DNA from: Cobetia marina
Lineage (GTDB): Bacteria; Pseudomonadota; Gammaproteobacteria; Pseudomonadales; Halomonadaceae
Length of the DNA: 64,000 nt
Assembly: GCF_001720485.1 (NCBI RefSeq)
Contig: NZ_CP017114.1
Span: 434,001-498,000, forward strand
Direction: 5' to 3'
The translations under genes were made by a program, and so were the position numbers. This document shows, one piece after another, positions 1 through 64,000 of the stretch (its first letter is position 1; each line of letters begins with the position of its first letter). The notes beneath the pieces were generated by a model. It was not told the origin of the DNA and searched no databases. It worked only from the letters and a program-made list of their open reading frames with translations.

Positions 1-2
1 TG

Positions 3-1079
<1,077 letters not shown>

Positions 1080-1094
1080 AGAGATCGCAGTATC

Positions 1095-1128
1095 ACGTAT
1101 CAGGCCCGCCACGGCGGGCCTGATACGT
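1095..1128 (+). terminator. Hairpin ending the gltD transcript
   Basis: Two 16-nt perfectly complementary arms (1095-1110 and 1113-1128) lie 16 nt after the gltD stop. No long T-run follows, so it is a strong hairpin rather than a classical intrinsic terminator. Confidence 0.6.
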
Positions 1129-1180
1129 TGGGCGGGTGCCCGTGGCGGCGTCACCAAGGATGGATGGAGTGGCAATCAAA

Positions 1181-1209
1181 TTGAGCCGGAGCAGCCTTTC
1201 CGCTAGACT
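1181..1209 (+). promoter_or_regulatory. Sigma-70-type promoter of pyrG
   Basis: TTGAGC at 1181-1186, a 17-nt spacer and TAGACT at 1204-1209. Four of six bases match each consensus element. The predicted start near 1216 gives a leader of about 57 nt before pyrG. Confidence 0.5.
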
Positions 1210-1224
1210 GGCGACCCATCCTGA

Positions 1225-2913
<1,689 letters not shown>

Positions 2914-2916
2914 TAG

Positions 2917-3900
<984 letters not shown>

Positions 3901-3906
3901 ACATGA

Positions 3907-5292
<1,386 letters not shown>

Positions 5293-5305
5293 GCAGGCGA
5301 CAGGC

Positions 5306-5382
5306 TTGTGGATGCCGTCTTGGTCGTCGGCATCCACAACGCTTCCACATGACGGGGTCGTACCTTCGGGTACGGCCCCGTC
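5306..5382 (+). terminator. Two consecutive hairpins ending the eno transcript
   Basis: The first hairpin has 12-bp arms at 5306-5317 and 5328-5339. The second (5351-5382) has a 14-bp stem, including one wobble, capped by a UUCG-type loop. Neither has a T-run, so they may act mainly as 3'-end stabilisers or help Rho. Confidence 0.55.
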
Positions 5383-5455
5383 GTGCGTTACACGTGCTGT
5401 CCGCGCAGGTTGCGTCTCAAGTACGTGGACTTTCCCCATCTCTGCAGTCAGTTCA

Positions 5456-5473
5456 TGTAAGCCTTTTCCTACA
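5456..5473 (+). promoter_or_regulatory. GacA/UvrY-type upstream activating site
   Basis: TGTAAG-N6-CCTACA differs at one position from the TGTAAG-N6-CTTACA consensus known for GacA control of rsmX/Y/Z in Pseudomonas. It lies about 180 nt upstream of the predicted start of the GGA-rich RNA, similar to the spacing described for rsmZ. Assignment is by motif and context. Confidence 0.65.
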
Positions 5474-5536
5474 AGATATGCAGGATATAGAGGATAACTG
5501 CTGCACTCCGGATACGTGTTCAATCGTATGTTTTTC

Positions 5537-5570
5537 TTTAGATCACTGTTTTACAACAGTTTTATCTAAA
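5537..5570. repeat. AT-rich two-part inverted repeat upstream of the GGA-rich RNA
   Basis: The outer arms TTTAGAT (5537-5543) and ATCTAAA (5564-5570) enclose the inner arms ACTGTT (5545-5550) and AACAGT (5555-5560). It lies between the GacA-type box and the promoter in an AT-rich patch that stands out in this GC-rich sequence. It could bind a second regulator or a nucleoid protein. Confidence 0.45.
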
Positions 5571-5612
5571 AGCTTCCTTGTTTGTCCCGATTCGTCTGAG
5601 CGGTTTGGCTAG

Positions 5613-5641
5613 TTGCCTGATGACGGCTTGCTGACCAGAAT
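5613..5641 (+). promoter_or_regulatory. Candidate promoter of the GGA-rich RNA
   Basis: TTGCCT (5613-5618), a 17-nt spacer and CAGAAT (5636-5641), each four of six matches to consensus. A weak core promoter fits a gene that depends on an upstream activator. The start would be near 5648. Confidence 0.4.
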
Positions 5642-5647
5642 AGCGTC

Positions 5648-6370
5648 ATGGAAGCGGGATGCGGCGGGACACCGCACCCTTGAGCAGGATGCTCTTGATG
5701 ATCTTCCAGGGAGTACGTCGGGCAGGATGCCCGACTCGTCTGAACAGGATGTTCAGCGAACAGGAACCGTCAAGGATGACGGAAGCAGCAGCACTGCATG
5801 GCATCTTGCCCGAGGAGCGGGCAGGAATTGGCCAGGGACCACGGATGAATGGCCAGGTACAGGAAGTACCGGATCAGGAAGATCCAGAGTGACGGTATCG
5901 TCATTGGCAGCGGACGCGCAATCATGACAGGGATGGTTGATGGGTCTCGACCCGATATGCAGTCAGGAAGCTCGCCTTCACAGGAGTGACGGATGACGGG
6001 ACATCATCCGTGTCAGGCAGACGAGGCAATCAGCGGCAGAATCTCGACGGCAGGATGCCGAGGCAAGGATGTCAGATCACGGAACATCATGAGACTGTCA
6101 GCTGAGGCAGGTCAGGAGCGGCACGGGCAGGATGCCGGGCAATGCATCTGCGATGCAGTTGCATGAGCAGGACAGCAGGGCAGGCAATAAGCAGAAACGG
6201 GCATTGTGGTGGGACAGCTGCGCAAGCAGTGCCACAATGCCCCATGCGTGACGGTGCGCTCTGAATGGCAGGATGCCATGACGGGCAGGGACAGCACCCA
6301 GGAACACGATCCAGGACGGATCGACAGGGACACGCTTGGAGCGGGCGACCTTTCGGGGTTGCCCTTTTTT
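5648..6370 (+). ncRNA. CsrB/RsmZ-type CsrA-sequestering RNA, unusually long (about 720 nt)
   Basis: About 37 GGA trinucleotides occur in roughly 700 nt, several times the chance level. Six are exact CAGGATG heptamers (starting 5685, 5723, 5745, 6051, 6128, 6269), the repeat that defines E. coli CsrB. Many sit exactly in hairpin loops: 5661-5675, 5682-5694, 5717-5735 (8-bp stem), 5740-5756, 5767-5782, 5807-5823, 5829-5855 (two GGA in one loop), 5856-5870, 5871-5885, 5978-5989, 5989-6011, 6048-6060, 6062-6073, 6126-6136, 6265-6279 and 6307-6323. A GNRA-capped element sits inside a long 11-bp stem (6199-6242). The RNA ends in a clear intrinsic terminator. It lies next to fdxA, as rsmZ does in Pseudomonas, and the genome has csrA at 17002. 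By family knowledge it would bind many CsrA dimers and relieve CsrA repression. The exact 5' end is uncertain. Confidence 0.88.
6343..6370 (+). terminator. Intrinsic terminator of the GGA-rich RNA
   Basis: Arms 6343-6350 and 6357-6364 (8 bp, one wobble) with a UUUCGG loop are followed by six T (6365-6370). A further seven T occur at 6376-6382. Confidence 0.85.
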
Positions 6371-6427
6371 GTGCCTTTTTTTCGGCCCCACCTGCCGGGC
6401 TGGCTGACCATGAGCGCTCAAGACGAA

Positions 6428-6461
6428 GACGGCAGCCACCCCTGAGGGAGTGGCTGCCGTC
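6428..6461 (-). terminator. Hairpin ending the fdxA transcript
   Basis: Perfect 12-nt arms (6428-6439 and 6450-6461). On the minus strand a TTCGTCTT stretch follows. It separates fdxA from the convergent GGA-rich RNA. Confidence 0.65.
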
Positions 6462-6505
6462 TTGATGAGAACCTGGTGCTTGCCCGGTCAGGTCGGGCAG
6501 GGCAT

Positions 6506-6829
6506 TTACTGCTCCAGGTATTCGAGCTTGCCTTCGACACCATCCCACTTCTCGGCGTCTTCCATGGCGTCCTTCTTCTCGCTGATGTTCGGCCACACTT
6601 CGGCCAGATCGGCATTCAGCTCGATGAATTCCTTCTGATTCTCCGGCACTTCGTCCTCGGAGAAGATGGCTTCCGCGGGACACTCCGGCTCGCACAGAGC
6701 GCAGTCGATGCACTCGTCCGGGTTGATGACCAGGAAGTTGGGGCCTTCATAGAAGCAATCGACCGGGCAGACCTCCACGCAGTCAGTGTATTTGCAGCGG
6801 ATGCAGTTCTCGGTGACGATGAATGCCAT
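6506..6829 (-). CDS. fdxA: Seven-iron ferredoxin (3Fe-4S/4Fe-4S)
   Basis: 107 residues. The N-terminus [25 protein letters not shown] and the following [14 protein letters not shown] carry the cysteine pattern of FdxA-type ferredoxins, which bind one 3Fe-4S and one 4Fe-4S cluster. The acidic C-terminal tail ([21 protein letters not shown]) is also typical. It is a small cytoplasmic electron carrier of uncertain partner. Neighbours are the GGA-rich RNA (convergent) and mutS (same strand, upstream), matching the Pseudomonas rsmZ-fdxA-mutS order. Confidence 0.95.
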
Positions 6830-6915
6830 CTGGGTCTCCTGACGCGGGTCGGCGTCTCTCGTAGGTCGTGGTCCAGCGCCACTCTGTGCCGTCTGAGCGG
6901 CATCTTGAGTTTCAG

Positions 6916-6941
6916 GTTATAAGCGGCGCGAGTGTTATAAG
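6916..6941 (-). promoter_or_regulatory. Two CTTATAAC elements upstream of fdxA
   Basis: GTTATAAG occurs at 6916-6923 and again at 6934-6941. Read on the minus strand these are two -10-like TATAAC hexamers 18 bp apart, upstream of the fdxA start at 6829. No convincing -35 elements were seen, so tandem promoters are only a suggestion. Confidence 0.3.
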
Positions 6942-7081
6942 GCGTTATTCTAGTGGCGCTCTGCCGCCCTCGCAATCAGCGTGGGCGGATCGTTTTGGAA
7001 TGGTGCTATGCCCATCGCGCACTGTCGAGTGTCGGCAGGCGCATCGTGTCATGCGACTTGTCAGTCGACTCACTCCGCCGC

Positions 7082-9667
7082 TTACTGGATCTTGCGCCAT
7101 TCATAGATGAGTTCCAGTGCCCGCTTGGGGCTCAGGTCATCCGGGTCCAGCTGGGTCAAGGCTTCGACGATCGGGTGAGGCGGTGCCGCGAAGAGGTCAT
7201 TCTGCTGCGGTACTGGCTGGCCGAGTGCATCTTCACGGGCAACCTGCGGACGATCGACCTCCTGCTGCTCGAGACTGGTCAATTTCTCACGTGCACGCAG
7301 GATGACGTTCTGCGGGACCCCGGCCAGCTGGGCAACCTGCAGGCCATAACTCTGGCTTGCCGGCCCCTCCTCGACACGGTGCATGAAGACGATGCCATCG
7401 CCATGCTCTGCGGCGGTCAGGTGAACGTTGGCCACGCCATCGACGTGCTCGGGGAGTGCCGTCATCTCGAAATAATGGGTCGCGAACAGCGTGAAGGCGC
7501 GCGTGCGGGCCAGGTGCTCGGCGCTTGCCCAGGCCAATGACAGGCCATCGAAGGTCGAGGTGCCGCGACCGATCTCATCCATCAGCACCAGACTCTCGTC
7601 GGTGGCGTTGTGCAGGATGCTGGCAGTCTCGGTCATCTCGACCATGAAGGTCGAGCGGCCACCGGCCAGGTCATCCGAGGAGCCGATACGCGTGAAGATG
7701 CGATCCAGCGGGCCGATGCAGGCGCGAGCGGCGGGTACGAAGCTGCCGGTATGCGCGAGCAGTGCGATCAGCGCGGTCTGACGCATGTAGGTGGATTTAC
7801 CGCCCATGTTGGGGCCGGTGATCACCAGCATGCGGCGCGCATCGTCAAAGCGCACGTCGTTGGGCACGAAGGGGTGGTCGCTGACATGTTCCACCACCGG
7901 GTGGCGGCCGCCTTCGATGTCGATTCCCGGCGTGTCGCTGAGCTGTGGGCGGACGAAGTCCAGTGCGGCGGCGCGATCAGCGAAGGCGGTGAGCACATCC
8001 AGTGACGCCAGGGCGCGTGCCGTCTGCTGCAGGCCATCCAGTTCGGTATTCAGGTCATCCAGAAGGTGCTCATACAGCAGCTTCTCGCGGGCCAGCGACT
8101 TGGACTTGGCCGACAGCGCCTTGTCCTCGAATTCCTTGAGTTCCGGGATGATGAAGCGCTCGGCATTCTTGAGCGTCTGGCGGCGGATGTATTCCGGCGG
8201 AGCTTCCGCTGACTGGGAGCGCGGCAGCTCGATGAAGTAACCATGAACGCGGTTGTAGCCGACCTTGAGGTTGCTGATGCCGGTGCGCTCACGCTCACGG
8301 GTCTCGAGGGCCACCAGATACTGACCGGCGTTCTCGGAGAGGCCGCGATACTCGTCCAGCTCATCGTCGTAGCCATCGGCGATCACCCCGCCATCGCGCA
8401 GCACGACCGGCGGATTCTCGATCAGCGCTTCGCTGAGCATGGCCGAGAGGGCGGGGAACAGGCGGATGCCATCGCGCAGGTCATCGATGGCACTGCCTTT
8501 CTCGACGCTGGCGAGCACGGCGCGCAGCTCTGGCAGTGTATTGAGGCCATCACGCAGGCGCGCCATGTCCCGCGGGCGGGCGCTGCGCAGTGCAACACGC
8601 GCCAGGATGCGCTCCACATCGCCGATCCGCTTGAGCAGGCCTTGCAGTTCGAAGGGGTAGTCACCCTCAATCAAGCGCTGCACTGCCGCCTGGCGCTGGC
8701 CGATCTGGGTCTGATCGCGCAGCGGGCGGTTGAGCCAGCGCTTGAGCAGGCGTGAGCCCATCGCGGTAGCAGTCACGTCCAATACGCTGGCCAGCGTGTT
8801 GTCGCTGCTGCCGCCAAGATTGGTGTCGATCTCGAGGTTGCGACGGCTGGCGGCATCGATCACGACCGAATCGTCGCGACTCTCCACGGCCAGCGCCGTC
8901 ACGTGGGGCAGACCGGTGCGCTGCGTGTCACGCGCGTAGTCGAGCAGGGCACCAGCAGCGGTGACCGCGCAGGTCAGATGACTGCAACCGAAACCATTGA
9001 GGTCCTGAACGCCGAACTGATCGCACAGCAGGCGCAACGCGGTCTCATGGTCGAAATGCCAGTCACTCTGACGGGTCAGGCCCGGGCGTGAGGCAAGACT
9101 GCTTGGCAGTTCACGACTCTCGCCGACCATCAGCTCGGCGGGTGACAGACGCTGGATCTCGGCCAGCAGTTCTTCATCGCCATTGACTTCCAGTACGCTG
9201 AAGCGTCCTGAGGAAAGCTCCAGTGCCGCCAGGCCCCAGGTCTCACCGTCTCGATGCAGCGCCACCAGCAGATTGTCACGGCTGGCATCCAGAAGCGCCT
9301 CGTCATGCAGGGTGCCCGGTGTGACGATGCGCACCACCTTGCGCTCGACGGGGCCCTTGGTGGTCGCGGGATCGCCGATCTGCTCGCAGATGGCCACGGA
9401 TTCGCCCATTTTCACCAGGCGTGCCAGGTAACCCTCGGCGCTGTGATAAGGCACCCCTGCCATGGGAATGGGGGAGCCGCCGGAGCTGCCACGTGCCGTC
9501 AGGGTGATGTCGAGCAGTTGCGCGGCTCGCTTGGCGTCCTCATGGAACAGCTCATAGAAGTCGCCCATGCGATAGAACAGCAGCACACCGGGGTGCTCGC
9601 GTTTGATCTTCATGTACTGCGCCATCATCGGCGTCATCTGGGGCGCGCTGTTCTTGGCCATGGCCAT
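7082..9667 (-). CDS. mutS: DNA mismatch repair protein MutS
   Basis: 861 residues from the ATG at 9667, chosen because AAGGAAG lies just upstream; a second ATG at 9661 is also possible. The in-frame extension to 9766 is arginine-rich and not MutS-like. MutS recognises mismatches and recruits MutL. Seen: the mismatch-wedge motif GDFYELF (Phe-X-Glu) near the N-terminus, Walker [10 protein letters not shown] near residue 620, and Walker B region [16 protein letters not shown] near residue 695, ending with a short helix-turn-helix dimerisation tail. The length fits the family. It is divergent from pncC. Confidence 0.97.
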
Positions 9668-9829
9668 GGACTTCCTTGACTGCACTGCAATGGGAAAAAG
9701 ACGCACATGCGAGAACACGGCATGCGGGATGCGCGATATTCTACGGACTGGCACGGCCGGCTCCAATGCCTGTGATGCCTCCTGCTCGCTTCCCTTTTCC
9801 TCAGACCACTTCTAGAAAGGAGTTCGTTC

Positions 9830-10351
9830 ATGGCCCGATTGACGGATACGACGTCCGAGGCACCGGATGCGAATGCACTGGCCGAGCAGCTGCAGGCGCT
9901 GGCATTGGCGCGCGGAGTCCAGATCACTGCTGCAGAGTCATGCACCGGGGGTGGCGTGAGTGCCGCGATCACGGCGATTTCCGGTAGCTCCGGCTATTTC
10001 GAGGCGGGCTATGTGACCTACTCGAATGCTGCCAAGCGGCGTCTGCTCGGCGTCAGCGAAGCATCGCTCGCGGACTTCGGGGCAGTCTCCGAGGCCGTCG
10101 TGCGCGAGATGGTCAAGGGAGCGTGTCGTGACAGCGGTGCCGAATTGGGGGTGGCAATCAGTGGTGTGGCGGGTCCGGGAGGCGGCAGTGAAGAAAAGCC
10201 CGTGGGGACGGTGTGGCTGGCATGGGGCAGTGAGGCGCGACAGCAGGCGCGGTGTTTCCACTTTCCGGGAGACCGGCAGGCCGTGCGCGACGCCGCCGTG
10301 AGGGTGGCATTGCAAGGCTTGATCGAATGCGTGGAAGCCTGGCAGGGCTGA
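9830..10351 (+). CDS. pncC: Nicotinamide-nucleotide amidohydrolase (CinA C-terminal domain protein)
   Basis: 173 residues, a stand-alone CinA C-terminal domain without the N-terminal molybdopterin-like part of full CinA. It deamidates NMN to nicotinate mononucleotide in pyridine nucleotide recycling. Seen: the AAESCTGGGVSAAITAISGSS segment with the catalytic-site residues, GYVTYSNAAKRRLLGV, and GVAGPGGGSEEKPVGTVWLAW. AGAAAGGAG precedes the ATG. The place directly upstream of recA is conserved in Pseudomonas and Enterobacteria. Confidence 0.93.
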   Translation: MARLTDTTSEAPDANALAEQLQALALARGVQITAAESCTGGGVSAAITAISGSSGYFEAGYVTYSNAAKRRLLGVSEASLADFGAVSEAVVREMVKGACRDSGAELGVAISGVAGPGGGSEEKPVGTVWLAWGSEARQQARCFHFPGDRQAVRDAAVRVALQGLIECVEAWQG

Positions 10352-10449
10352 ACTGGTGAGGCTCGAGACGCATGCAACCCTCTGCGTTGAGACTGCTGCC
10401 TGAAAAAGCGCATCACCGGACTGGCAGAACGATGAAACATGCGGCATCA

Positions 10450-10467
10450 TACTGTCCATGTATACAG
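10450..10467. promoter_or_regulatory. LexA (SOS) box of recA
   Basis: TACTGTCCATGTATACAG contains CTGT-N8-ACAG, the core of the gammaproteobacterial LexA site. It lies just upstream of -35/-10-like hexamers (TTGCCA at 10472 and TAGGCT at 10493) in front of recA. Confidence 0.85.
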
Positions 10468-10582
10468 GGTTTTGCCATGACAGCCCAGCCGCTAGGCTGA
10501 CAGTCTCTGCATCACCCGAAGCTTGAGAATTTCCTATTTCAGGTGGTTGCCCATGCGGCGCCGCCGTTCGACAGGAGGCCAC

Positions 10583-11644
10583 ATGGCACAGGACGACAAT
10601 CGTACCAAGGCGCTGAACGCGGCGCTGTCCCAGATCGAGCGCCAGTTCGGCAAGGGCGCCGTCATGCGCATGGGCGATGCCCCGCGTGTGGCCATCCCGT
10701 CGGTATCCACCGGGTCTCTGGGCCTGGATATCGCGCTCGGCATCGGTGGCCTGCCTTTCGGTCGAGTGGTCGAGATCTACGGTCCGGAATCCTCGGGCAA
10801 GACGACACTGACGCTCTCGGTCATCGCCCAGGCCCAGAAGCAGGGCAAGGTGTGTGCCTTCATCGATGCCGAGCACGCGCTGGATCCGTCCTACGCCGAG
10901 AAGCTCGGCGTCAATCTGGACGAGATGCTGGTCTCCCAGCCGGATACCGGTGAGCAGGCACTCGAGATCGTCGACATGCTGGTGCGTTCCGGTGGTGTCG
11001 ACGTCATCATCGTCGATTCCGTGGCAGCCCTGACGCCGCGTGCCGAGATCGAGGGTGAGATGGGTGACTCCCACGTCGGCCTGCAGGCGCGTCTGATGTC
11101 CCAGGCGCTGCGCAAGGTGACGGGTCACATCAAGAATGCCAACTGCATGGTGGTGTTCATCAACCAGATCCGCATGAAGATCGGGGTGATGTTCGGTAGC
11201 CCGGAAACCACCACCGGTGGTAACGCGCTGAAGTTCTACTCGAGTGTCCGTCTCGACATCCGTCGTACCGGCTCCGTGAAGTCCGGCGATGAAGTCACCG
11301 GTAACGAGACTCGCGTCAAGGTCGTGAAGAACAAGGTCGCGCCGCCGTTCCGCCAGGCCGAGTTCCAGATTCTCTACGGCAAGGGCATCTACCACGCCGG
11401 TGAGGTCATTGATCTGGGCGTGCAGTGTGGTCTGGTCGGCAAGGCAGGTGCCTGGTACAGCTACCAGGGCAGCAAGATCGGTCAGGGCAAGGCCAACTCC
11501 GCCCAGTATCTGGAGGACAACCCCGCGATCATGGAAGAGATCGAGAGCCAGATTCGCGCCCAGCTGCTGGCTTCTCCGGAAACCAAGGAAGAGGCCAAGG
11601 AAGAAGTGGTCGCCGAAAATGAAGATGATCTGGATCTCGATTGA
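10583..11644 (+). CDS. recA: Recombinase A
   Basis: 353 residues from the ATG at 10583, chosen because ACAGGAGG precedes it and [11 protein letters not shown] matches RecA starts; an in-frame ATG at 10523 lacks support. RecA forms filaments on single-stranded DNA, drives strand exchange and triggers LexA self-cleavage. Seen: Walker [10 protein letters not shown] (residues 67-75), [21 protein letters not shown], the L1/L2 loop segments, [22 protein letters not shown], and a strongly acidic C-terminal tail ([18 protein letters not shown]). The LexA box at 10450 implies SOS control. recX follows after a terminator, allowing some read-through as in E. coli. Confidence 0.98.
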
Positions 11645-11670
11645 GACCTGCTCGAGAACGTGTTCATTGA

Positions 11671-11738
11671 GCGCTGATTTCAGCGCCTTTCAGTGATCTG
11701 CAGCGCCCGCCCCGTTTTCGGTGGCGGGCGCTGTGCGT
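11671..11738 (+). terminator. Tandem hairpins between recA and recX
   Basis: A 7-bp hairpin at 11671-11686 is followed by an 11-bp GC-rich hairpin (11701-11711 with 11723-11733), then TGCGTTTT. Together they should attenuate recA transcription into recX. Confidence 0.65.
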
Positions 11739-11791
11739 TTTGCACCGGGGATTTCGCCATCTCGGGTGCCCCTCCAGAAAGGAGCGCCAAC

Positions 11792-12430
11792 ATGCACGAT
11801 CAGGAAAGAGAGACCGCCGGGCCGGACTATCAGCCCCTCGATGTCGGCGCGATGACGCCGCAACGGCGTGCCCGCAATGACGCCATCGCACGTCTGGCAC
11901 GCCGCGAGCACAGCCGTCGCGAGCTGCACGACTATCTCAAGGAGCGCGACTACCTGCAGACCGTCAGCGATGATGCGCTGGCGGAGCAGTCCGCGAGTGG
12001 CGAGGAGGGCGCCGAGACGCGCTTGAGTCGTGATGAGGTCGAGCTGCTGATCGAGGAAGTGCTGGAGCGTCTGGTCGAGGAAGGCCTGCAATCCGATGAG
12101 CGCTTCGCCGCCAGCTTCCTGCGGACACGGGTGCTGAGGGGGCAGGGCCCCAGGCGTATCCAGCAGGAGTTGCGCCAGCGTGGCATCGACAACGAGACGT
12201 CAGGTGCCGTGATGCGTGCTGCCTGTGATCCGGTGCCTGATGCCTTCGGACATATTGATGCGGTGGACTTCTTCGAGCTGGCGCGCGAGACGTTGGCAAG
12301 GCGCTTTTCCTCAGCGGGCGAGGGTCACAAGGAGCGTGCGCGCCGAGAGCGCTTCCTGCTCCAGCGCGGCTTCGACTACGAGCAGTTGCGCTACGCCATG
12401 GAGTCCGCCTGGACGGAAGACGAGGCGTGA
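11792..12430 (+). CDS. recX: Regulatory protein RecX
   Basis: 212 residues from the ATG at 11792, with AGAAAGGAG upstream; the in-frame extension to 11693 runs through the recA terminator and is rejected. RecX binds RecA filaments and inhibits or reverses their growth. The charged helical repeats typical of RecX are present: AIARLARREHSRRELHDYLKE, then LVEEGLQSDERFAASFLRTRVLRGQGPRRIQQELRQRGI, then the RRERFLLQRGFDYEQLRYAMES repeat. The segment from about residue 63 to 95 (SASGEEGAETRLSRDEVELL) is a longer acidic insert than in E. coli RecX. The place after recA is standard. Confidence 0.93.
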   Translation: MHDQERETAGPDYQPLDVGAMTPQRRARNDAIARLARREHSRRELHDYLKERDYLQTVSDDALAEQSASGEEGAETRLSRDEVELLIEEVLERLVEEGLQSDERFAASFLRTRVLRGQGPRRIQQELRQRGIDNETSGAVMRAACDPVPDAFGHIDAVDFFELARETLARRFSSAGEGHKERARRERFLLQRGFDYEQLRYAMESAWTEDEA

Positions 12431-12434
12431 GGCC

Positions 12435-12456
12435 AGCCATTGCCCGGGCAATGGCT
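12435..12456. repeat. Perfect 22-bp palindrome after recX
   Basis: Bases 12435-12456 read identically on both strands, centred on CCCGGG, 4 nt after the recX stop. With no T-run it could end the recX message as a cruciform-like hairpin or serve as a protein site. Confidence 0.4.
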
Positions 12457-12678
12457 CGGAACGCGCAAACCGGTCACTCAAGCCATTTCCCCCCCTTTAG
12501 CTTGCGCGAACAGGCGTTATACTAGGTCGTCTTGCGACGGCACGGGGCAGGCGCCTTCTTTCATGCTTTTCATTGCACCTCCATGCATTCCCACATGGAT
12601 GAACATGCAGAAACCATGCGGAAGTCATGCAGAAGAAGACCCCCGGAGCGTCTTTACGCACATCGCTACGGAACCTCT

Positions 12679-15282
<2,604 letters not shown>

Positions 15283-15295
15283 GAAGACAAGATGA

Positions 15296-15332
15296 AGGCC
15301 GGGCTTCTCGTGAGGAGACCCGGCCTCTTTTT
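15296..15332 (+). terminator. Intrinsic terminator of alaS
   Basis: Arms 15296-15303 and 15319-15326 (8 bp, GC-rich) are followed by CTTTTT. Confidence 0.8.
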
Positions 15333-15391
15333 GGGCCCGCATGAGTCTCATGTGGGGACAACGCAAACGGACACGGATAACGGAAACGCAC

Positions 15392-16639
15392 ATGGCGCTA
15401 TACGTTCAGAAGTTCGGAGGCACTTCGGTCGGCTCGGTGGAGCGGATCAAGGCCGTCGCCGAGAAGGTCAAGCGATTCCGCGACGAAGGACATCAGGTTG
15501 TCGTGGTCGTCTCAGCCATGAGTGGCGAGACGAACCGACTGATCGGTCTCGCCAGCGAGATCAACGATGACCCGACGCCGCGCGAAATGGACATGCTGGT
15601 CTCTACCGGTGAGCAGGTGACCATCTCCCTGCTGGCCATGGCACTGCAGAAGATCGGTGTCGACGCGACCTCCTATACCGGCGCTCAGGTAGGCATTCGT
15701 ACCGATAGCGCGCACACCAAGGCGCGTATCCAGCGCATCGACACCGATGACCTGCGCGAAGACCTCGATGCTGGCAAGGTCGTGGTGGTCGCTGGCTTCC
15801 AGGGGGTCGATGATGAAGGCAATATCACGACACTGGGGCGCGGTGGCTCCGATACCACCGGCGTCGCCCTGGCGGCAGCCCTCAAGGCGGACGAGTGTCA
15901 GATCTATACCGATGTCGATGGTGTCTACACCACTGATCCACGTGTGTGCTCCAAGGCACGTCGTCTGGAGACGGTGACCGTCGAGGAAATGCTGGAAATG
16001 GCGAGCCTTGGCTCCAAGATCCTGCAGATCCGTTCGGTGGAATTCGCCGGCAAGTACAATGTTCCCCTGCGTGTGCTGTCTTCCTTCGAGGATGGCCCGG
16101 GTACCCTGATCGTCGCTGAGGAAGAAGACAACATGGAAGAACCGCTGATCTCTGGCATTGCCTTCAATGTCAACGAAGCCAAGCTGACCCTGCTCAACAC
16201 GCCGGACATTCCGGGTGTCGCCTCCAAGATTCTGGGCCCGATCGCCGATTCCAACATCGAGATCGACATGATCGTCCAGAACGTCTCCCCGGACGGCAAT
16301 ACGACCGACTTCTCCTTCACGGTGGCCAAGAGCGACTTCAAGGCGACCCAGCGTATCCTCAACGAGACGGTCATTCCGTCCGTCGGCGGCGGTGAGCTCA
16401 GAGGCGATGACAATATCGCCAAGGTCTCGCTGGTCGGTGTCGGCATGCGTTCCCATGCCGGTGTCGCCTCCAAGATGTTCCGCGTGCTGGCGGAAGAGGG
16501 CATCAACATCCGCATGGTGTCCACGTCCGAGATCAAGATCTCCGTTCTGATCGACGAGAAGTTCATGGAGCTGGCCGTGCGTGCACTGCACACCGCCTTC
16601 GGCCTGGATGCGGAAGCCGTCAGCGACGAGACTGCCTGA
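15392..16639 (+). CDS. lysC: Aspartate kinase, lysine/threonine-type with tandem ACT domains
   Basis: 415 residues from the ATG at 15392 ([15 protein letters not shown]). It phosphorylates aspartate, the first step to lysine, threonine, methionine, diaminopimelate and, in halophiles, ectoine. Seen: KFGGTSVG at residues 7-14, [31 protein letters not shown], and two C-terminal ACT segments ([20 protein letters not shown] and [20 protein letters not shown]) that usually bind feedback inhibitors. It lies between alaS and csrA as in Pseudomonas, with an intergenic gap of about 360 nt to csrA. Confidence 0.97.
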
Positions 16640-16867
16640 TTTGCATTGAATGATCAGCACAATGGTGCTCAGATGAAGTGACTTGCCACCCGTGGGTGGC
16701 TCGTCCTTCCGCCAGGGACTGCACTGCATGGAAGTGAGGCCCGGCAAGGAGCGCCAGGGGCCCTGCCTCATGCACCCGATACATTGGCGATCGCACCTTC
16801 TGGGGGAGAGCCGGTGTGTCGGGTGCTTTCATTCAACGAGTCATTCAGTTGATATGAAGGGGTGGTG
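16640..16867. other. Gene-free stretch between lysC and the csrA promoter
   Basis: It contains a 7-bp GC-rich hairpin at 16685-16700 (GCCACCC/GGGTGGC), which may end the lysC message. I see no open reading frame with a ribosome-binding site and no RNA gene. Confidence 0.5.
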
Positions 16868-16897
16868 TTGGCCGTCGGAGCATGCATGACGCATAAT
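16868..16897 (+). promoter_or_regulatory. Candidate csrA promoter
   Basis: TTGGCC (16868-16873), an 18-nt spacer and CATAAT (16892-16897). The start would be near 16904, giving a leader of about 98 nt. Confidence 0.5.
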
Positions 16898-17001
16898 CTC
16901 CAGGCCTCATGCACCTCGGTGGCCGGCTCGTCCCTGCCGGTCGCTGACTTCGAATCCTGTTGCCGTCCCGGCTGTATGAATTACTGACAAGGAGATCAGT
17001 C

Positions 17002-17193
17002 ATGCTCATCCTGACCCGTAGAGTAGGTGAAACGCTGATGATTGGTGATGACATCACCGTCACCGTGCTCGGTGTGAAGGGAAATCAGGTGCGAATCGGT
17101 GTCAACGCACCCAAGGACGTCGCCGTCCATCGTGAAGAGATCTATCAGCGTATCCAGCGCGAGAAGGAAGACAATGGTGATGCCATCGCCTGA
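17002..17193 (+). CDS. csrA: Carbon storage regulator CsrA (RsmA)
   Basis: 63 residues from the ATG at 17002, preceded by ACAAGGAG; the in-frame ATG-like start at 16960 lacks similarity. CsrA is a homodimeric RNA-binding protein that recognises GGA motifs in hairpin loops near ribosome-binding sites and blocks or stabilises messages. Seen: [40 protein letters not shown], with the RNA-binding Arg at residue 44 and the beta1 residues LTRRVGE. The Shine-Dalgarno itself contains GGA, so self-regulation is possible. The lysC-csrA-tRNA-Ser order is the Pseudomonas one. Its presumed antagonist RNA lies in this window at 5648-6370. Confidence 0.97.
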
Positions 17194-17240
17194 TGGCATG
17201 TCATGCCCACCAGATGGCTCCGGATACTCTCGAGAGCACC

Positions 17241-17283
17241 ACACGAACGCCAACCACGCTGTCCACCTGGTTGGCGTTCGTGT
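17241..17283 (+). terminator. Hairpin ending the csrA transcript
   Basis: Perfect 16-nt arms (17241-17256 and 17268-17283) with an 11-nt loop, followed by TTCT. Confidence 0.7.
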
Positions 17284-17424
17284 TTCTGGGATATGGTCTG
17301 TGCGGTCTGGGCGTTGCCCGGTCCTGGCGGCCTGAGTGACTCGATCCGTTCAGGCTCAGATGCATGCGTCGGAGGCATCAGGCAGAGCTGAATGGGCGGC
17401 TGAGCGTCAAGTCAGTGTTCCATA

Positions 17425-17447
17425 AGGAAAAAATTCACTTTTTTCCT
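17425..17447. repeat. AT-rich inverted repeat between csrA and the tRNA cluster
   Basis: AGGAAAAAA (17425-17433) and TTTTTTCCT (17439-17447) are perfectly complementary. The flanking TTCC and GGAA extend the pairing. It could be a weak bidirectional terminator or a regulator site. Nothing else gene-like is seen between 17284 and 17456. Confidence 0.4.
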
Positions 17448-17456
17448 GGAAAGGGG

Positions 17457-17485
17457 GAGACAGACGACTTCTTCTTGGGTATTAT
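17457..17485 (+). promoter_or_regulatory. Distal promoter candidate for the tRNA cluster
   Basis: GAGACA (17457-17462), a 17-nt spacer and TATTAT (17480-17485). It would add about 190 nt of leader before tRNA-Ser. Between the two promoters I see no gene. Confidence 0.35.
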
Positions 17486-17636
17486 TCCCGCTCCCTCGAA
17501 CGAGACGCGACGACAGGCTAGCCATCGTCATGTTCTGGTTCATGCGGGGAGATTGCTTGGGGGCGCGCAGCCTCGAGCCTGTTGTCGAATGGTGATGAGA
17601 TGCTCTGCATCGAAGCCAAAAAATCGACACAGGGGC

Positions 17637-17665
17637 TAGACAAAGCCCAATCAAATGAGTAAGAT
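17637..17665 (+). promoter_or_regulatory. Proximal promoter of the tRNA cluster
   Basis: TAGACA (17637-17642), exactly 17 nt, TAAGAT (17660-17665), ending 18 nt before tRNA-Ser. Confidence 0.6.
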
Positions 17666-17683
17666 ATGCGCCGTACCTGATGA

Positions 17684-17776
17684 GGAGAGGTGGCCGAGTG
17701 GCTGAAGGCGCTCCCCTGCTAAGGGAGTATAGGGTTTATAGCCCTATCGAGGGTTCGAATCCCTCTCTCTCCGCCA
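17684..17776 (+). tRNA. tRNA-Ser (anticodon GCT)
   Basis: 93 nt including the encoded CCA. The acceptor stem GGAGAGG pairs with TCTCTCC with one wobble. The anticodon arm has GCT at 17718-17720, a long variable arm follows (as in serine tRNAs), and the T arm is GAGGG-TTCGAAT-CCCTC. It reads AGC/AGU codons. Confidence 0.97.
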
Positions 17777-17798
17777 TTAGGTACAAATGCAGTAAGAT

Positions 17799-17875
17799 GC
17801 GCCCTTAGCTCAGCTGGATAGAGTACCTGACTACGAATCAGGCGGTCGGAGGTTCGAATCCTCCAGGGCGCGCCA
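17799..17875 (+). tRNA. tRNA-Arg (anticodon ACG), copy 1
   Basis: 77 nt with encoded CCA. The acceptor arms GCGCCCT and AGGGCGC pair fully. The anticodon loop has ACG at 17833-17835, with A34 expected to be converted to inosine by TadA so that it reads CGU/CGC/CGA. The T arm is GGAGG-TTCGAAT-CCTCC. Confidence 0.97.
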
Positions 17876-17968
17876 CTGCAATGCAAGACAGTGTTGGAAA
17901 GACACAACACTCGCAAGTCAAGTCCTGAAGACATTTGAAATGCTCAGGCCACAGATTTCAAGGTTTAT

Positions 17969-18045
17969 GCGCCCTTAGCTCAGCTGGATAGAGTACCTGA
18001 CTACGAATCAGGCGGTCGGAGGTTCGAATCCTCCAGGGCGCGCCA
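17969..18045 (+). tRNA. tRNA-Arg (anticodon ACG), copy 2
   Basis: Identical over all 77 nt to the copy at 17799-17875; anticodon ACG at 18003-18005. The 93-nt spacer between the copies is not repeated, so only the tRNA body was duplicated or kept identical. Confidence 0.97.
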
Positions 18046-18049
18046 ATTG

Positions 18050-18078
18050 AAAAACCCGCTTCACTGAAGCGGGTTTTT
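18050..18078 (+). terminator. Intrinsic terminator of the tRNA cluster
   Basis: Perfect 14-nt arms (18050-18063 and 18065-18078), AAAAACCCGC outward and GCGGGTTTTT downstream. It is bidirectional in form and directly follows tRNA-Arg copy 2. Confidence 0.9.
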
Positions 18079-18209
18079 CTTCGTCTGAAGAAAAGTCAGG
18101 CATCTTCGGTCTCAGCCGGCATGGCCTCGATCCTTGCCTTCATGTCATGTCTGACAGTTCCCCGTTTTCCTTGACTGTGATGTCACGCCTTCGGGCGGAC
18201 GATCGCTAG

Positions 18210-18241
18210 GGCGCCCTTTTCGCGAGGGGCGCCTTTTTTTG
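18210..18241 (+). terminator. Second plus-strand intrinsic terminator before dusC
   Basis: Arms 18210-18216 and 18227-18233 (7 bp, all G/C) are followed by eight T. Its orientation serves plus-strand transcription, either as a back-up for the tRNA operon or for an unrecognised short RNA in 18079-18209. It does not fit as the dusC terminator. Confidence 0.7.
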
Positions 18242-18252
18242 TTTCGGACGGA

Positions 18253-19335
18253 TCAGGCGAGGGCGGGCAAGTCGGCGGATTCCGGCATGCGGGTCACCGA
18301 TGTCAACAGACTCGGCGCCAATGCCAGCGAGGTACCTGCAACCAGACCGGTGAAGAATTCGGCGCGCCCCTTGTGGCGCTTGATGGCCTGGAAGCGACGT
18401 TCCGCTTCCTCGTTGCCGCTCTGGCGCATCATGTTCATCCACTGCTTGAGCAGCGGCACCATCACCTTGTCAGGCAGATGGGCGCAGCGTTCGGCGTGGG
18501 AGAGCAGCACCTGTGCACGCTGTGTCCAGTCCGTCTCGGGCAGCAACTCCCCGGTCATCTGCCAGTGCTTGATGCGCGCCGCGAGGAAGGGGTCGGCCAG
18601 GGCGGCACGCCCCAGCATCACATCGCGACAGCCGGACAGTGAGCGAGCCCGCCAGTAGCAGGGCATGTCCCAGATGTCCCCATTGGCAACGACCGGAATG
18701 GAGAGTTCGGACGTGATCTTGCCGATCCATTCCCAGTGCGCTGGCGGACGATAGCCTTCCTGTTTGGTGCGCCCATGCACGACCAGCTGCGTGGCGCCCC
18801 CGGCCTGGGCTGCCTGAGCGCATGCCAGTGCCAGGCGACGGTCGTTGAAGCCGAGGCGAATCTTGGCCGTGACGGGTACCCCGGTGCCCTTGAGGGCATT
18901 GCGCACGCCCTCCACCGCACGAAAGACGCGGTCCGGCGAGCGCAGCAGGGCTGCGCCTCCGTCGTGACGGTTGACGGTCTTGGCCGGGCAGCCGAAGTTG
19001 ATGTCGACGCTGGGTGCCCCCAGGCGTGCCGCGACGCGAGCGTTGATGCCCAGCGCCTCGGGGTCGGCACCCAACAGCTGCAATGCGACCGGTGTGTCGT
19101 GTCGTGTGCGTGCCGTCCGTGTCGGGGAGGCTTCCAGCAGCTCCGGGCAGATACGCTTGAAGACGCGAGGCGGTAGCTTGACATGCGTCACGCGCACGAA
19201 TTCCGTCACACACCAGTCATAGCCGCCAAGGCCGGTGAGACATTCGCGCGTGATGTCATCAATCACGCCTTCCATCGGCGCGATGCCGATGCGGCCAGCC
19301 CGCGCGAGGGCTTGTGGGGTCAACGATGGTGTCAT
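18253..19335 (-). CDS. dusC: tRNA-dihydrouridine(16) synthase DusC
   Basis: 360 residues from the ATG at 19335 (MTPSLTPQALARAGRIGIAPMEGVID). The open frame up to 19470 lacks similarity. This FMN enzyme reduces uridine 16 in the tRNA D-loop with NADPH. Seen: the TIM-barrel start IGIAPMEGVIDDITR, the catalytic cysteine in INFGCPAKTVNRHDGGAALL (Cys116), KIRLGFNDRR, VVHGRTKQEGYRPPA and ANGDIWD. The REGYRPPAHWEWI region resembles DusC rather than DusA or DusB. It is divergent from oadG. Confidence 0.93.
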   Translation of the reverse strand: MTPSLTPQALARAGRIGIAPMEGVIDDITRECLTGLGGYDWCVTEFVRVTHVKLPPRVFKRICPELLEASPTRTARTRHDTPVALQLLGADPEALGINARVAARLGAPSVDINFGCPAKTVNRHDGGAALLRSPDRVFRAVEGVRNALKGTGVPVTAKIRLGFNDRRLALACAQAAQAGGATQLVVHGRTKQEGYRPPAHWEWIGKITSELSIPVVANGDIWDMPCYWRARSLSGCRDVMLGRAALADPFLAARIKHWQMTGELLPETDWTQRAQVLLSHAERCAHLPDKVMVPLLKQWMNMMRQSGNEEAERRFQAIKRHKGRAEFFTGLVAGTSLALAPSLLTSVTRMPESADLPALA

Positions 19336-19529
19336 TGCAATTGCCGTGGAATCAGGCACTTTAAAGCGATCAACAAGCACTGAATGCCGCTGCATGGGGT
19401 GTCGACAGTGGCCAGCGACGCAACGGCGTGAACGCTTGGACGTGTCGAGCATCATCGAAGGCATGGGCAATCATCGCTCATGCCGCACCCTGATTGGCGC
19501 GATGACGAGAATGACTCGAGGACACTGGC

Positions 19530-19796
19530 ATGCAAGAGAATGATCTGCTCGGTGAAGGCTTGAACCTGATGGTGTTCGGGATGGGGTTCGTGTTCGTGTT
19601 TCTAAGTCTGCTGGTAGTCGCCATGATGGCGATGGCCAAGCTGGTGGACCGTTTTGCGCCCGCGCCGCTACCGGCTGCACCGCGCACGACGCGCGCGCCT
19701 GTCTCGGCGGCACCTGCAGCAGAGGATGACAGCGAACTGACGGCTGTCATGGCGGCGGCGATTCACCGCTTTCGCCAGGATCATCACAAGCACTGA
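19530..19796 (+). CDS. oadG: Oxaloacetate decarboxylase gamma subunit
   Basis: 88 residues. One N-terminal transmembrane helix (LMVFGMGFVFVFLSLLVVAMMAM) is followed by a Pro/Ala-rich linker and a short C-terminal tail with histidines (IHRFRQDHHKH) that in the family helps bind Zn2+ and the alpha subunit. It anchors the Na+-pumping decarboxylase. It starts the oadG-oadA-oadB operon, with a 204-nt gap to oadA. Confidence 0.92.
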   Translation: MQENDLLGEGLNLMVFGMGFVFVFLSLLVVAMMAMAKLVDRFAPAPLPAAPRTTRAPVSAAPAAEDDSELTAVMAAAIHRFRQDHHKH

Positions 19797-20000
19797 GATG
19801 TCGCGGAAGTCGTCGGTGCTGCTGGTACTCTCGGAGCGCCGGAGCGACACCGCAGCGAGAAAGCGGCGATTCTATCATGAGCCGTCCGGTGGGGAGACCA
19901 CCTCTCGAGTGCAATATTCTGTGTGGCAGGCGCAGTGAAAGGCAAGCCTGCCACCACGGCAGAACCCGATATCCACATTATAAAGAACAAGGGATCACTC

Positions 20001-21830
20001 ATGGACAAGCAACCGCTGGGCATCACGGATGTGGTACTGCGCGACGCGCATCAGTCATTGCTGGCCACGCGCATGCGCCTCGATGACATGCTGCCGATCG
20101 CCGCCAAGCTGGACGACATCGGCTTCTGGTCGCTGGAGAGCTGGGGCGGCGCGACCTTCGACGCCTGCATCCGCTACCTGGGCGAAGACCCCTGGGCGCG
20201 CATTCGTGCCTTGAAGGAAGCGATGCCCAAGACTCAGCAGCAGATGCTGCTGCGCGCCCAGAACCTGCTCGGCTATCGTCATTACGCCGATGACGTGGTG
20301 GATGCCTTCGTCAAGCGTGCCGCGACCAGCGGTGTCGATGTCTTCCGTGTCTTCGACGCGATGAATGACCCGCGCAACCTCGAGCGTCCGCTCAAGGCAG
20401 TGCTGGATCAGGGCAAGCATGCCCAGGGCACCATCTCCTACACCGTGAGCCCCGTGCACACGCTGGAGATGTGGGTGGAGCTGGCGCAGAAGATCGAGTC
20501 CATGGGGGCCCAGTCGCTGGCGATCAAGGACATGGCGGGCCTGCTGACGCCGTATACCGCCTTCGAGCTGGTCTCGCGCCTCAAGGCGAGCCTGTCGATC
20601 CCGATCCACATGCAGTGCCATGCCACCACCGGGCTTTCCACCGCCACGGCTCTCAAGGCCATCGAGGCGGGCATCGACAACGTCGACACCTCCATCTCCT
20701 CGATGTCGATGACCTACGGCCACAGCCCGACCGAATCGGTCGTCGCGATGCTGGCAGGCACCGAGCGCGATACCGGACTGGACCTCGAGAAGCTCGAGGA
20801 TATCGCGGCCTACTTCCGCGAAGTGCGCAAGAAATACGCGGCATTCGAGGGCAGTCTGCGCGGTATCGACTCGCGCATTCTGGTCGCCCAGGTGCCGGGT
20901 GGCATGCTCACCAACATGGAAGGCCAGCTCAAGGAGCAGGGCGCCGGTGACAAGCTGGATGACGTGCTCGCCGAGATTCCGCGCGTACGCAAGGACCTGG
21001 GCTATATCCCGCTGGTGACCCCGACCTCACAGATCGTCGGCACCCAGTCGGTGATGAACGTGATGATGGGCGAGCGCTACAAGTCGATCTCCAAGGAAGT
21101 GCAGGCGCTGCTCAAGGGGGAATATGGCGCGGCGCCGGCACCCTTCGACAGCGAACTTCAGTCCCGCGTGCTGGAAGGCGCCGAGCCGATCACCTGCCGC
21201 CCGGCAGACAACCTGACGCCGGAGATGGAGCGTCTGCGTGAGGAGCTCAAGGGCAAGGCCAGGGAGGAAGGTATCGCGCTGGAGAGCGGCGAACGCGAGA
21301 CCGATGACGTGCTGACCTATGCACTCTTCCCGCAGATCGGCCTCAAGTTCCTGCGCAACCGTGGCAACCCGGATGCCTTCGAGCCCGCCCCGCAGGCTGT
21401 CGATGACAAGGCATCCAAGGCCGCCGCAGCGCCGGTCTCTAGTGCTCCGGCCGTCAGTGCTCAAGGCGCGTCGAGCGGCCCGCAGACCTACACCCTGAAC
21501 GTCAACGGCAAGCAGTATGTCGTCGAGGTTGCCGAAGGCGGAGACATCACCCAGGTGCAGGCCAGCGAGCCTGCGGCATCGGCTCCGGCAGCCGCGGCAC
21601 CTGCCGCCCAGGCCGCCTCCGGTGAGCCGGTGAATGCGCCGTTGGCGGGCAACATCTTCAAGGTCAATGTCGCCGTCGGTGACAGCGTGGCGGAAGGAGA
21701 TGTCGTGATCATTCTCGAGGCCATGAAGATGGAGACCGAGATCCGTGCCCACCAGGCCGGTACCGTCTCCGCGGTGAAGGTCAAGGAAGGCGACAGTGTC
21801 AGTGTCGGCGACGTTCTGATCACCCTCTGA
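20001..21830 (+). CDS. oadA: Oxaloacetate decarboxylase alpha subunit (biotin-containing)
   Basis: 609 residues from the ATG at 20001 ([19 protein letters not shown]); the frame extends upstream to 19923 without similarity. The N-terminal carboxyltransferase TIM barrel shows [17 protein letters not shown] and the metal-ligand [12 protein letters not shown] conserved association domain follows, then a Pro/Ala linker, and a C-terminal biotinyl domain with EAMKMETEI, where Lys576 is the expected biotin site. It transfers CO2 from oxaloacetate to biotin, and the beta subunit releases it, coupled to Na+ export. The complex sits on the inner face of the cytoplasmic membrane. Confidence 0.97.
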
Positions 21831-21900
21831 GCCGGTGTGTCCGGCCCGTCGGCATGTACGACGGGCCGGTCGGTGATGCTCCTCTGCAAGGCGACACGAC

Positions 21901-23220
21901 ATGGACAAGATACTCAACCTCTGGCACGGCTCGGGGCTCTACAACATGAGCTTCGGCCAGCTGGCGATGATCGTCATCGGCCTTGGCCTGCTTTATCTGG
22001 CGATCCGCAAGAACTTCGAACCCCTGCTGCTGGTGCCGATCGGCTTCGGCGGCATTCTGGCCAACATTCCGGAAGCCGGACTGGCGCTGTCTGCTGCCGA
22101 GCAGGCGGCGCATCTCGGCAAGCCGGAGCTGCTGGCTTCGATGGCCAATCTGCTCAACGTCAACATCGCCAGCCTGCCGCTGGATGAGGCGCGTCACGCG
22201 GTGGAGCAGGCACTGCATGGCGAGATTCCCGCAGTGCTCAAGCAGCAGGCCAGCAACATGGCGCTGGATGGTGGCTTCTCCAACGGCATGCTGTACAGCT
22301 TCTACAGCGTGGCGATCGCTTCCGGCATCGCGCCGTTGGTGATCTTCATGGGCGTGGGGGCGATGACGGATTTCGGCCCGTTGCTGGCCAACCCCAAGAC
22401 CCTGTTCCTCGGGGCGGCGGCGCAGTTCGGCATCTTCGCGACGCTGTTGGGCGCGGTGGCGTTGACCTCGATGGGCCTGATGGACTTCAGCCTGCAGCAA
22501 TCGGCGGCCATCGGCATCATCGGTGGTGCGGACGGCCCGACCTCCATCTACGTCGCCAGTCTGCTGGCACCGGAGCTGCTGGGGGCGATCGCCGTGGCGT
22601 CCTACTCCTACATGGCACTGGTGCCGATGATCCAGCCGCCGATCATGCGCGCGCTGACCACCGCCAAGGAACGCAGCCTGGTGATGACGCAGCTGCGTCC
22701 GGTCTCCAAGACCGAGAAGATCCTGTTCCCGCTGGTGCTGTTGATCATGGTGGCGATGCTGCTGCCGGACGCCGCACCGCTGCTGGGCATGTTCTGCTTC
22801 GGTAACCTGATGCGCGAGTGCGGTGTGGTGGAGCGTCTGTCGGATACCGCCCAGAACGCGCTGATCAACATCACTACCATCTTCCTGGGACTGTCGGTGG
22901 GCTCCAAGCTGCAGGCCGACAAGTTTCTGGCGGTGGAGACGCTGGGCATTCTGGCCCTCGGCGTGGTCGCCTTCGGTATCGGCACGGCCTGCGGGGTACT
23001 GATGGCCAAGCTGATGAACAAGGTCTCTAAGACGCCGATCAATCCGCTGATCGGGTCGGCCGGTGTCTCGGCGGTACCGATGGCGGCACGTGTCTCCAAC
23101 AAGGTCGGGCTCGAGTACAACCCGCACAACTTCCTGCTGATGCACGCGATGGGGCCGAACGTGGCCGGTGTGATCGGCTCGGCGGTGGCCGCTGGGGTGA
23201 TGATCAAGTACCTCGGCTGA
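21901..23220 (+). CDS. oadB: Oxaloacetate decarboxylase beta subunit (Na+-translocating)
   Basis: 439 residues, a highly hydrophobic integral membrane protein. It decarboxylates carboxybiotin and moves Na+ outwards. Family signatures seen: [14 protein letters not shown], the segment [40 protein letters not shown] (with the functionally important Asp), and [19 protein letters not shown]. It follows oadA by 70 nt and is the last gene of the operon. With nhaB elsewhere in the window this fits a sodium-rich habitat. Confidence 0.97.
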
Positions 23221-23236
23221 TCCTGTCCGCAGTACT

Positions 23237-23283
23237 GAGACGACAACGCCCGCCATGGCTTCCATGGCGGGCGTTGTCGTCTC
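23237..23283. terminator. Very strong hairpin between oadB and the YdjM-like gene
   Basis: Perfect 22-nt arms (23237-23258 and 23262-23283) with a 3-nt loop lie between two convergent genes. No T-run is present, but the length and placement suggest a bidirectional terminator. Confidence 0.7.
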
Positions 23284-23305
23284 TTGGGCCTTCATCAGCG
23301 GCGCT

Positions 23306-24421
23306 TTATCTTGTCTCGGCCGAGGGGCTGGAGGGCGTGGCAGAGACGGTGCGCTGGCCTGGCTGCATGCGAGATGCCGGGTCATGGATGGCTTGCCAGA
23401 GGCTCAGCAAGGCAGCGCGATCGACACGCTGACTGGGCAGTCGCTGGCTGTCGTCCAGAGAATGCCATTCACGTGTGCTGGTCTGGCGGGCCAGCGCGAA
23501 ACGGAAGGGGTGGTAGCCGGGCGAGCCCAGGCGGGTATCGGTCACCGCCAGCAGCGTCTCACCCTCTGATGTCCGCTCGCGGCTCGCCCGCAGGTAGGGC
23601 GCGGCGAACCAGCGCAGACGCTGTCCATCCTCAAGCTTCCCGACCTCGGCATCCAGCGCTGGCTGGCGCGGGAAATCCCGTCGCGCCAGTGCCATCAATT
23701 GCTCGTCGGAATCGAAGACACCGACCATCCACTCGTGATCCGCCAGCGGCGTGACCACGCTGACCCGCCATAGCAGGCTGTTGAAGGGCGTGGGCTGCAC
23801 CATGCGTGGGGCGTCCGCGAATCCCTGACTGGCCAATACCGGCGCCATGCGATGTTCCACCCAGCTCTTGGCGGCCAGCCCCCAGCCGAGATAGAGGCTC
23901 GAGAGCATCAGGCCAGTGACCAGCAATCGTCCTGCGTGGCCGCGTATGGCGACCCACAGGCCGGTGATCAGCAGCGGCAGGGCGTAGAGCGGGTCGATGA
24001 TGAAGATGCTGGCCAGGCTCACCGGTCGGCTTGGCCATGGCCACAGCAGCTGGGTGCCATAGGTGGTGAAGGCATCCAGCAGCGGGTGCGTGATCAGGCA
24101 CAGCAGGCAGTAGGCGATCAGGCGGCCACGCCCCAATGGTGCCAGGCGTGGAAGACGGGCGAGCAGCCAGCCGAGCAGAATGCCCAGCAGCCCCAGCACC
24201 GGCAGGGAATGGCTGAAGCCGCGATGATGGGTGTAATTGGCGACGGCGTCGCCGTAATCGATCATCACGTCGAGATCGGGCAGGGTGCCGAGTGCCGCTC
24301 CACCGAGCAATGCATAACGGATGGCAGCGCCGCGTCTTTCGACGGGCAAGTGTCGGATGGCGGGCGCCATGACGGCACCGCCCACGGCGGCTCCGAGGCA
24401 GATCTGGGTAAGGGAGTCCAT
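23306..24421 (-). CDS. Membrane-bound metal-dependent hydrolase, YdjM/DUF457 family
   Basis: 371 residues. N-terminal membrane segments carry the family features MDSLTQICLGAAVGGAV, LGTLPDLDVMIDYGD, YTHHRGFSHSLPVLG and CLITHPLLDAFTTYGTQLLWPWP, whose Asp/His residues are the presumed metal ligands. After several helices there is a C-terminal soluble part of about 170 residues. E. coli YdjM is LexA-controlled, but no LexA box is visible here. The true substrate is unknown. It is convergent with oadB and upstream of nothing on its strand. Confidence 0.85.
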   Translation of the reverse strand: MDSLTQICLGAAVGGAVMAPAIRHLPVERRGAAIRYALLGGAALGTLPDLDVMIDYGDAVANYTHHRGFSHSLPVLGLLGILLGWLLARLPRLAPLGRGRLIAYCLLCLITHPLLDAFTTYGTQLLWPWPSRPVSLASIFIIDPLYALPLLITGLWVAIRGHAGRLLVTGLMLSSLYLGWGLAAKSWVEHRMAPVLASQGFADAPRMVQPTPFNSLLWRVSVVTPLADHEWMVGVFDSDEQLMALARRDFPRQPALDAEVGKLEDGQRLRWFAAPYLRASRERTSEGETLLAVTDTRLGSPGYHPFRFALARQTSTREWHSLDDSQRLPSQRVDRAALLSLWQAIHDPASRMQPGQRTVSATPSSPSAETR

Positions 24422-24471
24422 CGGCGGGCTACCTGCGAGAGGGAAGGGGGAGTGAAGAGGACGAGCTGGTG

Positions 24472-25056
24472 TCAGGCATCCGCATGGATCGCCTCCAGGG
24501 CACCCGGCTCGGCCCAGCGCGGGCCGGCGTCCAGCACGCGAGCCTGTACCGGACAGTCGTCACGATGACAGCCCGGCAGATAGCCGCAGCTCATCAGCAG
24601 CTCGTTGACGATCTCGGGACCAGTGAAGCGGAAGGTCTTCTTGAACAGCTTGACCCAGGCGGACAAGGGTTGCGGATGATGGGCATCCAGCCATTGGAGA
24701 AAGCTGCCGTGCGAGTCCTTCATCTGCAGTACCACGCCCGCGTTGTGGATCACGGCATTGACCTTGAGGCGGTTGCGGATGATGCCGGCATCGCTCAACA
24801 GGCGCGCGCGCTCTTCATCTCCATAGGCGGCGATACGCGCGATATCGTAATTCTCGTAGGCCTCGCGAAAGGCCTCGCGCTTCTTGAGTACCGTCAGCCA
24901 GGAGAGGCCGGCCTGGTTGATCTCCAGCACGAAACGCTCGAACAGTACCCGGTCATCGCTGACCGGGAAGCCGTATTCGTGATCATGATAGGGACCATGA
25001 ATCGGGTGCTGGGGAGCATTCTCGCAATAGGTGCTGGCAGTGACGACGTCGGCCAT
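24472..25056 (-). CDS. tag: DNA-3-methyladenine glycosylase I
   Basis: 194 residues. It excises 3-methyladenine from alkylated DNA. Family hallmarks seen: an N-terminal zinc Cys (YCENAP) and His in HDHEYGFPVSDDRVLFERFVLEINQAGLSWLTVLKKREAFREAY, plus the C-terminal zinc ligands in GYLPGCHRDDCP. The catalytic-pocket segment FRFTGPEIVNELLMSCGYLPG is present. Its start codon overlaps the stop of the preceding doxX-like gene by one base (ATGA), so the two are translationally coupled. Confidence 0.93.
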   Translation of the reverse strand: MADVVTASTYCENAPQHPIHGPYHDHEYGFPVSDDRVLFERFVLEINQAGLSWLTVLKKREAFREAYENYDIARIAAYGDEERARLLSDAGIIRNRLKVNAVIHNAGVVLQMKDSHGSFLQWLDAHHPQPLSAWVKLFKKTFRFTGPEIVNELLMSCGYLPGCHRDDCPVQARVLDAGPRWAEPGALEAIHADA

Positions 25057-25460
25057 CAGTCCTCCTGCACCGCGAAGCGGCCACTGCCGAGAAAGACGAC
25101 GGCCAGTGCGCTGGCGAGGAAGAAGCCTTGCAGTTCCAATGCCCAGCCACCGGACGATGACAGGCTCAGCAGCTGCCCCATGTGAGCCACCGCAATGGCG
25201 AACAGCATGTTGGCGACGACGATCAGGCCGGCGATGCGGGCGTGCACGCCGAGGATGAGCATGATGGGCGCAATGATCTCGCCGATGTAGACCCCATAGG
25301 CCACCACGCCTGGTATCCCCATCTTCTCCAGCTCGCCGGCGATCCAGCTCAACGTGCCGCCATCACCGAGCAGTTTCGAGAGGCCGTGGAACAGCAACAG
25401 CAGTCCCAGAGTCAGGCGCAGGATCAACTTGCCGAGGTCATCATTTTCGAGAAATTGCAC
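25056..25460 (-). CDS. DoxX family membrane protein
   Basis: 134 residues with four hydrophobic segments: the first (LILRLTLGLLLLFHGLSKLLG), IGEIIAPIMLILG, IAGLIVVANMLFAIAVAHM, and a last helix ending LASALAVVFLGSGRFA. The GLLLLFHGxxKL and GVYIGEIIAP motifs place it in the DoxX/YphA group, whose function is poorly defined (redox or membrane stress). AAGGAG precedes the ATG. It overlaps tag by one base, so a stress or alkylation theme is plausible but unproven. Confidence 0.8.
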   Translation of the reverse strand: MQFLENDDLGKLILRLTLGLLLLFHGLSKLLGDGGTLSWIAGELEKMGIPGVVAYGVYIGEIIAPIMLILGVHARIAGLIVVANMLFAIAVAHMGQLLSLSSSGGWALELQGFFLASALAVVFLGSGRFAVQED

Positions 25461-25508
25461 GTCAGAGCTCCTTGCTCAGCGAGGGTTGCGGGAAATCAGC
25501 GAGAGAGG

Positions 25509-25967
25509 TCAGGCGTTGGGGTCGTCCACCAGCAGGCGCGAGAAGCGCACGATCTCGGCATTGCGATTCGCCCAGCCCAGACGCTCCCAGAAGCGGTGGG
25601 CCTCATGATTGTCATGCAGGGTATCCAGGTGCACCTTGTCGATGCCTTCCTGTGCCAGGGCGTCCAGGCAGCGCTCGACCAATGTTCTCGCGATCCCCTG
25701 GCCTCGCATGTCCGGGGCCGTCATCACATGTTGCAGGTAGCCGCGCTTGCCATCATGCCCGGACATGGCACATCCCACCAGCCGCACGCCGGAGAAGGCC
25801 AAGTGGCTCATGCCGGGGTTGCGGATCAGATAGCGCTCGACGGCGGCATACTCATCCGCCTTGCGGATCACCACCCCCGGGGTGGCCTCCATCATGTGCA
25901 TGAAGGCCGAGTGGTCGGCGGGTGTCATGGGGCGATAGGTGACGGGTAGCATCGACGAGCCTGTCAT
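25509..25967 (-). CDS. GNAT family N-acetyltransferase
   Basis: 152 residues, or 147 from Met6. The acetyl-CoA-binding motif A is seen in LQHVMTAPDMRGQGIARTLVERCLDALAQEGI, followed by VHLDTLHDNHEAHRFWERLGW, typical of small GNAT enzymes. The substrate cannot be told. Neither possible start has a convincing Shine-Dalgarno. It lies 48 nt upstream of doxX on the same strand and may be its operon partner. Confidence 0.85.
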   Translation of the reverse strand: MTGSSMLPVTYRPMTPADHSAFMHMMEATPGVVIRKADEYAAVERYLIRNPGMSHLAFSGVRLVGCAMSGHDGKRGYLQHVMTAPDMRGQGIARTLVERCLDALAQEGIDKVHLDTLHDNHEAHRFWERLGWANRNAEIVRFSRLLVDDPNA

Positions 25968-26012
25968 GGAAGGTGAGCCGGTGGTCGCTGGGGCTGCCAG
26001 CTGGAGAGGATA

Positions 26013-26618
26013 TCAGTCGCGCGGGATATCGAAATGGCCCGGGCGCGCCGCGACACGTGCCAGCCACGCCTGTATGGCAGGATAATCATCCAGCGCGAAA
26101 CCGCCTTCATCAGCGACATGCGTATAAGCATAAAGGGAAATGTCGGCGATCGTGAACTGATCCCCTACCAGCCAGTCATGTTCGGCGAGATGGTGCTCCA
26201 TCACCCGCAGGGCACGCTTGCCGCCCTCCTGCTTGGCGGCGTACTCGTCACGGCGTTCCTCGGGCAGGCCGAGGTAGCGATTGATGAAGCGGGCAGTGGC
26301 GATGTAGGGCTCATGGCTGTATTGCTCGAAGAACTGCCACTGCAGCACCTTGGCACGCAGGAAGGGGTCACTCGGCAGATAATCGCTGCCATCGGCGAGG
26401 TAGTTCAGGATGGCGTTGGACTCTGACAGTGTCTCACCGCGATGCAGCTCCAGCAGCGGGATCTTGCCATTGACGTTGCGGGTCAGGAATTCCGGCGTGC
26501 GAGTATCGCCGGCCAGAATGTCGACTTCGATGTAATGGTGATGGCGTTCGAGAAGGTGCAGCAGCAGCTCGACCTTGTAGCAGTTACCGGAGCGGCGATC
26601 ACCATAGAGCGTCAGCAT
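26013..26618 (-). CDS. Glutathione S-transferase family protein
   Basis: 201 residues from the ATG at 26618 (MLTLYGDRRSGNCYKVELLL). The N-terminal thioredoxin-like domain shows SGNCYKV, the cis-proline region NGKIPLLEL and the glutathione-contacting ETLSESNAILNYLAD. The C-terminal helical domain has DWLVGDQFTIADISLYAYTHVADEGGF. These features point to a bacterial GST of the YfcG/beta-like group, with unknown substrate. The same frame stays open far upstream into the LysE gene but that extension is antisense-like and rejected. Confidence 0.88.
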   Translation of the reverse strand: MLTLYGDRRSGNCYKVELLLHLLERHHHYIEVDILAGDTRTPEFLTRNVNGKIPLLELHRGETLSESNAILNYLADGSDYLPSDPFLRAKVLQWQFFEQYSHEPYIATARFINRYLGLPEERRDEYAAKQEGGKRALRVMEHHLAEHDWLVGDQFTIADISLYAYTHVADEGGFALDDYPAIQAWLARVAARPGHFDIPRD

Positions 26619-26749
26619 GGAGGAGCATCCTGTGCAGGCGTGTAAAAAGCGTCCTGACAGTCTAGCGAACATCGCGAGGGAAAACAGTGGTGATGCGAAC
26701 AGTGTTCGATATCCGTGATGTACTGCCGTCCCTCGCAGGCCAGCGACGA

Positions 26750-27352
26750 TCAGCCCAGGATGAAGATGACGCAGGAGGCCGTCAGTGCCCCCATCACGCG
26801 GTTGAAGATCCTCCAGGCGCGATCGGTATTCAGCAGACGCCCGATGGCGGTGCCGAAGCCTGCCCACAGGGAGATGCAGGGCAGCGCCACCAGTTCCGCG
26901 AAGCTCGCCAGCAGGATCGCGTTGAGCCACACCGGCCCGTCTTCCGGGAGAAAGCCCGCCATCAGCGCGATACCCATGACCCAGGCCTTGGGGTTGGCGA
27001 ACTGGAACAGCGCGGCTGCCAGAAAGCTCATCGGCCGTGCATCCTGTCGGCTCGACAGGTCGGGTGGTGGGGCCATGGCAATCTTCCAGGCCAGATAGAG
27101 CAGATAGCCACTCCCCAACACCTTGAGCAGTGTCTGCACGATGGGGTAGCGCTCGAAGACCAGTCCCAGTCCCAGCGCGATGCCGATGAACAGCACCAGG
27201 CAGCCGATCATGATGCCGAAGATATGCGGCAGGGTGCGCCAATAGCCATGATTGGCTCCGGAAGCCGTCAGCATGACGTTGTTGGGCCCCGGTGTCAGGG
27301 TCATCGACAGCATGTAGAGCGTGGCTGGGGCAAGAAAGGCGAGGGATTCCAT
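26750..27352 (-). CDS. LysE/RhtB family amino-acid exporter
   Basis: 200 residues with about six hydrophobic segments. Family motifs: TLTPGPNNVMLTASGANHGYWRTLPHIFGI near the N-terminus, LGSGYLLYLAWKIA, and FLAAALFQFANPKAWVMGIALMAGFL. It probably exports an amino acid or related metabolite across the inner membrane. It is divergent from a MocR-type regulator (start 27510) across a 157-nt gap, an arrangement that suggests it is the regulator's target. Confidence 0.9.
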   Translation of the reverse strand: MESLAFLAPATLYMLSMTLTPGPNNVMLTASGANHGYWRTLPHIFGIMIGCLVLFIGIALGLGLVFERYPIVQTLLKVLGSGYLLYLAWKIAMAPPPDLSSRQDARPMSFLAAALFQFANPKAWVMGIALMAGFLPEDGPVWLNAILLASFAELVALPCISLWAGFGTAIGRLLNTDRAWRIFNRVMGALTASCVIFILG

Positions 27353-27394
27353 GGGTGTCCTTCAGCGTGTGGGGCGTTGGCGTGATGCCGCATT

Positions 27395-27418
27395 ATTGTA
27401 TGGGTGCAATTGTGATGG
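27395..27418. promoter_or_regulatory. Direct repeat between the LysE and MocR genes
   Basis: ATTGTATGG (27395-27403) and ATTGTGATGG (27409-27418) form an imperfect direct repeat 14 bp apart; ATTG...CAAT also makes a short dyad. MocR-type regulators often bind direct repeats, so this is a candidate site. Confidence 0.4.
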
Positions 27419-27509
27419 ATGTCGGCACGTTCCAGCATTTTATGGCTTGTTGGTGCCATGTTTTGAGCATAATCTGATGACAATTACCGTCAACAGGTTT
27501 TTTGTCACC

Positions 27510-28961
27510 ATGACAATATGGACTCCGACACTTGATCCCACCCTGCCGCGCTATCGTGCGCTGGCGGAGGCCATCCGCCTCGATATCGCCTCAGGCCTGC
27601 TCAAGGAGGATGAGCGACTGCCGCCGCAACGCCGACTTGCGGATGCGCTGGGCGTGACGATCGGTACCGTGACACGCGGCTATGCCGAGGCCGAGCGACA
27701 TGGGTTGGTCAGGGCGCGTGTGGGGAGCGGAACCTACGTCAATGCGCCGGTCAGCGCGGGGCCTGTGCCCGACAGGCGCTTCGGACATGCCTTGCATGCC
27801 AGGCCATCATTCGGGATCGCGGCGGAGTCGGATGACTCCCTTTCGGCATCCTCTGGTGTGATGGATCTCACCATGAGCCTGCCACCGCCGCATCCGGCGC
27901 GGCAGCAGGGGATGGCGGCGGCGCTGACCGCGATCAGCCACTCCCCCGAGGCATTGGTGCGGAGTGTCGAATACCAGAATGAATTCGGGGTGGGCAGTCA
28001 TCGCCAATTGCTGGCGAGCTGGATGAGCGAGCTCGGCATGCCGGTCGACCCCGAGGAGCTGATGCTGACGCAGGGAGGGCAGAATGGCATTACTCTCGCG
28101 CTGTCGGCCTTGCTGGCCCCCGGAGAGGCGGTGGTCACGGGAGCGCTGACCTACCCCGGACTGATCGCCGCGAGTGCTGAGCGGGGCCTGAAGCTGCTGC
28201 GAGTACCGCTGGATGAGGAGGGCATGGATGTCGAGGCTCTGGCGCGGCTGTGTCGCCAGCAGGTGCCCAGGATGGTCTACGTGATGGCCGAGCAGAACAA
28301 TCCGGGGGCGGCGCAGCTGTCCCACGCACGGCGAGAGGCGCTGGTTGCCCTTGCGCGCCAGCACGATTTCTGGATTCTGGAAGACGGCGTGCAGTATCTG
28401 CCGAGGGAGGAGTGCGGGACTCGTCTCTATCAGATGGCACCTGAGCGCACCCTGTATGTCTTCAGTACCTCCAAATTGCTGGCTGGCGGTCTGCGTCTGG
28501 GCGTATTGCGCGCCCCGGTGGAAGTGCTGTCCCGGATTGGCGCGGTGCTGCGCAGTCACAGCTGGATGGTGGCACCGCTGCTGATGGAAACGGTCTGCGC
28601 CTGGCTGACCAGTGGCAATGCGACACAGCTGGTGGACTGGCAGGTGGAGGAGATGCGGGCGCGCCAGCGACTGGCACGTACTCTGCTGGGGGAGTGGACG
28701 CTCTCTTCGCGGCCTTCATCGTTCGATCTGTGGCTGGTGCTACCCGAAGGGCAGCGTAGCCAGGCTGTGGTCGAGTCATTGGCTCGGCGCGGGGTACATG
28801 TCACCAGTGCCGAGCCTTTCTGTGTCGGCAATGAACCTCCACCACAGGCATTGCGGCTGTGCCTGAGTGCCGCCGAGAGTCGTGAGGTCCTGACGCGGGC
28901 CCTGGAGATCGTCCGTGAGGTGCTGCATGCCCCGCCGCCGTTGCGTTGCACGACGCTCTAG
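27510..28961 (+). CDS. MocR/PdxR-family transcriptional regulator (GntR winged helix plus aminotransferase fold)
   Basis: 483 residues from the ATG at 27510 (MTIWTPTLDPTLPRY); an ATG at 27477 is also in frame, and neither start has a clear Shine-Dalgarno. The N-terminal GntR-type winged helix shows LAEAIRLDIASGLLKEDERLPPQRRLADALGVTIGTVTRGYAEAERHGLV. A linker leads to a fold type I aminotransferase-like domain with VYVMAEQNNPGAAQL, LEDGVQYL, and FSTSKLLAGGLRLGVL, whose Lys is the expected PLP-binding residue. It probably senses PLP or an amino-PLP adduct and controls the divergent LysE gene. Its stop lies 9 nt from that of the convergent ada gene. Confidence 0.9.
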   Translation: MTIWTPTLDPTLPRYRALAEAIRLDIASGLLKEDERLPPQRRLADALGVTIGTVTRGYAEAERHGLVRARVGSGTYVNAPVSAGPVPDRRFGHALHARPSFGIAAESDDSLSASSGVMDLTMSLPPPHPARQQGMAAALTAISHSPEALVRSVEYQNEFGVGSHRQLLASWMSELGMPVDPEELMLTQGGQNGITLALSALLAPGEAVVTGALTYPGLIAASAERGLKLLRVPLDEEGMDVEALARLCRQQVPRMVYVMAEQNNPGAAQLSHARREALVALARQHDFWILEDGVQYLPREECGTRLYQMAPERTLYVFSTSKLLAGGLRLGVLRAPVEVLSRIGAVLRSHSWMVAPLLMETVCAWLTSGNATQLVDWQVEEMRARQRLARTLLGEWTLSSRPSSFDLWLVLPEGQRSQAVVESLARRGVHVTSAEPFCVGNEPPPQALRLCLSAAESREVLTRALEIVREVLHAPPPLRCTTL

Positions 28962-28970
28962 CCGCGGGCC

Positions 28971-30107
28971 TCATGATCTGCCGGAGGATTCGGCCTCCTG
29001 AGCCAGCCTTGCCTGCTTGAGTTCCACTCCCCAGCGATAGCCACCGAGACCACCATCGCCACGCACCACGCGGTGGCAGGGCGTCAGCAGGGCGAGGGGG
29101 TTGGCACCGCAGGCATTGGCGACGGCGCGGCTGGCAGTGGGTCGCCCCAGAGCTTCAGCCAGTTGCCGGTAGGTCAGGGTCTCGCCGCTCAGGGTGGTAT
29201 TCAGTTGCTGCCAGACACGCAGCTGAAATGCGGTACCGCGGACATCCAGCGGCAGCTCGATGAAGAGCGCCTGGCTCGTCTGTGGAGTCTCGCAGAGTGC
29301 CAGCAGGCGCGCACCGAGCATTGCATGCAGTGATTGCCCTGCCTCGTCGTCGGGTGTCACCTGTTGCCAGTCAGCCTCTGGCAGACGAGCTTCCAGAGCA
29401 CTCTGCCCAGCATCACGGCTATCCGTCAGCTGGATGGCCACCACTCCACGTTCACTGAGCGCGGCGCTCAGCCAGCAGTGATGCTCGGGCATACCGAAAC
29501 TGCATGGCCAGTGCATCGCCAATAGTGTCTCGCCACTGCCTCCTTTCGAACGAGCGCTGGGCGTCATGCCGCCGGCGCGTGCATGGGCACGGCTGGTGGA
29601 GCGATAGCCTGCCGTGAGGATGGCGTCGGTGACACCGCGCCCTTGTTCGAGCAGATCATGAAAGCGCAGCTGGCGCAGTCCGCTGGCATAGTCGCTGGGC
29701 GACAGGCCGAGCCAGGCCTTGAAGCGGCGCTGAAGGTGAGAGCTGCCAAGGCCCGTGAGGATGGCCAGACGGCTCAGTGACGGTGTCGGCCGGCTCTCGG
29801 CGACAGCGGCTTCCAGTTGCCGACAGACGGCGATGAGCCAGTGTGGCATGTCGGGGATATCGCGGTTGTCCGAGGATGAATCCGTCTCTGGGTGACAGCG
29901 ACGGCACGCGCGCAGCCCGGCTGCATGCGCGGCGCGGGTGTCAGGGAAGAACCTGACATTGTCACGCCGTGGAGGCGGTGAGGGACAGCCGATACGGCAG
30001 AAGATGCCGGTGGTGATCACGCCATAGCGCAATGACTCACCGGCAATCGACTGGCGAGCCAGCAGGCGTTGCCAGATGGCGTCTTGTGCCGCTCGTGAAG
30101 GAGTCAT
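28971..30107 (-). CDS. ada: Bifunctional alkylation-response regulator and O6-alkylguanine-DNA alkyltransferase Ada
   Basis: 378 residues with all three Ada parts. The N-terminal zinc and methylphosphotriester domain has cysteines 37, 41, 68 and 71 (GIFCRIGCPSPPP and CRRCHPET); Cys37 corresponds to the E. coli methyl acceptor Cys38. An AraC-type helix-turn-helix follows (LSRLAILTGLGSSHLQRRFKAWLGLSPSDYA). The C-terminal methyltransferase has the active-site LLTPCHRVVRGDGGLGGYRWG, with the acceptor near Cys344. It repairs O6-methylguanine and, once methylated, activates its regulon. Together with tag nearby this forms a small alkylation-repair neighbourhood. Confidence 0.93.
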   Translation of the reverse strand: MTPSRAAQDAIWQRLLARQSIAGESLRYGVITTGIFCRIGCPSPPPRRDNVRFFPDTRAAHAAGLRACRRCHPETDSSSDNRDIPDMPHWLIAVCRQLEAAVAESRPTPSLSRLAILTGLGSSHLQRRFKAWLGLSPSDYASGLRQLRFHDLLEQGRGVTDAILTAGYRSTSRAHARAGGMTPSARSKGGSGETLLAMHWPCSFGMPEHHCWLSAALSERGVVAIQLTDSRDAGQSALEARLPEADWQQVTPDDEAGQSLHAMLGARLLALCETPQTSQALFIELPLDVRGTAFQLRVWQQLNTTLSGETLTYRQLAEALGRPTASRAVANACGANPLALLTPCHRVVRGDGGLGGYRWGVELKQARLAQEAESSGRS

Positions 30108-30200
30108 CGTTCGTCTCGCTGTGACGGAGTTCCGCCCAGTATCGCCACGTGGCGACTACCTCGCACTCCGCATCTTGCACTGGCTTTCGAGATCGGTGTT

Positions 30201-30725
30201 TCAGAATTCCATCGATTCCTGGCGCTTTTCCTCTTCCTCGGCCTGCTTGCGCAGCTTCTTGCGAATCGCGGCCTTGTGGAAGCGCAGTTTCTGCTCCTGG
30301 GTTTCCAGGTTCAGTGGCGGCACCGGAACCGGATTGCCGTCCGGATCCACCGCGACCATGGTCAGGTAGCAGCTGTTGGTATGACGAATCAGGCGACCCT
30401 GGATGGACTCGGCGACGACCTTGATGCCGATTTCCATCGAGGAGCGGCCGACATGATTGACGGAGGCCAGGAAGGTCACCAGCTCGCCGACGTGAATCGG
30501 CTGCTTGAAGCGCACCTGGTCCACCGACAGAGTGACGACGTAGCTGCCGCTGTAGCGGCTGGCACAGGCGTAGGCGACTTCATCCAGCTTCTTGAGAATA
30601 GCGCCACCGTGCACCTTGCCGCTGAAGTTGGCCATGTCCGGTGTCATCAACTCGGTCATGATCAACTGGTGCTGACCGGGGAGGGCGTCATTGAGGGTGG
30701 CCTGATCAGGCTGGGTGTCATTCAT
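30201..30725 (-). CDS. Acyl-CoA thioesterase, hotdog fold
   Basis: 174 residues from the ATG at 30725, preceded by AAGGA; the upstream in-frame extension is not conserved in character. The hotdog core shows MTPDMANFSGKVHGGAILKKLDEVAYACASRYSG, then VRFKQPIHVGELVTFLASVNHVGRSSMEIGIKV, which matches the YciA/BACH-type thioesterases that hydrolyse acyl-CoA to free acid and CoA. The C-terminus is a charged helix (KKLRKQAEEEEKRQESMEF). The chain-length preference is unknown. Confidence 0.88.
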   Translation of the reverse strand: MNDTQPDQATLNDALPGQHQLIMTELMTPDMANFSGKVHGGAILKKLDEVAYACASRYSGSYVVTLSVDQVRFKQPIHVGELVTFLASVNHVGRSSMEIGIKVVAESIQGRLIRHTNSCYLTMVAVDPDGNPVPVPPLNLETQEQKLRFHKAAIRKKLRKQAEEEEKRQESMEF

Positions 30726-30875
30726 GCAGGAATCCTTGATGAGCGAGTCAGGGTCAGAAAGGCTCGAGTGACCCTGGGGACGGGGATCGGAGCGGGATGA
30801 TTCTTGTCCCTGACAGTCTGAGGGATTCGGCGTCACTTGGCACCCTGTGAGCGGCATATCAGCACTCTCTGAACG

Positions 30876-30912
30876 ACCTGGCCCCCGAGGAATCACTCCC
30901 CGGGGGCCAGGT
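30876..30912 (-). terminator. Hairpin downstream of atoE
   Basis: Perfect 12-nt arms (30876-30887 and 30901-30912), 76 nt beyond the atoE stop on the minus strand. No T-run. Confidence 0.4.
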
Positions 30913-30987
30913 GGCATGACGTTGTGAGGGGCCGGGAGTCGTGGCGTTCGAACGTCTCGTCAGAGATATTTCGTCACGGCGACCTTC

Positions 30988-32298
30988 TCATAGAAGGGTC
31001 AGCCCCAGTGAGATGATGATACCGGTCACCAGCAGCTGCACCAGACAGAACCCCATGATGTCCTTGGCCTTCAGGCCCGCGATGGCCAGGACAGGCAGTG
31101 CCCAGAAAGGCTGCAGCATGTTGGTCCAGGCATCGCCCCAGGCGACGGCCATCGCGACGCGTGGCAGGTCGGCACCCAATGCCTGGGCGGCAGGAATCAT
31201 GACCGGTGCCTGAACCGCCCACTGCCCACCACCGGAAGGTACGAACAGATTGACGATACCGGCACTGATGAAGGACCAAAACGGCAGGCTCTCGGCGCTG
31301 GCGATCGACACGAATCCCTCGGAGAGGGTAGTCGCCAGTCCGGACTGCACCATGATGGCCATGATGCCGGCATAGAAGGGGAACTGGATGACGATACCGG
31401 CGCCGCCCTTGATGGCCTCGTTCAGACTGTCCAGCAGCTTGCGCGGCGTGCTATGCAGCACGATGGCCAGGAACAGGAAGCTGAAGTTGATCACGTTGAG
31501 ATTCAGGCCACCGCCACGAATCACGAAGTGATCCACCAGCCAGGCGAGGCCGAACAGCCCCACGACCCAGGCGAGGATCGGTGAGTTCTCGAGACGCTCG
31601 GCGGGACGAGGCTGGTCGCTGATCTCGGTGGGCTTTTCCTCCAGCAGGGCCGGATCCACGTACACGCTTTCCTTCTCGAAGGGCATCATGGCGCGATTGA
31701 CCAGCGGCATGATCAGCAGCAGCGCCGCGACGATGGCGATATTGAAGAAGGCAAAGATGGTGTCCGAGGTGGGCACGATGCCGATGCTCTCCTCGGTGAA
31801 GTGGCCCGCGGTGGCGATGGTCAGCGGAATCGAGCCCGAGATGCCCGCATGCCAGATCACGAAACCTGAGTAGGCGCTGGCGATCAGCAGCCGGTAATCC
31901 ACCTTGATCATCTTGGCCAGCTGCTTGGCGAACAGTGCACCGATCACTAGTCCGAAGCCCCAGTTGATCCAGCTGGCGATCAGCGAGACGAAGGTGACCA
32001 GCATGATGGCACTGCCAGGCGTTCTGGCCAGCGAGGCGATGCTGGCCAGGCCCTTCTTCACCGGCGGCGTATTGGCGAGCATGAACCCCGAGATCAATAC
32101 CAGCAGCATCTGCATGGAGAAGGTCAGCAGATTCCAGAAGCCATCGCCCCAGTAGCGCATTACCTCGGCGGGGGAGCGTTGCTCGATCAGCATGGCGGCT
32201 GCGGCCGCGACGACGGTCAACAGCAATACGAAGATATAGGGGTCAGGTAGATAGCGCTCGACCAGCTTGACGGCTGGCCGGGATAGCGATTGCAGCAT
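30988..32298 (-). CDS. atoE: Short-chain fatty acid transporter, AtoE family
   Basis: 436 residues, strongly hydrophobic with many membrane helices. Segments typical of the family: YWGDGFWNLLTFSMQMLLVLISGFMLANTPPVKKGL, INWGFGLVIGALFAKQLAK, YSGFVIWHAGISGSIPLTIATAGH and VNLFVPSGGGQWAVQAPVM. GGGAG precedes the ATG. It probably imports short-chain fatty acids such as butyrate or acetoacetate. No atoDAB genes are adjacent, so it acts as a stand-alone transporter. A CTATC-C-GATAG dyad occurs at 32358-32368 in the upstream region. Confidence 0.88.
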   Translation of the reverse strand: MLQSLSRPAVKLVERYLPDPYIFVLLLTVVAAAAAMLIEQRSPAEVMRYWGDGFWNLLTFSMQMLLVLISGFMLANTPPVKKGLASIASLARTPGSAIMLVTFVSLIASWINWGFGLVIGALFAKQLAKMIKVDYRLLIASAYSGFVIWHAGISGSIPLTIATAGHFTEESIGIVPTSDTIFAFFNIAIVAALLLIMPLVNRAMMPFEKESVYVDPALLEEKPTEISDQPRPAERLENSPILAWVVGLFGLAWLVDHFVIRGGGLNLNVINFSFLFLAIVLHSTPRKLLDSLNEAIKGGAGIVIQFPFYAGIMAIMVQSGLATTLSEGFVSIASAESLPFWSFISAGIVNLFVPSGGGQWAVQAPVMIPAAQALGADLPRVAMAVAWGDAWTNMLQPFWALPVLAIAGLKAKDIMGFCLVQLLVTGIIISLGLTLL

Positions 32299-32467
32299 GT
32301 GATGCTCCCTGTGGCTTTTTATCGGTATGGGAGTTGGGTTGGCATGCTCACATTAGTCTATCCGATAGCAGTAGAGTATCGCGCGATGGTCGAGGGGTAG
32401 GGTTCCGGTGCGCCTGGCGAGCACTTCATCGCTGGATCAACACAGGGCGTGCTCTGCTCGATAGGGT

Positions 32468-33814
32468 TCAGCGCCAGTGGTGACGGCGATGATGCAGATA
32501 GTAGCCGCCGAGCACGACAGAACGAACGCTGGTAAACAGCAGGAACGCCAGCCACAGGCCATGATTTCCGAAGCTCTCGAGCAGGGGCCACAGTCCGATG
32601 AATGCCAGCAGGGAGACCACCAGCGTATTGCGCATTTCACGTGTCGCCGTGGCACCGATGAAGATCCCGTCCAGCAGGTAGCTCCATACGGCCACCAACG
32701 GCATGGCGACCATCCAGGGCAGATAGGTGATTGCCAGTTGTCGTACCTCGGGCAGGTCCGTAAGCAGGGCGATCATCTGCGGGCCAAGGAGCCATAGCAG
32801 CAGGCTTGCGGCGGCGGCAGTGACCAACGAGAAGCGCGTAGCCGCCCTGACGCTGCGAGTGAAGCGCTGCCAGTCTCCCTGTCCCACGGCGCGGCCGACC
32901 TCGGATTCAGCAGCCTGCGCGAAACCATCGAGCCCGTAGGACGTGATCATCACGAATTGCAGCAGCACGGCATTGGCCGCCAGAGTCTCGTCCCCGAAGC
33001 TGGCTCCCTGGGACGTGAAATAGGCCGTGGCGCCCAATAGACACAGGGTGCGCACGAAGAGGTGCTGATTGACGCGGATCAGTACGCTCCAGGCGGACAG
33101 TGATAACAGGGCGGCGCGATCACTGTGACCCGGCATGCGGGAGAGTTGACGTGACACCAGCCACAGGCCGGCCGCCAACCCGCAGTAATCCGCGATCACA
33201 CTGGCCAGGGCCACGCCATCACTGGTCATCCCCAGGCCTGGGACGAAGGCGAGATCCAGCACGATATTGAGCACATTGGTCAGCACCAGGATACCCAGCG
33301 TCACCCGTGAATTCCCCAGGCCCAGAAACCAGCCCAGTATCACGTAATTGATCAGTACGGCGGGTGCCGACCACAGGCGAATGCTGGCGTAGTCATGGGC
33401 CAGTGCGCGAGTGGTCTCGCTGGCCTCCATCAAGCCCAGGCCCAGCGAAATGAGCGGCGAGCCGAGCAGCATCAGCAGCATGCCGATGGCCAGTGCCAGC
33501 AGAATGCCCTGTCCGAGCAGCGTTCGCAGCCGGTCGTGATCGCCACGGCCATGTGCCTGGGCCGTCATGCCGGTCGTGCCCATGCGCAGGAAGCCGAAGC
33601 CCCAATAAAGGAAGCTGAACAGCACCGCGCCCAGCGTGACGGCACCCAGATAGATCGCATCTTCCAGATGCCCGACCACGGCGGTATCCACCAGTCCGAG
33701 CAACGGCACCGAGATATTGGAAAGGATGATCGGCCAGGCGAGCTGCCAGAGATGGCGGTCGGTGCGAGCGGCCGATGGAGAAGAGGGGTCGGCTTGTCGT
33801 GAAGAATCGGTCAT
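32468..33814 (-). CDS. MATE family efflux transporter, DinF-like
   Basis: 448 residues with about twelve membrane helices. The N-terminus LWQLAWPIILSNISVPLLGLVDTAVVGHLEDAIYLGAVTLGAVLFSFLYWGFGFLRMGTTGMTAQAHG follows the DinF/NorM pattern, including the conserved Asp in the first helix. Internal repeats of the MATE fold are visible (GLGNSRVTLGILVLTNVLNIVLDLAFV). It probably exports drugs or toxic metabolites using Na+ or H+. E. coli dinF is LexA-controlled, but no LexA box is seen upstream here. Confidence 0.88.
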   Translation of the reverse strand: MTDSSRQADPSSPSAARTDRHLWQLAWPIILSNISVPLLGLVDTAVVGHLEDAIYLGAVTLGAVLFSFLYWGFGFLRMGTTGMTAQAHGRGDHDRLRTLLGQGILLALAIGMLLMLLGSPLISLGLGLMEASETTRALAHDYASIRLWSAPAVLINYVILGWFLGLGNSRVTLGILVLTNVLNIVLDLAFVPGLGMTSDGVALASVIADYCGLAAGLWLVSRQLSRMPGHSDRAALLSLSAWSVLIRVNQHLFVRTLCLLGATAYFTSQGASFGDETLAANAVLLQFVMITSYGLDGFAQAAESEVGRAVGQGDWQRFTRSVRAATRFSLVTAAAASLLLWLLGPQMIALLTDLPEVRQLAITYLPWMVAMPLVAVWSYLLDGIFIGATATREMRNTLVVSLLAFIGLWPLLESFGNHGLWLAFLLFTSVRSVVLGGYYLHHRRHHWR

Positions 33815-34020
33815 TGGGGATCGTTGCCGTAGTGGGTGATGCTGAATCAGTAAAAGGAGCAGCGCGGGTGACGCGGCGTGAGTCCGTTGGCGTTGACCAC
33901 AGCATGAGGGTAGAGAGCTGGGCGTATGGCTTTCGGAGCGCTAATCTAGAGAACGTGAGATGGATGACACGGCTTGTCAGACGCTGGTGGTGCTTGCCCC
34001 AGTGTATAGACTCATAACAG

Positions 34021-34037
34021 GGACGCTTGGAGCGTCC
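34021..34037 (+). promoter_or_regulatory. GGA-loop hairpin in the leader of the small exported protein
   Basis: GGACGC-TTGGA-GCGTCC forms a 6-bp stem with GGA in the loop. A second GGA lies in the Shine-Dalgarno AAGGGACC about 10 nt further on. Paired GGA sites of this kind are the usual CsrA target layout. Confidence 0.45.
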
Positions 34038-34056
34038 ATACGCAAGGGACCTGAGC

Positions 34057-34398
34057 ATGAAATCCATGATTTTTCAGTCGGGCATGTGGCTGCGCAACGG
34101 AATCGCGGCTGCGGGCATGACACTGATGCTGGCATCTCCCGCCTATGCCATCGAGTTGCCCAGCGAGCAGGGGGATGATACTCCGAGTGCCGGCATGATG
34201 GTGGCTGATGCGCTTGTCGGGCGCCCTCTGCTGTTGGCGACGACGGTCGTGGGGGCAGCGCTGTTTGTCGTTTCGGCTCCGTTCGCGGCCATGGGGCAGA
34301 ATATCGATGAGACTGCTCGTGTGCTGGTGGCTACACCGGCGCAGGCAACCTTCGCGCGCTGCCTTGGCTGCAAGACGACGCGTGTTGACTGGGACTGA
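34057..34398 (+). CDS. Small exported or membrane-anchored protein of unknown function
   Basis: 113 residues from the ATG at 34057 (AAGGGACC upstream). An N-terminal signal-like segment (LRNGIAAAGMTLMLASPAYA) ends with an A-Y-A cleavage site. A second hydrophobic helix (GRPLLLATTVVGAALFVVSAPFAAMG) and a C-terminal CLGCKTTRVDWD follow. The core MVADALVGRPLLLATTVVGAALFVVSAPF occurs in short Pseudomonas/Halomonas proteins often labelled multidrug transporter without evidence. The two cysteines could form a disulfide or bind metal. A GGA hairpin precedes it. Confidence 0.75.
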   Translation: MKSMIFQSGMWLRNGIAAAGMTLMLASPAYAIELPSEQGDDTPSAGMMVADALVGRPLLLATTVVGAALFVVSAPFAAMGQNIDETARVLVATPAQATFARCLGCKTTRVDWD

Positions 34399-34467
34399 CT
34401 CCCGCTGGGGGGCGACTTGAAGCATCGCCTGTCCAGAGCCATGCAGGAATGTGACAAGACCCCGCAC

Positions 34468-34502
34468 ACGACACCGCCGGCCATCATGGCCGGCGGTGTC
34501 GT
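34468..34502. terminator. Bidirectional hairpin between two convergent genes
   Basis: Perfect 17-nt arms (34468-34484 and 34486-34502) around one central base, followed by CTTTG on the plus strand. It lies between the small exported protein and the diguanylate cyclase gene. Confidence 0.7.
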
Positions 34503-34555
34503 CTTTGAGGTCAGCGGAAAGAGGCTGAACTCGAGCGCTGCAATATCACGAGGCC

Positions 34556-37492
34556 TCATCTGGGAGAGGACGTGACTCGACGGTCTTCGGTGGGGGGCAG
34601 ATTGTTGAAGCACAGAACGCGTTGACGGCCCGAGCGCTTGGCCTGATAGAGCGCGTTGTCGGCCATGCTGAACAACGTGTCGGTCGACTGACTGTCGTGG
34701 GGAGCATTGGCGACGCCGGCGGAGAAGCTCAGCCCTGTCAGCTGTCCCAGGGTGTCATGCTCGAAACTTTCTTCCCGGAAGGCTTCAAGGATGGCTTCGA
34801 CGCGTGCGCGTGTCACGGCAGCGCTGGCCCCCGGCATCAGAATGACGAACTCTTCCCCACCATAACGGCAGGCTTCATCCGAGCTGCGCAGCGACTCGCG
34901 GATGATGCTGGCGAGGCGAGACAGAACCTGGTCCCCCATCTCATGACCGTAGGTATCGTTGACCTGTTTGAAGTTGTCCAGATCCAGAACTACCAGTGAA
35001 AGGGGGTTGCCGATGCTGGCTTCTGCCAGTTTCTGTGGCAGCACTTCATCCAGATGCCGGCGATTGTAGAGTCGAGTGAGGGTGTCCCGACGTGCCTCAT
35101 GGGCCAGCCCCTGTTTCAGTTGCAGGTCAGCCAGCGCCAGCATGATCAATTGACAGACGTCCTCTGCCAGCGGGCGGAGGTGCTCCTGACTCTCGCTGTC
35201 AGAGGGGATCTGCAGCGTGAAGTTACCGATCACCGTATCCCCGACGCTCAGTGAGTGATTGAGTACGCAGACTTCCGTGGGAGCCGTCCCCCACTGGATA
35301 TGTGTCTTCTGCTGGTGATCCGCCGGATCTGCCAGTTGCAGCGTGCCCTCGCAGCCGGCGAACAGGCTGGGCAGGCGCACATTGAGCTGGGTGACGATCT
35401 CGTCCAGTCGTGAGCAGGTCAACAGGCGTTCCGAAAGATGATGGATCTGGGTGCGGCTTTCCGAGAGGCGCGACAGCTTGAGATTGGCGATCTGGAGGTC
35501 TCGTTGCGCGCGTTTGCGATCCGTGATGTCGTGCACGATCGAAAACAGCAGGGTGCGGCCATTGAGGTCAACCGGGCCTGTGAAGATCTCGACGTCACGC
35601 AGTTCGCCGTTGGCCAGCTGATGGCTGGCTTCAAAGTGGTTGTCAGTACGGTTGACCACCGAACGGATGCGCTTCGAGAGCGTCTGGCTTGCCAGCACGT
35701 TGATGCGTCCCAGGGGCATGCCACACATCTCACCGATGCTGTAGCCGTAGAAATCGGCGGCGACCGGGTTGGCATCGATGATTTCAGCCAGTTCCGGGTC
35801 GATCAGCAGCTTGATGGCGTTGCCGGTACTGAAGACTTCCTGATAGAGCGTCGCGTTCTCCTCCAGCAATTCGATGGCGCGGCGACGGTCCTCGATGTTG
35901 TTGACCAGTACCAGGGTGCGATCCTCGCCTTCAAGCGGAGTAAGGGTGACTTCCGCCCAGAACAGATGCCCGCGCGCGGTCTGCATGTGGTATTCGTCCT
36001 GGAAGTTGCCGCCCTCGCGCTGGAGTTGCCCCCAGGCACGCTTCAGGCGACTGACTTCCTCGAGGGAGAACAGCCCCCAGAGGGACTGCTGGAAGAGCTC
36101 GGCTTCACCTCTGCCCAGCAGGTTGTGCATGGCGGAGTTGGCATCGACGATGGTGCCGCTGCAATCTGCCACGATGATGCCCACGGGGGCCGAATGGTAG
36201 ATGGAGCGCAGCCGTGCCCGACTGGTGATCAGGCGTTGCTGCTGTTCCTTGATCCAGTCGATATCGCTGTGAGTGCCGATCATGCGCAATGGTCGACCGT
36301 CCGGTGAGCGTTCGACGACTCTTCCCTGATCCAGAATCCACTTCCATTCGCCGCTGCGGGTCAGCATGCGATGCTCGTTGCGGTACTCGACGCTGTGCCC
36401 CTCGAAGTGTTGCTTGAGGTCTTCCAGCGTCCGCTGCATGTCGTCAGGGTGTATGCGCGATTTCCATTCGTCGAAGCTGCTGCCGATGTCCTCTTCTTCA
36501 TAGCCCAGCGTGGCTTTCCACTGCGGAGAGTAGAAGACCTGATCGCTGTCCTGCTTCCAGTCCCAGACACCGGCGCCTGAACCTTCCAGCGCGAACTGCC
36601 AGCGCTGTTCCGCTTCTGCCAGCGCACTGCTCATGTCCTTGAGTCGCTGGTAGGGGTAGACCAGGCGTGAGGAATAGATGGCGTGGTAGAGCATGCCGTA
36701 GGCGGCCACCTTGTACAGGTGCCCCAGGAGATTGAAGACGTCGTGGGCAGTGGCATACAGGGTGAAGCAGAGCTCCGAGAGGCCAGTGGCAAGCGCGGCG
36801 ACGGCCAGCCAGCTGATGTTGGTGCCCTCGGGCAGACGTCGGGAGCTGAGCAGCAGGATCGCGGCGATCAGGGATCCGATCGCCAGTACCCATTCGTAAC
36901 CGATCTTCCACGCCGTCAGGCCGCTTCCGGGGATGAAGGTCGCGGGGAGGTAGTCAAGATGATAGAGCCCTACCCAGCTGACCAGCAGGCCAATGACAAG
37001 CGTCAAGACGAACGCCAGTGGCAGCCGGCGGCGCGTCATCGGGCGTGAGGTGATCAGGCAGGGTGCCAGCAGCGCCACGACGAAGGCCGTCCGCCCCGCC
37101 AGCCAGAAGTGGATGGCTTTCTGTACCGACGCCTCACTGACGAAGTTCGGCATGCCGTCATAGCTGAAGATATGAATCAGGTCGAAGAAGGCCGAGAGCA
37201 GAAAGGCACAGCCCATCACCACGAAGCTGACGGGGACCGTGCTGCGATGGCCCTGGAAGATGGAGATGGCCGCCATCGAGGCGACCAGTACCGCACCGAT
37301 CTCAAGCAGTGAATGCGGGATGAGGTATTGCGCGACTGACGTGAAGATATCGGGGCGTGGCAGCAGGATCAGCAGCACCATCAAGACCAGCATTCCGGCC
37401 AGACCGACCAATCCCGAGGCGGGAAGTGGAGTATGGGCTTTGAAGGCTGGCATTTTCAGGGCTGACGGCAGTTGGCGTGATGACATGTGCAT
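34556..37492 (-). CDS. Membrane diguanylate cyclase: MASE3, PAS domains, GGDEF
   Basis: 978 residues from the ATG at 37492. The ATG at 37486 has the better spacing to a CACGGA Shine-Dalgarno and may be the true start. Residues about 25-290 form an integral membrane MASE3-type sensor (LLSAFFDLIHIFSYDGMPNF). At least three PAS/PAC units follow (FYSPQWKATLGYEEEDIG, SAPVGIIVADCSGTIVDANSAM, IDANPVAADFYGYS), then a GAF-like segment, and a C-terminal GGDEF domain. It has DTLTRLYNRRHLDEVLP, LDLDNFKQVNDTYGHEMGDQVL and an intact active-site YGGEEF. It should make c-di-GMP in response to membrane or redox cues; no EAL domain is present. An inverted repeat lies 50-75 bp upstream. Confidence 0.92.
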   Translation of the reverse strand: MHMSSRQLPSALKMPAFKAHTPLPASGLVGLAGMLVLMVLLILLPRPDIFTSVAQYLIPHSLLEIGAVLVASMAAISIFQGHRSTVPVSFVVMGCAFLLSAFFDLIHIFSYDGMPNFVSEASVQKAIHFWLAGRTAFVVALLAPCLITSRPMTRRRLPLAFVLTLVIGLLVSWVGLYHLDYLPATFIPGSGLTAWKIGYEWVLAIGSLIAAILLLSSRRLPEGTNISWLAVAALATGLSELCFTLYATAHDVFNLLGHLYKVAAYGMLYHAIYSSRLVYPYQRLKDMSSALAEAEQRWQFALEGSGAGVWDWKQDSDQVFYSPQWKATLGYEEEDIGSSFDEWKSRIHPDDMQRTLEDLKQHFEGHSVEYRNEHRMLTRSGEWKWILDQGRVVERSPDGRPLRMIGTHSDIDWIKEQQQRLITSRARLRSIYHSAPVGIIVADCSGTIVDANSAMHNLLGRGEAELFQQSLWGLFSLEEVSRLKRAWGQLQREGGNFQDEYHMQTARGHLFWAEVTLTPLEGEDRTLVLVNNIEDRRRAIELLEENATLYQEVFSTGNAIKLLIDPELAEIIDANPVAADFYGYSIGEMCGMPLGRINVLASQTLSKRIRSVVNRTDNHFEASHQLANGELRDVEIFTGPVDLNGRTLLFSIVHDITDRKRAQRDLQIANLKLSRLSESRTQIHHLSERLLTCSRLDEIVTQLNVRLPSLFAGCEGTLQLADPADHQQKTHIQWGTAPTEVCVLNHSLSVGDTVIGNFTLQIPSDSESQEHLRPLAEDVCQLIMLALADLQLKQGLAHEARRDTLTRLYNRRHLDEVLPQKLAEASIGNPLSLVVLDLDNFKQVNDTYGHEMGDQVLSRLASIIRESLRSSDEACRYGGEEFVILMPGASAAVTRARVEAILEAFREESFEHDTLGQLTGLSFSAGVANAPHDSQSTDTLFSMADNALYQAKRSGRQRVLCFNNLPPTEDRRVTSSPR

Positions 37493-37543
37493 TCCGTGCG
37501 CGTGAAGGGCGATCGGTGACTGTATCCCTACAGGATAGAATAC

Positions 37544-37567
37544 TTCTGTTACTGTGTACTAACAGAA
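37544..37567. promoter_or_regulatory. Operator-like palindrome upstream of the diguanylate cyclase
   Basis: TTCTGTTA (37544-37551), an 8-nt spacer and TAACAGAA (37560-37567) form a perfect dyad. It is placed where a regulator would control the minus-strand gene starting at 37492. It is not a LexA site, because the CTGT and ACAG spacing is wrong. Confidence 0.5.
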
Positions 37568-37737
37568 ATTAACCGATAGTCGCGCTATCCACCATCATAT
37601 TCTTTATCGCTGATGAAAGTGCGAGGCGCCTGCCTCCCGGGGAGTCGCGCAAGGCGAGCCGTCCTGCACGGTGTCAGCGGCTGACCGCTGGCATTGAGAC
37701 TCGTGCGGTCATCGCACATCGCGAAGCACGCAGGATG

Positions 37738-37870
37738 GAAGAGGTTGAAAAGCCAGTGAAGAGAGAAGAGAGAAGGGAGAAAACAATAGAAGAGAGACGA
37801 GCAAGCGGGAGGAGAAAGGAGAGGCGACAGGACAGGAGGGAGAGGAATGCTGCCAAGGAGGGAATCAGGA
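37738..37870. other. Strand-asymmetric polypurine tract (C/T-rich on the minus strand)
   Basis: The plus strand is almost entirely A and G over about 120 bp, with many GGA triplets. The minus strand is correspondingly C/T-rich and G-poor. It lies in the 464-nt gene-free interval between the ferredoxin gene and the diguanylate cyclase. The short plus-strand reading frame across it is just a Glu/Arg/Lys repeat. It might act as a Rho loading region for minus-strand transcripts. Confidence 0.5.
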
Positions 37871-37903
37871 CATGGCTTCTACCGGCGTTGCAGGAGTGCC
37901 AGG

Positions 37904-37942
37904 CCACCACGAGCGCCTGACCGGGGCAGGCGCTCGTGGTGG
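37904..37942 (-). terminator. Hairpin downstream of the ferredoxin gene
   Basis: Perfect 16-nt arms (37904-37919 and 37927-37942), 15 nt beyond the ferredoxin stop; no T-run. Confidence 0.6.
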
Positions 37943-37956
37943 CGGGCAGGTGCAGG

Positions 37957-38917
<961 letters not shown>

Positions 38918-38943
38918 TCACGGCAGTCGCTCACGAGGTGTCG

Positions 38944-40845
38944 CTAGAGTGACCCGAAGGGGTTGTCGACCTTGAGAGAGACGGCTTTCGCGTATCCCGG
39001 AATGCGGATCTCGCGATCAGTGATCTCAAGCTCCGGCCCTTCCAGCACACCCTCGCCGAAGCGGTAGGTCGGCGTGAATTCACCGCGCTGCGCCTTGTCC
39101 AGATAGTCCGCCCGACGCTGCTCACAGAGGCCGCTGCGCTCACGCCAGGCCGCCAGGGCGTCGTCACCATGTCGCGCTGTCAGCAGCTTCAGCGTGACAT
39201 CGGCCGACAGCACCACGCCGCTGGCGTTGTTGCCACCGAATCCCTTGGCATTGATGAAGGCGACATCGGCCGAGAATTCGCGAGCTTCGCGTCGGATGTC
39301 GAGATGGCTGTGATGCACGTCTTCGGCGATGGCATCCAGCGTCGGAATGCCCGGCAGAATGCCGGTGGTCATGCTGCCGAGTGCCGAGACCGTCTGATCA
39401 CCCGCCGCGCTGCCCTGGCTGTGGCCGACGAAGGTCTTCACCGCCACGACAGGCCATGCTTCGATACCGTTGGCCCGCGCCACTTCGTTGAGCACATGGG
39501 ATTCGGTCGTGCGGTTCTTCGGTGTGGAGGTGGCGTGTGCATGCACGAAACTGCGCTGGCGTACGCCTTCATCGCCGACGATGTCTCGCGCCAGCGCCAC
39601 CGCCTTGCTCAGCGTGATGTAATTGCCGACGCCCGGTGCCGAGATGGACCGCTTCCAGCCATCCGCATTGACGAAGACATCCGGGACACTGCCCAGGATG
39701 CGAGCGCCGGTCTCCAGCGCCAGCTCGTCCGCCATCAGAATCACGAACTGGGTCGCTTCGGCGATGGTGAAACCGCAGTTGCGCGCAAAGGGACGGCAGG
39801 CTTTCTGGTAATCGCTGTCAGTGAGGACTTCCAGCGCATCGAGGGCCTTGAGGCTCTCGTCATCGGCCAGCGCTCCCATGCTGCGGAACCCTTCAATGAC
39901 TTCCGGCGTGATGGGCGCATCCGCCGTGCCTACCATCACCACGCGACGGCGTCCGCTGCGGATGTCATTCAGGCCCAGCTTCAGGTTGTAGAGGAAACTG
40001 GCGCAGGCACCCATCGCGGCACCGGCTCCCCCGACATTGCCAAGCACATAGGCATTCAGGAAGTCGGCCGGCATCTGGGCATAGCCCAGCGGCATCTGCT
40101 TGGAGGTGGCGCGCTCGCCGGCCACGAAGGACTTCATCAGTCCGCCCCAGCCTTCAGTGTCCATCTGGCCGATCGAGTTGCCGGCATAGACGGCAATGTC
40201 GTCGGGGTCGAGGCTGTCGCGCAGCGAGTCCCAGTCAAGTCCGCTGTCGCCGAGGCAATCGCTGGCGCCGAAGATCGTCATCGACAGGCCGCGAGGGTGA
40301 TGCACGCTGCGGTAGAGCTGCTCCGGCGCGAAGCCGCTGGGCAGCTGACCGGCGGCGCGGACCAGTGCCCTGCGGTTGTCCGGCAGCAGGACATCGAATT
40401 CGCCTGCCGGTACCGTGACTTCGACGCGACGATTGTCCAGCTCGCGGATCTGCCACGCGGCGGGTGGCTGCTCCGGCAGCTGGCGGCTGCGCAGGGTGAA
40501 GCTCAGGTCCTCGGTCAACGTCAGGCGTGACTGGCGGTTGGCGGGAATCCCGGCGTCATTGAAGCGTTCGTCTTCGATGCGACGAATCAGGGAATGTGCC
40601 AGTACCTGCTCTTCCAGACGAGCCGCGAGTGCCTGTGGCTCGGCGGGCTGGCCTTCGGCATCGAACCACTGACCCTGCTCGTCGCAGCGGGCGAGATTCA
40701 TGAGCGATGCAAGGCCCAGCAGGGTCTCCTGGCGGTCCGTCTCCGACAGAGTCTCGAGCACCGTGCGCCGGAAGGCTTGATGACCCGAAGTCCTGCCGGC
40801 GGCGTTGACTCCGCCCATGCCGACGATCACCGGTAAGTGTGACAA
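38944..40845 (-). CDS. fabY: Beta-ketoacyl-ACP synthase FabY (fatty acid synthesis initiation)
   Basis: 633 residues if translation starts at the TTG at 40845, which has GAGGAAAGC just upstream and gives MSHLPVIVGMGGVNAAGR, matching the roughly 634-residue Pseudomonas FabY. An ATG at 40905 would add 20 unlike residues. FabY condenses acetyl-CoA with malonyl-ACP to acetoacetyl-ACP, replacing FabH in Pseudomonas. The thiolase-type catalytic triad is seen: Cys in GACASFLYNL (near residue 281), His in VHAHATSTPKN (near 435) and His in VGHSQGSAAGD (near 475). Its gene is single, not in a fab operon. Confidence 0.88.
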   Translation of the reverse strand: MSHLPVIVGMGGVNAAGRTSGHQAFRRTVLETLSETDRQETLLGLASLMNLARCDEQGQWFDAEGQPAEPQALAARLEEQVLAHSLIRRIEDERFNDAGIPANRQSRLTLTEDLSFTLRSRQLPEQPPAAWQIRELDNRRVEVTVPAGEFDVLLPDNRRALVRAAGQLPSGFAPEQLYRSVHHPRGLSMTIFGASDCLGDSGLDWDSLRDSLDPDDIAVYAGNSIGQMDTEGWGGLMKSFVAGERATSKQMPLGYAQMPADFLNAYVLGNVGGAGAAMGACASFLYNLKLGLNDIRSGRRRVVMVGTADAPITPEVIEGFRSMGALADDESLKALDALEVLTDSDYQKACRPFARNCGFTIAEATQFVILMADELALETGARILGSVPDVFVNADGWKRSISAPGVGNYITLSKAVALARDIVGDEGVRQRSFVHAHATSTPKNRTTESHVLNEVARANGIEAWPVVAVKTFVGHSQGSAAGDQTVSALGSMTTGILPGIPTLDAIAEDVHHSHLDIRREAREFSADVAFINAKGFGGNNASGVVLSADVTLKLLTARHGDDALAAWRERSGLCEQRRADYLDKAQRGEFTPTYRFGEGVLEGPELEITDREIRIPGYAKAVSLKVDNPFGSL

Positions 40846-41138
40846 GCCGCTTTCCTCGTGAAAAATGCTGTGAGTCGTTGGTCTGGGCGACGCCTCTGCG
40901 GGCATTCGTCCAAATGATGCCGCGATGATAACACCCCCTCAATACAGGCGTCATGCACCCTGCTCTCAGGCTGCGGCGCTAGCGAGGACTCGCTGCGAAC
41001 ACTGTGCGATATCCTGCGTTGCAGGGTAGGCCATTCCACCGAGGTCCTGGGTCACGAAAAAAGATCAATCGTTTGTTTGATTATGGACGTGACGGATGAG
41101 ATGCTTCAGGGGCTGTTTGAGTCGCTAGAGTTGGTGTA
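40846..41138. other. Gene-poor interval between fabY and the TrmB-like gene
   Basis: It contains the presumed fabY promoter region and a minute open frame (41083-41139, 18 codons plus stop, MDVTDEMLQGLF...) without a Shine-Dalgarno, whose stop abuts a plus-strand terminator. No other gene is seen. Confidence 0.4.
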
Positions 41139-41169
41139 GGCGCGTGCCGAGAGGCATGCGCCTTTTTTT
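41139..41169 (+). terminator. Intrinsic terminator upstream of the TrmB-like gene
   Basis: Arms 41139-41148 and 41153-41162 (10 bp, one wobble, GAGA loop) are followed by seven T. No annotated plus-strand gene precedes it, so it must serve a leader or a small RNA. Confidence 0.8.
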
Positions 41170-41284
41170 GTGCATTGCCTGCCGGCGCTTGCCGCCAGAC
41201 CGAGCGGGGCGCGGCGGATTCCCGAAAGAGGAATCTGCTAGAATTCCCTCGTCCATTTTCTGCTCGCCTGCCACCGGAATTCCG

Positions 41285-41974
41285 ATGTACGCCAACTCCC
41301 GTCAGATCGACTCTCCCCAGACCGGCCCCCACGAGGACATCGAGCGGCGCGTACGCCGTGCGATGGCAAATCCGCTTCGCAAGCCAGTCGCGGAGCACAC
41401 GCGTGAGGCGTTTGAACAGGCGCAACGCTGGCTGGCGGAACAGGACAAGCCCTTGTGGCTGGACAGCGGCTGTGGCGTCGGGCGCTCGACCCGCCTGCTG
41501 GCACTGGCCCATCCGGATCATGCGGTGATCGGGGTCGATCGCAGCGAGGACCGCCTCACTCGCAAGCACGGCGAGCTTCCGGACAACGCGTTGCTGGTAC
41601 GTGCTGATCTCGTTGATTTCTGGCGTCTCGCACTGGCGGCAGGCTGGGCGCCGGCTCATCACACCCTGCTGTATCCCAATCCCTATCCCAAGGCGCGTCA
41701 CCTCAAGATGCGCTGGCAAGGCCATCCGGTATTTCCGATCATCATGGCATTGGGCGGTCGGCTCGAGTTGCGCACCAACTGGCAGATCTACGCACTGGAA
41801 TTCGCTCAGGCCATCGGTCATGCCACCGGTGTCGAGGTGACGGCAGAGGCCTTTGTCCCGCACGGCGATTATCTGACCCACTTCGAGCGCAAGTATCATG
41901 AGTCCGGTCAGGCGCTGTGGCGCCTTGAATGCCAGCTCGAGCACACGCCTGAGCGTTACCCCCTGCAGGTGTGA
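41285..41974 (+). CDS. TrmB-like SAM-dependent methyltransferase (tRNA m7G46 family)
   Basis: 229 residues from the ATG at 41285 (MYANSRQIDSPQTGPHEDI). SAM-binding motif I is WLDSGCGVGRST. The TrmB signature region reads LLYPNPYPKARHLKMRWQGH, comparable with PDPWPKKRHxKRR of true TrmB, and RLELRTNWQIYALEFA corresponds to the TDWExY segment. The motif is therefore modified (Asn-Pro-Tyr instead of Asp-Pro-Trp). It may be a second, divergent TrmB paralogue or a different RNA methyltransferase. A terminator lies 116 nt upstream. Confidence 0.75.
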   Translation: MYANSRQIDSPQTGPHEDIERRVRRAMANPLRKPVAEHTREAFEQAQRWLAEQDKPLWLDSGCGVGRSTRLLALAHPDHAVIGVDRSEDRLTRKHGELPDNALLVRADLVDFWRLALAAGWAPAHHTLLYPNPYPKARHLKMRWQGHPVFPIIMALGGRLELRTNWQIYALEFAQAIGHATGVEVTAEAFVPHGDYLTHFERKYHESGQALWRLECQLEHTPERYPLQV

Positions 41975-41980
41975 GGCGTG

Positions 41981-42907
41981 TCATGCCGGCGGCAGGTTCT
42001 GGTTGGCGATGGCGGCGTGACTGTCACGGAAGGTGTCGCGCAGTGATTGGCGCAGCCAGCTGGCGGCAGGGCCGCGGGGGCTGTCACGTCGCGAGATCAA
42101 TTCGATATCGATATCGGCGGTGGCGCCCAGTGCACTCAGGTCCAGTATCGCCAGCCGCTTCTGGAAGGGCGGGTAATGGGCGATGTGGCGTGGCACCTGT
42201 GCCCAGCCCAGGCCACGTGTCGTCAGTTCCGCCATGGCATAGAAGCTGTTGAGCTGCCAGAAACGCTGTGAACGAGGAGCTTCCTGGCCGGGGCCCAGCT
42301 GCTGACGCTGACCGATCATCAATTGACGGTGATCCGCCAGATCGCTGTGGGTCGGGCTCTCGAGCTGTGCCAGGGGATGGTCGCGGGCGACGATCAGCAC
42401 CTGCTCCAGTCGTCCCAGAGCCTCCCGCTCCAGTGCCATGGCGCAGAGCGGCTGGCAGAACAGGATGCCGAGGTTGGCCTCGTGCTGCTCCACCCAGCGC
42501 GCCACTTCATCCTGAGCCCCATTGAGCAGATTCAGTGTCAGTGTCGGATACTGCACCGCCATCTTTTCCAGTACTTCCATCACGGGTGGCATCTCCACCA
42601 GCGCTTCATCGATCGCCAAAGTCAGGCTGGCTTCCAGGCCCTCGCTGAGGGTGCGTGCACGGGCCTCCAGGCGTTGGCATTGCACCAGTACGCTATTGGC
42701 TTCGTGCAGCAGTGCCTTGCCTGCAGGTGTCAGGATGGGGGTACGCGGGGTGCGATCGAACAGTTCGCAGCCCAGGTCCATCTCCAGATTGGCGATGGCG
42801 GTGCTGACGGCGGACTGCGCACGGCCCAGACGACGTGCCGCGGCAGAGAAAGACCCCGTTTCCGCCACGCAACGCAGCGTCGTCAGCTGTTCCAGTGTCC
42901 AGTTCAT
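41981..42907 (-). CDS. LysR-type transcriptional regulator
   Basis: 308 residues from the ATG at 42907 (MNWTLEQLTTLRCVAETGSFSAAARRLGRAQSAVS). The N-terminal winged helix-turn-helix is clear (SFSAAARRLGRAQSAVSTAIANLEMDLGCELFDR) and a periplasmic-binding-protein-like effector domain follows. It is divergent from a PACE efflux gene (start 43050), the usual layout for LysR genes that control PACE pumps. A palindromic ATCCATCT site lies in the 142-nt intergenic region. The effector is unknown. Confidence 0.92.
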   Translation of the reverse strand: MNWTLEQLTTLRCVAETGSFSAAARRLGRAQSAVSTAIANLEMDLGCELFDRTPRTPILTPAGKALLHEANSVLVQCQRLEARARTLSEGLEASLTLAIDEALVEMPPVMEVLEKMAVQYPTLTLNLLNGAQDEVARWVEQHEANLGILFCQPLCAMALEREALGRLEQVLIVARDHPLAQLESPTHSDLADHRQLMIGQRQQLGPGQEAPRSQRFWQLNSFYAMAELTTRGLGWAQVPRHIAHYPPFQKRLAILDLSALGATADIDIELISRRDSPRGPAASWLRQSLRDTFRDSHAAIANQNLPPA

Positions 42908-42926
42908 TGCCTTGCCTCTTGCCTCG

Positions 42927-42967
42927 ATCCATCTGAATACTAGATGGATACTAACTTTCATCCATCT
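42927..42967. promoter_or_regulatory. LysR operator candidate between the regulator and the PACE gene
   Basis: ATCCATCT (42927-42934), a 7-nt spacer and AGATGGAT (42942-42949) form a perfect dyad containing the LysR T-N11-A signature (42932/42944). A third half-site ATCCATCT recurs at 42960-42967 nearer the efflux genes. Confidence 0.65.
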
Positions 42968-43049
42968 CCATGACCTCTAGAATGCCTGACATATCCACCT
43001 CGCACAGCCGCACGGCATCATGTGCGAAGTCTGAGCAGGAGTCTCGGTG

Positions 43050-43502
43050 ATGCGTTCCAACAAAGAGCGATTGGCACAAGCTGGGTTGCTGGAGCTGGGC
43101 GGCATTCTGATCGTGGCCCCGCTGTCCGCCATGTTGACGGGGCATGATCTGGCGAGCATGGGGAGCCTGGCCGTGGTGATGTCCACGCTGGCCGTGATCT
43201 GGAGTACGGTCTGGAACTGGATGTTCGACCGCTGGGTACCGACTCGCCAGCGCAATATGCTTCAGCGCATCACCCAGGCACTCGGCTTCGAGCTGGGGCT
43301 GGTGCTGGTGACGGTCTTCCTCGTCGCGGCCTGGCTGGAGATCGGGCTATGGCAGGCACTGTTGCTGGACCTTGGTTTCGTGGCCTTCTTCCTTGTCTGG
43401 GCCATGATCTTCAATCCACTGTTCGACGCGGTCATGACCCGCCTGCTGGCACGCAAGGCTGCCCGTGAGCGGAAGCACCCGTCACCACATTCCATGAGGT
43501 GA
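43050..43502 (+). CDS. PACE-family antimicrobial efflux protein (AceI type)
   Basis: 150 residues from the ATG at 43050, with CAGGAG 8 nt upstream. It consists of two repeated two-helix units (bacterial transmembrane pair): LELGGILIVAPLSAMLTGH with VVMSTLAVIWSTVWNWMFDRW, and LGFELGLVLVTVFLVAAWLEIG with LLDLGFVAFFLVWAMIFNPLFD. The WNxxFDRW and IFNPLFD motifs are characteristic. Glu15 is at the place of the essential Glu15 of AceI. It should export biocides or short-chain diamines using protons. It is 4 nt from the following SMR gene, so they are one operon. Confidence 0.9.
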   Translation: MRSNKERLAQAGLLELGGILIVAPLSAMLTGHDLASMGSLAVVMSTLAVIWSTVWNWMFDRWVPTRQRNMLQRITQALGFELGLVLVTVFLVAAWLEIGLWQALLLDLGFVAFFLVWAMIFNPLFDAVMTRLLARKAARERKHPSPHSMR

Positions 43503-43506
43503 GTCG

Positions 43507-43836
43507 ATGAGTTATGTCTTTCTGGCGCTGGCAATACTGGCAGAGGTCATCGCGACCAGTGCGCTCAAGGCCTCCGAGTCCTTTTCGCGACTCGGCCCCA
43601 GCCTGATCGTGGTGGTGGGGTACGGCATCGCCTTCTATCTTCTGACGCTGGTGCTGCGGGACCTGCCGCTGGGCGTCACCTATGCGGTGTGGTCTGGACT
43701 GGGGATCGTGCTGGTCACCCTGTTCGGCGCGGTGGTCTATCGCGAGATGCCGGACCTGCCGGCGATCCTGGGTCTGGCGATGATCGTGGGGGGAGTTGCC
43801 GTCCTGCATCTGTTTTCCAGCGCCACTCCTCATTAA
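43507..43836 (+). CDS. Small multidrug resistance (SMR) transporter, EmrE-like
   Basis: 109 residues, four membrane helices. The N-terminal YVFLALAILAEVIATSALKASESF carries the membrane-embedded essential glutamate (Glu13, equal to EmrE Glu14). GVTYAVWSGLGIVLVTLFGAVVYREMPD and the last helix LGLAMIVGGVAVLHLFS are typical. It exports cationic compounds in exchange for protons. A second, unrelated small pump directly after a PACE gene under one LysR regulator is unusual. Confidence 0.93.
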   Translation: MSYVFLALAILAEVIATSALKASESFSRLGPSLIVVVGYGIAFYLLTLVLRDLPLGVTYAVWSGLGIVLVTLFGAVVYREMPDLPAILGLAMIVGGVAVLHLFSSATPH

Positions 43837-43904
43837 GCTAGAGGCATCACGGCGCCAATCCGGCTGTGACATGGATGCTCACCGACGACGTCACTGGATG
43901 CCTC

Positions 43905-45470
43905 ATGCCTCTACTTCGCACTGCACCAACCTCTGCGCGACCTGCGTTGCTGCCCACGTTGCTCTCTTCACTGCTTCGCCCGTTCAAGGCAGCGGCACAC
44001 CCCGCGGTGTCGGGAATGCCGCTGCGCTTCACGCGCTCGCTGCGCGGACTGGCCATCGCCGCCGGCGCTACCCTGGTGGCGACCGGGCCGGCGCAGGCAG
44101 CCGGGTTCGACAACCTCACTCGCCTGGCTGACAAGGGCTTCATCGTCAGTGCCCAGGCTCGCATGCTGGACACCGGCGAGACGCTGGCCTCGGTCGATCC
44201 CGGCCTGCAATTGACGCCCGCATCGTTGTCCAAGCTCTATATCGCTGGCGCGGCGCTGGACCGTTTCGGGCCGCAGTATCGCTTCTCCACACGTCTGCGC
44301 AGCACGGGCTCGATCAATGACGGCGTGTTGACCGGCGATCTGGTGCTCGAGGGCAGTGGTGACCCGGCATTGACCAGTGAAGAACTGTGGCGCCTGACCG
44401 AAGAGCTGCGCTTCAGAGGCATCCGGCGCATCGAGGGACGCCTGCTGGTCAGTCAGTGGCGTTTCGGGCCGGTGCCATGCATCAGTACCGATCGCTGCAA
44501 TGCCTCGCGTCGCTCGAGCAACGCCTATGATGCGCTGCTGTCGTCAGCGGCCAGCAACTATGCCAGCTGGTGCGTGAAGGTGATGCCGGGGGCGGGCAGT
44601 CAGGCGCCGGCGCGACTTGCCAGCTGTGACACGACCCAGCCCACCGAGATCTTCGACAATCAGGTCACCACCGTCGCGGCCGGCGGAAAGAATGCCCTCA
44701 ATGCGCGGCGTACCACCAGCAACGGGCGCGATACGTTGGTCGTCAGTGGCACCATCGCCGCCGACAGCCAGCCGCGCAGCATCTACCGTGCCGTGTCCAA
44801 TCCGGCGCTGTATACCGGCGAGCTGATGCGCGACATGCTGGCGCGTGCCGGCATCGCGGTCACGGGCGGCGTGGACACCACCACCACGGCGCCGCCTTCC
44901 AGTGCGGTACAGCTGGGGAGTGTCGAGGGCAAGCCGATGCAGGAGCTGTTGACGCGGATGCTCAACTACTCCAACAACTTCATGGCCGACCAGCTGACAT
45001 TGGCACTGGTCGGTGGCAGTCAGGCCACGCTGCGTCAGGGAGGCGCCAAGCTTGAGACCTTCGCCAGCGCGATCCCGGGTCACGGCCCGCTGACGCTGTA
45101 TTCAGGCAGTGGTCTGACCTCGCAGAACCGTACCAGCGTCAATGGTCTGATCGCGTTGCTCGACAGCATGTACCACCGTCCGGCCCTGTTCCCCACTTTC
45201 GTTGCTGGGCTTCAGGCACCGGCCAATGGTCCGATGCGCTTCATTCGGCGCGGCAGCGAGACCTTCCGCAATCACGTGATGGTCAAGACGGGAACGCTCA
45301 ACAATCCTGTGCCGGTGCGCGCAATCTCGGGCTACTTCCGCACCCAGACAGGCCGCTGGGGAGCCTTTGCCGTGATGGTCAACGGGCGTGCCGCCGTGCC
45401 GTATCTTTCCTGGCCGCAGGTGCTGGATCCGGTCGCGGAGGACCTGACCGCGATGATCGAGCGCAATTGA
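43905..45470 (+). CDS. dacB: D-alanyl-D-alanine carboxypeptidase/endopeptidase (PBP4)
   Basis: 521 residues from the ATG at 43905; an ATG at 44016 would start directly at a canonical signal peptide (MPLRFTRSLRGLAIAAGATLVATGPAQA) and may be the true start. It trims pentapeptides and cross-links in periplasmic murein. The three penicillin-binding motifs are present: Ser-X-X-Lys in LTPASLSKLY, Ser-X-Asn in NYSNNFMADQL and Lys-Thr-Gly in HVMVKTGTLNN. The large insert between the first two motifs is typical of class C PBPs. Confidence 0.92.
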   Translation: MPLLRTAPTSARPALLPTLLSSLLRPFKAAAHPAVSGMPLRFTRSLRGLAIAAGATLVATGPAQAAGFDNLTRLADKGFIVSAQARMLDTGETLASVDPGLQLTPASLSKLYIAGAALDRFGPQYRFSTRLRSTGSINDGVLTGDLVLEGSGDPALTSEELWRLTEELRFRGIRRIEGRLLVSQWRFGPVPCISTDRCNASRRSSNAYDALLSSAASNYASWCVKVMPGAGSQAPARLASCDTTQPTEIFDNQVTTVAAGGKNALNARRTTSNGRDTLVVSGTIAADSQPRSIYRAVSNPALYTGELMRDMLARAGIAVTGGVDTTTTAPPSSAVQLGSVEGKPMQELLTRMLNYSNNFMADQLTLALVGGSQATLRQGGAKLETFASAIPGHGPLTLYSGSGLTSQNRTSVNGLIALLDSMYHRPALFPTFVAGLQAPANGPMRFIRRGSETFRNHVMVKTGTLNNPVPVRAISGYFRTQTGRWGAFAVMVNGRAAVPYLSWPQVLDPVAEDLTAMIERN

Positions 45471-45493
45471 TCCATCGGCCGTGACTGCATGAC

Positions 45494-45527
45494 ACGAAAG
45501 CCCCCGCCAGCTGGCGGGGGCTTTCGT
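45494..45527. terminator. Perfect-palindrome terminator of dacB
   Basis: A 34-bp perfect palindrome, with complementary halves 45494-45510 and 45511-45527, begins 24 nt after the dacB stop and contains CCCCCGCC/GGCGGGGG. CTTC follows. Confidence 0.8.
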
Positions 45528-45551
45528 CTTCATGGCCTGTGTGACAGGCAC

Positions 45552-45575
45552 AAAAAACCCCGCCCGAAGGCGGGG
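45552..45575 (-). terminator. Minus-strand intrinsic terminator
   Basis: Arms 45558-45564 and 45569-45575 (7 bp, CCCCGCC/GGCGGGG, loop TTCG on the minus strand) are followed on the minus strand by six T (complement of 45552-45557). It lies 211 nt beyond the acuI stop, so it closes a long 3' end or a separate short RNA. Confidence 0.85.
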
Positions 45576-45786
45576 TGATCCTCCACACGCCCGGCATGGC
45601 TGAGGGGAGGGCACTCGGGACGCTCGACAGGGCGTAACGAGATGCCTAGAGCATAGCGTCGTGAGGCCGCCTTGGCTAACCTCAAACAGCGTATTGCACC
45701 GCAACAATCAATGACTTGGCGCAATTTTCGAGGCAATGACGCATTTTTTCCGTGATCGGCTGCGATTCGTGGTGCGCGCCGGCATG

Positions 45787-46764
45787 TCAGCGGGCGGGAT
45801 CCAGCAGTACGCGGCCACTGATGTTGCCGTCGATCATGGCCTCGGCACGTGCCGCGATGTCATCCAGTCCCACCGTCTCCAGCTGCATCCGCGCGTGCAG
45901 CTCGCTGGAGACCTCGGCCAGGCGTTGCCACACCTGCTGGCGACGCTCGGCATTGATCATCACGCTGTCGACGCCAAGCAATGAGACGCCGCGCAGGATG
46001 AATGGCATCACGCTGGTGGGCAGGTCGGCGCCCGCCGCGAGTCCCACGGCCGCCACCTTGCCATCGTAATGCATCTGCGCCAGCAGGTTGGCCAGTACCT
46101 GGCCACCGGCGGTATCCACGGCACCGGCCCAGCGGCTCTTCTCCAGCGGACGGCCCTTCTCCTCGAAATCGCTGCGCAGATGGACCTCGCTCGCACCCAG
46201 TGACTCGAGCCACTCACGCTGCTCGGCCTTGCCGCTGACCGCGTGGACCTCGAAGCCCTGCTCGGCCAGCATCTGCACTGCCCAGCTGCCGACCCCGCCA
46301 GTGGCACCGGTGACGATCACCGGGCCTTGCTGGGGCGTCAGGCCGGCCTCTTCGAGACGCATCACGCACAGCATGGCAGTCAGGCCCGCCGTGCCGAAGG
46401 CCATGGCCTGTTCGGCGCTCAGGTTCGCGGGGCGCTTGACCAGCCACTCGGGCTTGACGCGCATGCGCTCGGCCAGTCCGCCCCAATGACGCTCGCCCAC
46501 GCCCCAGCCGGTCAGGATGACCTCGTCGCCTGGCTGGAAGTCCGGCGAATCGGAGGCCTCGACACGTCCCGCGAAATCGATGCCCGGCACGAAGGGCAGC
46601 TCGCGCACGATCTTGCCACGGCCGGTGATGGCCAGCGCATCCTTGTAATTGAGGCCGGAACGCTCGATGGCCACCGTGACAGGCAGGTCGGGTAGCTGAT
46701 CATCGGAGAGTTCGACGACTCGGGCGCGTGGGGTCTCGTCGTGCAGCATCAGTGCGCGGGACAT
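45787..46764 (-). CDS. acuI: Acrylyl-CoA reductase (NADPH), AcuI/YhdH family
   Basis: 325 residues from the ATG at 46764, preceded by CGAGGAG. A zinc-free medium-chain dehydrogenase: VTVAIERSGLNYKDALAITGRGKIVRELPFVPGIDFAGRVE, LTGWGVGERHWGGLAE and the Rossmann motif VTGATGGVGSWAVQMLAEQGF fit AcuI. It reduces acryloyl-CoA to propionyl-CoA, detoxifying acrylate from DMSP breakdown in marine bacteria. No DMSP lyase or CoA-ligase genes are adjacent, so the link to DMSP is by family only. Confidence 0.88.
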   Translation of the reverse strand: MSRALMLHDETPRARVVELSDDQLPDLPVTVAIERSGLNYKDALAITGRGKIVRELPFVPGIDFAGRVEASDSPDFQPGDEVILTGWGVGERHWGGLAERMRVKPEWLVKRPANLSAEQAMAFGTAGLTAMLCVMRLEEAGLTPQQGPVIVTGATGGVGSWAVQMLAEQGFEVHAVSGKAEQREWLESLGASEVHLRSDFEEKGRPLEKSRWAGAVDTAGGQVLANLLAQMHYDGKVAAVGLAAGADLPTSVMPFILRGVSLLGVDSVMINAERRQQVWQRLAEVSSELHARMQLETVGLDDIAARAEAMIDGNISGRVLLDPAR

Positions 46765-46831
46765 GGCAGTCTCCTCGTGATTGGCGTTGGTGTTGGCGCT
46801 CTTCCTGCGTGAAGGTGTCAGGGCGTCTGGC

Positions 46832-46850
46832 GTGAGACGCTCGGTCTCAC
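46832..46850. terminator. Hairpin between nhaB and acuI
   Basis: Perfect 7-nt arms (46832-46838 and 46844-46850, GTGAGAC/GTCTCAC) with a 5-nt loop, 77 nt beyond the nhaB stop. Weak evidence for termination. Confidence 0.3.
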
Positions 46851-46927
46851 AGTGCCTGCAAGCGACGCCGCGGGGAAGTCCCGAGACCTCGACATTGGGA
46901 TGAGACTGACGCAACCGGGGCCGCTGA

Positions 46928-48460
46928 TCAGATGAAGCTGCGCACGGTGGCCAGGCCGACCAGGGTCATCAGCACGGTATAGGGCAGCGCCATCCATACC
47001 ATGCGCCCGTAGGACAGCCGGACCAGCGGGGCGATGGCCGAGGTGAGCAGGAACAGGAACGCCGCCTGACCATTGGGGGTCGCCACGCTTGGCAGGTTGG
47101 TGCCGGTGTTGACCGCCACCGCCAGCGCATGGAAATGCTCACGACTGATGTTGCCCGCCAGGTACTCGTTCTTTACCTGAGTGATGTATACCGTCGCCAC
47201 GAAGACATTGTCCGAGATGGCGGACAGCAGTCCGTTGGCGAGGAACAGCGCCCCCGCCTGGTCCTCCATCGGCAGACTGAGCACCCATTGGATGAAGGGC
47301 TGGAACAGATGCTGCTCGTGGATGACGGCGACGATGGTGAAGAACACCACCAGCAGTGACGTGAAGGGCAGCGCTTCCTGGAAGGCGCGTCCGATCTGAT
47401 GCTCATCGGTGATGCCGTTGCCGGCGGTCAACAGGATGATCACCGCCAGCCCGATCAGCCCGACCTCGGCCAGATGCAGCGCCAGTGACAGGACCAGCAG
47501 GATGGCCACCACCCCCTGCACGATCAACGCTGCGCGCTCGCGCGGGGTGCGGCGCGCATCCTGGTGGCGATCATAGTCCTCGAGAATCCGGCGGACGCTG
47601 GCAGGCAGGCGTTGGCCATAGCCGAACCAGCGGCCGCGTTCCAGCAGCACGCACAGCGCAAGTCCGGCGAAGAAGGTGGGAAGGGTGACGGGGGCCATCT
47701 GCAGGAAGAAGGACAGGAAATCCCACTCGGCGGCCTTGGCGATCACCAGATTCTGCGGCTCGCCGATCATGGTGCTGACGCCCCCCAGCGCGGTACCGAC
47801 GGCACCATGCATCAACAGCGAGCGCAGGAAACCACGGAAGTCCTCGAGATCTTCGCTATGGATCGCCTCGACACTGATGTCGTTGGCGTGATCATGCTGG
47901 GTATCGAAATTCTTGCCTGACGCCACCTTGTGATAGACGGAGTAGAAGCCCACCGCGATACCGATGATCACCGCGGTCACGGTCAAGGCATCCAGGAAGG
48001 CGGACAGCAGGGCGCTGGCCAGACAGAACATCAGCGACAGCCAGGTCTTGGAGCGCACGCCGAGAATGATCTTGGTGAAGGTATAGAGCAGCAACGGCTT
48101 CATGAAGTAGATGCCTGCCACCATGAACATCAACAGCAGGATCACCGGCAGATTGCGCTCCATCTCCTGCATGATGGCATCCGGGGAGGCCATGCCGATG
48201 GCGACGGCCTCGATCGCCAGCAGGCCGCCGGGTTGCAGCGGGTAGCACTTGAGCGCCATGGCCAGCGTGAAGATGAACTCGCCCAGCAACAGCCAGCCGA
48301 CGATCACCCCACCCTGAGGGCCGCTGAACCACAGCAGCAGCGGATTGGTGATCAGGAACAGGCACATCAACTGCTTGTACCAGCGCGGCGATTGGCCGAG
48401 GAAGTTGCGCGCCAGTCCGTGACCGAGTGTCTGGCGTGTGTCGTGAGATGAGGAAGGCAT
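46928..48460 (-). CDS. nhaB: Na+/H+ antiporter NhaB
   Basis: 510 residues, about twelve membrane helices. The N-terminus ([33 protein letters not shown]) and the segments [76 protein letters not shown] and [22 protein letters not shown] follow NhaB closely. The family exchanges protons for sodium ions and maintains low cytoplasmic Na+. It is divergent from dgkA. Confidence 0.95.
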
Positions 48461-48530
48461 GGGCAGTTCCCGGGCGTTGACTTGTTGTTGTTGGATGACA
48501 GTATCGGCAATGCCGCAACATCGCGGGCTT

Positions 48531-48539
48531 TGCTATCAT
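48531..48539 (+). promoter_or_regulatory. Extended -10 promoter of the dgkA leader
   Basis: TGC-TATCAT (48531-48539) is an extended -10 element. The -35 position (48511-48516, TGCCGC) is poor. Transcription would start near 48546. Confidence 0.45.
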
Positions 48540-48545
48540 CGCCGC

Positions 48546-48752
48546 CGTCATCGAGCGCCTGGCGGTATTAGAGCATGCTCGGTGATGAGGTCTCGGGTAG
48601 CCTTTGGTCGTGAAAACCGCGCAGCTAGCGCTGCGAGGTCGCCAGCCGGTGTGCTGGCAGCTCTCCCCGAGACGTGTTTTTGGTAAACGTCATCGTCCGA
48701 TTGAAAGATCGGCCTCTGCAGCCACCGTGCTGCGTCTGCACGAGACCCGAAG
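48546..48752 (+). ncRNA. Highly structured 5' leader of dgkA (candidate cis-regulatory RNA)
   Basis: Almost the whole 207-nt leader can pair. First comes a bulged stem 48548-48556 with 48577-48588. Next to it is a closing stem 48590-48597 with 48666-48673 that encloses three hairpins: 48606-48618, 48620-48635 with a TAGC loop, and 48641-48658. Then come 48697-48712, and 48718-48733 and 48734-48746 close to the start codon. A multibranched junction of this kind resembles riboswitch aptamers, but it matches no class I recognise. It could also be a separate small RNA. Confidence 0.45.
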
Positions 48753-49124
48753 ATGAAATCACGGCATACCGGCCTGACCCACCTCAAGCACTCCGCGCGT
48801 TACTCTCTCAAGGGGCTCAAGGCGGCCTGGCGCAATGAAGAAGCCTTCCGGCAGGAATTGATCCTGTGCGCGCTACTCTTGCCGTTCGCCTGGTGGATCG
48901 GGGAATCGCACATCGAGTGGCTGCTGCTGGTCGGCTCCATCCTGATCGTGTTGATGGTCGAGCTGCTCAATTCCGCGGTGGAGTGCGCGATCGATCGCAT
49001 CGGCCCGGAGTTTCATGAACTGTCCGGGCGCGCCAAGGACATGGGCTCGGCAGCGGTGATGCTCGGTCTGATCTTCGCGGGCCTGACCTGGGGCACGCTG
49101 CTCTACGACAAGCTGTTCGGATAG
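48753..49124 (+). CDS. dgkA: Diacylglycerol kinase
   Basis: 123 residues, three membrane helices. It phosphorylates diacylglycerol released by periplasmic glucan or LPS modification, returning it to phospholipid synthesis. Seen: ARYSLKGLKAAWRNEEAFRQEL (substrate-side amphipathic start), and the catalytic MVELLNSAVECAIDRIGPEFHELSGRAKDMGSAAV with the active-site Glu and Asn. The upstream leader is heavily structured, so translation is probably regulated. Confidence 0.96.
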   Translation: MKSRHTGLTHLKHSARYSLKGLKAAWRNEEAFRQELILCALLLPFAWWIGESHIEWLLLVGSILIVLMVELLNSAVECAIDRIGPEFHELSGRAKDMGSAAVMLGLIFAGLTWGTLLYDKLFG

Positions 49125-49204
49125 GGCATATCGCCTGTGGGGCATGGCCGTGTCATGTCCCCTCTGCCTCCGTTATGCTGAAGGTCGGATCGAAGGAGAC
49201 GACC

Positions 49205-52200
49205 ATGCCCGACAACGCCCCCGCCTCATCACCCCACTCTTCCCGCCCGTCAGCGGATCTCCCGCTGCCGGCAGACTTCCTGCCGCTGGAGTCGCTGCTC
49301 GGCCAGCAATCCGAGCACAGTCGCCAGACACTGGAGGAGGCTGCCGGCGCCGCACGGGAGCGTCTGAACGAGAGCCTGATGCAGGCCCGGAGCCTCAGCG
49401 AGATGCGCGGCGATGCCAGCTCGCCCGTGGCGACGTTTCTGGCGCTGGGGGCGCAGCAACGTCTCGAGCTCGCCCGTCTGGTCACGCTGTCGGACTTCGC
49501 TCTCGATACCCTGTGCCGTCGCCCTGAGCTTCTGGCCGAACTGATCGAGAGCGGCGAGCTTGAACGCGCCTTGCCGCCACGGGAATTGAGCGTACGGCTG
49601 ACGGAGGGGCTGTCGGCCGCCGAGGATGAAAAGGCGATGCAGCAGGTGCTGCGGCGTTTCCGCCAGCTGCGCATGCTGGGCATCATCTGGCGTGATCTCA
49701 ATGGCACGGGCATGTGGGACACGGCGGGCGCGGTCTCGCGACTGGCCGAGGTCTCGCTTGAAGGTGCGCTGGGGTGGCTGGAGGCCTTTCTTGAACCGCG
49801 CTATGGCCGCCCGGCAGCGGATCGCTTCGGAGAGCCGCAGCGGTTGGTGGTGCTCGGCATGGGCAAGCTGGGGGCCGGAGAGCTCAACCTGTCCTCCGAT
49901 ATCGACTTGATCTTCGCCTTCCCCGACAAGGGCGAGACGACGGGCGGGCGCAAGTCGCTGGATCACCAGGAATATTTCACGCGGCTGGGCCAGAAGTTGA
50001 TCGCGGCGCTGGATGCGATGACCGCCGATGGCTTCGTGTTCCGCGTCGACATGCGCCTGCGGCCGCTGGGGGACGGCGGCCCACTGGTGGGCAGCTTCTC
50101 GATGCTGGCCAGCTACTACCAGGATCAGGGGCGTGAATGGGAGCGCTACGCGATGCTCAAGGCGCGTCCAGTGGCCGGCAGCATCACCGCGGGCGAGCGA
50201 CTGATCGCGCATCTGCGACCCTTCGTCTACCGCAAGTATCTGGACTTCGGCGCCATCGAATCCCTGCGCGAGATGAAGGGGATGATCAATCGCGAGGTCA
50301 AGCGCCGCGGGCTCTCTGACAACATCAAGCTGGGGTCCGGTGGCATTCGCGAAGTGGAATTCGTCGCCCAGGCCTTCCAGTTGATCCGCGGTGGCCGCGA
50401 GTCGGAACTGCAGGCCACCTCACTCAAGACAGCCTTCGCGCGACTGCCCGAGCTTGGCCTGCTGCCACAGGCGGTCGTGGATGAGCTGGTGCCGGATTAC
50501 GTCTTCCTGCGTGATCTTGAGCATGCCCTGCAGGCGCAGGCCGACCGCCAGACCCAGACATTGCCGCTGGACCCGCTGGGGCGCGAGCGTCTCGCGCTGG
50601 CGATGCAGCTGCCGGACTGGGAGGCGCTCACCGAGCGACTCGAAGAGGTGCGCGCTCGCATCCGGCTGCACTTCGACAACGTGATCGCCGCGCCGGAAGA
50701 CGAGGAAACCGAACCGCCCGAAGGGCAGCAGGCACTCGATGAGTGGCGTGCCCTGTGGCGTGATGAGCTGACGGTGGAAGAGGGTCGGGAGCTGCTCGCC
50801 GAAAGCGGATTCGAGGCGCCCGACGAGAGTCTGCGGCGCCTGAACAGCCTGCGTCGCTCACGGGCAGTGCAGGGGATGCAGCGCATCGGTTTTGATCGTC
50901 TGGATGCCTTGATGCCCTCACTGCTGCAGGCGCTGGGCTCGGCGGCGGGCGATCCGGAAAAGCCCGGCGAGCATGATGCCAGTCGCGTGCTGGAGCGTGT
51001 GCTGCCGCTGATCGAGGCCGTGTTGCGTCGCACGGCCTACCTGGCGCTGCTGCGCGAGAATCCTGATGCACTGACGCAGTTGATGCGCCTGTGTGCGGCG
51101 AGCCCCTGGATTGCCGAGCAGCTGGCGCGCTATCCGGTGCTGCTGGACGAGCTGCTGCACCCGCACAATCTCTACTCGCCCGCCGACAAGGTGCGTCTGG
51201 CCGATGAGCTGCGCATCGCGCTGTCACGCATCCCCGAAGATGATGAAGAGGCGTTGCTCGAGGCGCTGCGCGTCTTCCGGCACGCCCAGGTGCTGCACGT
51301 CGCGGCCTCCGACATCGCGGGGGCGCGCCCGCTGATGAAGGTGAGCGATTATCTGACCTTCATCGCCGAGGTGATCCTCGAGCAGGTGCTGGCGATGGCC
51401 TGGAAGACCCTGACCCGCAAGCACGGCTTTCCGCTGGGGCGGGATGGCCAGCCGATCACCGGGGACAGTCTGAGCGGCTGCTTCGTGATCGTCGGCTACG
51501 GCAAGCTGGGGGGCATCGAGCTGGGCTATGGCTCGGATCTGGATCTGGTCTTCCTGCACGATGCCGCCAGCAAGGGCCAGACGGATGGCCCGCGCCCCCT
51601 CGACAACCCGCTGTTCTTCACCCGGCTGGGTCAGCGCATCATTCATCTGCTGACCGCGGTGACTCCGGCCGGTGCCCTCTACGAAGTCGACATGCGCCTG
51701 CGGCCTTCCGGCAACTCCGGACTGCTGGTCTCGAGCCTGGCTTCCTTCCGTGATTACCAGCTTTCCCAGGCCTGGACCTGGGAGCATCAGGCGCTGGTGC
51801 GGGCACGTGCCGTGGCGGGGGATCCGGCGCTGGCGCTGGCGTTTGAGCAGACACGTCGGGAGGTGCTGGGGCAGGCCCGAGAGACCGATGCCCTGGGCAA
51901 GGAAGTCGTCGCCATGCGCCACAAGATGCGGGATCACCTGGGGAGTTCCGCCAAGGACCGGGATGCAGGCCAGTTCCACCTCAAGCAGGATGCGGGAGGC
52001 ATCGTCGATATCGAGTTTCTGGCCCAGTACTGCGTGTTGTCGATGAGTCATCAGGAGCCGGAGCTTCTGAGATGGAGTGACAACATGCGACTGCTCGAGA
52101 CGCTGGAGGCCTGTGGGCGCCTGCCGGGTGAACAGGCCAGTGAACTGCGCGAGGCCTATCTGGCCTATCGCAATACCAGCCACCGCCTCGCGCTGGAAAA

Positions 52201-52294
52201 GCGTGGCAGCCTCATCAATCTCGAACAGGTGCCGCTCATCGCCATGCACCGCGAGCGTGTCATCGCCATCTGGCAATCCTTGCTGGGGGAGTGA
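49205..52294 (+). CDS. glnE: Bifunctional glutamine synthetase adenylyltransferase/deadenylylase
   Basis: 1029 residues from the ATG at 49205 with GAAGGAGACG upstream, slightly longer than E. coli GlnE (about 945). It attaches or removes AMP on glutamine synthetase in response to PII. Two nucleotidyltransferase halves are visible: the deadenylylating N-terminal one with LSSDIDLIFAFP near residue 230, and the adenylylating C-terminal one with ELGYGSDLDLVFLHDA near residue 780. The segment DEETEPPEGQQALDEWRALWRDELTVEEGRELLAESGF between the halves contains an acidic stretch. Confidence 0.96.
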   Translation: MPDNAPASSPHSSRPSADLPLPADFLPLESLLGQQSEHSRQTLEEAAGAARERLNESLMQARSLSEMRGDASSPVATFLALGAQQRLELARLVTLSDFALDTLCRRPELLAELIESGELERALPPRELSVRLTEGLSAAEDEKAMQQVLRRFRQLRMLGIIWRDLNGTGMWDTAGAVSRLAEVSLEGALGWLEAFLEPRYGRPAADRFGEPQRLVVLGMGKLGAGELNLSSDIDLIFAFPDKGETTGGRKSLDHQEYFTRLGQKLIAALDAMTADGFVFRVDMRLRPLGDGGPLVGSFSMLASYYQDQGREWERYAMLKARPVAGSITAGERLIAHLRPFVYRKYLDFGAIESLREMKGMINREVKRRGLSDNIKLGSGGIREVEFVAQAFQLIRGGRESELQATSLKTAFARLPELGLLPQAVVDELVPDYVFLRDLEHALQAQADRQTQTLPLDPLGRERLALAMQLPDWEALTERLEEVRARIRLHFDNVIAAPEDEETEPPEGQQALDEWRALWRDELTVEEGRELLAESGFEAPDESLRRLNSLRRSRAVQGMQRIGFDRLDALMPSLLQALGSAAGDPEKPGEHDASRVLERVLPLIEAVLRRTAYLALLRENPDALTQLMRLCAASPWIAEQLARYPVLLDELLHPHNLYSPADKVRLADELRIALSRIPEDDEEALLEALRVFRHAQVLHVAASDIAGARPLMKVSDYLTFIAEVILEQVLAMAWKTLTRKHGFPLGRDGQPITGDSLSGCFVIVGYGKLGGIELGYGSDLDLVFLHDAASKGQTDGPRPLDNPLFFTRLGQRIIHLLTAVTPAGALYEVDMRLRPSGNSGLLVSSLASFRDYQLSQAWTWEHQALVRARAVAGDPALALAFEQTRREVLGQARETDALGKEVVAMRHKMRDHLGSSAKDRDAGQFHLKQDAGGIVDIEFLAQYCVLSMSHQEPELLRWSDNMRLLETLEACGRLPGEQASELREAYLAYRNTSHRLALEKRGSLINLEQVPLIAMHRERVIAIWQSLLGE

Positions 52295-52442
52295 TCTTGA
52301 CTCAGACATTTCGTGTCCGGCTCAGGCATTCCCTGTCCCGATGACTCGCGCGGCGTGATTAAACGCCATATCAATGCTCGCAATCCCCTGTCGCCATCCC
52401 CAAGAAAGGGTGCATCAGACAACGTTGACAGGGGAGGTCAGC

Positions 52443-53213
52443 ATGATGGAGTGGATCGCGAATCACTCGAAAACCATCTCGGCGATTGCCAGTATCGGCT
52501 CGTTCTTCATCTGGCTGGTCTACGCACAGCTGCTGTATCACAACTTCCGTCGCCAGCGGCGCCCGCGCGTGCTGATCAATCGCGGCAAGTCCAAGGGGAT
52601 CGACAGCCTGTGCATCGTCAGCAACATGAGTGCCGAATCGATCTTCATCGAGCACATCATCGCCCGGCTAGATACCAGTCATGGCAGCCTGCTGATGGAT
52701 GTCACCGAGTTCGAACGCAGCTATCAGGAAGGTGACGAGCAAAGTGACAATCAGCAGGACGGCGACAGCGAACAGTCCGCGAAGGAGGCTTCCAGCAGCA
52801 GTGAATGGCGTATCTCCGATACCACGCGCCAGGGGCCGCTGGGCTCGGGCGACTTCCTGCATATCGGGACGTTCTCTGAAGTCATCGAGCGCATGGCGCG
52901 CCGCAATGGCATCTCGCTCGACGGTCACTGGCCCAGCAATGAGCAGCTGAAATTCCAGCGCCTGACGCTGAGCATCATCGGCATCTATGGCAGTGAAGAC
53001 CACCCGATCGGCGTCGAGCGTGCCTTCCGTCTGCACGATGCCAATGGAGAATGTGCGCTGGTACCGGAGCGCTGGGATTCCAATCGCCTGTCATCACGCC
53101 GCCAGCGTCACAAGTTGCGCAAGCTTCTGAATCGCATCAGTGGGGAAGACATCAGCGAGCAGTCTACCTTCCAGCCCCCGAGTGACGACGAGTCGCGCGA
53201 CAAGACGTCATGA
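52443..53213 (+). CDS. Hypothetical protein with one N-terminal membrane helix
   Basis: 256 residues from the ATG at 52443, with CAGGGGAGG upstream; the ATG at 52446 is also possible. One N-terminal hydrophobic helix (TISAIASIGSFFIWLVYAQLLYHNF) is followed by a basic patch (RRQRRPRVLINRGK) and a cytoplasmic-looking domain. Between about residues 100 and 125 there is a low-complexity Glu/Gln/Ser-rich linker (EGDEQSDNQQDGDSEQ). I do not recognise a family. Anchored single-helix proteins of this shape occur beside signalling and channel genes, but nothing here fixes the role. Confidence 0.7.
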   Translation: MMEWIANHSKTISAIASIGSFFIWLVYAQLLYHNFRRQRRPRVLINRGKSKGIDSLCIVSNMSAESIFIEHIIARLDTSHGSLLMDVTEFERSYQEGDEQSDNQQDGDSEQSAKEASSSSEWRISDTTRQGPLGSGDFLHIGTFSEVIERMARRNGISLDGHWPSNEQLKFQRLTLSIIGIYGSEDHPIGVERAFRLHDANGECALVPERWDSNRLSSRRQRHKLRKLLNRISGEDISEQSTFQPPSDDESRDKTS

Positions 53214-53232
53214 GCGCGGGCGCATGAGGCTA

Positions 53233-53280
53233 ACGCATGAATCACCGGACGCATGAATCACCGGGCGCATGAATCATCGC
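53233..53280 (+). repeat. Short tandem repeat, 16-bp unit
   Basis: ACGCATGAATCACCGG occurs twice exactly (53233-53248, 53249-53264), then once with four changes (53265-53280). A degenerate copy precedes them (53219-53232). It lies between the hypothetical protein and the ion channel gene. Confidence 0.75.
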
Positions 53281-53363
53281 AAGCACGACAGCGGTGTCTT
53301 CACACTGTCAGGGCGTCGAGGATGGGGTAGGCTTTCCTGGGCCCCATTTACGGAGATCCTCGG

Positions 53364-54263
53364 ATGCAGGAACGCGTCACGCCCTTTCAGCTGTTCATTC
53401 TGGTGCTGTCACTGTATGTCATCGGTGCGATGGTCGTGGATCTGATCTTCGAACTGTCGCCTCCGGTCCAGCGACTGCTGCAGTACATGGACTACGTGGT
53501 CTGCCTGTTCTTCTTCGTCGATTTCTGCAAGCGGTTCGCCAGTGCGAAGAGCAAGCGCGAGTACATGAAGTGGGGCTGGATCGACCTGCTGGCCTGTATT
53601 CCGGCAGGCCTCTTCCAGGGGGCGAGGCTGTTTCGCGTGGTGCAGATACTGCGAGTGCTGCGCGCCATCAAGTCGATGGAGATGATCTGGAAGCTGCTGT
53701 TCCGCAATCGCGCCGAGGGGGTGTTCGCCTCTGCGGCCACTGCCACGGTGCTGCTGGTGGTCTTCGGCGCACTCACCATGCTGATGGTGGAGACTCCCAA
53801 CCCCGACAGCCCCATCAACACTGCCGAGGAGGCGCTGTGGTGGGCCGTCGTGACGGTGACCACCGTCGGCTATGGGGACTATTATCCCATCACCACCCTG
53901 GGGCGGGTCGTGGCCGTGCTGTTGATGGTGGGAGGCGTGGGGCTGTTCGGGAGCTTCGCGGCCTACATCAGTTCGATCTTCATCGAGGATGACAGTGAGC
54001 AGGAGGCGCGCGCGGCGCGTGCCCAGCGCGACATGACCCGCGCGCTCTATCACCAGATCAGCGAGCTGACGACCGAGGTGCGTGAATTGCGCACCCGGCT
54101 CGATGAAGTGGCGGTGATGCAGGGGGAGTCGCTGGCGGAGCGCGAACAGCGCCGTGAGGCGCTCCAGCGTGAGGTCAATGACGAGATGGCTCGGCGTCTG
54201 GACGAGGCCGGCACCACTGCGCCGCAACGCAAGACGGACCCCGGGCCTGACGGAAAGCGTTGA
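53364..54263 (+). CDS. Voltage-gated-like potassium channel
   Basis: 299 residues. The N-terminal half carries helices with a positively charged S4-like stretch (FQGARLFRVVQILRVLRAIKSMEMIWKLLFRNR). The pore has the selectivity filter TVTTVGYGDYYP, then the last helix VVAVLLMVGGVGLFGSFAAYISSIF. The C-terminal 90 residues are a charged coiled coil (LYHQISELTTEVRELRTRLDEV) that may drive tetramerisation. It would carry K+ across the inner membrane. Potassium uptake matters in salt stress, fitting the host type. Confidence 0.9.
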   Translation: MQERVTPFQLFILVLSLYVIGAMVVDLIFELSPPVQRLLQYMDYVVCLFFFVDFCKRFASAKSKREYMKWGWIDLLACIPAGLFQGARLFRVVQILRVLRAIKSMEMIWKLLFRNRAEGVFASAATATVLLVVFGALTMLMVETPNPDSPINTAEEALWWAVVTVTTVGYGDYYPITTLGRVVAVLLMVGGVGLFGSFAAYISSIFIEDDSEQEARAARAQRDMTRALYHQISELTTEVRELRTRLDEVAVMQGESLAEREQRREALQREVNDEMARRLDEAGTTAPQRKTDPGPDGKR

Positions 54264-54281
54264 GTCGTGGTCGGGCCAGAA

Positions 54282-54317
54282 AAAAGCCCCTGACACCCAA
54301 AGGTGTCAGGGGCTTTT
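54282..54317. terminator. Bidirectional intrinsic terminator between the channel and speD
   Basis: Perfect 16-nt arms (54282-54297 and 54302-54317) with a CAAA loop; TTTT on the plus side and an A-run (TTTTTT on the minus strand) at 54280-54285. It serves both convergent genes. Confidence 0.92.
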
Positions 54318-54340
54318 GCATGCCTCGAGGCGTGCCCGGC

Positions 54341-55135
54341 TCAGTCGAAGTTGCGCGAGTAGAAGATCTCGAGCATTTCGCGACGCAGACGGCTTTCGAT
54401 GTTGGTGGCTTCCTCGAAGGTCAGCTCGCGACGCGAGGTGCCGAAAAGGTAGTTGTCCAGCTCGAAGTCCTTGAGCAGCATCTTGGTGTGGAACATGTTT
54501 TCCTGATACACGTTCACATCGACCATCTGGTAGGCACACTTGGTGTCTTCCGCCAGGTAATCCTGGATCGAGGTGATGTCGTGATCGATGAACAGCTTCT
54601 TGCCATCCACGTCGCGGGTGAAGCCGCGCACGCGGTAATCCATGGTCACGATGTCGGAGTCGAAACTGTGGATCAGATAGTTCAGCGCCTTCAGCGGGCT
54701 GATCATGCCACAGGTCGAGACATCGATATCCAGACGGAAGGTGCTGATGCCGTTGTCCGGGTGGGACTCAGGGTAGGTGTGCACCGTGACGTGTGACTTG
54801 TCCAGATGGCCGACGACCGTCTCGGGCAGCGGGCCCGGGCCCGGCTCCGTCTGGGCGGGGTCCGTCTCTTCCAGCTCATGCTCGGCGATCAGGATGGTCA
54901 CGCTGGCACCATGCGGCTCGTAGTCCTGACGTGCGATGTTCAGCACGTGGGCACCGATGATGTTGGTGACATCCTTGAGTATCTGGGTCAGGCGCTCGGC
55001 GTTGTAGAGTTCATCGATATAATCGATATACGCCGTACGCTGTTCTTCGGTCTGCGCGTAGCAGATGTCGTAGATATTGAAGCTCAACGAACTGGTGAGG
55101 TTGTTGAACCCGTGAAGGCGGAGTTGATCGCTCAC
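54341..55135 (-). CDS. speD: S-adenosylmethionine decarboxylase proenzyme
   Basis: 264 residues from the GTG at 55135, chosen because AGGAGG lies 7 nt upstream and the length equals that of E. coli SpeD; an in-frame ATG at 55207 would add 24 residues with no similarity. It makes decarboxylated SAM for spermidine synthesis. The self-cleavage site giving the pyruvoyl group is in [16 protein letters not shown] (Ser114). The catalytic [19 protein letters not shown] region is present. It is not followed by speE. Confidence 0.95.
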
Positions 55136-55326
55136 GTCCAGGCCTCCTTGAGATGGGAGGGTGGTATGACATCCGATGCCTCTATCACGCCCGTGTGGCG
55201 TTGCCATCCAGGGGTGAACATCGGGCCGAAGAAGGTGTCCTGCGGCGCTCGTTTCGTGGCCGATGGCCGAGGAGCGACCGGGAAGACAACCGGTTTGAGG
55301 GGCGTATTATGCACAGGCAGGGCTGA

Positions 55327-55368
55327 CACGCCAGCGTCAATTCCCGTCGAGCGTCGCTCGCTGGCGTG
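55327..55368. repeat. Inverted repeat upstream of speD
   Basis: CACGCCAGCG (55327-55336) and CGCTGGCGTG (55359-55368) are perfectly complementary arms 22 nt apart, in the gene-free 300 nt between speD and the OsmC gene. Confidence 0.4.
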
Positions 55369-55372
55369 AGTC

Positions 55373-55425
55373 CCCCCTCTGCCACCCGCCGTCAGATCGC
55401 TCATGGCGGCGGGTGGCAGAGGGGG
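55373..55425 (-). terminator. Long GC-rich hairpin downstream of the OsmC gene
   Basis: Perfect 19-nt arms (55373-55391 and 55407-55425) with a 15-nt loop, 15 nt beyond the OsmC stop on the minus strand. No T-run follows. Confidence 0.6.
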
Positions 55426-55440
55426 AGTGCCGGGAGATGA

Positions 55441-55872
55441 TCAGGCGGCGCTGTCGATGACTTCGTAGGAGTGCGTGATCTCGACGCCACCGGCGCTGAG
55501 CATCAATGACGCGCTGCAGTACTTTTCGGCGGACAGCTCCACGGCGCGTTTTACCTGTGCTTCCTTGAGGTTGTAGCCCGTGACCACGAAGTTGACGTGA
55601 ATGCTGGTGAAGACGCTGGGCACGCCATCGGCGCGCTCGGCCGTGAGGTCTGCGCGGCAGTCCGTGACCTGCTGGCGGGCCTTCTCGAGAATCTGGATGA
55701 CGTCAAAGCTGGTGCAGCCGCCCAGCCCCATCAGCAGCATCTCCATCGGGCGCGGGCCGGTGTTGCGTCCGCCATTTTCCGGATTGCCATCCATGACGAC
55801 GCTGTGGCCGCTGCCGGATTCCGCGAGGAACTGGCGACCATCGGTCCACTTGATGCTGGTGTTCATTGCCAT
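55441..55872 (-). CDS. OsmC/YhfA family protein
   Basis: 143 residues; GGGAGAG precedes the ATG at 55872, and Met3 is an alternative. Two conserved cysteines of the OsmC/Ohr superfamily are seen in GLGGCTSFDVIQILEKARQ and EKYCSASLMLSAG, which could reduce peroxides. The N-terminal DGRQFLAESGSGHSVVMDGNPENGGRNTGPRPMEMLLMGLGGC matches YhfA. It may be a peroxidase or lipid-linked stress protein; the substrate is unknown. Confidence 0.88.
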   Translation of the reverse strand: MAMNTSIKWTDGRQFLAESGSGHSVVMDGNPENGGRNTGPRPMEMLLMGLGGCTSFDVIQILEKARQQVTDCRADLTAERADGVPSVFTSIHVNFVVTGYNLKEAQVKRAVELSAEKYCSASLMLSAGGVEITHSYEVIDSAA

Positions 55873-56012
55873 GACGAATTCTCTCCCTTCGGTGAATCAA
55901 TGAGTCAGTGAGGTGCACCGGTGCGCAGGCGGGACCGCACGAAGGCGCACAGAATAGCATTGCCGCGCCCGCGGCCGGAGGAACGTCCGGCGCTGAGCTT
56001 ATGCCTGCGAGC

Positions 56013-56846
56013 TCATGCCCCCGGATGTGCCTGGCGATCGCTGAGCAGCCTGTCCAGCTCGTCCAGTCTTGCCGGCGTTCCGACGTCGATCCATTCGCCA
56101 CGGTGATGCAGTCCGCGTGCCTCCCCGCGCTGCATGGCATCGCGCAGCAGCGGTGCCAGCTTGAACACGCCATCACCCTCTCGCAGAGCCGGCGTCTCGT
56201 GCAGGGCGCGCCGGATCAGGCGTGGGGACAGCCATGACACGCCGGAGAAGGTCAGGCGGTCTGCGTTGTCCATGCGCTCGTCCGCTTCATTCACGGGGCC
56301 GTCGCACACTTCGCCATCCTGCATCAGCAGGAAGTCGCCGCTCGGATGGTGTGGCGGGTTGTCCACCAGTACCAGGCCCGCCAACGGCCTTGGCGGCAGG
56401 CACTGAGTCTGGCTGGCCAGTGCCTGGGTCATCAGCGCCTCGAGATCCACATCGCACCAGACATCGCCATTGATCAGCAGGAAGGGCGTCTCGTCGGCGT
56501 CATCGGCCGTCAGAGCGCCGGGCAGTGTCAGCGCGCGTGCGATGCCGCCACCGGTCTCCAGTGGCGTCGTCTCATGGGAGAACGTCAGTGTCAGTTCGCG
56601 CCTGCGGCCCTGCCAGCGCGCCTGCAGCAAGCCGCAGGGAGAGCGAGCAGCGGCGAAATGCTCCAGGATCTTCTGCGCAAGATGGCCGACGTTGATGACG
56701 ATGTCATCCACGCCTGCGGCTTCCAGCCTGAGCAGGTGATGCTCCAGCAGCGGGCGTCCTGCGACGTTCAGCAGCGGCTTGGGTGTGTGGTCAGTCAATG
56801 GACGCATGCGAGTCCCGAAGCCCGCGGCCAGAATCATCGCGCGCAT
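56013..56846 (-). CDS. murU: N-acetylmuramate alpha-1-phosphate uridylyltransferase
   Basis: 277 residues. The nucleotidyltransferase signature MRAMILAAGFGTRMRPLTDHTPKPLLNVAGRPLLEHHL is followed by INGDVWCDVDL and the C-terminal GEWIDVGTPARLDEL. It converts MurNAc-1-phosphate to UDP-MurNAc in the Pseudomonas-type peptidoglycan recycling route that bypasses de novo synthesis and fosfomycin. Its start overlaps the stop of amgK by one base (ATGA), so they are coupled. Confidence 0.92.
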   Translation of the reverse strand: MRAMILAAGFGTRMRPLTDHTPKPLLNVAGRPLLEHHLLRLEAAGVDDIVINVGHLAQKILEHFAAARSPCGLLQARWQGRRRELTLTFSHETTPLETGGGIARALTLPGALTADDADETPFLLINGDVWCDVDLEALMTQALASQTQCLPPRPLAGLVLVDNPPHHPSGDFLLMQDGEVCDGPVNEADERMDNADRLTFSGVSWLSPRLIRRALHETPALREGDGVFKLAPLLRDAMQRGEARGLHHRGEWIDVGTPARLDELDRLLSDRQAHPGA

Positions 56847-58045
56847 CAGCCTTTCTCCTGCGTGACATCTGTCTGACGTGCCTCGGCGTTGCGCATCAGG
56901 CGTGCCGCGCGATCGGCCAGAGCGGCCAGCTCATCGTAGTCGTCGAGGTTGATCTCCGGCGTCTCGCCATTGGCCAGTCGCAGGCCTCGTGCCTCGCACT
57001 CGGAGGCCAGGCGCAGTGACAGCGCCGGGGTCAGCACCTCATCCAGCCAGTGGGTGAAGGAGATCAGTTCGGGGCAGAAGGCCAGACCTTCACGCAGATG
57101 GCCGAGGAAGCGTGGCATCAGCGTCAGATAGCGTGGCTTGGCGTCGCGCAGGGTCAGACGCGCGAAGATGCCGAGAATCTTGAGATTGCGCTGCACCCCC
57201 ATGCGCTCGACGCTCTGACGATACGCGAGCGGGCTGGGGGCCGGCAGGCCAGCGGCGGCATAGCGTGGCAGGGCGGCAAGGCGGGCCTGTTCGATCCAGC
57301 GCGCCATGGCGGGCTCCGGCCAGCGCCAGTGGCGGTCACGCAGCAGCGAGATCAGGTCGTAGTTCTCGGGGCCGATGACGGCATCCTGGAAATCGATGAT
57401 CCACAGCGTCTCCCGCGACTGGCCGGCATCGGCATGCAGGAACAGGTTCTGGGCATGGAAGTCGCGGTGCACGGTGACGAGAGGTTGCGCGCGCGCGGCC
57501 GTCAGCAGCTGTCCGCAGAGCGTTTCCCAGGCGGCGTAGCGGCGGTCATGCGGCATGTCGAGCAGCTGCCCCAGACACCATTCGGGGAAGAGGTCCATCT
57601 CGGCCTTGAGGCGCGCATCGTCATAGGCGGGCAGGTCGGCCAGCGGCAGTTCATGCAACTGCTCGAGCAGGCCGATGGCCTCGCCATAGTAGTGGTCGGC
57701 GTGTTCGGTGCTGGTCAGGGCCGTCATCAGTGGCGTATCACCGAGATCCTCAAGCTCCAGAAAGCCTCGGGCGTCATCGAAGGCGAAGACCTCGGGCAGG
57801 GGCAGGCCGGCCTCCCGCCACTGGCGAGCGATGGCGACGAAGCCATGGCTGTCCTCCTTTTCCGGCGGTGCATCCATCAGGATGCGGGGCGACATGCCGG
57901 GGGCGCTCTCATCGAGATGCAGGCGGAAGTAGCGACGAAAGCTGGCGTCGTCGGCCACCGCGCTCATGCGGACGGCGTCGGGGGCGAGGTCGTGGCGTGC
58001 GGCAGCCCAGGCGTGGAGGGCCTGACGGCGGGCGTCGGATGTCAT
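56846..58045 (-). CDS. amgK: N-acetylmuramate/N-acetylglucosamine kinase AmgK
   Basis: 399 residues from the ATG at 58045 with CAGGAG upstream; the frame extends to 58234 without similarity. An aminoglycoside-phosphotransferase-like kinase: DDASFRRYFRLHL, LTLVTVHRDFHAQNLFLHADAG-type catalytic loop (VTVHRDFHAQNLF), and IIDFQDAVIGPENYDLISLLRDRH with the Mg-binding Asp. It phosphorylates MurNAc at C1 as the first step of the MurU pathway. It is divergent from lptD. Confidence 0.92.
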   Translation of the reverse strand: MTSDARRQALHAWAAARHDLAPDAVRMSAVADDASFRRYFRLHLDESAPGMSPRILMDAPPEKEDSHGFVAIARQWREAGLPLPEVFAFDDARGFLELEDLGDTPLMTALTSTEHADHYYGEAIGLLEQLHELPLADLPAYDDARLKAEMDLFPEWCLGQLLDMPHDRRYAAWETLCGQLLTAARAQPLVTVHRDFHAQNLFLHADAGQSRETLWIIDFQDAVIGPENYDLISLLRDRHWRWPEPAMARWIEQARLAALPRYAAAGLPAPSPLAYRQSVERMGVQRNLKILGIFARLTLRDAKPRYLTLMPRFLGHLREGLAFCPELISFTHWLDEVLTPALSLRLASECEARGLRLANGETPEINLDDYDELAALADRAARLMRNAEARQTDVTQEKG

Positions 58046-58143
58046 GGGGCGGGGCTCCTGTCGGCGGATACGGGGGCCGGCTGTCAGTTGACGCCTGTGC
58101 CGCGGCCCCGCATGCTGGGGTGTGGTGACCACAGGACAGGCGG

Positions 58144-58183
58144 AACCGGCAAGCAGGAAGGCCGGTTGCTGGGCCTGTATAAT
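58144..58183 (+). promoter_or_regulatory. lptD promoter with overlapping inverted repeat
   Basis: A perfect -10 TATAAT at 58178-58183 with no good -35. The arms AACCGGC (58144-58150) and GCCGGTT (58161-58167), 10 nt apart, cover the -35 region and could bind a regulator. Confidence 0.5.
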
Positions 58184-58216
58184 ACCGATTCCCCCAGCCA
58201 AGGACACAGAGCAGCC

Positions 58217-60790
58217 ATGGCCCAGCGCAGCCATTCAATACACACGGGCAAGCCGGTGTCCGCCCTCGGGCGGCCGCATCGTCGTCTTGCGTCTTCCACG
58301 ACGGCGACGCGTCTCCCCGTCAGCCAGCCGGCGACATGGCGGCTCAAGCCGCTGGTGCTGCGTCTCCTGTGGACGCTGGCCCCGCTGGCCGCTGGCGCGC
58401 CGCTGATGGCGCAAGCCGCCCCGCCGGAGCCGCTGTCGGCAAGCCAGCTCGACTGGCAGCCTTATGATGAGATGCCGCAGGGGCAGCTGTGCAGCGGTCG
58501 CTACGTGACACCGGCCTACCGGATCGATGCGGGTGACACGCCCGAGCAGGTCGCGACCTCCGCCGACAAGGCCAATTATGGCAATGACGGCGTCGCGACC
58601 CTGATGGGCGAGGTAGTGCTCAGACGGGGTGATTCCCAGCTGGAATCGCCTGAGGTCAGCGTCAACGAGGCGCGAGACACCGCGACGGCCAAGGGCCCGG
58701 TGACCTACCGTCAGCCCGGCGTGCTGCTGCGCGGAGATGATGCCCGCGTCTCGCTCAACAGCGACGCGGCCAGCGTCGACAATGGTCACTACGTCTTCCA
58801 CAAGCAGCGTATCCGGGGGGATGCGGTGCAGTTGGCGCGTCTGGAAGATGGCCGATATCGCCTGAAGGATGCCAGCTTCACCTCCTGTGAGCCGGGCAAC
58901 AGCCTGTGGCGTCTGGTCGGCAGCGATATCACCATCGACCGGGAGTCCGGTTGGGGGGAGGCGACCCACGCGCGCATGGAAATGGGCGGCGTGCCGGTCT
59001 TCTATTGGCCCTATGTGCGTTTCCCGGTCGATGACCGCCGCCACACCGGGTTGCTGTGGCCGCAGCTCAGCTACACCAGCTCCAGCGGCTTCGATTATGC
59101 CCAGCCCATCTATCTGAACCTGGCCCCGAATTACGATGCCACCATCACGCCTCGCTACATTTCAGAGCGCGGTGAGATGCTGGAAGGTGAGTTCCGTTAC
59201 CTGCTGCCGCGTGGCGACGAAGGCACGCTGGAAGGCGCCTGGTTGGCCGATGACGATGGCGGCAGTGATCCGGATGACGATGAAGAGGATCTCATCGGCG
59301 AGGATCGCTGGTACATCAATTACCAGCACTCTGGTCGCTATGACGCGCGCACGGCCTATCAGCTCAAGTATGGCGCGGCATCCGACGGCAATTACTTCGA
59401 TGACTTCGGGCGCAACTTCGGCGAGACCGAGACGGACAGCCTCGAGCGTCTCGCGCGACTGAATTACCGTGGCGACGTCTGGGATCTCGAGTTCAAGGCG
59501 CAGGGGTATCAGCGGATGGACTTTCCGCTGGATGACGAGGACAAGCCGTTCTATCGCCTGCCGAGCCTGACTGCCAACGCGCGCTGGAGCCAGACCAGCG
59601 GCTTCTATGAAGAATGGAATTCCAACGCCACCTACTTCTGGCGTGATGTGGACGAGACCGACACGGACATCGACGACGATGAAGCCGCCAACGGCACCCG
59701 TCTGCGTCTGGCGCCGGCCGTGGGCTGGCGCAGTGATCAGAGCTGGAGCTTCATCGAGCCGCGTGCCCAGCTGATCAGTCTGAGCTACGACCTGGACTAC
59801 GGGGATCGCGAGACCGATCGTGACAGCAGTACCTCGGCGACCATTCCGGTGCTGTCACTGGACAGCGGCTTGATCTTCGACCGTGATACCGAGTGGTTCG
59901 GCGAAGGTTACAAGCAGACGCTGGAGCCGCGTCTGTACTACGCCTATGTCCCTGAGGTCGATCAGTCCGACTTCCCGGACTTCGACACCTCCGAGGATGC
60001 CTTCAGCTGGAATCAGCTGTGGTCTCCCTACCGCTTCAGCGGTGGCGACCGAGTAGGCGACACCAACAAGATCTCCTACGGCGTCTCCTCGCGCTTCATC
60101 AGTGACGAGAGCGGTCGTGAACGCCTCAAGCTGGGCGTTGGCCAGTCCAGCTACCTGTCGGACCGCAACATCGACATGGATGGGGACCCGGACAAGACGT
60201 CGCGCTCCGACTTCGACAGCTACTCCGATTACTATCGGGCGACGCGTGACCGCTCGCCGGTGGTCTTCCAGGCCGATGTGGTCCTCAACGACCAGTGGAC
60301 CGCGACCCAGGCCGTGTTCCAGGACTTCGATCGCGGTGTCACCGAAAGTGCCCAGACATCACTGCGTTATCGCGCCAAACAGGGCACGGTACTGAACTTT
60401 GGCTTCAATCGTGAGATCGAAGGGTTCGTGCCTTACGATGATGAGGACGATGAAGACGTGCTGGGCTATACCCGCAACGAGTGGGATTTCTCGTTCGCGA
60501 CGCCGGTCAGCGCAAGCTGGTCGCTGCTGGGCCGCTATCAGTACGACAGCACCAATTCCCGCTCGCTGGAGAAGGTGCTGGGTGTCCAGTACAACGACTG
60601 CTGCTATGGCGTCCAGGTCACCTGGAGGGAATGGCAGGATGACAACGACACCGCCAATACCATCTCGGATGATGAAGAGAAGAACGGTATCTTCCTGACC
60701 TTCGAGTTCAAGGGACTGGGTGGCGTCGGCCAGAGCGCGGACAGCTATCTGGAGCAGGCGGTGCCGGGCTATCGCAACGCCGGTTTCTGA
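58217..60790 (+). CDS. lptD: LPS-assembly protein LptD
   Basis: 857 residues from the ATG at 58217 with AAGGACACAG upstream; the frame extends to 57050 only as an antisense shadow of amgK. A long basic N-region precedes the hydrophobic signal core (LVLRLLWTLAPLAAGAPLMAQA). The N-terminal periplasmic OstA-type domain is followed by a large beta-barrel. The cysteines that form the essential disulfides are present: LCSGRY, TSCEPGNS and NDCCYGVQV. Acidic loops (DDDGGSDPDDDEEDLIGED) are typical of halophile surface proteins. With LptE it inserts LPS into the outer membrane. Confidence 0.93.
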   Translation: MAQRSHSIHTGKPVSALGRPHRRLASSTTATRLPVSQPATWRLKPLVLRLLWTLAPLAAGAPLMAQAAPPEPLSASQLDWQPYDEMPQGQLCSGRYVTPAYRIDAGDTPEQVATSADKANYGNDGVATLMGEVVLRRGDSQLESPEVSVNEARDTATAKGPVTYRQPGVLLRGDDARVSLNSDAASVDNGHYVFHKQRIRGDAVQLARLEDGRYRLKDASFTSCEPGNSLWRLVGSDITIDRESGWGEATHARMEMGGVPVFYWPYVRFPVDDRRHTGLLWPQLSYTSSSGFDYAQPIYLNLAPNYDATITPRYISERGEMLEGEFRYLLPRGDEGTLEGAWLADDDGGSDPDDDEEDLIGEDRWYINYQHSGRYDARTAYQLKYGAASDGNYFDDFGRNFGETETDSLERLARLNYRGDVWDLEFKAQGYQRMDFPLDDEDKPFYRLPSLTANARWSQTSGFYEEWNSNATYFWRDVDETDTDIDDDEAANGTRLRLAPAVGWRSDQSWSFIEPRAQLISLSYDLDYGDRETDRDSSTSATIPVLSLDSGLIFDRDTEWFGEGYKQTLEPRLYYAYVPEVDQSDFPDFDTSEDAFSWNQLWSPYRFSGGDRVGDTNKISYGVSSRFISDESGRERLKLGVGQSSYLSDRNIDMDGDPDKTSRSDFDSYSDYYRATRDRSPVVFQADVVLNDQWTATQAVFQDFDRGVTESAQTSLRYRAKQGTVLNFGFNREIEGFVPYDDEDDEDVLGYTRNEWDFSFATPVSASWSLLGRYQYDSTNSRSLEKVLGVQYNDCCYGVQVTWREWQDDNDTANTISDDEEKNGIFLTFEFKGLGGVGQSADSYLEQAVPGYRNAGF

Positions 60791-60832
60791 CCCCCGGGAT
60801 GCGTCACGCACGCTGACGACAGGGCGCCGCTG

Positions 60833-60854
60833 CAAGGCGGCGCCATCAACATTT
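60833..60854 (+). terminator. Hairpin between lptD and surA
   Basis: GGCGCCGC (60833-60840) and GCGGCGCC (60847-60854), 6-nt loop, with a T5 run 9 nt later. A partial attenuator inside the operon is possible. Confidence 0.45.
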
Positions 60855-60874
60855 TTACGTCGAGAGAACACCCG

Positions 60875-62158
60875 ATGCGCAAGACCCTGATTGCCCCGCT
60901 GGGGCTGGCATTCGCGCTGGCAAGCCTGCCGGTGAGTGCCGCCGAGTTGCTCGACCGTGTGGTTGCCGTGGTCAACAAGGACGCCATCATGCAAAGCGAC
61001 ATGGAGCGGCGTGTCTCCCAGGCCAGCCAACAGCTGCAGAGTCGCGGTATCAACCTGCCGCCGCGCAATGTGCTGGAGCGCCAGGTGCTCGACCGCATGG
61101 TCAATGAGCAGATTCAGCTGCAGATGGCGGAGCAGGCCAATCTGAGCATCGATGACACCCAGCTCAATGCCACCCTGCGGGGAATCGCCAAGGACAATGG
61201 TCTGAGCCTGGAGGCCTTTGCCGACAAGCTCGAGCAGGATGGCATGTCGCTGGCCGATGTGCGTGATCAGGTGCGTCGTGAACTGCTGGTGCAACAGATC
61301 CAGCAGCGTCGCGTGGCCAGCAAGGTGCGCATCTCCGATCGCGAGATCGACCGGTATCTCAACCAGCAGGGCGTCGGCAGTGATATCCAGTATCACCTGG
61401 CGCACCTGCTGGTCGCCCTGCCGCAGGAGCCGACACCGGCTCAGGTCAAGGCGGCGCGCGAGCGTGCCGATGGTCTGCGTCAGCAGATCGCCGATGGGAC
61501 GGACTTCGCCCAGGTGGCAGCGGCGGAATCCGCTGGCAGCCAGGCGCTGAGTGGCGGGGATCTCGGCTGGCGCGCCGGCGGTGAGCTGCCGAGCGTATTC
61601 GCCGATGTGGTGCCGGACATGCAGGCAGGTGAGGTGTCCCAGCCGTTGCGCAGTGCCAGCGGCTATCACCTGGTCAAGCTGATCGAGAAGCGTGGCGCAG
61701 GCAAGTCATTGATTTCCCAGACTCAGGCGCGTCACATCCTGATCCAGCCCAACCCGAACATGAGTGATCAGCAGGCGCTTGAGCGTGCCGAGTCCATCCG
61801 CCGTCGCGTGCTGGGAGGCGAGGACTTCGCCGCGCTGGCCCAGGAGTTCAGCGACGACAAGGGCAGCTCTCTCAAGGGTGGCGAGCTGGGGTGGGTCAGC
61901 CCGGGGCAGACGGTGTCGTCCTTCGAGACTGCCATGAACGCCCTGAAGGTGGGGGAGGTCAGCCAGCCCATCAAGACGCGCTTCGGCTATCACATCATCG
62001 AGGTCGAGAATCGTCGTCAGCAGGATGTCACCAATTCCAGCCAGCGTGACAAGGTCCGCAAGACCCTGTTCCAGCGCAAGCTCAATGACGAACTGGAAGC
62101 CTGGCAGCAGCAGATCCGCGCCGAGGCCTATGTCGACAACCGCCTTGATGAGCAGTGA
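60875..62158 (+). CDS. surA: Periplasmic chaperone and peptidyl-prolyl isomerase SurA
   Basis: 427 residues. A signal peptide (MRKTLIAPLGLAFALASLPVSA) precedes a chaperone N-domain (LLDRVVAVVNKDAIMQSDMERRV). Two parvulin domains follow at about 170-275 and 285-385, the second with QTQARHILIQPNPNMSDQQALERAESIRRRVLGG and GGELGWVSPGQTV. SurA escorts outer-membrane proteins, including LptD, to the BAM complex, which fits its place between lptD and pdxA. Confidence 0.96.
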   Translation: MRKTLIAPLGLAFALASLPVSAAELLDRVVAVVNKDAIMQSDMERRVSQASQQLQSRGINLPPRNVLERQVLDRMVNEQIQLQMAEQANLSIDDTQLNATLRGIAKDNGLSLEAFADKLEQDGMSLADVRDQVRRELLVQQIQQRRVASKVRISDREIDRYLNQQGVGSDIQYHLAHLLVALPQEPTPAQVKAARERADGLRQQIADGTDFAQVAAAESAGSQALSGGDLGWRAGGELPSVFADVVPDMQAGEVSQPLRSASGYHLVKLIEKRGAGKSLISQTQARHILIQPNPNMSDQQALERAESIRRRVLGGEDFAALAQEFSDDKGSSLKGGELGWVSPGQTVSSFETAMNALKVGEVSQPIKTRFGYHIIEVENRRQQDVTNSSQRDKVRKTLFQRKLNDELEAWQQQIRAEAYVDNRLDEQ

Positions 62159-62165
62159 GCGCGCC

Positions 62166-63164
62166 ATGTCGTCCGAGGTGATCGCGCTGACCGCCGGGGA
62201 GCCGGCGGGCATCGGTCCCGAGCTGCTGGTGATGCTGGCGGCTCAGGCCGAGGACTTCCCGGCGCAGCTGGTCGCGGTCGCCGATCCCGACCTGCTGGCC
62301 AGTCGTGCCCGCCTGCTGGGGCTTTCGCTTGAATTGCATGAGCTGAGCCCCGGCGACCCCCTGCCACCGGCCCGCAATGGTCATCTGGCCGTATGGCCGG
62401 TGCCGCTGGCGGTGCCCAGTGAGCCGGGGGTGATCGATGCGCGCAACGGTGATCATGTCCTGCAGATGCTCGACGTGGCCATCGCCGCCTGTCAGGCCGG
62501 ACACGCCAGTGCCATGGTGACGGCGCCGCTGTCCAAGGCTGCCGTGATCGAGGCCGGCCACGCCGGTTTCACGGGGCATACCGAGTATCTGCGCGACGTC
62601 TGCGGTGTCGAGGAAGTGGTCATGATGCTGGCGTGCCCGGGACTGCGTGTCGCGCTGGCCACCACCCATCTGCCGCTGCGTGAGGTGGCCGACGCCATCA
62701 CGCCGCAGGGGCTGACACGAGTGCTCACTATCCTGGCGGAAGATCTCAAACGCTACTTCGGGCGTGAGACGCCGCGCATCGCGGTGTGCGGACTCAACCC
62801 CCATGCCGGCGAAGGTGGGCATCTCGGCGTCGAGGAGATCGAGGTGATCTCACCGACGCTCGAGGCACTGCGCGCCACGGGCATGCAGCTGGCGGGGCCG
62901 CTGCCGGCGGATACCCTGTTCACGCCACGTCATCTCGATGGCGTGGATGCCGTGCTGGCGATGTATCACGATCAGGGGCTGCCGGTGCTCAAGTACGCCG
63001 GATTCGGTCAGGCGGCCAACATCACGCTGGGCCTGCCCATCGTGCGTACCTCGGTCGATCACGGTACCGCGCTGGATCTCGCGGGCACGGGTCGGGCCGA
63101 TGTCGGAAGTCTCGTGCAGGCCGTGCAGGTGGCCATCGAGATGGCAGCCGCCGCGCGAGCCTGA
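62166..63164 (+). CDS. pdxA: 4-hydroxythreonine-4-phosphate dehydrogenase
   Basis: 332 residues from the ATG at 62166; an ATG at 62148 overlaps surA and is possible. It oxidises 4-hydroxythreonine-4-phosphate in pyridoxal phosphate synthesis. Seen: ALTAGEPAGIGPELLVMLA, VTAPLSKAAVIEAGHAGFTGHTEYLRDVCG (metal-ligand His), GLNPHAGEGGHLGVEEI, AMYHDQGLPVLKYAGFGQAANITLGLP and VRTSVDHGTALDLAGTGRAD. The surA-pdxA-rsmA order is standard. Confidence 0.95.
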   Translation: MSSEVIALTAGEPAGIGPELLVMLAAQAEDFPAQLVAVADPDLLASRARLLGLSLELHELSPGDPLPPARNGHLAVWPVPLAVPSEPGVIDARNGDHVLQMLDVAIAACQAGHASAMVTAPLSKAAVIEAGHAGFTGHTEYLRDVCGVEEVVMMLACPGLRVALATTHLPLREVADAITPQGLTRVLTILAEDLKRYFGRETPRIAVCGLNPHAGEGGHLGVEEIEVISPTLEALRATGMQLAGPLPADTLFTPRHLDGVDAVLAMYHDQGLPVLKYAGFGQAANITLGLPIVRTSVDHGTALDLAGTGRADVGSLVQAVQVAIEMAAAARA

Positions 63165-63374
63165 GATAATCCCCCATCATCTGGCGTGACCGTCCATGCG
63201 GCACGCCGAGCGCGCACCTCAAGCAGGCGTCGCCGCTACCCCAGTCATTCGACCATCCAGGATGGTCTCGCCGTCCTTTCCATGTCCCTCGATGCCTCTG
63301 CATCGATTCCACAGGTGAAGGATGGCGTCTTGTTGTCGGGAGTCCACAGGGCTCCCCGGAGGAAAGTCAGTCCC

Positions 63375-64000
63375 ATGTCCCAACATTTCCCGGCGCATCG
63401 TGCGCGCAAGCGTTTCGGCCAGAACTTCCTGCAGGATCTTGGCGTCATCTCCCGTATCGTCAGGGCCATTCGTCCGGCAGAGGGGGAGCGGCTGGTCGAG
63501 ATCGGTCCGGGGCAGGGGGCGCTGACCGGTCCGTTGCTGGAAGCGGCGGGCAAGCTGGAGGTCATCGAGCTGGACCGTGACCTGATCCCCGGGCTGCGCG
63601 TGCAGTTCTTCAACTATCCCGATTTCGTCATCCACGAGGGCGATGCCCTGCGCTTCGATTTTCCGGCGCTGGTGGGCGATGGTCCGGCACTGCGCGTGGT
63701 CGGCAACCTGCCGTACAACATCTCCACGCCACTGATCTTCCACCTGCTGGAAGCGCGTGGTGCGATTGCCGACATGCACTTCATGCTGCAGAAGGAAGTG
63801 GTCGAGCGTCTGGCGGCTGAGCCGGGTGGTACGGACTGGGGCCGTCTGTCGGTGATGACCCAGTATTACTGTGCGGTCGAGAACCTCTTCCTGGTGCCGC
63901 CCAGTGCCTTCTTCCCGGCGCCAAAGGTGGACTCGGCCATCGTGCGTCTGGTGCCGCATGCCGAGCTGCCGCATCCGGCGACTGACGAGAAGCTGCTGGC
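63375..64000 (+). CDS. rsmA: 16S rRNA (adenine1518/1519-N6)-dimethyltransferase, 3'-truncated by the window edge
   Basis: The open frame starts at the ATG at 63375, with GAGGAAAG upstream, and runs to the end of the window (about 208 residues). The KsgA hallmarks are present: [21 protein letters not shown], the SAM motif [17 protein letters not shown], the catalytic NLPYNIST and [18 protein letters not shown]. It dimethylates two adenosines in helix 45 of 16S rRNA during ribosome maturation. The remaining part, usually 60-70 residues, is cut off. Confidence 0.95.

Follow-up and report, generated by a model that had tools for sequence, protein, structure and literature searches.

A predicted long CsrB/RsmZ-type RNA beside fdxA in Cobetia, apparently enlarged relative to its counterparts in other Halomonadaceae

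Results

The eno-fdxA locus and its predicted control region

The window, i.e., the whole 64,000-nt stretch of the Cobetia marina genome analyzed here, carries between eno and the convergent fdxA gene a GGA-rich intergenic stretch that we propose to be a Csr/Rsm-type RNA. The relevant features are as follows (window coordinates).

4003..5292, + strand: upstream neighbor, an open reading frame starting at MANIVEI, which we take from general knowledge to be eno
5456..5473, + strand: GacA/UvrY-type palindrome TGTAAGCCTTTTCCTACA, a likely activator site, matching TGTARGN6CYTACA
5613..5618, + strand: putative -35, TTGCCT (4/6 to consensus), recurring with an identical offset in five further Cobetia genomes as TTGCCT or TTGCCA
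5636..5641, + strand: putative -10, CAGAAT (spacer 17)
5648..6370, + strand: proposed Csr/Rsm-type RNA, ~723 nt with 37 GGA, its 5' end placed from the -10 and its 3' end from the terminator
5685, 5723, 5745, 6051, 6128 and 6269, + strand: copies of CAGGATG
5717..5735, + strand: example GGA-loop hairpin, 7 bp, loop AGGAT (helix 3, both-side changes in 5 of 8 consensus pairs)
5740..5756, + strand: example GGA-loop hairpin, 6 bp, loop AGGAT (helix 4, both-side changes in 2 pairs)
6208..6369, + strand: 3' unit of the predicted RNA, a homolog of the short (~170-nt) form in other Halomonadaceae (covariance model R1, 64.2 bits; L010:1200-1361)
6343..6370, + strand: rho-independent terminator, 9-bp stem (6343-6364) plus T run, the sole + strand terminator in 5250-6500
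6506..6829, - strand: fdxA (ferredoxin), convergent neighbor, an open reading frame with Pfam Fer4 and DUF3470
17002..17193, + strand: csrA (Pfam, 95.5 bits), proposed target of the RNA

This csrA was the sole copy found in the Cobetia genome (one PF02599 match), the same genome encodes a relative of UvrY/GacA (50% identity over 212 aa), and the 5648-6370 stretch is matched in five further Cobetia genomes.

The palindrome pattern matches once in the 4.18-Mb genome (TGTAAGCCTTTTCCTACA) and the reversed control pattern twice; hence, the match by itself is not significant, and the argument for this predicted site is its place and conservation. That is, a palindrome scoring at least 10/12 was found in 58 of 79 eno-fdxA loci of Halomonadaceae, and the distance from its center to the putative -10 is 171-173 nt in 6/6 Cobetia; of the 52 other loci, 45 have a distance of 166-173 nt (search range ~123-230 nt). 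A similar site, TGTAAGATATCTCTTACA, is given upstream of rsmB in Serratia in the portion of one publication consulted (PMC8450108). The promoter scan, which asks for 9/12, lists no site, the putative promoter being 8/12 to consensus; transcription would start at 5648.

At the 3' end, the clear terminator described in the earlier note was recovered as the only one on the + strand, and the scan lists no + strand terminator inside 5648-6370 that would split the stretch into shorter RNAs. It is important to note that the shuffled region yields 1.1 terminator-like sites (both strands), so that terminator number alone means little. The terminator stem is also found across the family, and similar terminators occur elsewhere in the Cobetia genome. 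The scan of the window lists no + strand terminator between eno and the RNA either, and read-through from eno is therefore possible. Two strong hairpins without T runs, absent from the terminator scan list, lie past the eno stop (5306-5395), and a long, seemingly perfect hairpin at 6429-6460, flanked by the RNA terminator and the stop of fdxA, is probably the end signal of fdxA.

GGA motifs are enriched and exposed in predicted hairpin loops

Motif counts on the + strand of 5648-6370 were compared with 1000 dinucleotide shuffles. GGA occurs 37 times (25.1 expected; 1/1000 shuffles reach 37), AGGA 19 times (6.4 expected; 0/1000 reach 19), CAGGA 16 times (2.6 expected; 0/1000) and CAGGATG 6 times (0.31 expected; 0/1000), the last being the six exact heptamers that had been noticed before. 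The opposite strand has 4 GGA and no AGGA, and across both strands of the whole window AGGA peaks in the segment of that length beginning at 5645 (19 copies), the runner-up having 11.

The hairpins were counted under a strict rule (at least 4 contiguous Watson-Crick pairs, loop of 4-9). The window RNA has 12 such GGA-loop hairpins and the five other Cobetia 14-17, compared with 2.5 +/- 1.3 in dinucleotide shuffles (max 7, n=200) and 4.5 +/- 1.8 in shuffles with all GGA fixed (max 10, n=200), while a consensus of local helices from the six Cobetia species yields 14 GGA hairpin loops, counting those with the triplet in 5/6 species or more. Hence, the dense array of GGA in hairpin loops described in the earlier note holds and the hairpin excess is real, but its figure of at least 15 is slightly high for the window genome. 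Nor are the triplets buried in stems when the RNA is folded: with pair span limited to 60, the mean unpaired probability of GGA is 0.65 vs. 0.54 +/- 0.04 in 60 shuffles, and 25 of the 37 GGA are mostly unpaired vs. 13.8 +/- 2.8 in shuffles.

In the six-species Cobetia alignment many GGA triplets are invariant and the stems are variable; 98.3% of cells pair in the consensus of local helices, and both-side changes occur at 21 pairs vs. 9.1 in shuffles (0/500 reach this) and 1-4 in slid controls. A further covariation measure, one of five, namely further pair types, was not above shuffles (334/500 reach it). The base for covariation is small (six closely related sequences) and the result is favored because the structure was derived from the same six sequences; read in this way, the compensatory changes support the predicted helices.

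The Cobetia RNA appears about fourfold enlarged

To place the Cobetia form in its family context, we used a hand-made selection of 92 Halomonadaceae genomes from 121 (the best 30, then others by genus), 13 of which had no eno beside fdxA in the piece examined. The 79 loci kept comprise 6 from Cobetia, 2 from Larsenimonas, 63 with an ordinary GGA cluster and 8 without a cluster. The cluster spans 654-745 nt in 6/6 Cobetia, 625-626 nt in the two Larsenimonas and 70-324 nt (median 145) in the 63 other loci. Similarly, among the 58 of 79 loci with a palindrome of at least 10/12, and with terminators sought from 280 nt onward, the distance from palindrome to terminator is 897-915 nt in 6/6 Cobetia vs. 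337-378 nt in 51/52 other loci; the uncalled locus (L138) gave 376 nt by a separate terminator pattern. With the start set at palindrome center + 183 in all loci, and leaving out three whose terminator did not fit the pattern (L037, L079, L098), the RNA body has 705-723 nt and 34-40 GGA in Cobetia vs. 149-184 nt and 7-12 GGA in 24 relatives.

Hence, the earlier suggestion of a ~720-nt RNA with one terminator, far above its relatives in size, is borne out for the predicted transcript in 6/6 Cobetia. Judged from these comparisons, the putative Cobetia RNA is about fourfold enlarged relative to a ~170-nt counterpart, positional and partly also in sequence, in many Halomonadaceae. What is new here is that relatives carry a predicted Csr/Rsm-type RNA of ordinary size between eno and fdxA, of which the Cobetia RNA is an enlarged form. 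To our knowledge, the longest such RNA is RsmB of Pectobacterium (~479 nt).

Other candidates for giant RNAs were rejected. The 762-nt GGA span of L044, a metagenome-assembled genome (MAG) of Pseudomonadales, represents by eye two RNAs with a terminator and a promoter region between them, and in L046, L185 and L203 the intergenic regions are long and the RNAs ordinary in size. The two tandem, GGA-rich, RNA-like units of L044 lie downstream of fdxA and have no Rfam match at the gathering score.

Comparison with known Csr/Rsm RNAs

The Rfam CsrB model (RF00018) does find the window RNA (26.1 bits, E 4.9e-5 for 1.2 kb), but well below its gathering score of 71, with no match at gathering; that is, the RNA is not a CsrB member by score. 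The PrrB_RsmZ model (RF00166) was unlisted for 5300-6500 at E 10 or gathering (overlapping same-clan hits merged), CsrB did not reach E 0.1 in two other Cobetia loci, and the short relatives fail too, with no match to the Rfam Csr families in the 15 non-Cobetia Halomonadaceae loci scanned.

Among 12 fdxA loci scanned with Rfam, RsmZ (RF00166) is above threshold and convergent with fdxA in 6, all Pseudomonas, with no match in the other six (Stutzerimonas, Hahella, Marinobacter, Marinomonas and two MAGs). In the five Pseudomonas loci with a listed palindrome, it precedes the RsmZ match by 171-183 nt (worked out by hand). For Pseudomonas, the order fdxA-rsmZ is also described in the consulted part of the literature (PMC9788540), as is an Alcanivorax RNA of similar kind next to a ferredoxin gene. 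Therefore, the proposal that the fdxA side is the rsmZ locus stands: the Cobetia RNA is likewise convergent with and adjoining fdxA, as expected under positional orthology. It resembles RsmZ in this orientation, in the upstream palindrome at a similar distance and in its GGA motifs, and differs in that the RsmZ model has 133 nt and no eno was found as the next gene in the Pseudomonas loci scanned.

With E. coli CsrB and CsrC the RNA shares many GGA in hairpin loops (the same rule gives 8 hairpins and 22 GGA for CsrB, 6 hairpins and 14 GGA for CsrC), whereas these RNAs have 369 and 246 nt, lie at a different locus and show no clear homology beyond the motifs (at best 7.0 bits against the terminator-free family profile). 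With the short eno-fdxA RNA of Halomonadaceae it shares much more (locus, palindrome, -10 spacing, GGA hairpins, terminator and the 3' ~120 nt), and differs in its length and number of GGA. In the portions of two publications consulted, the counts are 22 GGA in E. coli CsrB and 25 in Pseudoalteromonas Pf1 (PMC11882849), and 23-28 recognition motifs in the RNAs of Vibrio cholerae (PMC7366521); the GGA count of Cobetia is above these. Duplicated genes are also described, rsmX-1/rsmX-2 in Pseudomonas brassicacearum (PMC7911923) and csrB1-4 in Vibrio tasmaniensis (PMC7366521). CsrA-binding capacity is raised there by duplication, as may be the case in Cobetia, but the copies are separate genes, whereas the extra sites of Cobetia lie within one predicted transcript.

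A search for a second Csr RNA in the Cobetia genome, covering palindrome-controlled candidates only, gave 8 palindrome places (at most 1 mismatch) vs. 14 for the reversed control, with an AGGA-rich stretch downstream only at the known one (11 vs. 0-3). A plasmid search with the Cobetia RNA as query found nothing. In the literature on Csr/Rsm RNAs in Halomonadaceae or Cobetia, with few subscription papers covered, we found no description of the eno-fdxA RNA.

Origin of the extra length

The covariance model R1 was built from 23 of the 24 ordinary RNAs (L028 omitted). The terminator was rejected as proof of homology: R1 also matches unrelated terminators in the Cobetia genome (35.2, 24.6 and 23.1 bits), and homology was for this reason retested without the terminator. 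With nhmmer, positions 601-722 of the window RNA match the ordinary RNA at E 1.5e-12 (18.0 bits without terminator), and the last ~120 nt do so at E 1.3e-12 to 6.5e-12 in 6/6 Cobetia; the terminator-free match has 15.0-18.0 bits in Cobetia, whereas E. coli csrB reaches 7.0 and the top-scoring of 200 shuffles 4.3. Thus, on sequence similarity, the 3' ~120 nt of the predicted Cobetia RNA are clearly homologous to the ordinary family RNA. A further locus, L147 (G000:C1:3716086-3716215, - strand), has a short tandem repeat of the CAAGATGCATCGG type before a terminator, without GGA, and was matched through the terminator.

The 5' end matches the 5' half of the ordinary RNA at 13.0-13.3 bits in 3/6 Cobetia (1/300 block permutations reaches 13) and at 6.0-7.3 bits, no better than E. 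coli csrB (7.0), in 2/6, with no match found for the window RNA; the covariance model gives 8.4-8.6 bits there in four Cobetia species, below the 10.0 of E. coli csrB. An ungapped self-comparison of the Cobetia RNA revealed no repeat above shuffles, and a period of 217/218 nt, taken from the spacing of two repeat pairs, was dropped (best offsets 20-21/30 identical vs. up to 23 in 5 shuffles, six species). In pairwise alignments of ordinary and Cobetia RNAs without the last 42 nt, 15/18 pairs beat the best of 60 shuffles and 3 do not, the best place varying among the 3' end, the 5' end and the middle, which suggests homology and not a fixed copy number.

Hence, duplication inside the Cobetia RNA is plausible but unproven. 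The earlier idea that GGA modules were duplicated internally retains suggestive backing (the 5' match in 3/6 and the clear 3' unit), but self-comparison gives it no support, and the covariance model does not support the 5' match. The addition of new hairpins in the middle of the Cobetia RNA would fit too.

Tandem duplication of the unit is clear only in Larsenimonas. Two genomes of this genus (L142 and L143; over the query, one is identical to L. suaedae, and the other is of the same genus) each have a tandem array of four full-length R1 matches (54-70 bits) in the eno-fdxA interval, with 25 GGA over ~625 nt. In L. suaedae a terminator was found at the array end and none inside; the terminal hairpins of units 1-3 have, by eye, no T run, and transcription would read through across the units. 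The array shares with the Cobetia RNA its eno-fdxA locus and has several CsrA-type units in a row, but these units are still clearly recognizable, and no palindrome scoring at least 10 was found. In a third Larsenimonas genome (G011, L128), the eno-fdxA interval lacks an RNA of this kind, and a genome-wide model search at 1e-6 gave no match.

A tree of eno plus fdxA covered 36 taxa, each with 280 or more eno residues; it contained a single Cobetia and no outgroup and was rooted at its midpoint. In this tree, L. suaedae and its sister group with five further genomes in a clade with support 100, and Cobetia falls outside it. Short forms occur on both sides of the split (L016, L134 and L141 on one side, most other loci on the other), and two separate enlargements are therefore the simplest account.

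Discussion

Our results make it very probable that 5648-6370 encodes one long (~705-723 nt), non-coding CsrB/RsmZ-type RNA at fdxA, a candidate high-capacity CsrA sponge predicted from sequence. The stretch has what is expected of the class of CsrA-sequestering RNAs: it is intergenic and apparently non-coding, ends in a rho-independent terminator, carries many GGA in predicted hairpin loops and follows a predicted GacA/UvrY-type palindrome upstream of the promoter, and csrA and a GacA relative are encoded in the same genome. Mechanistically, a GacA-type response regulator would bind the palindrome ~183 nt upstream and switch on the promoter, and RNA polymerase would make a single transcript up to the terminator; we infer a single transcript because there is one start region, one end and no internal terminator found. 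The RNA would then fold into a row of short hairpins displaying GGA in their loops, a step supported by sequence, folding and covariation. At an assumed two GGA per CsrA dimer, up to ~17-20 dimers could be bound per transcript, an upper bound that supposes all 34-40 GGA to be working; this sequestration would release CsrA-controlled mRNAs.

Alternatively, the array might be a tandem series of ordinary short RNAs that each start and stop separately, as would fit the tandem units in relatives (two in L044, and two in L127, each there with its own palindrome by eye) and an old promoter-like GCCACAATG read from the sequence at ~6230 in the window. We consider this improbable, since no internal + strand terminator was found, the first terminator at least 280 nt past the palindrome is at 897-915 nt in 6/6 Cobetia, and the palindrome has only one exact match in the genome. 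It is also conceivable that the GGA array belongs to the eno mRNA as a long 3' untranslated region and binds CsrA in cis, with which the lack of a listed + strand terminator between eno and the RNA would agree. However, the palindrome and -10 recur at conserved spacing downstream of eno in 6/6 Cobetia and most relatives, a terminator-like site separates eno from the palindrome in several relatives (e.g., L034 and L027), and RsmZ occupies the fdxA-side place in Pseudomonas, all of which makes this reading highly improbable.

That the stretch is a protein gene, or a portion of one, is scarcely credible. Open frames touching 5648-6370 reach 208 aa, and the opposite strand has a 241-codon stop-free stretch in one Cobetia species. 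However, none of four open reading frames tested there matches Pfam at E 0.001, 15-19 indels that are not multiples of 3 separate 5648-6370 from another Cobetia in each pairwise comparison, the longest open frames differ among species, the GGA are strand-biased and the helices covary; the earlier statement that no protein gene is supported here agrees with these data.

How the long CsrA sponge RNA arose is harder to judge. In a tentative model, to which we give slightly less than an even chance, sponge RNAs grow by concatenation: a ~170-nt gene would have been tandemly multiplied in Cobetia and Larsenimonas separately, with loss of the inner terminators, so that the copies fused into a single giant transcript of about fourfold CsrA capacity. 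Under this model, Cobetia would represent an old, blended stage and Larsenimonas a young one in which the copies can still be told apart.

In a table of Gac-Rsm systems in the consulted part of one publication (PMC7366521), the RNA of the GacS-GacA cascade of Halomonas anticariensis is given as 'Unknown'. The conserved eno-fdxA RNA represents a concrete candidate for the RNA of this cascade in much of the Halomonadaceae. Further, the putative Cobetia RNA may lend itself to a natural test of what sets CsrA activity, the sponge capacity of each transcript or the number of sponge genes, since it could be exchanged for a short relative whose control region is of the same kind.

A few loci of the family are arranged differently. 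Beside fdxA in L127 (G009, ~428-1530, - strand), two GGA-rich units, each by eye after its own palindrome, match the family model weakly (12.5 and 8.3 bits). In L125, L126, L128, L135, L208, L210, L211 and L212, eno lies beside fdxA with no GGA cluster between them, and likewise in L065 and L082 (Salinicola); a whole-genome model search in four genomes with cluster-less loci (G008, G088, G011 and G022) gave no match at 1e-6. In L174 (G020) and L175 (G061), model matches of 54.7 and 49.9 bits, respectively, are found away from fdxA, and the RNA seems to have been relocated in that genus.
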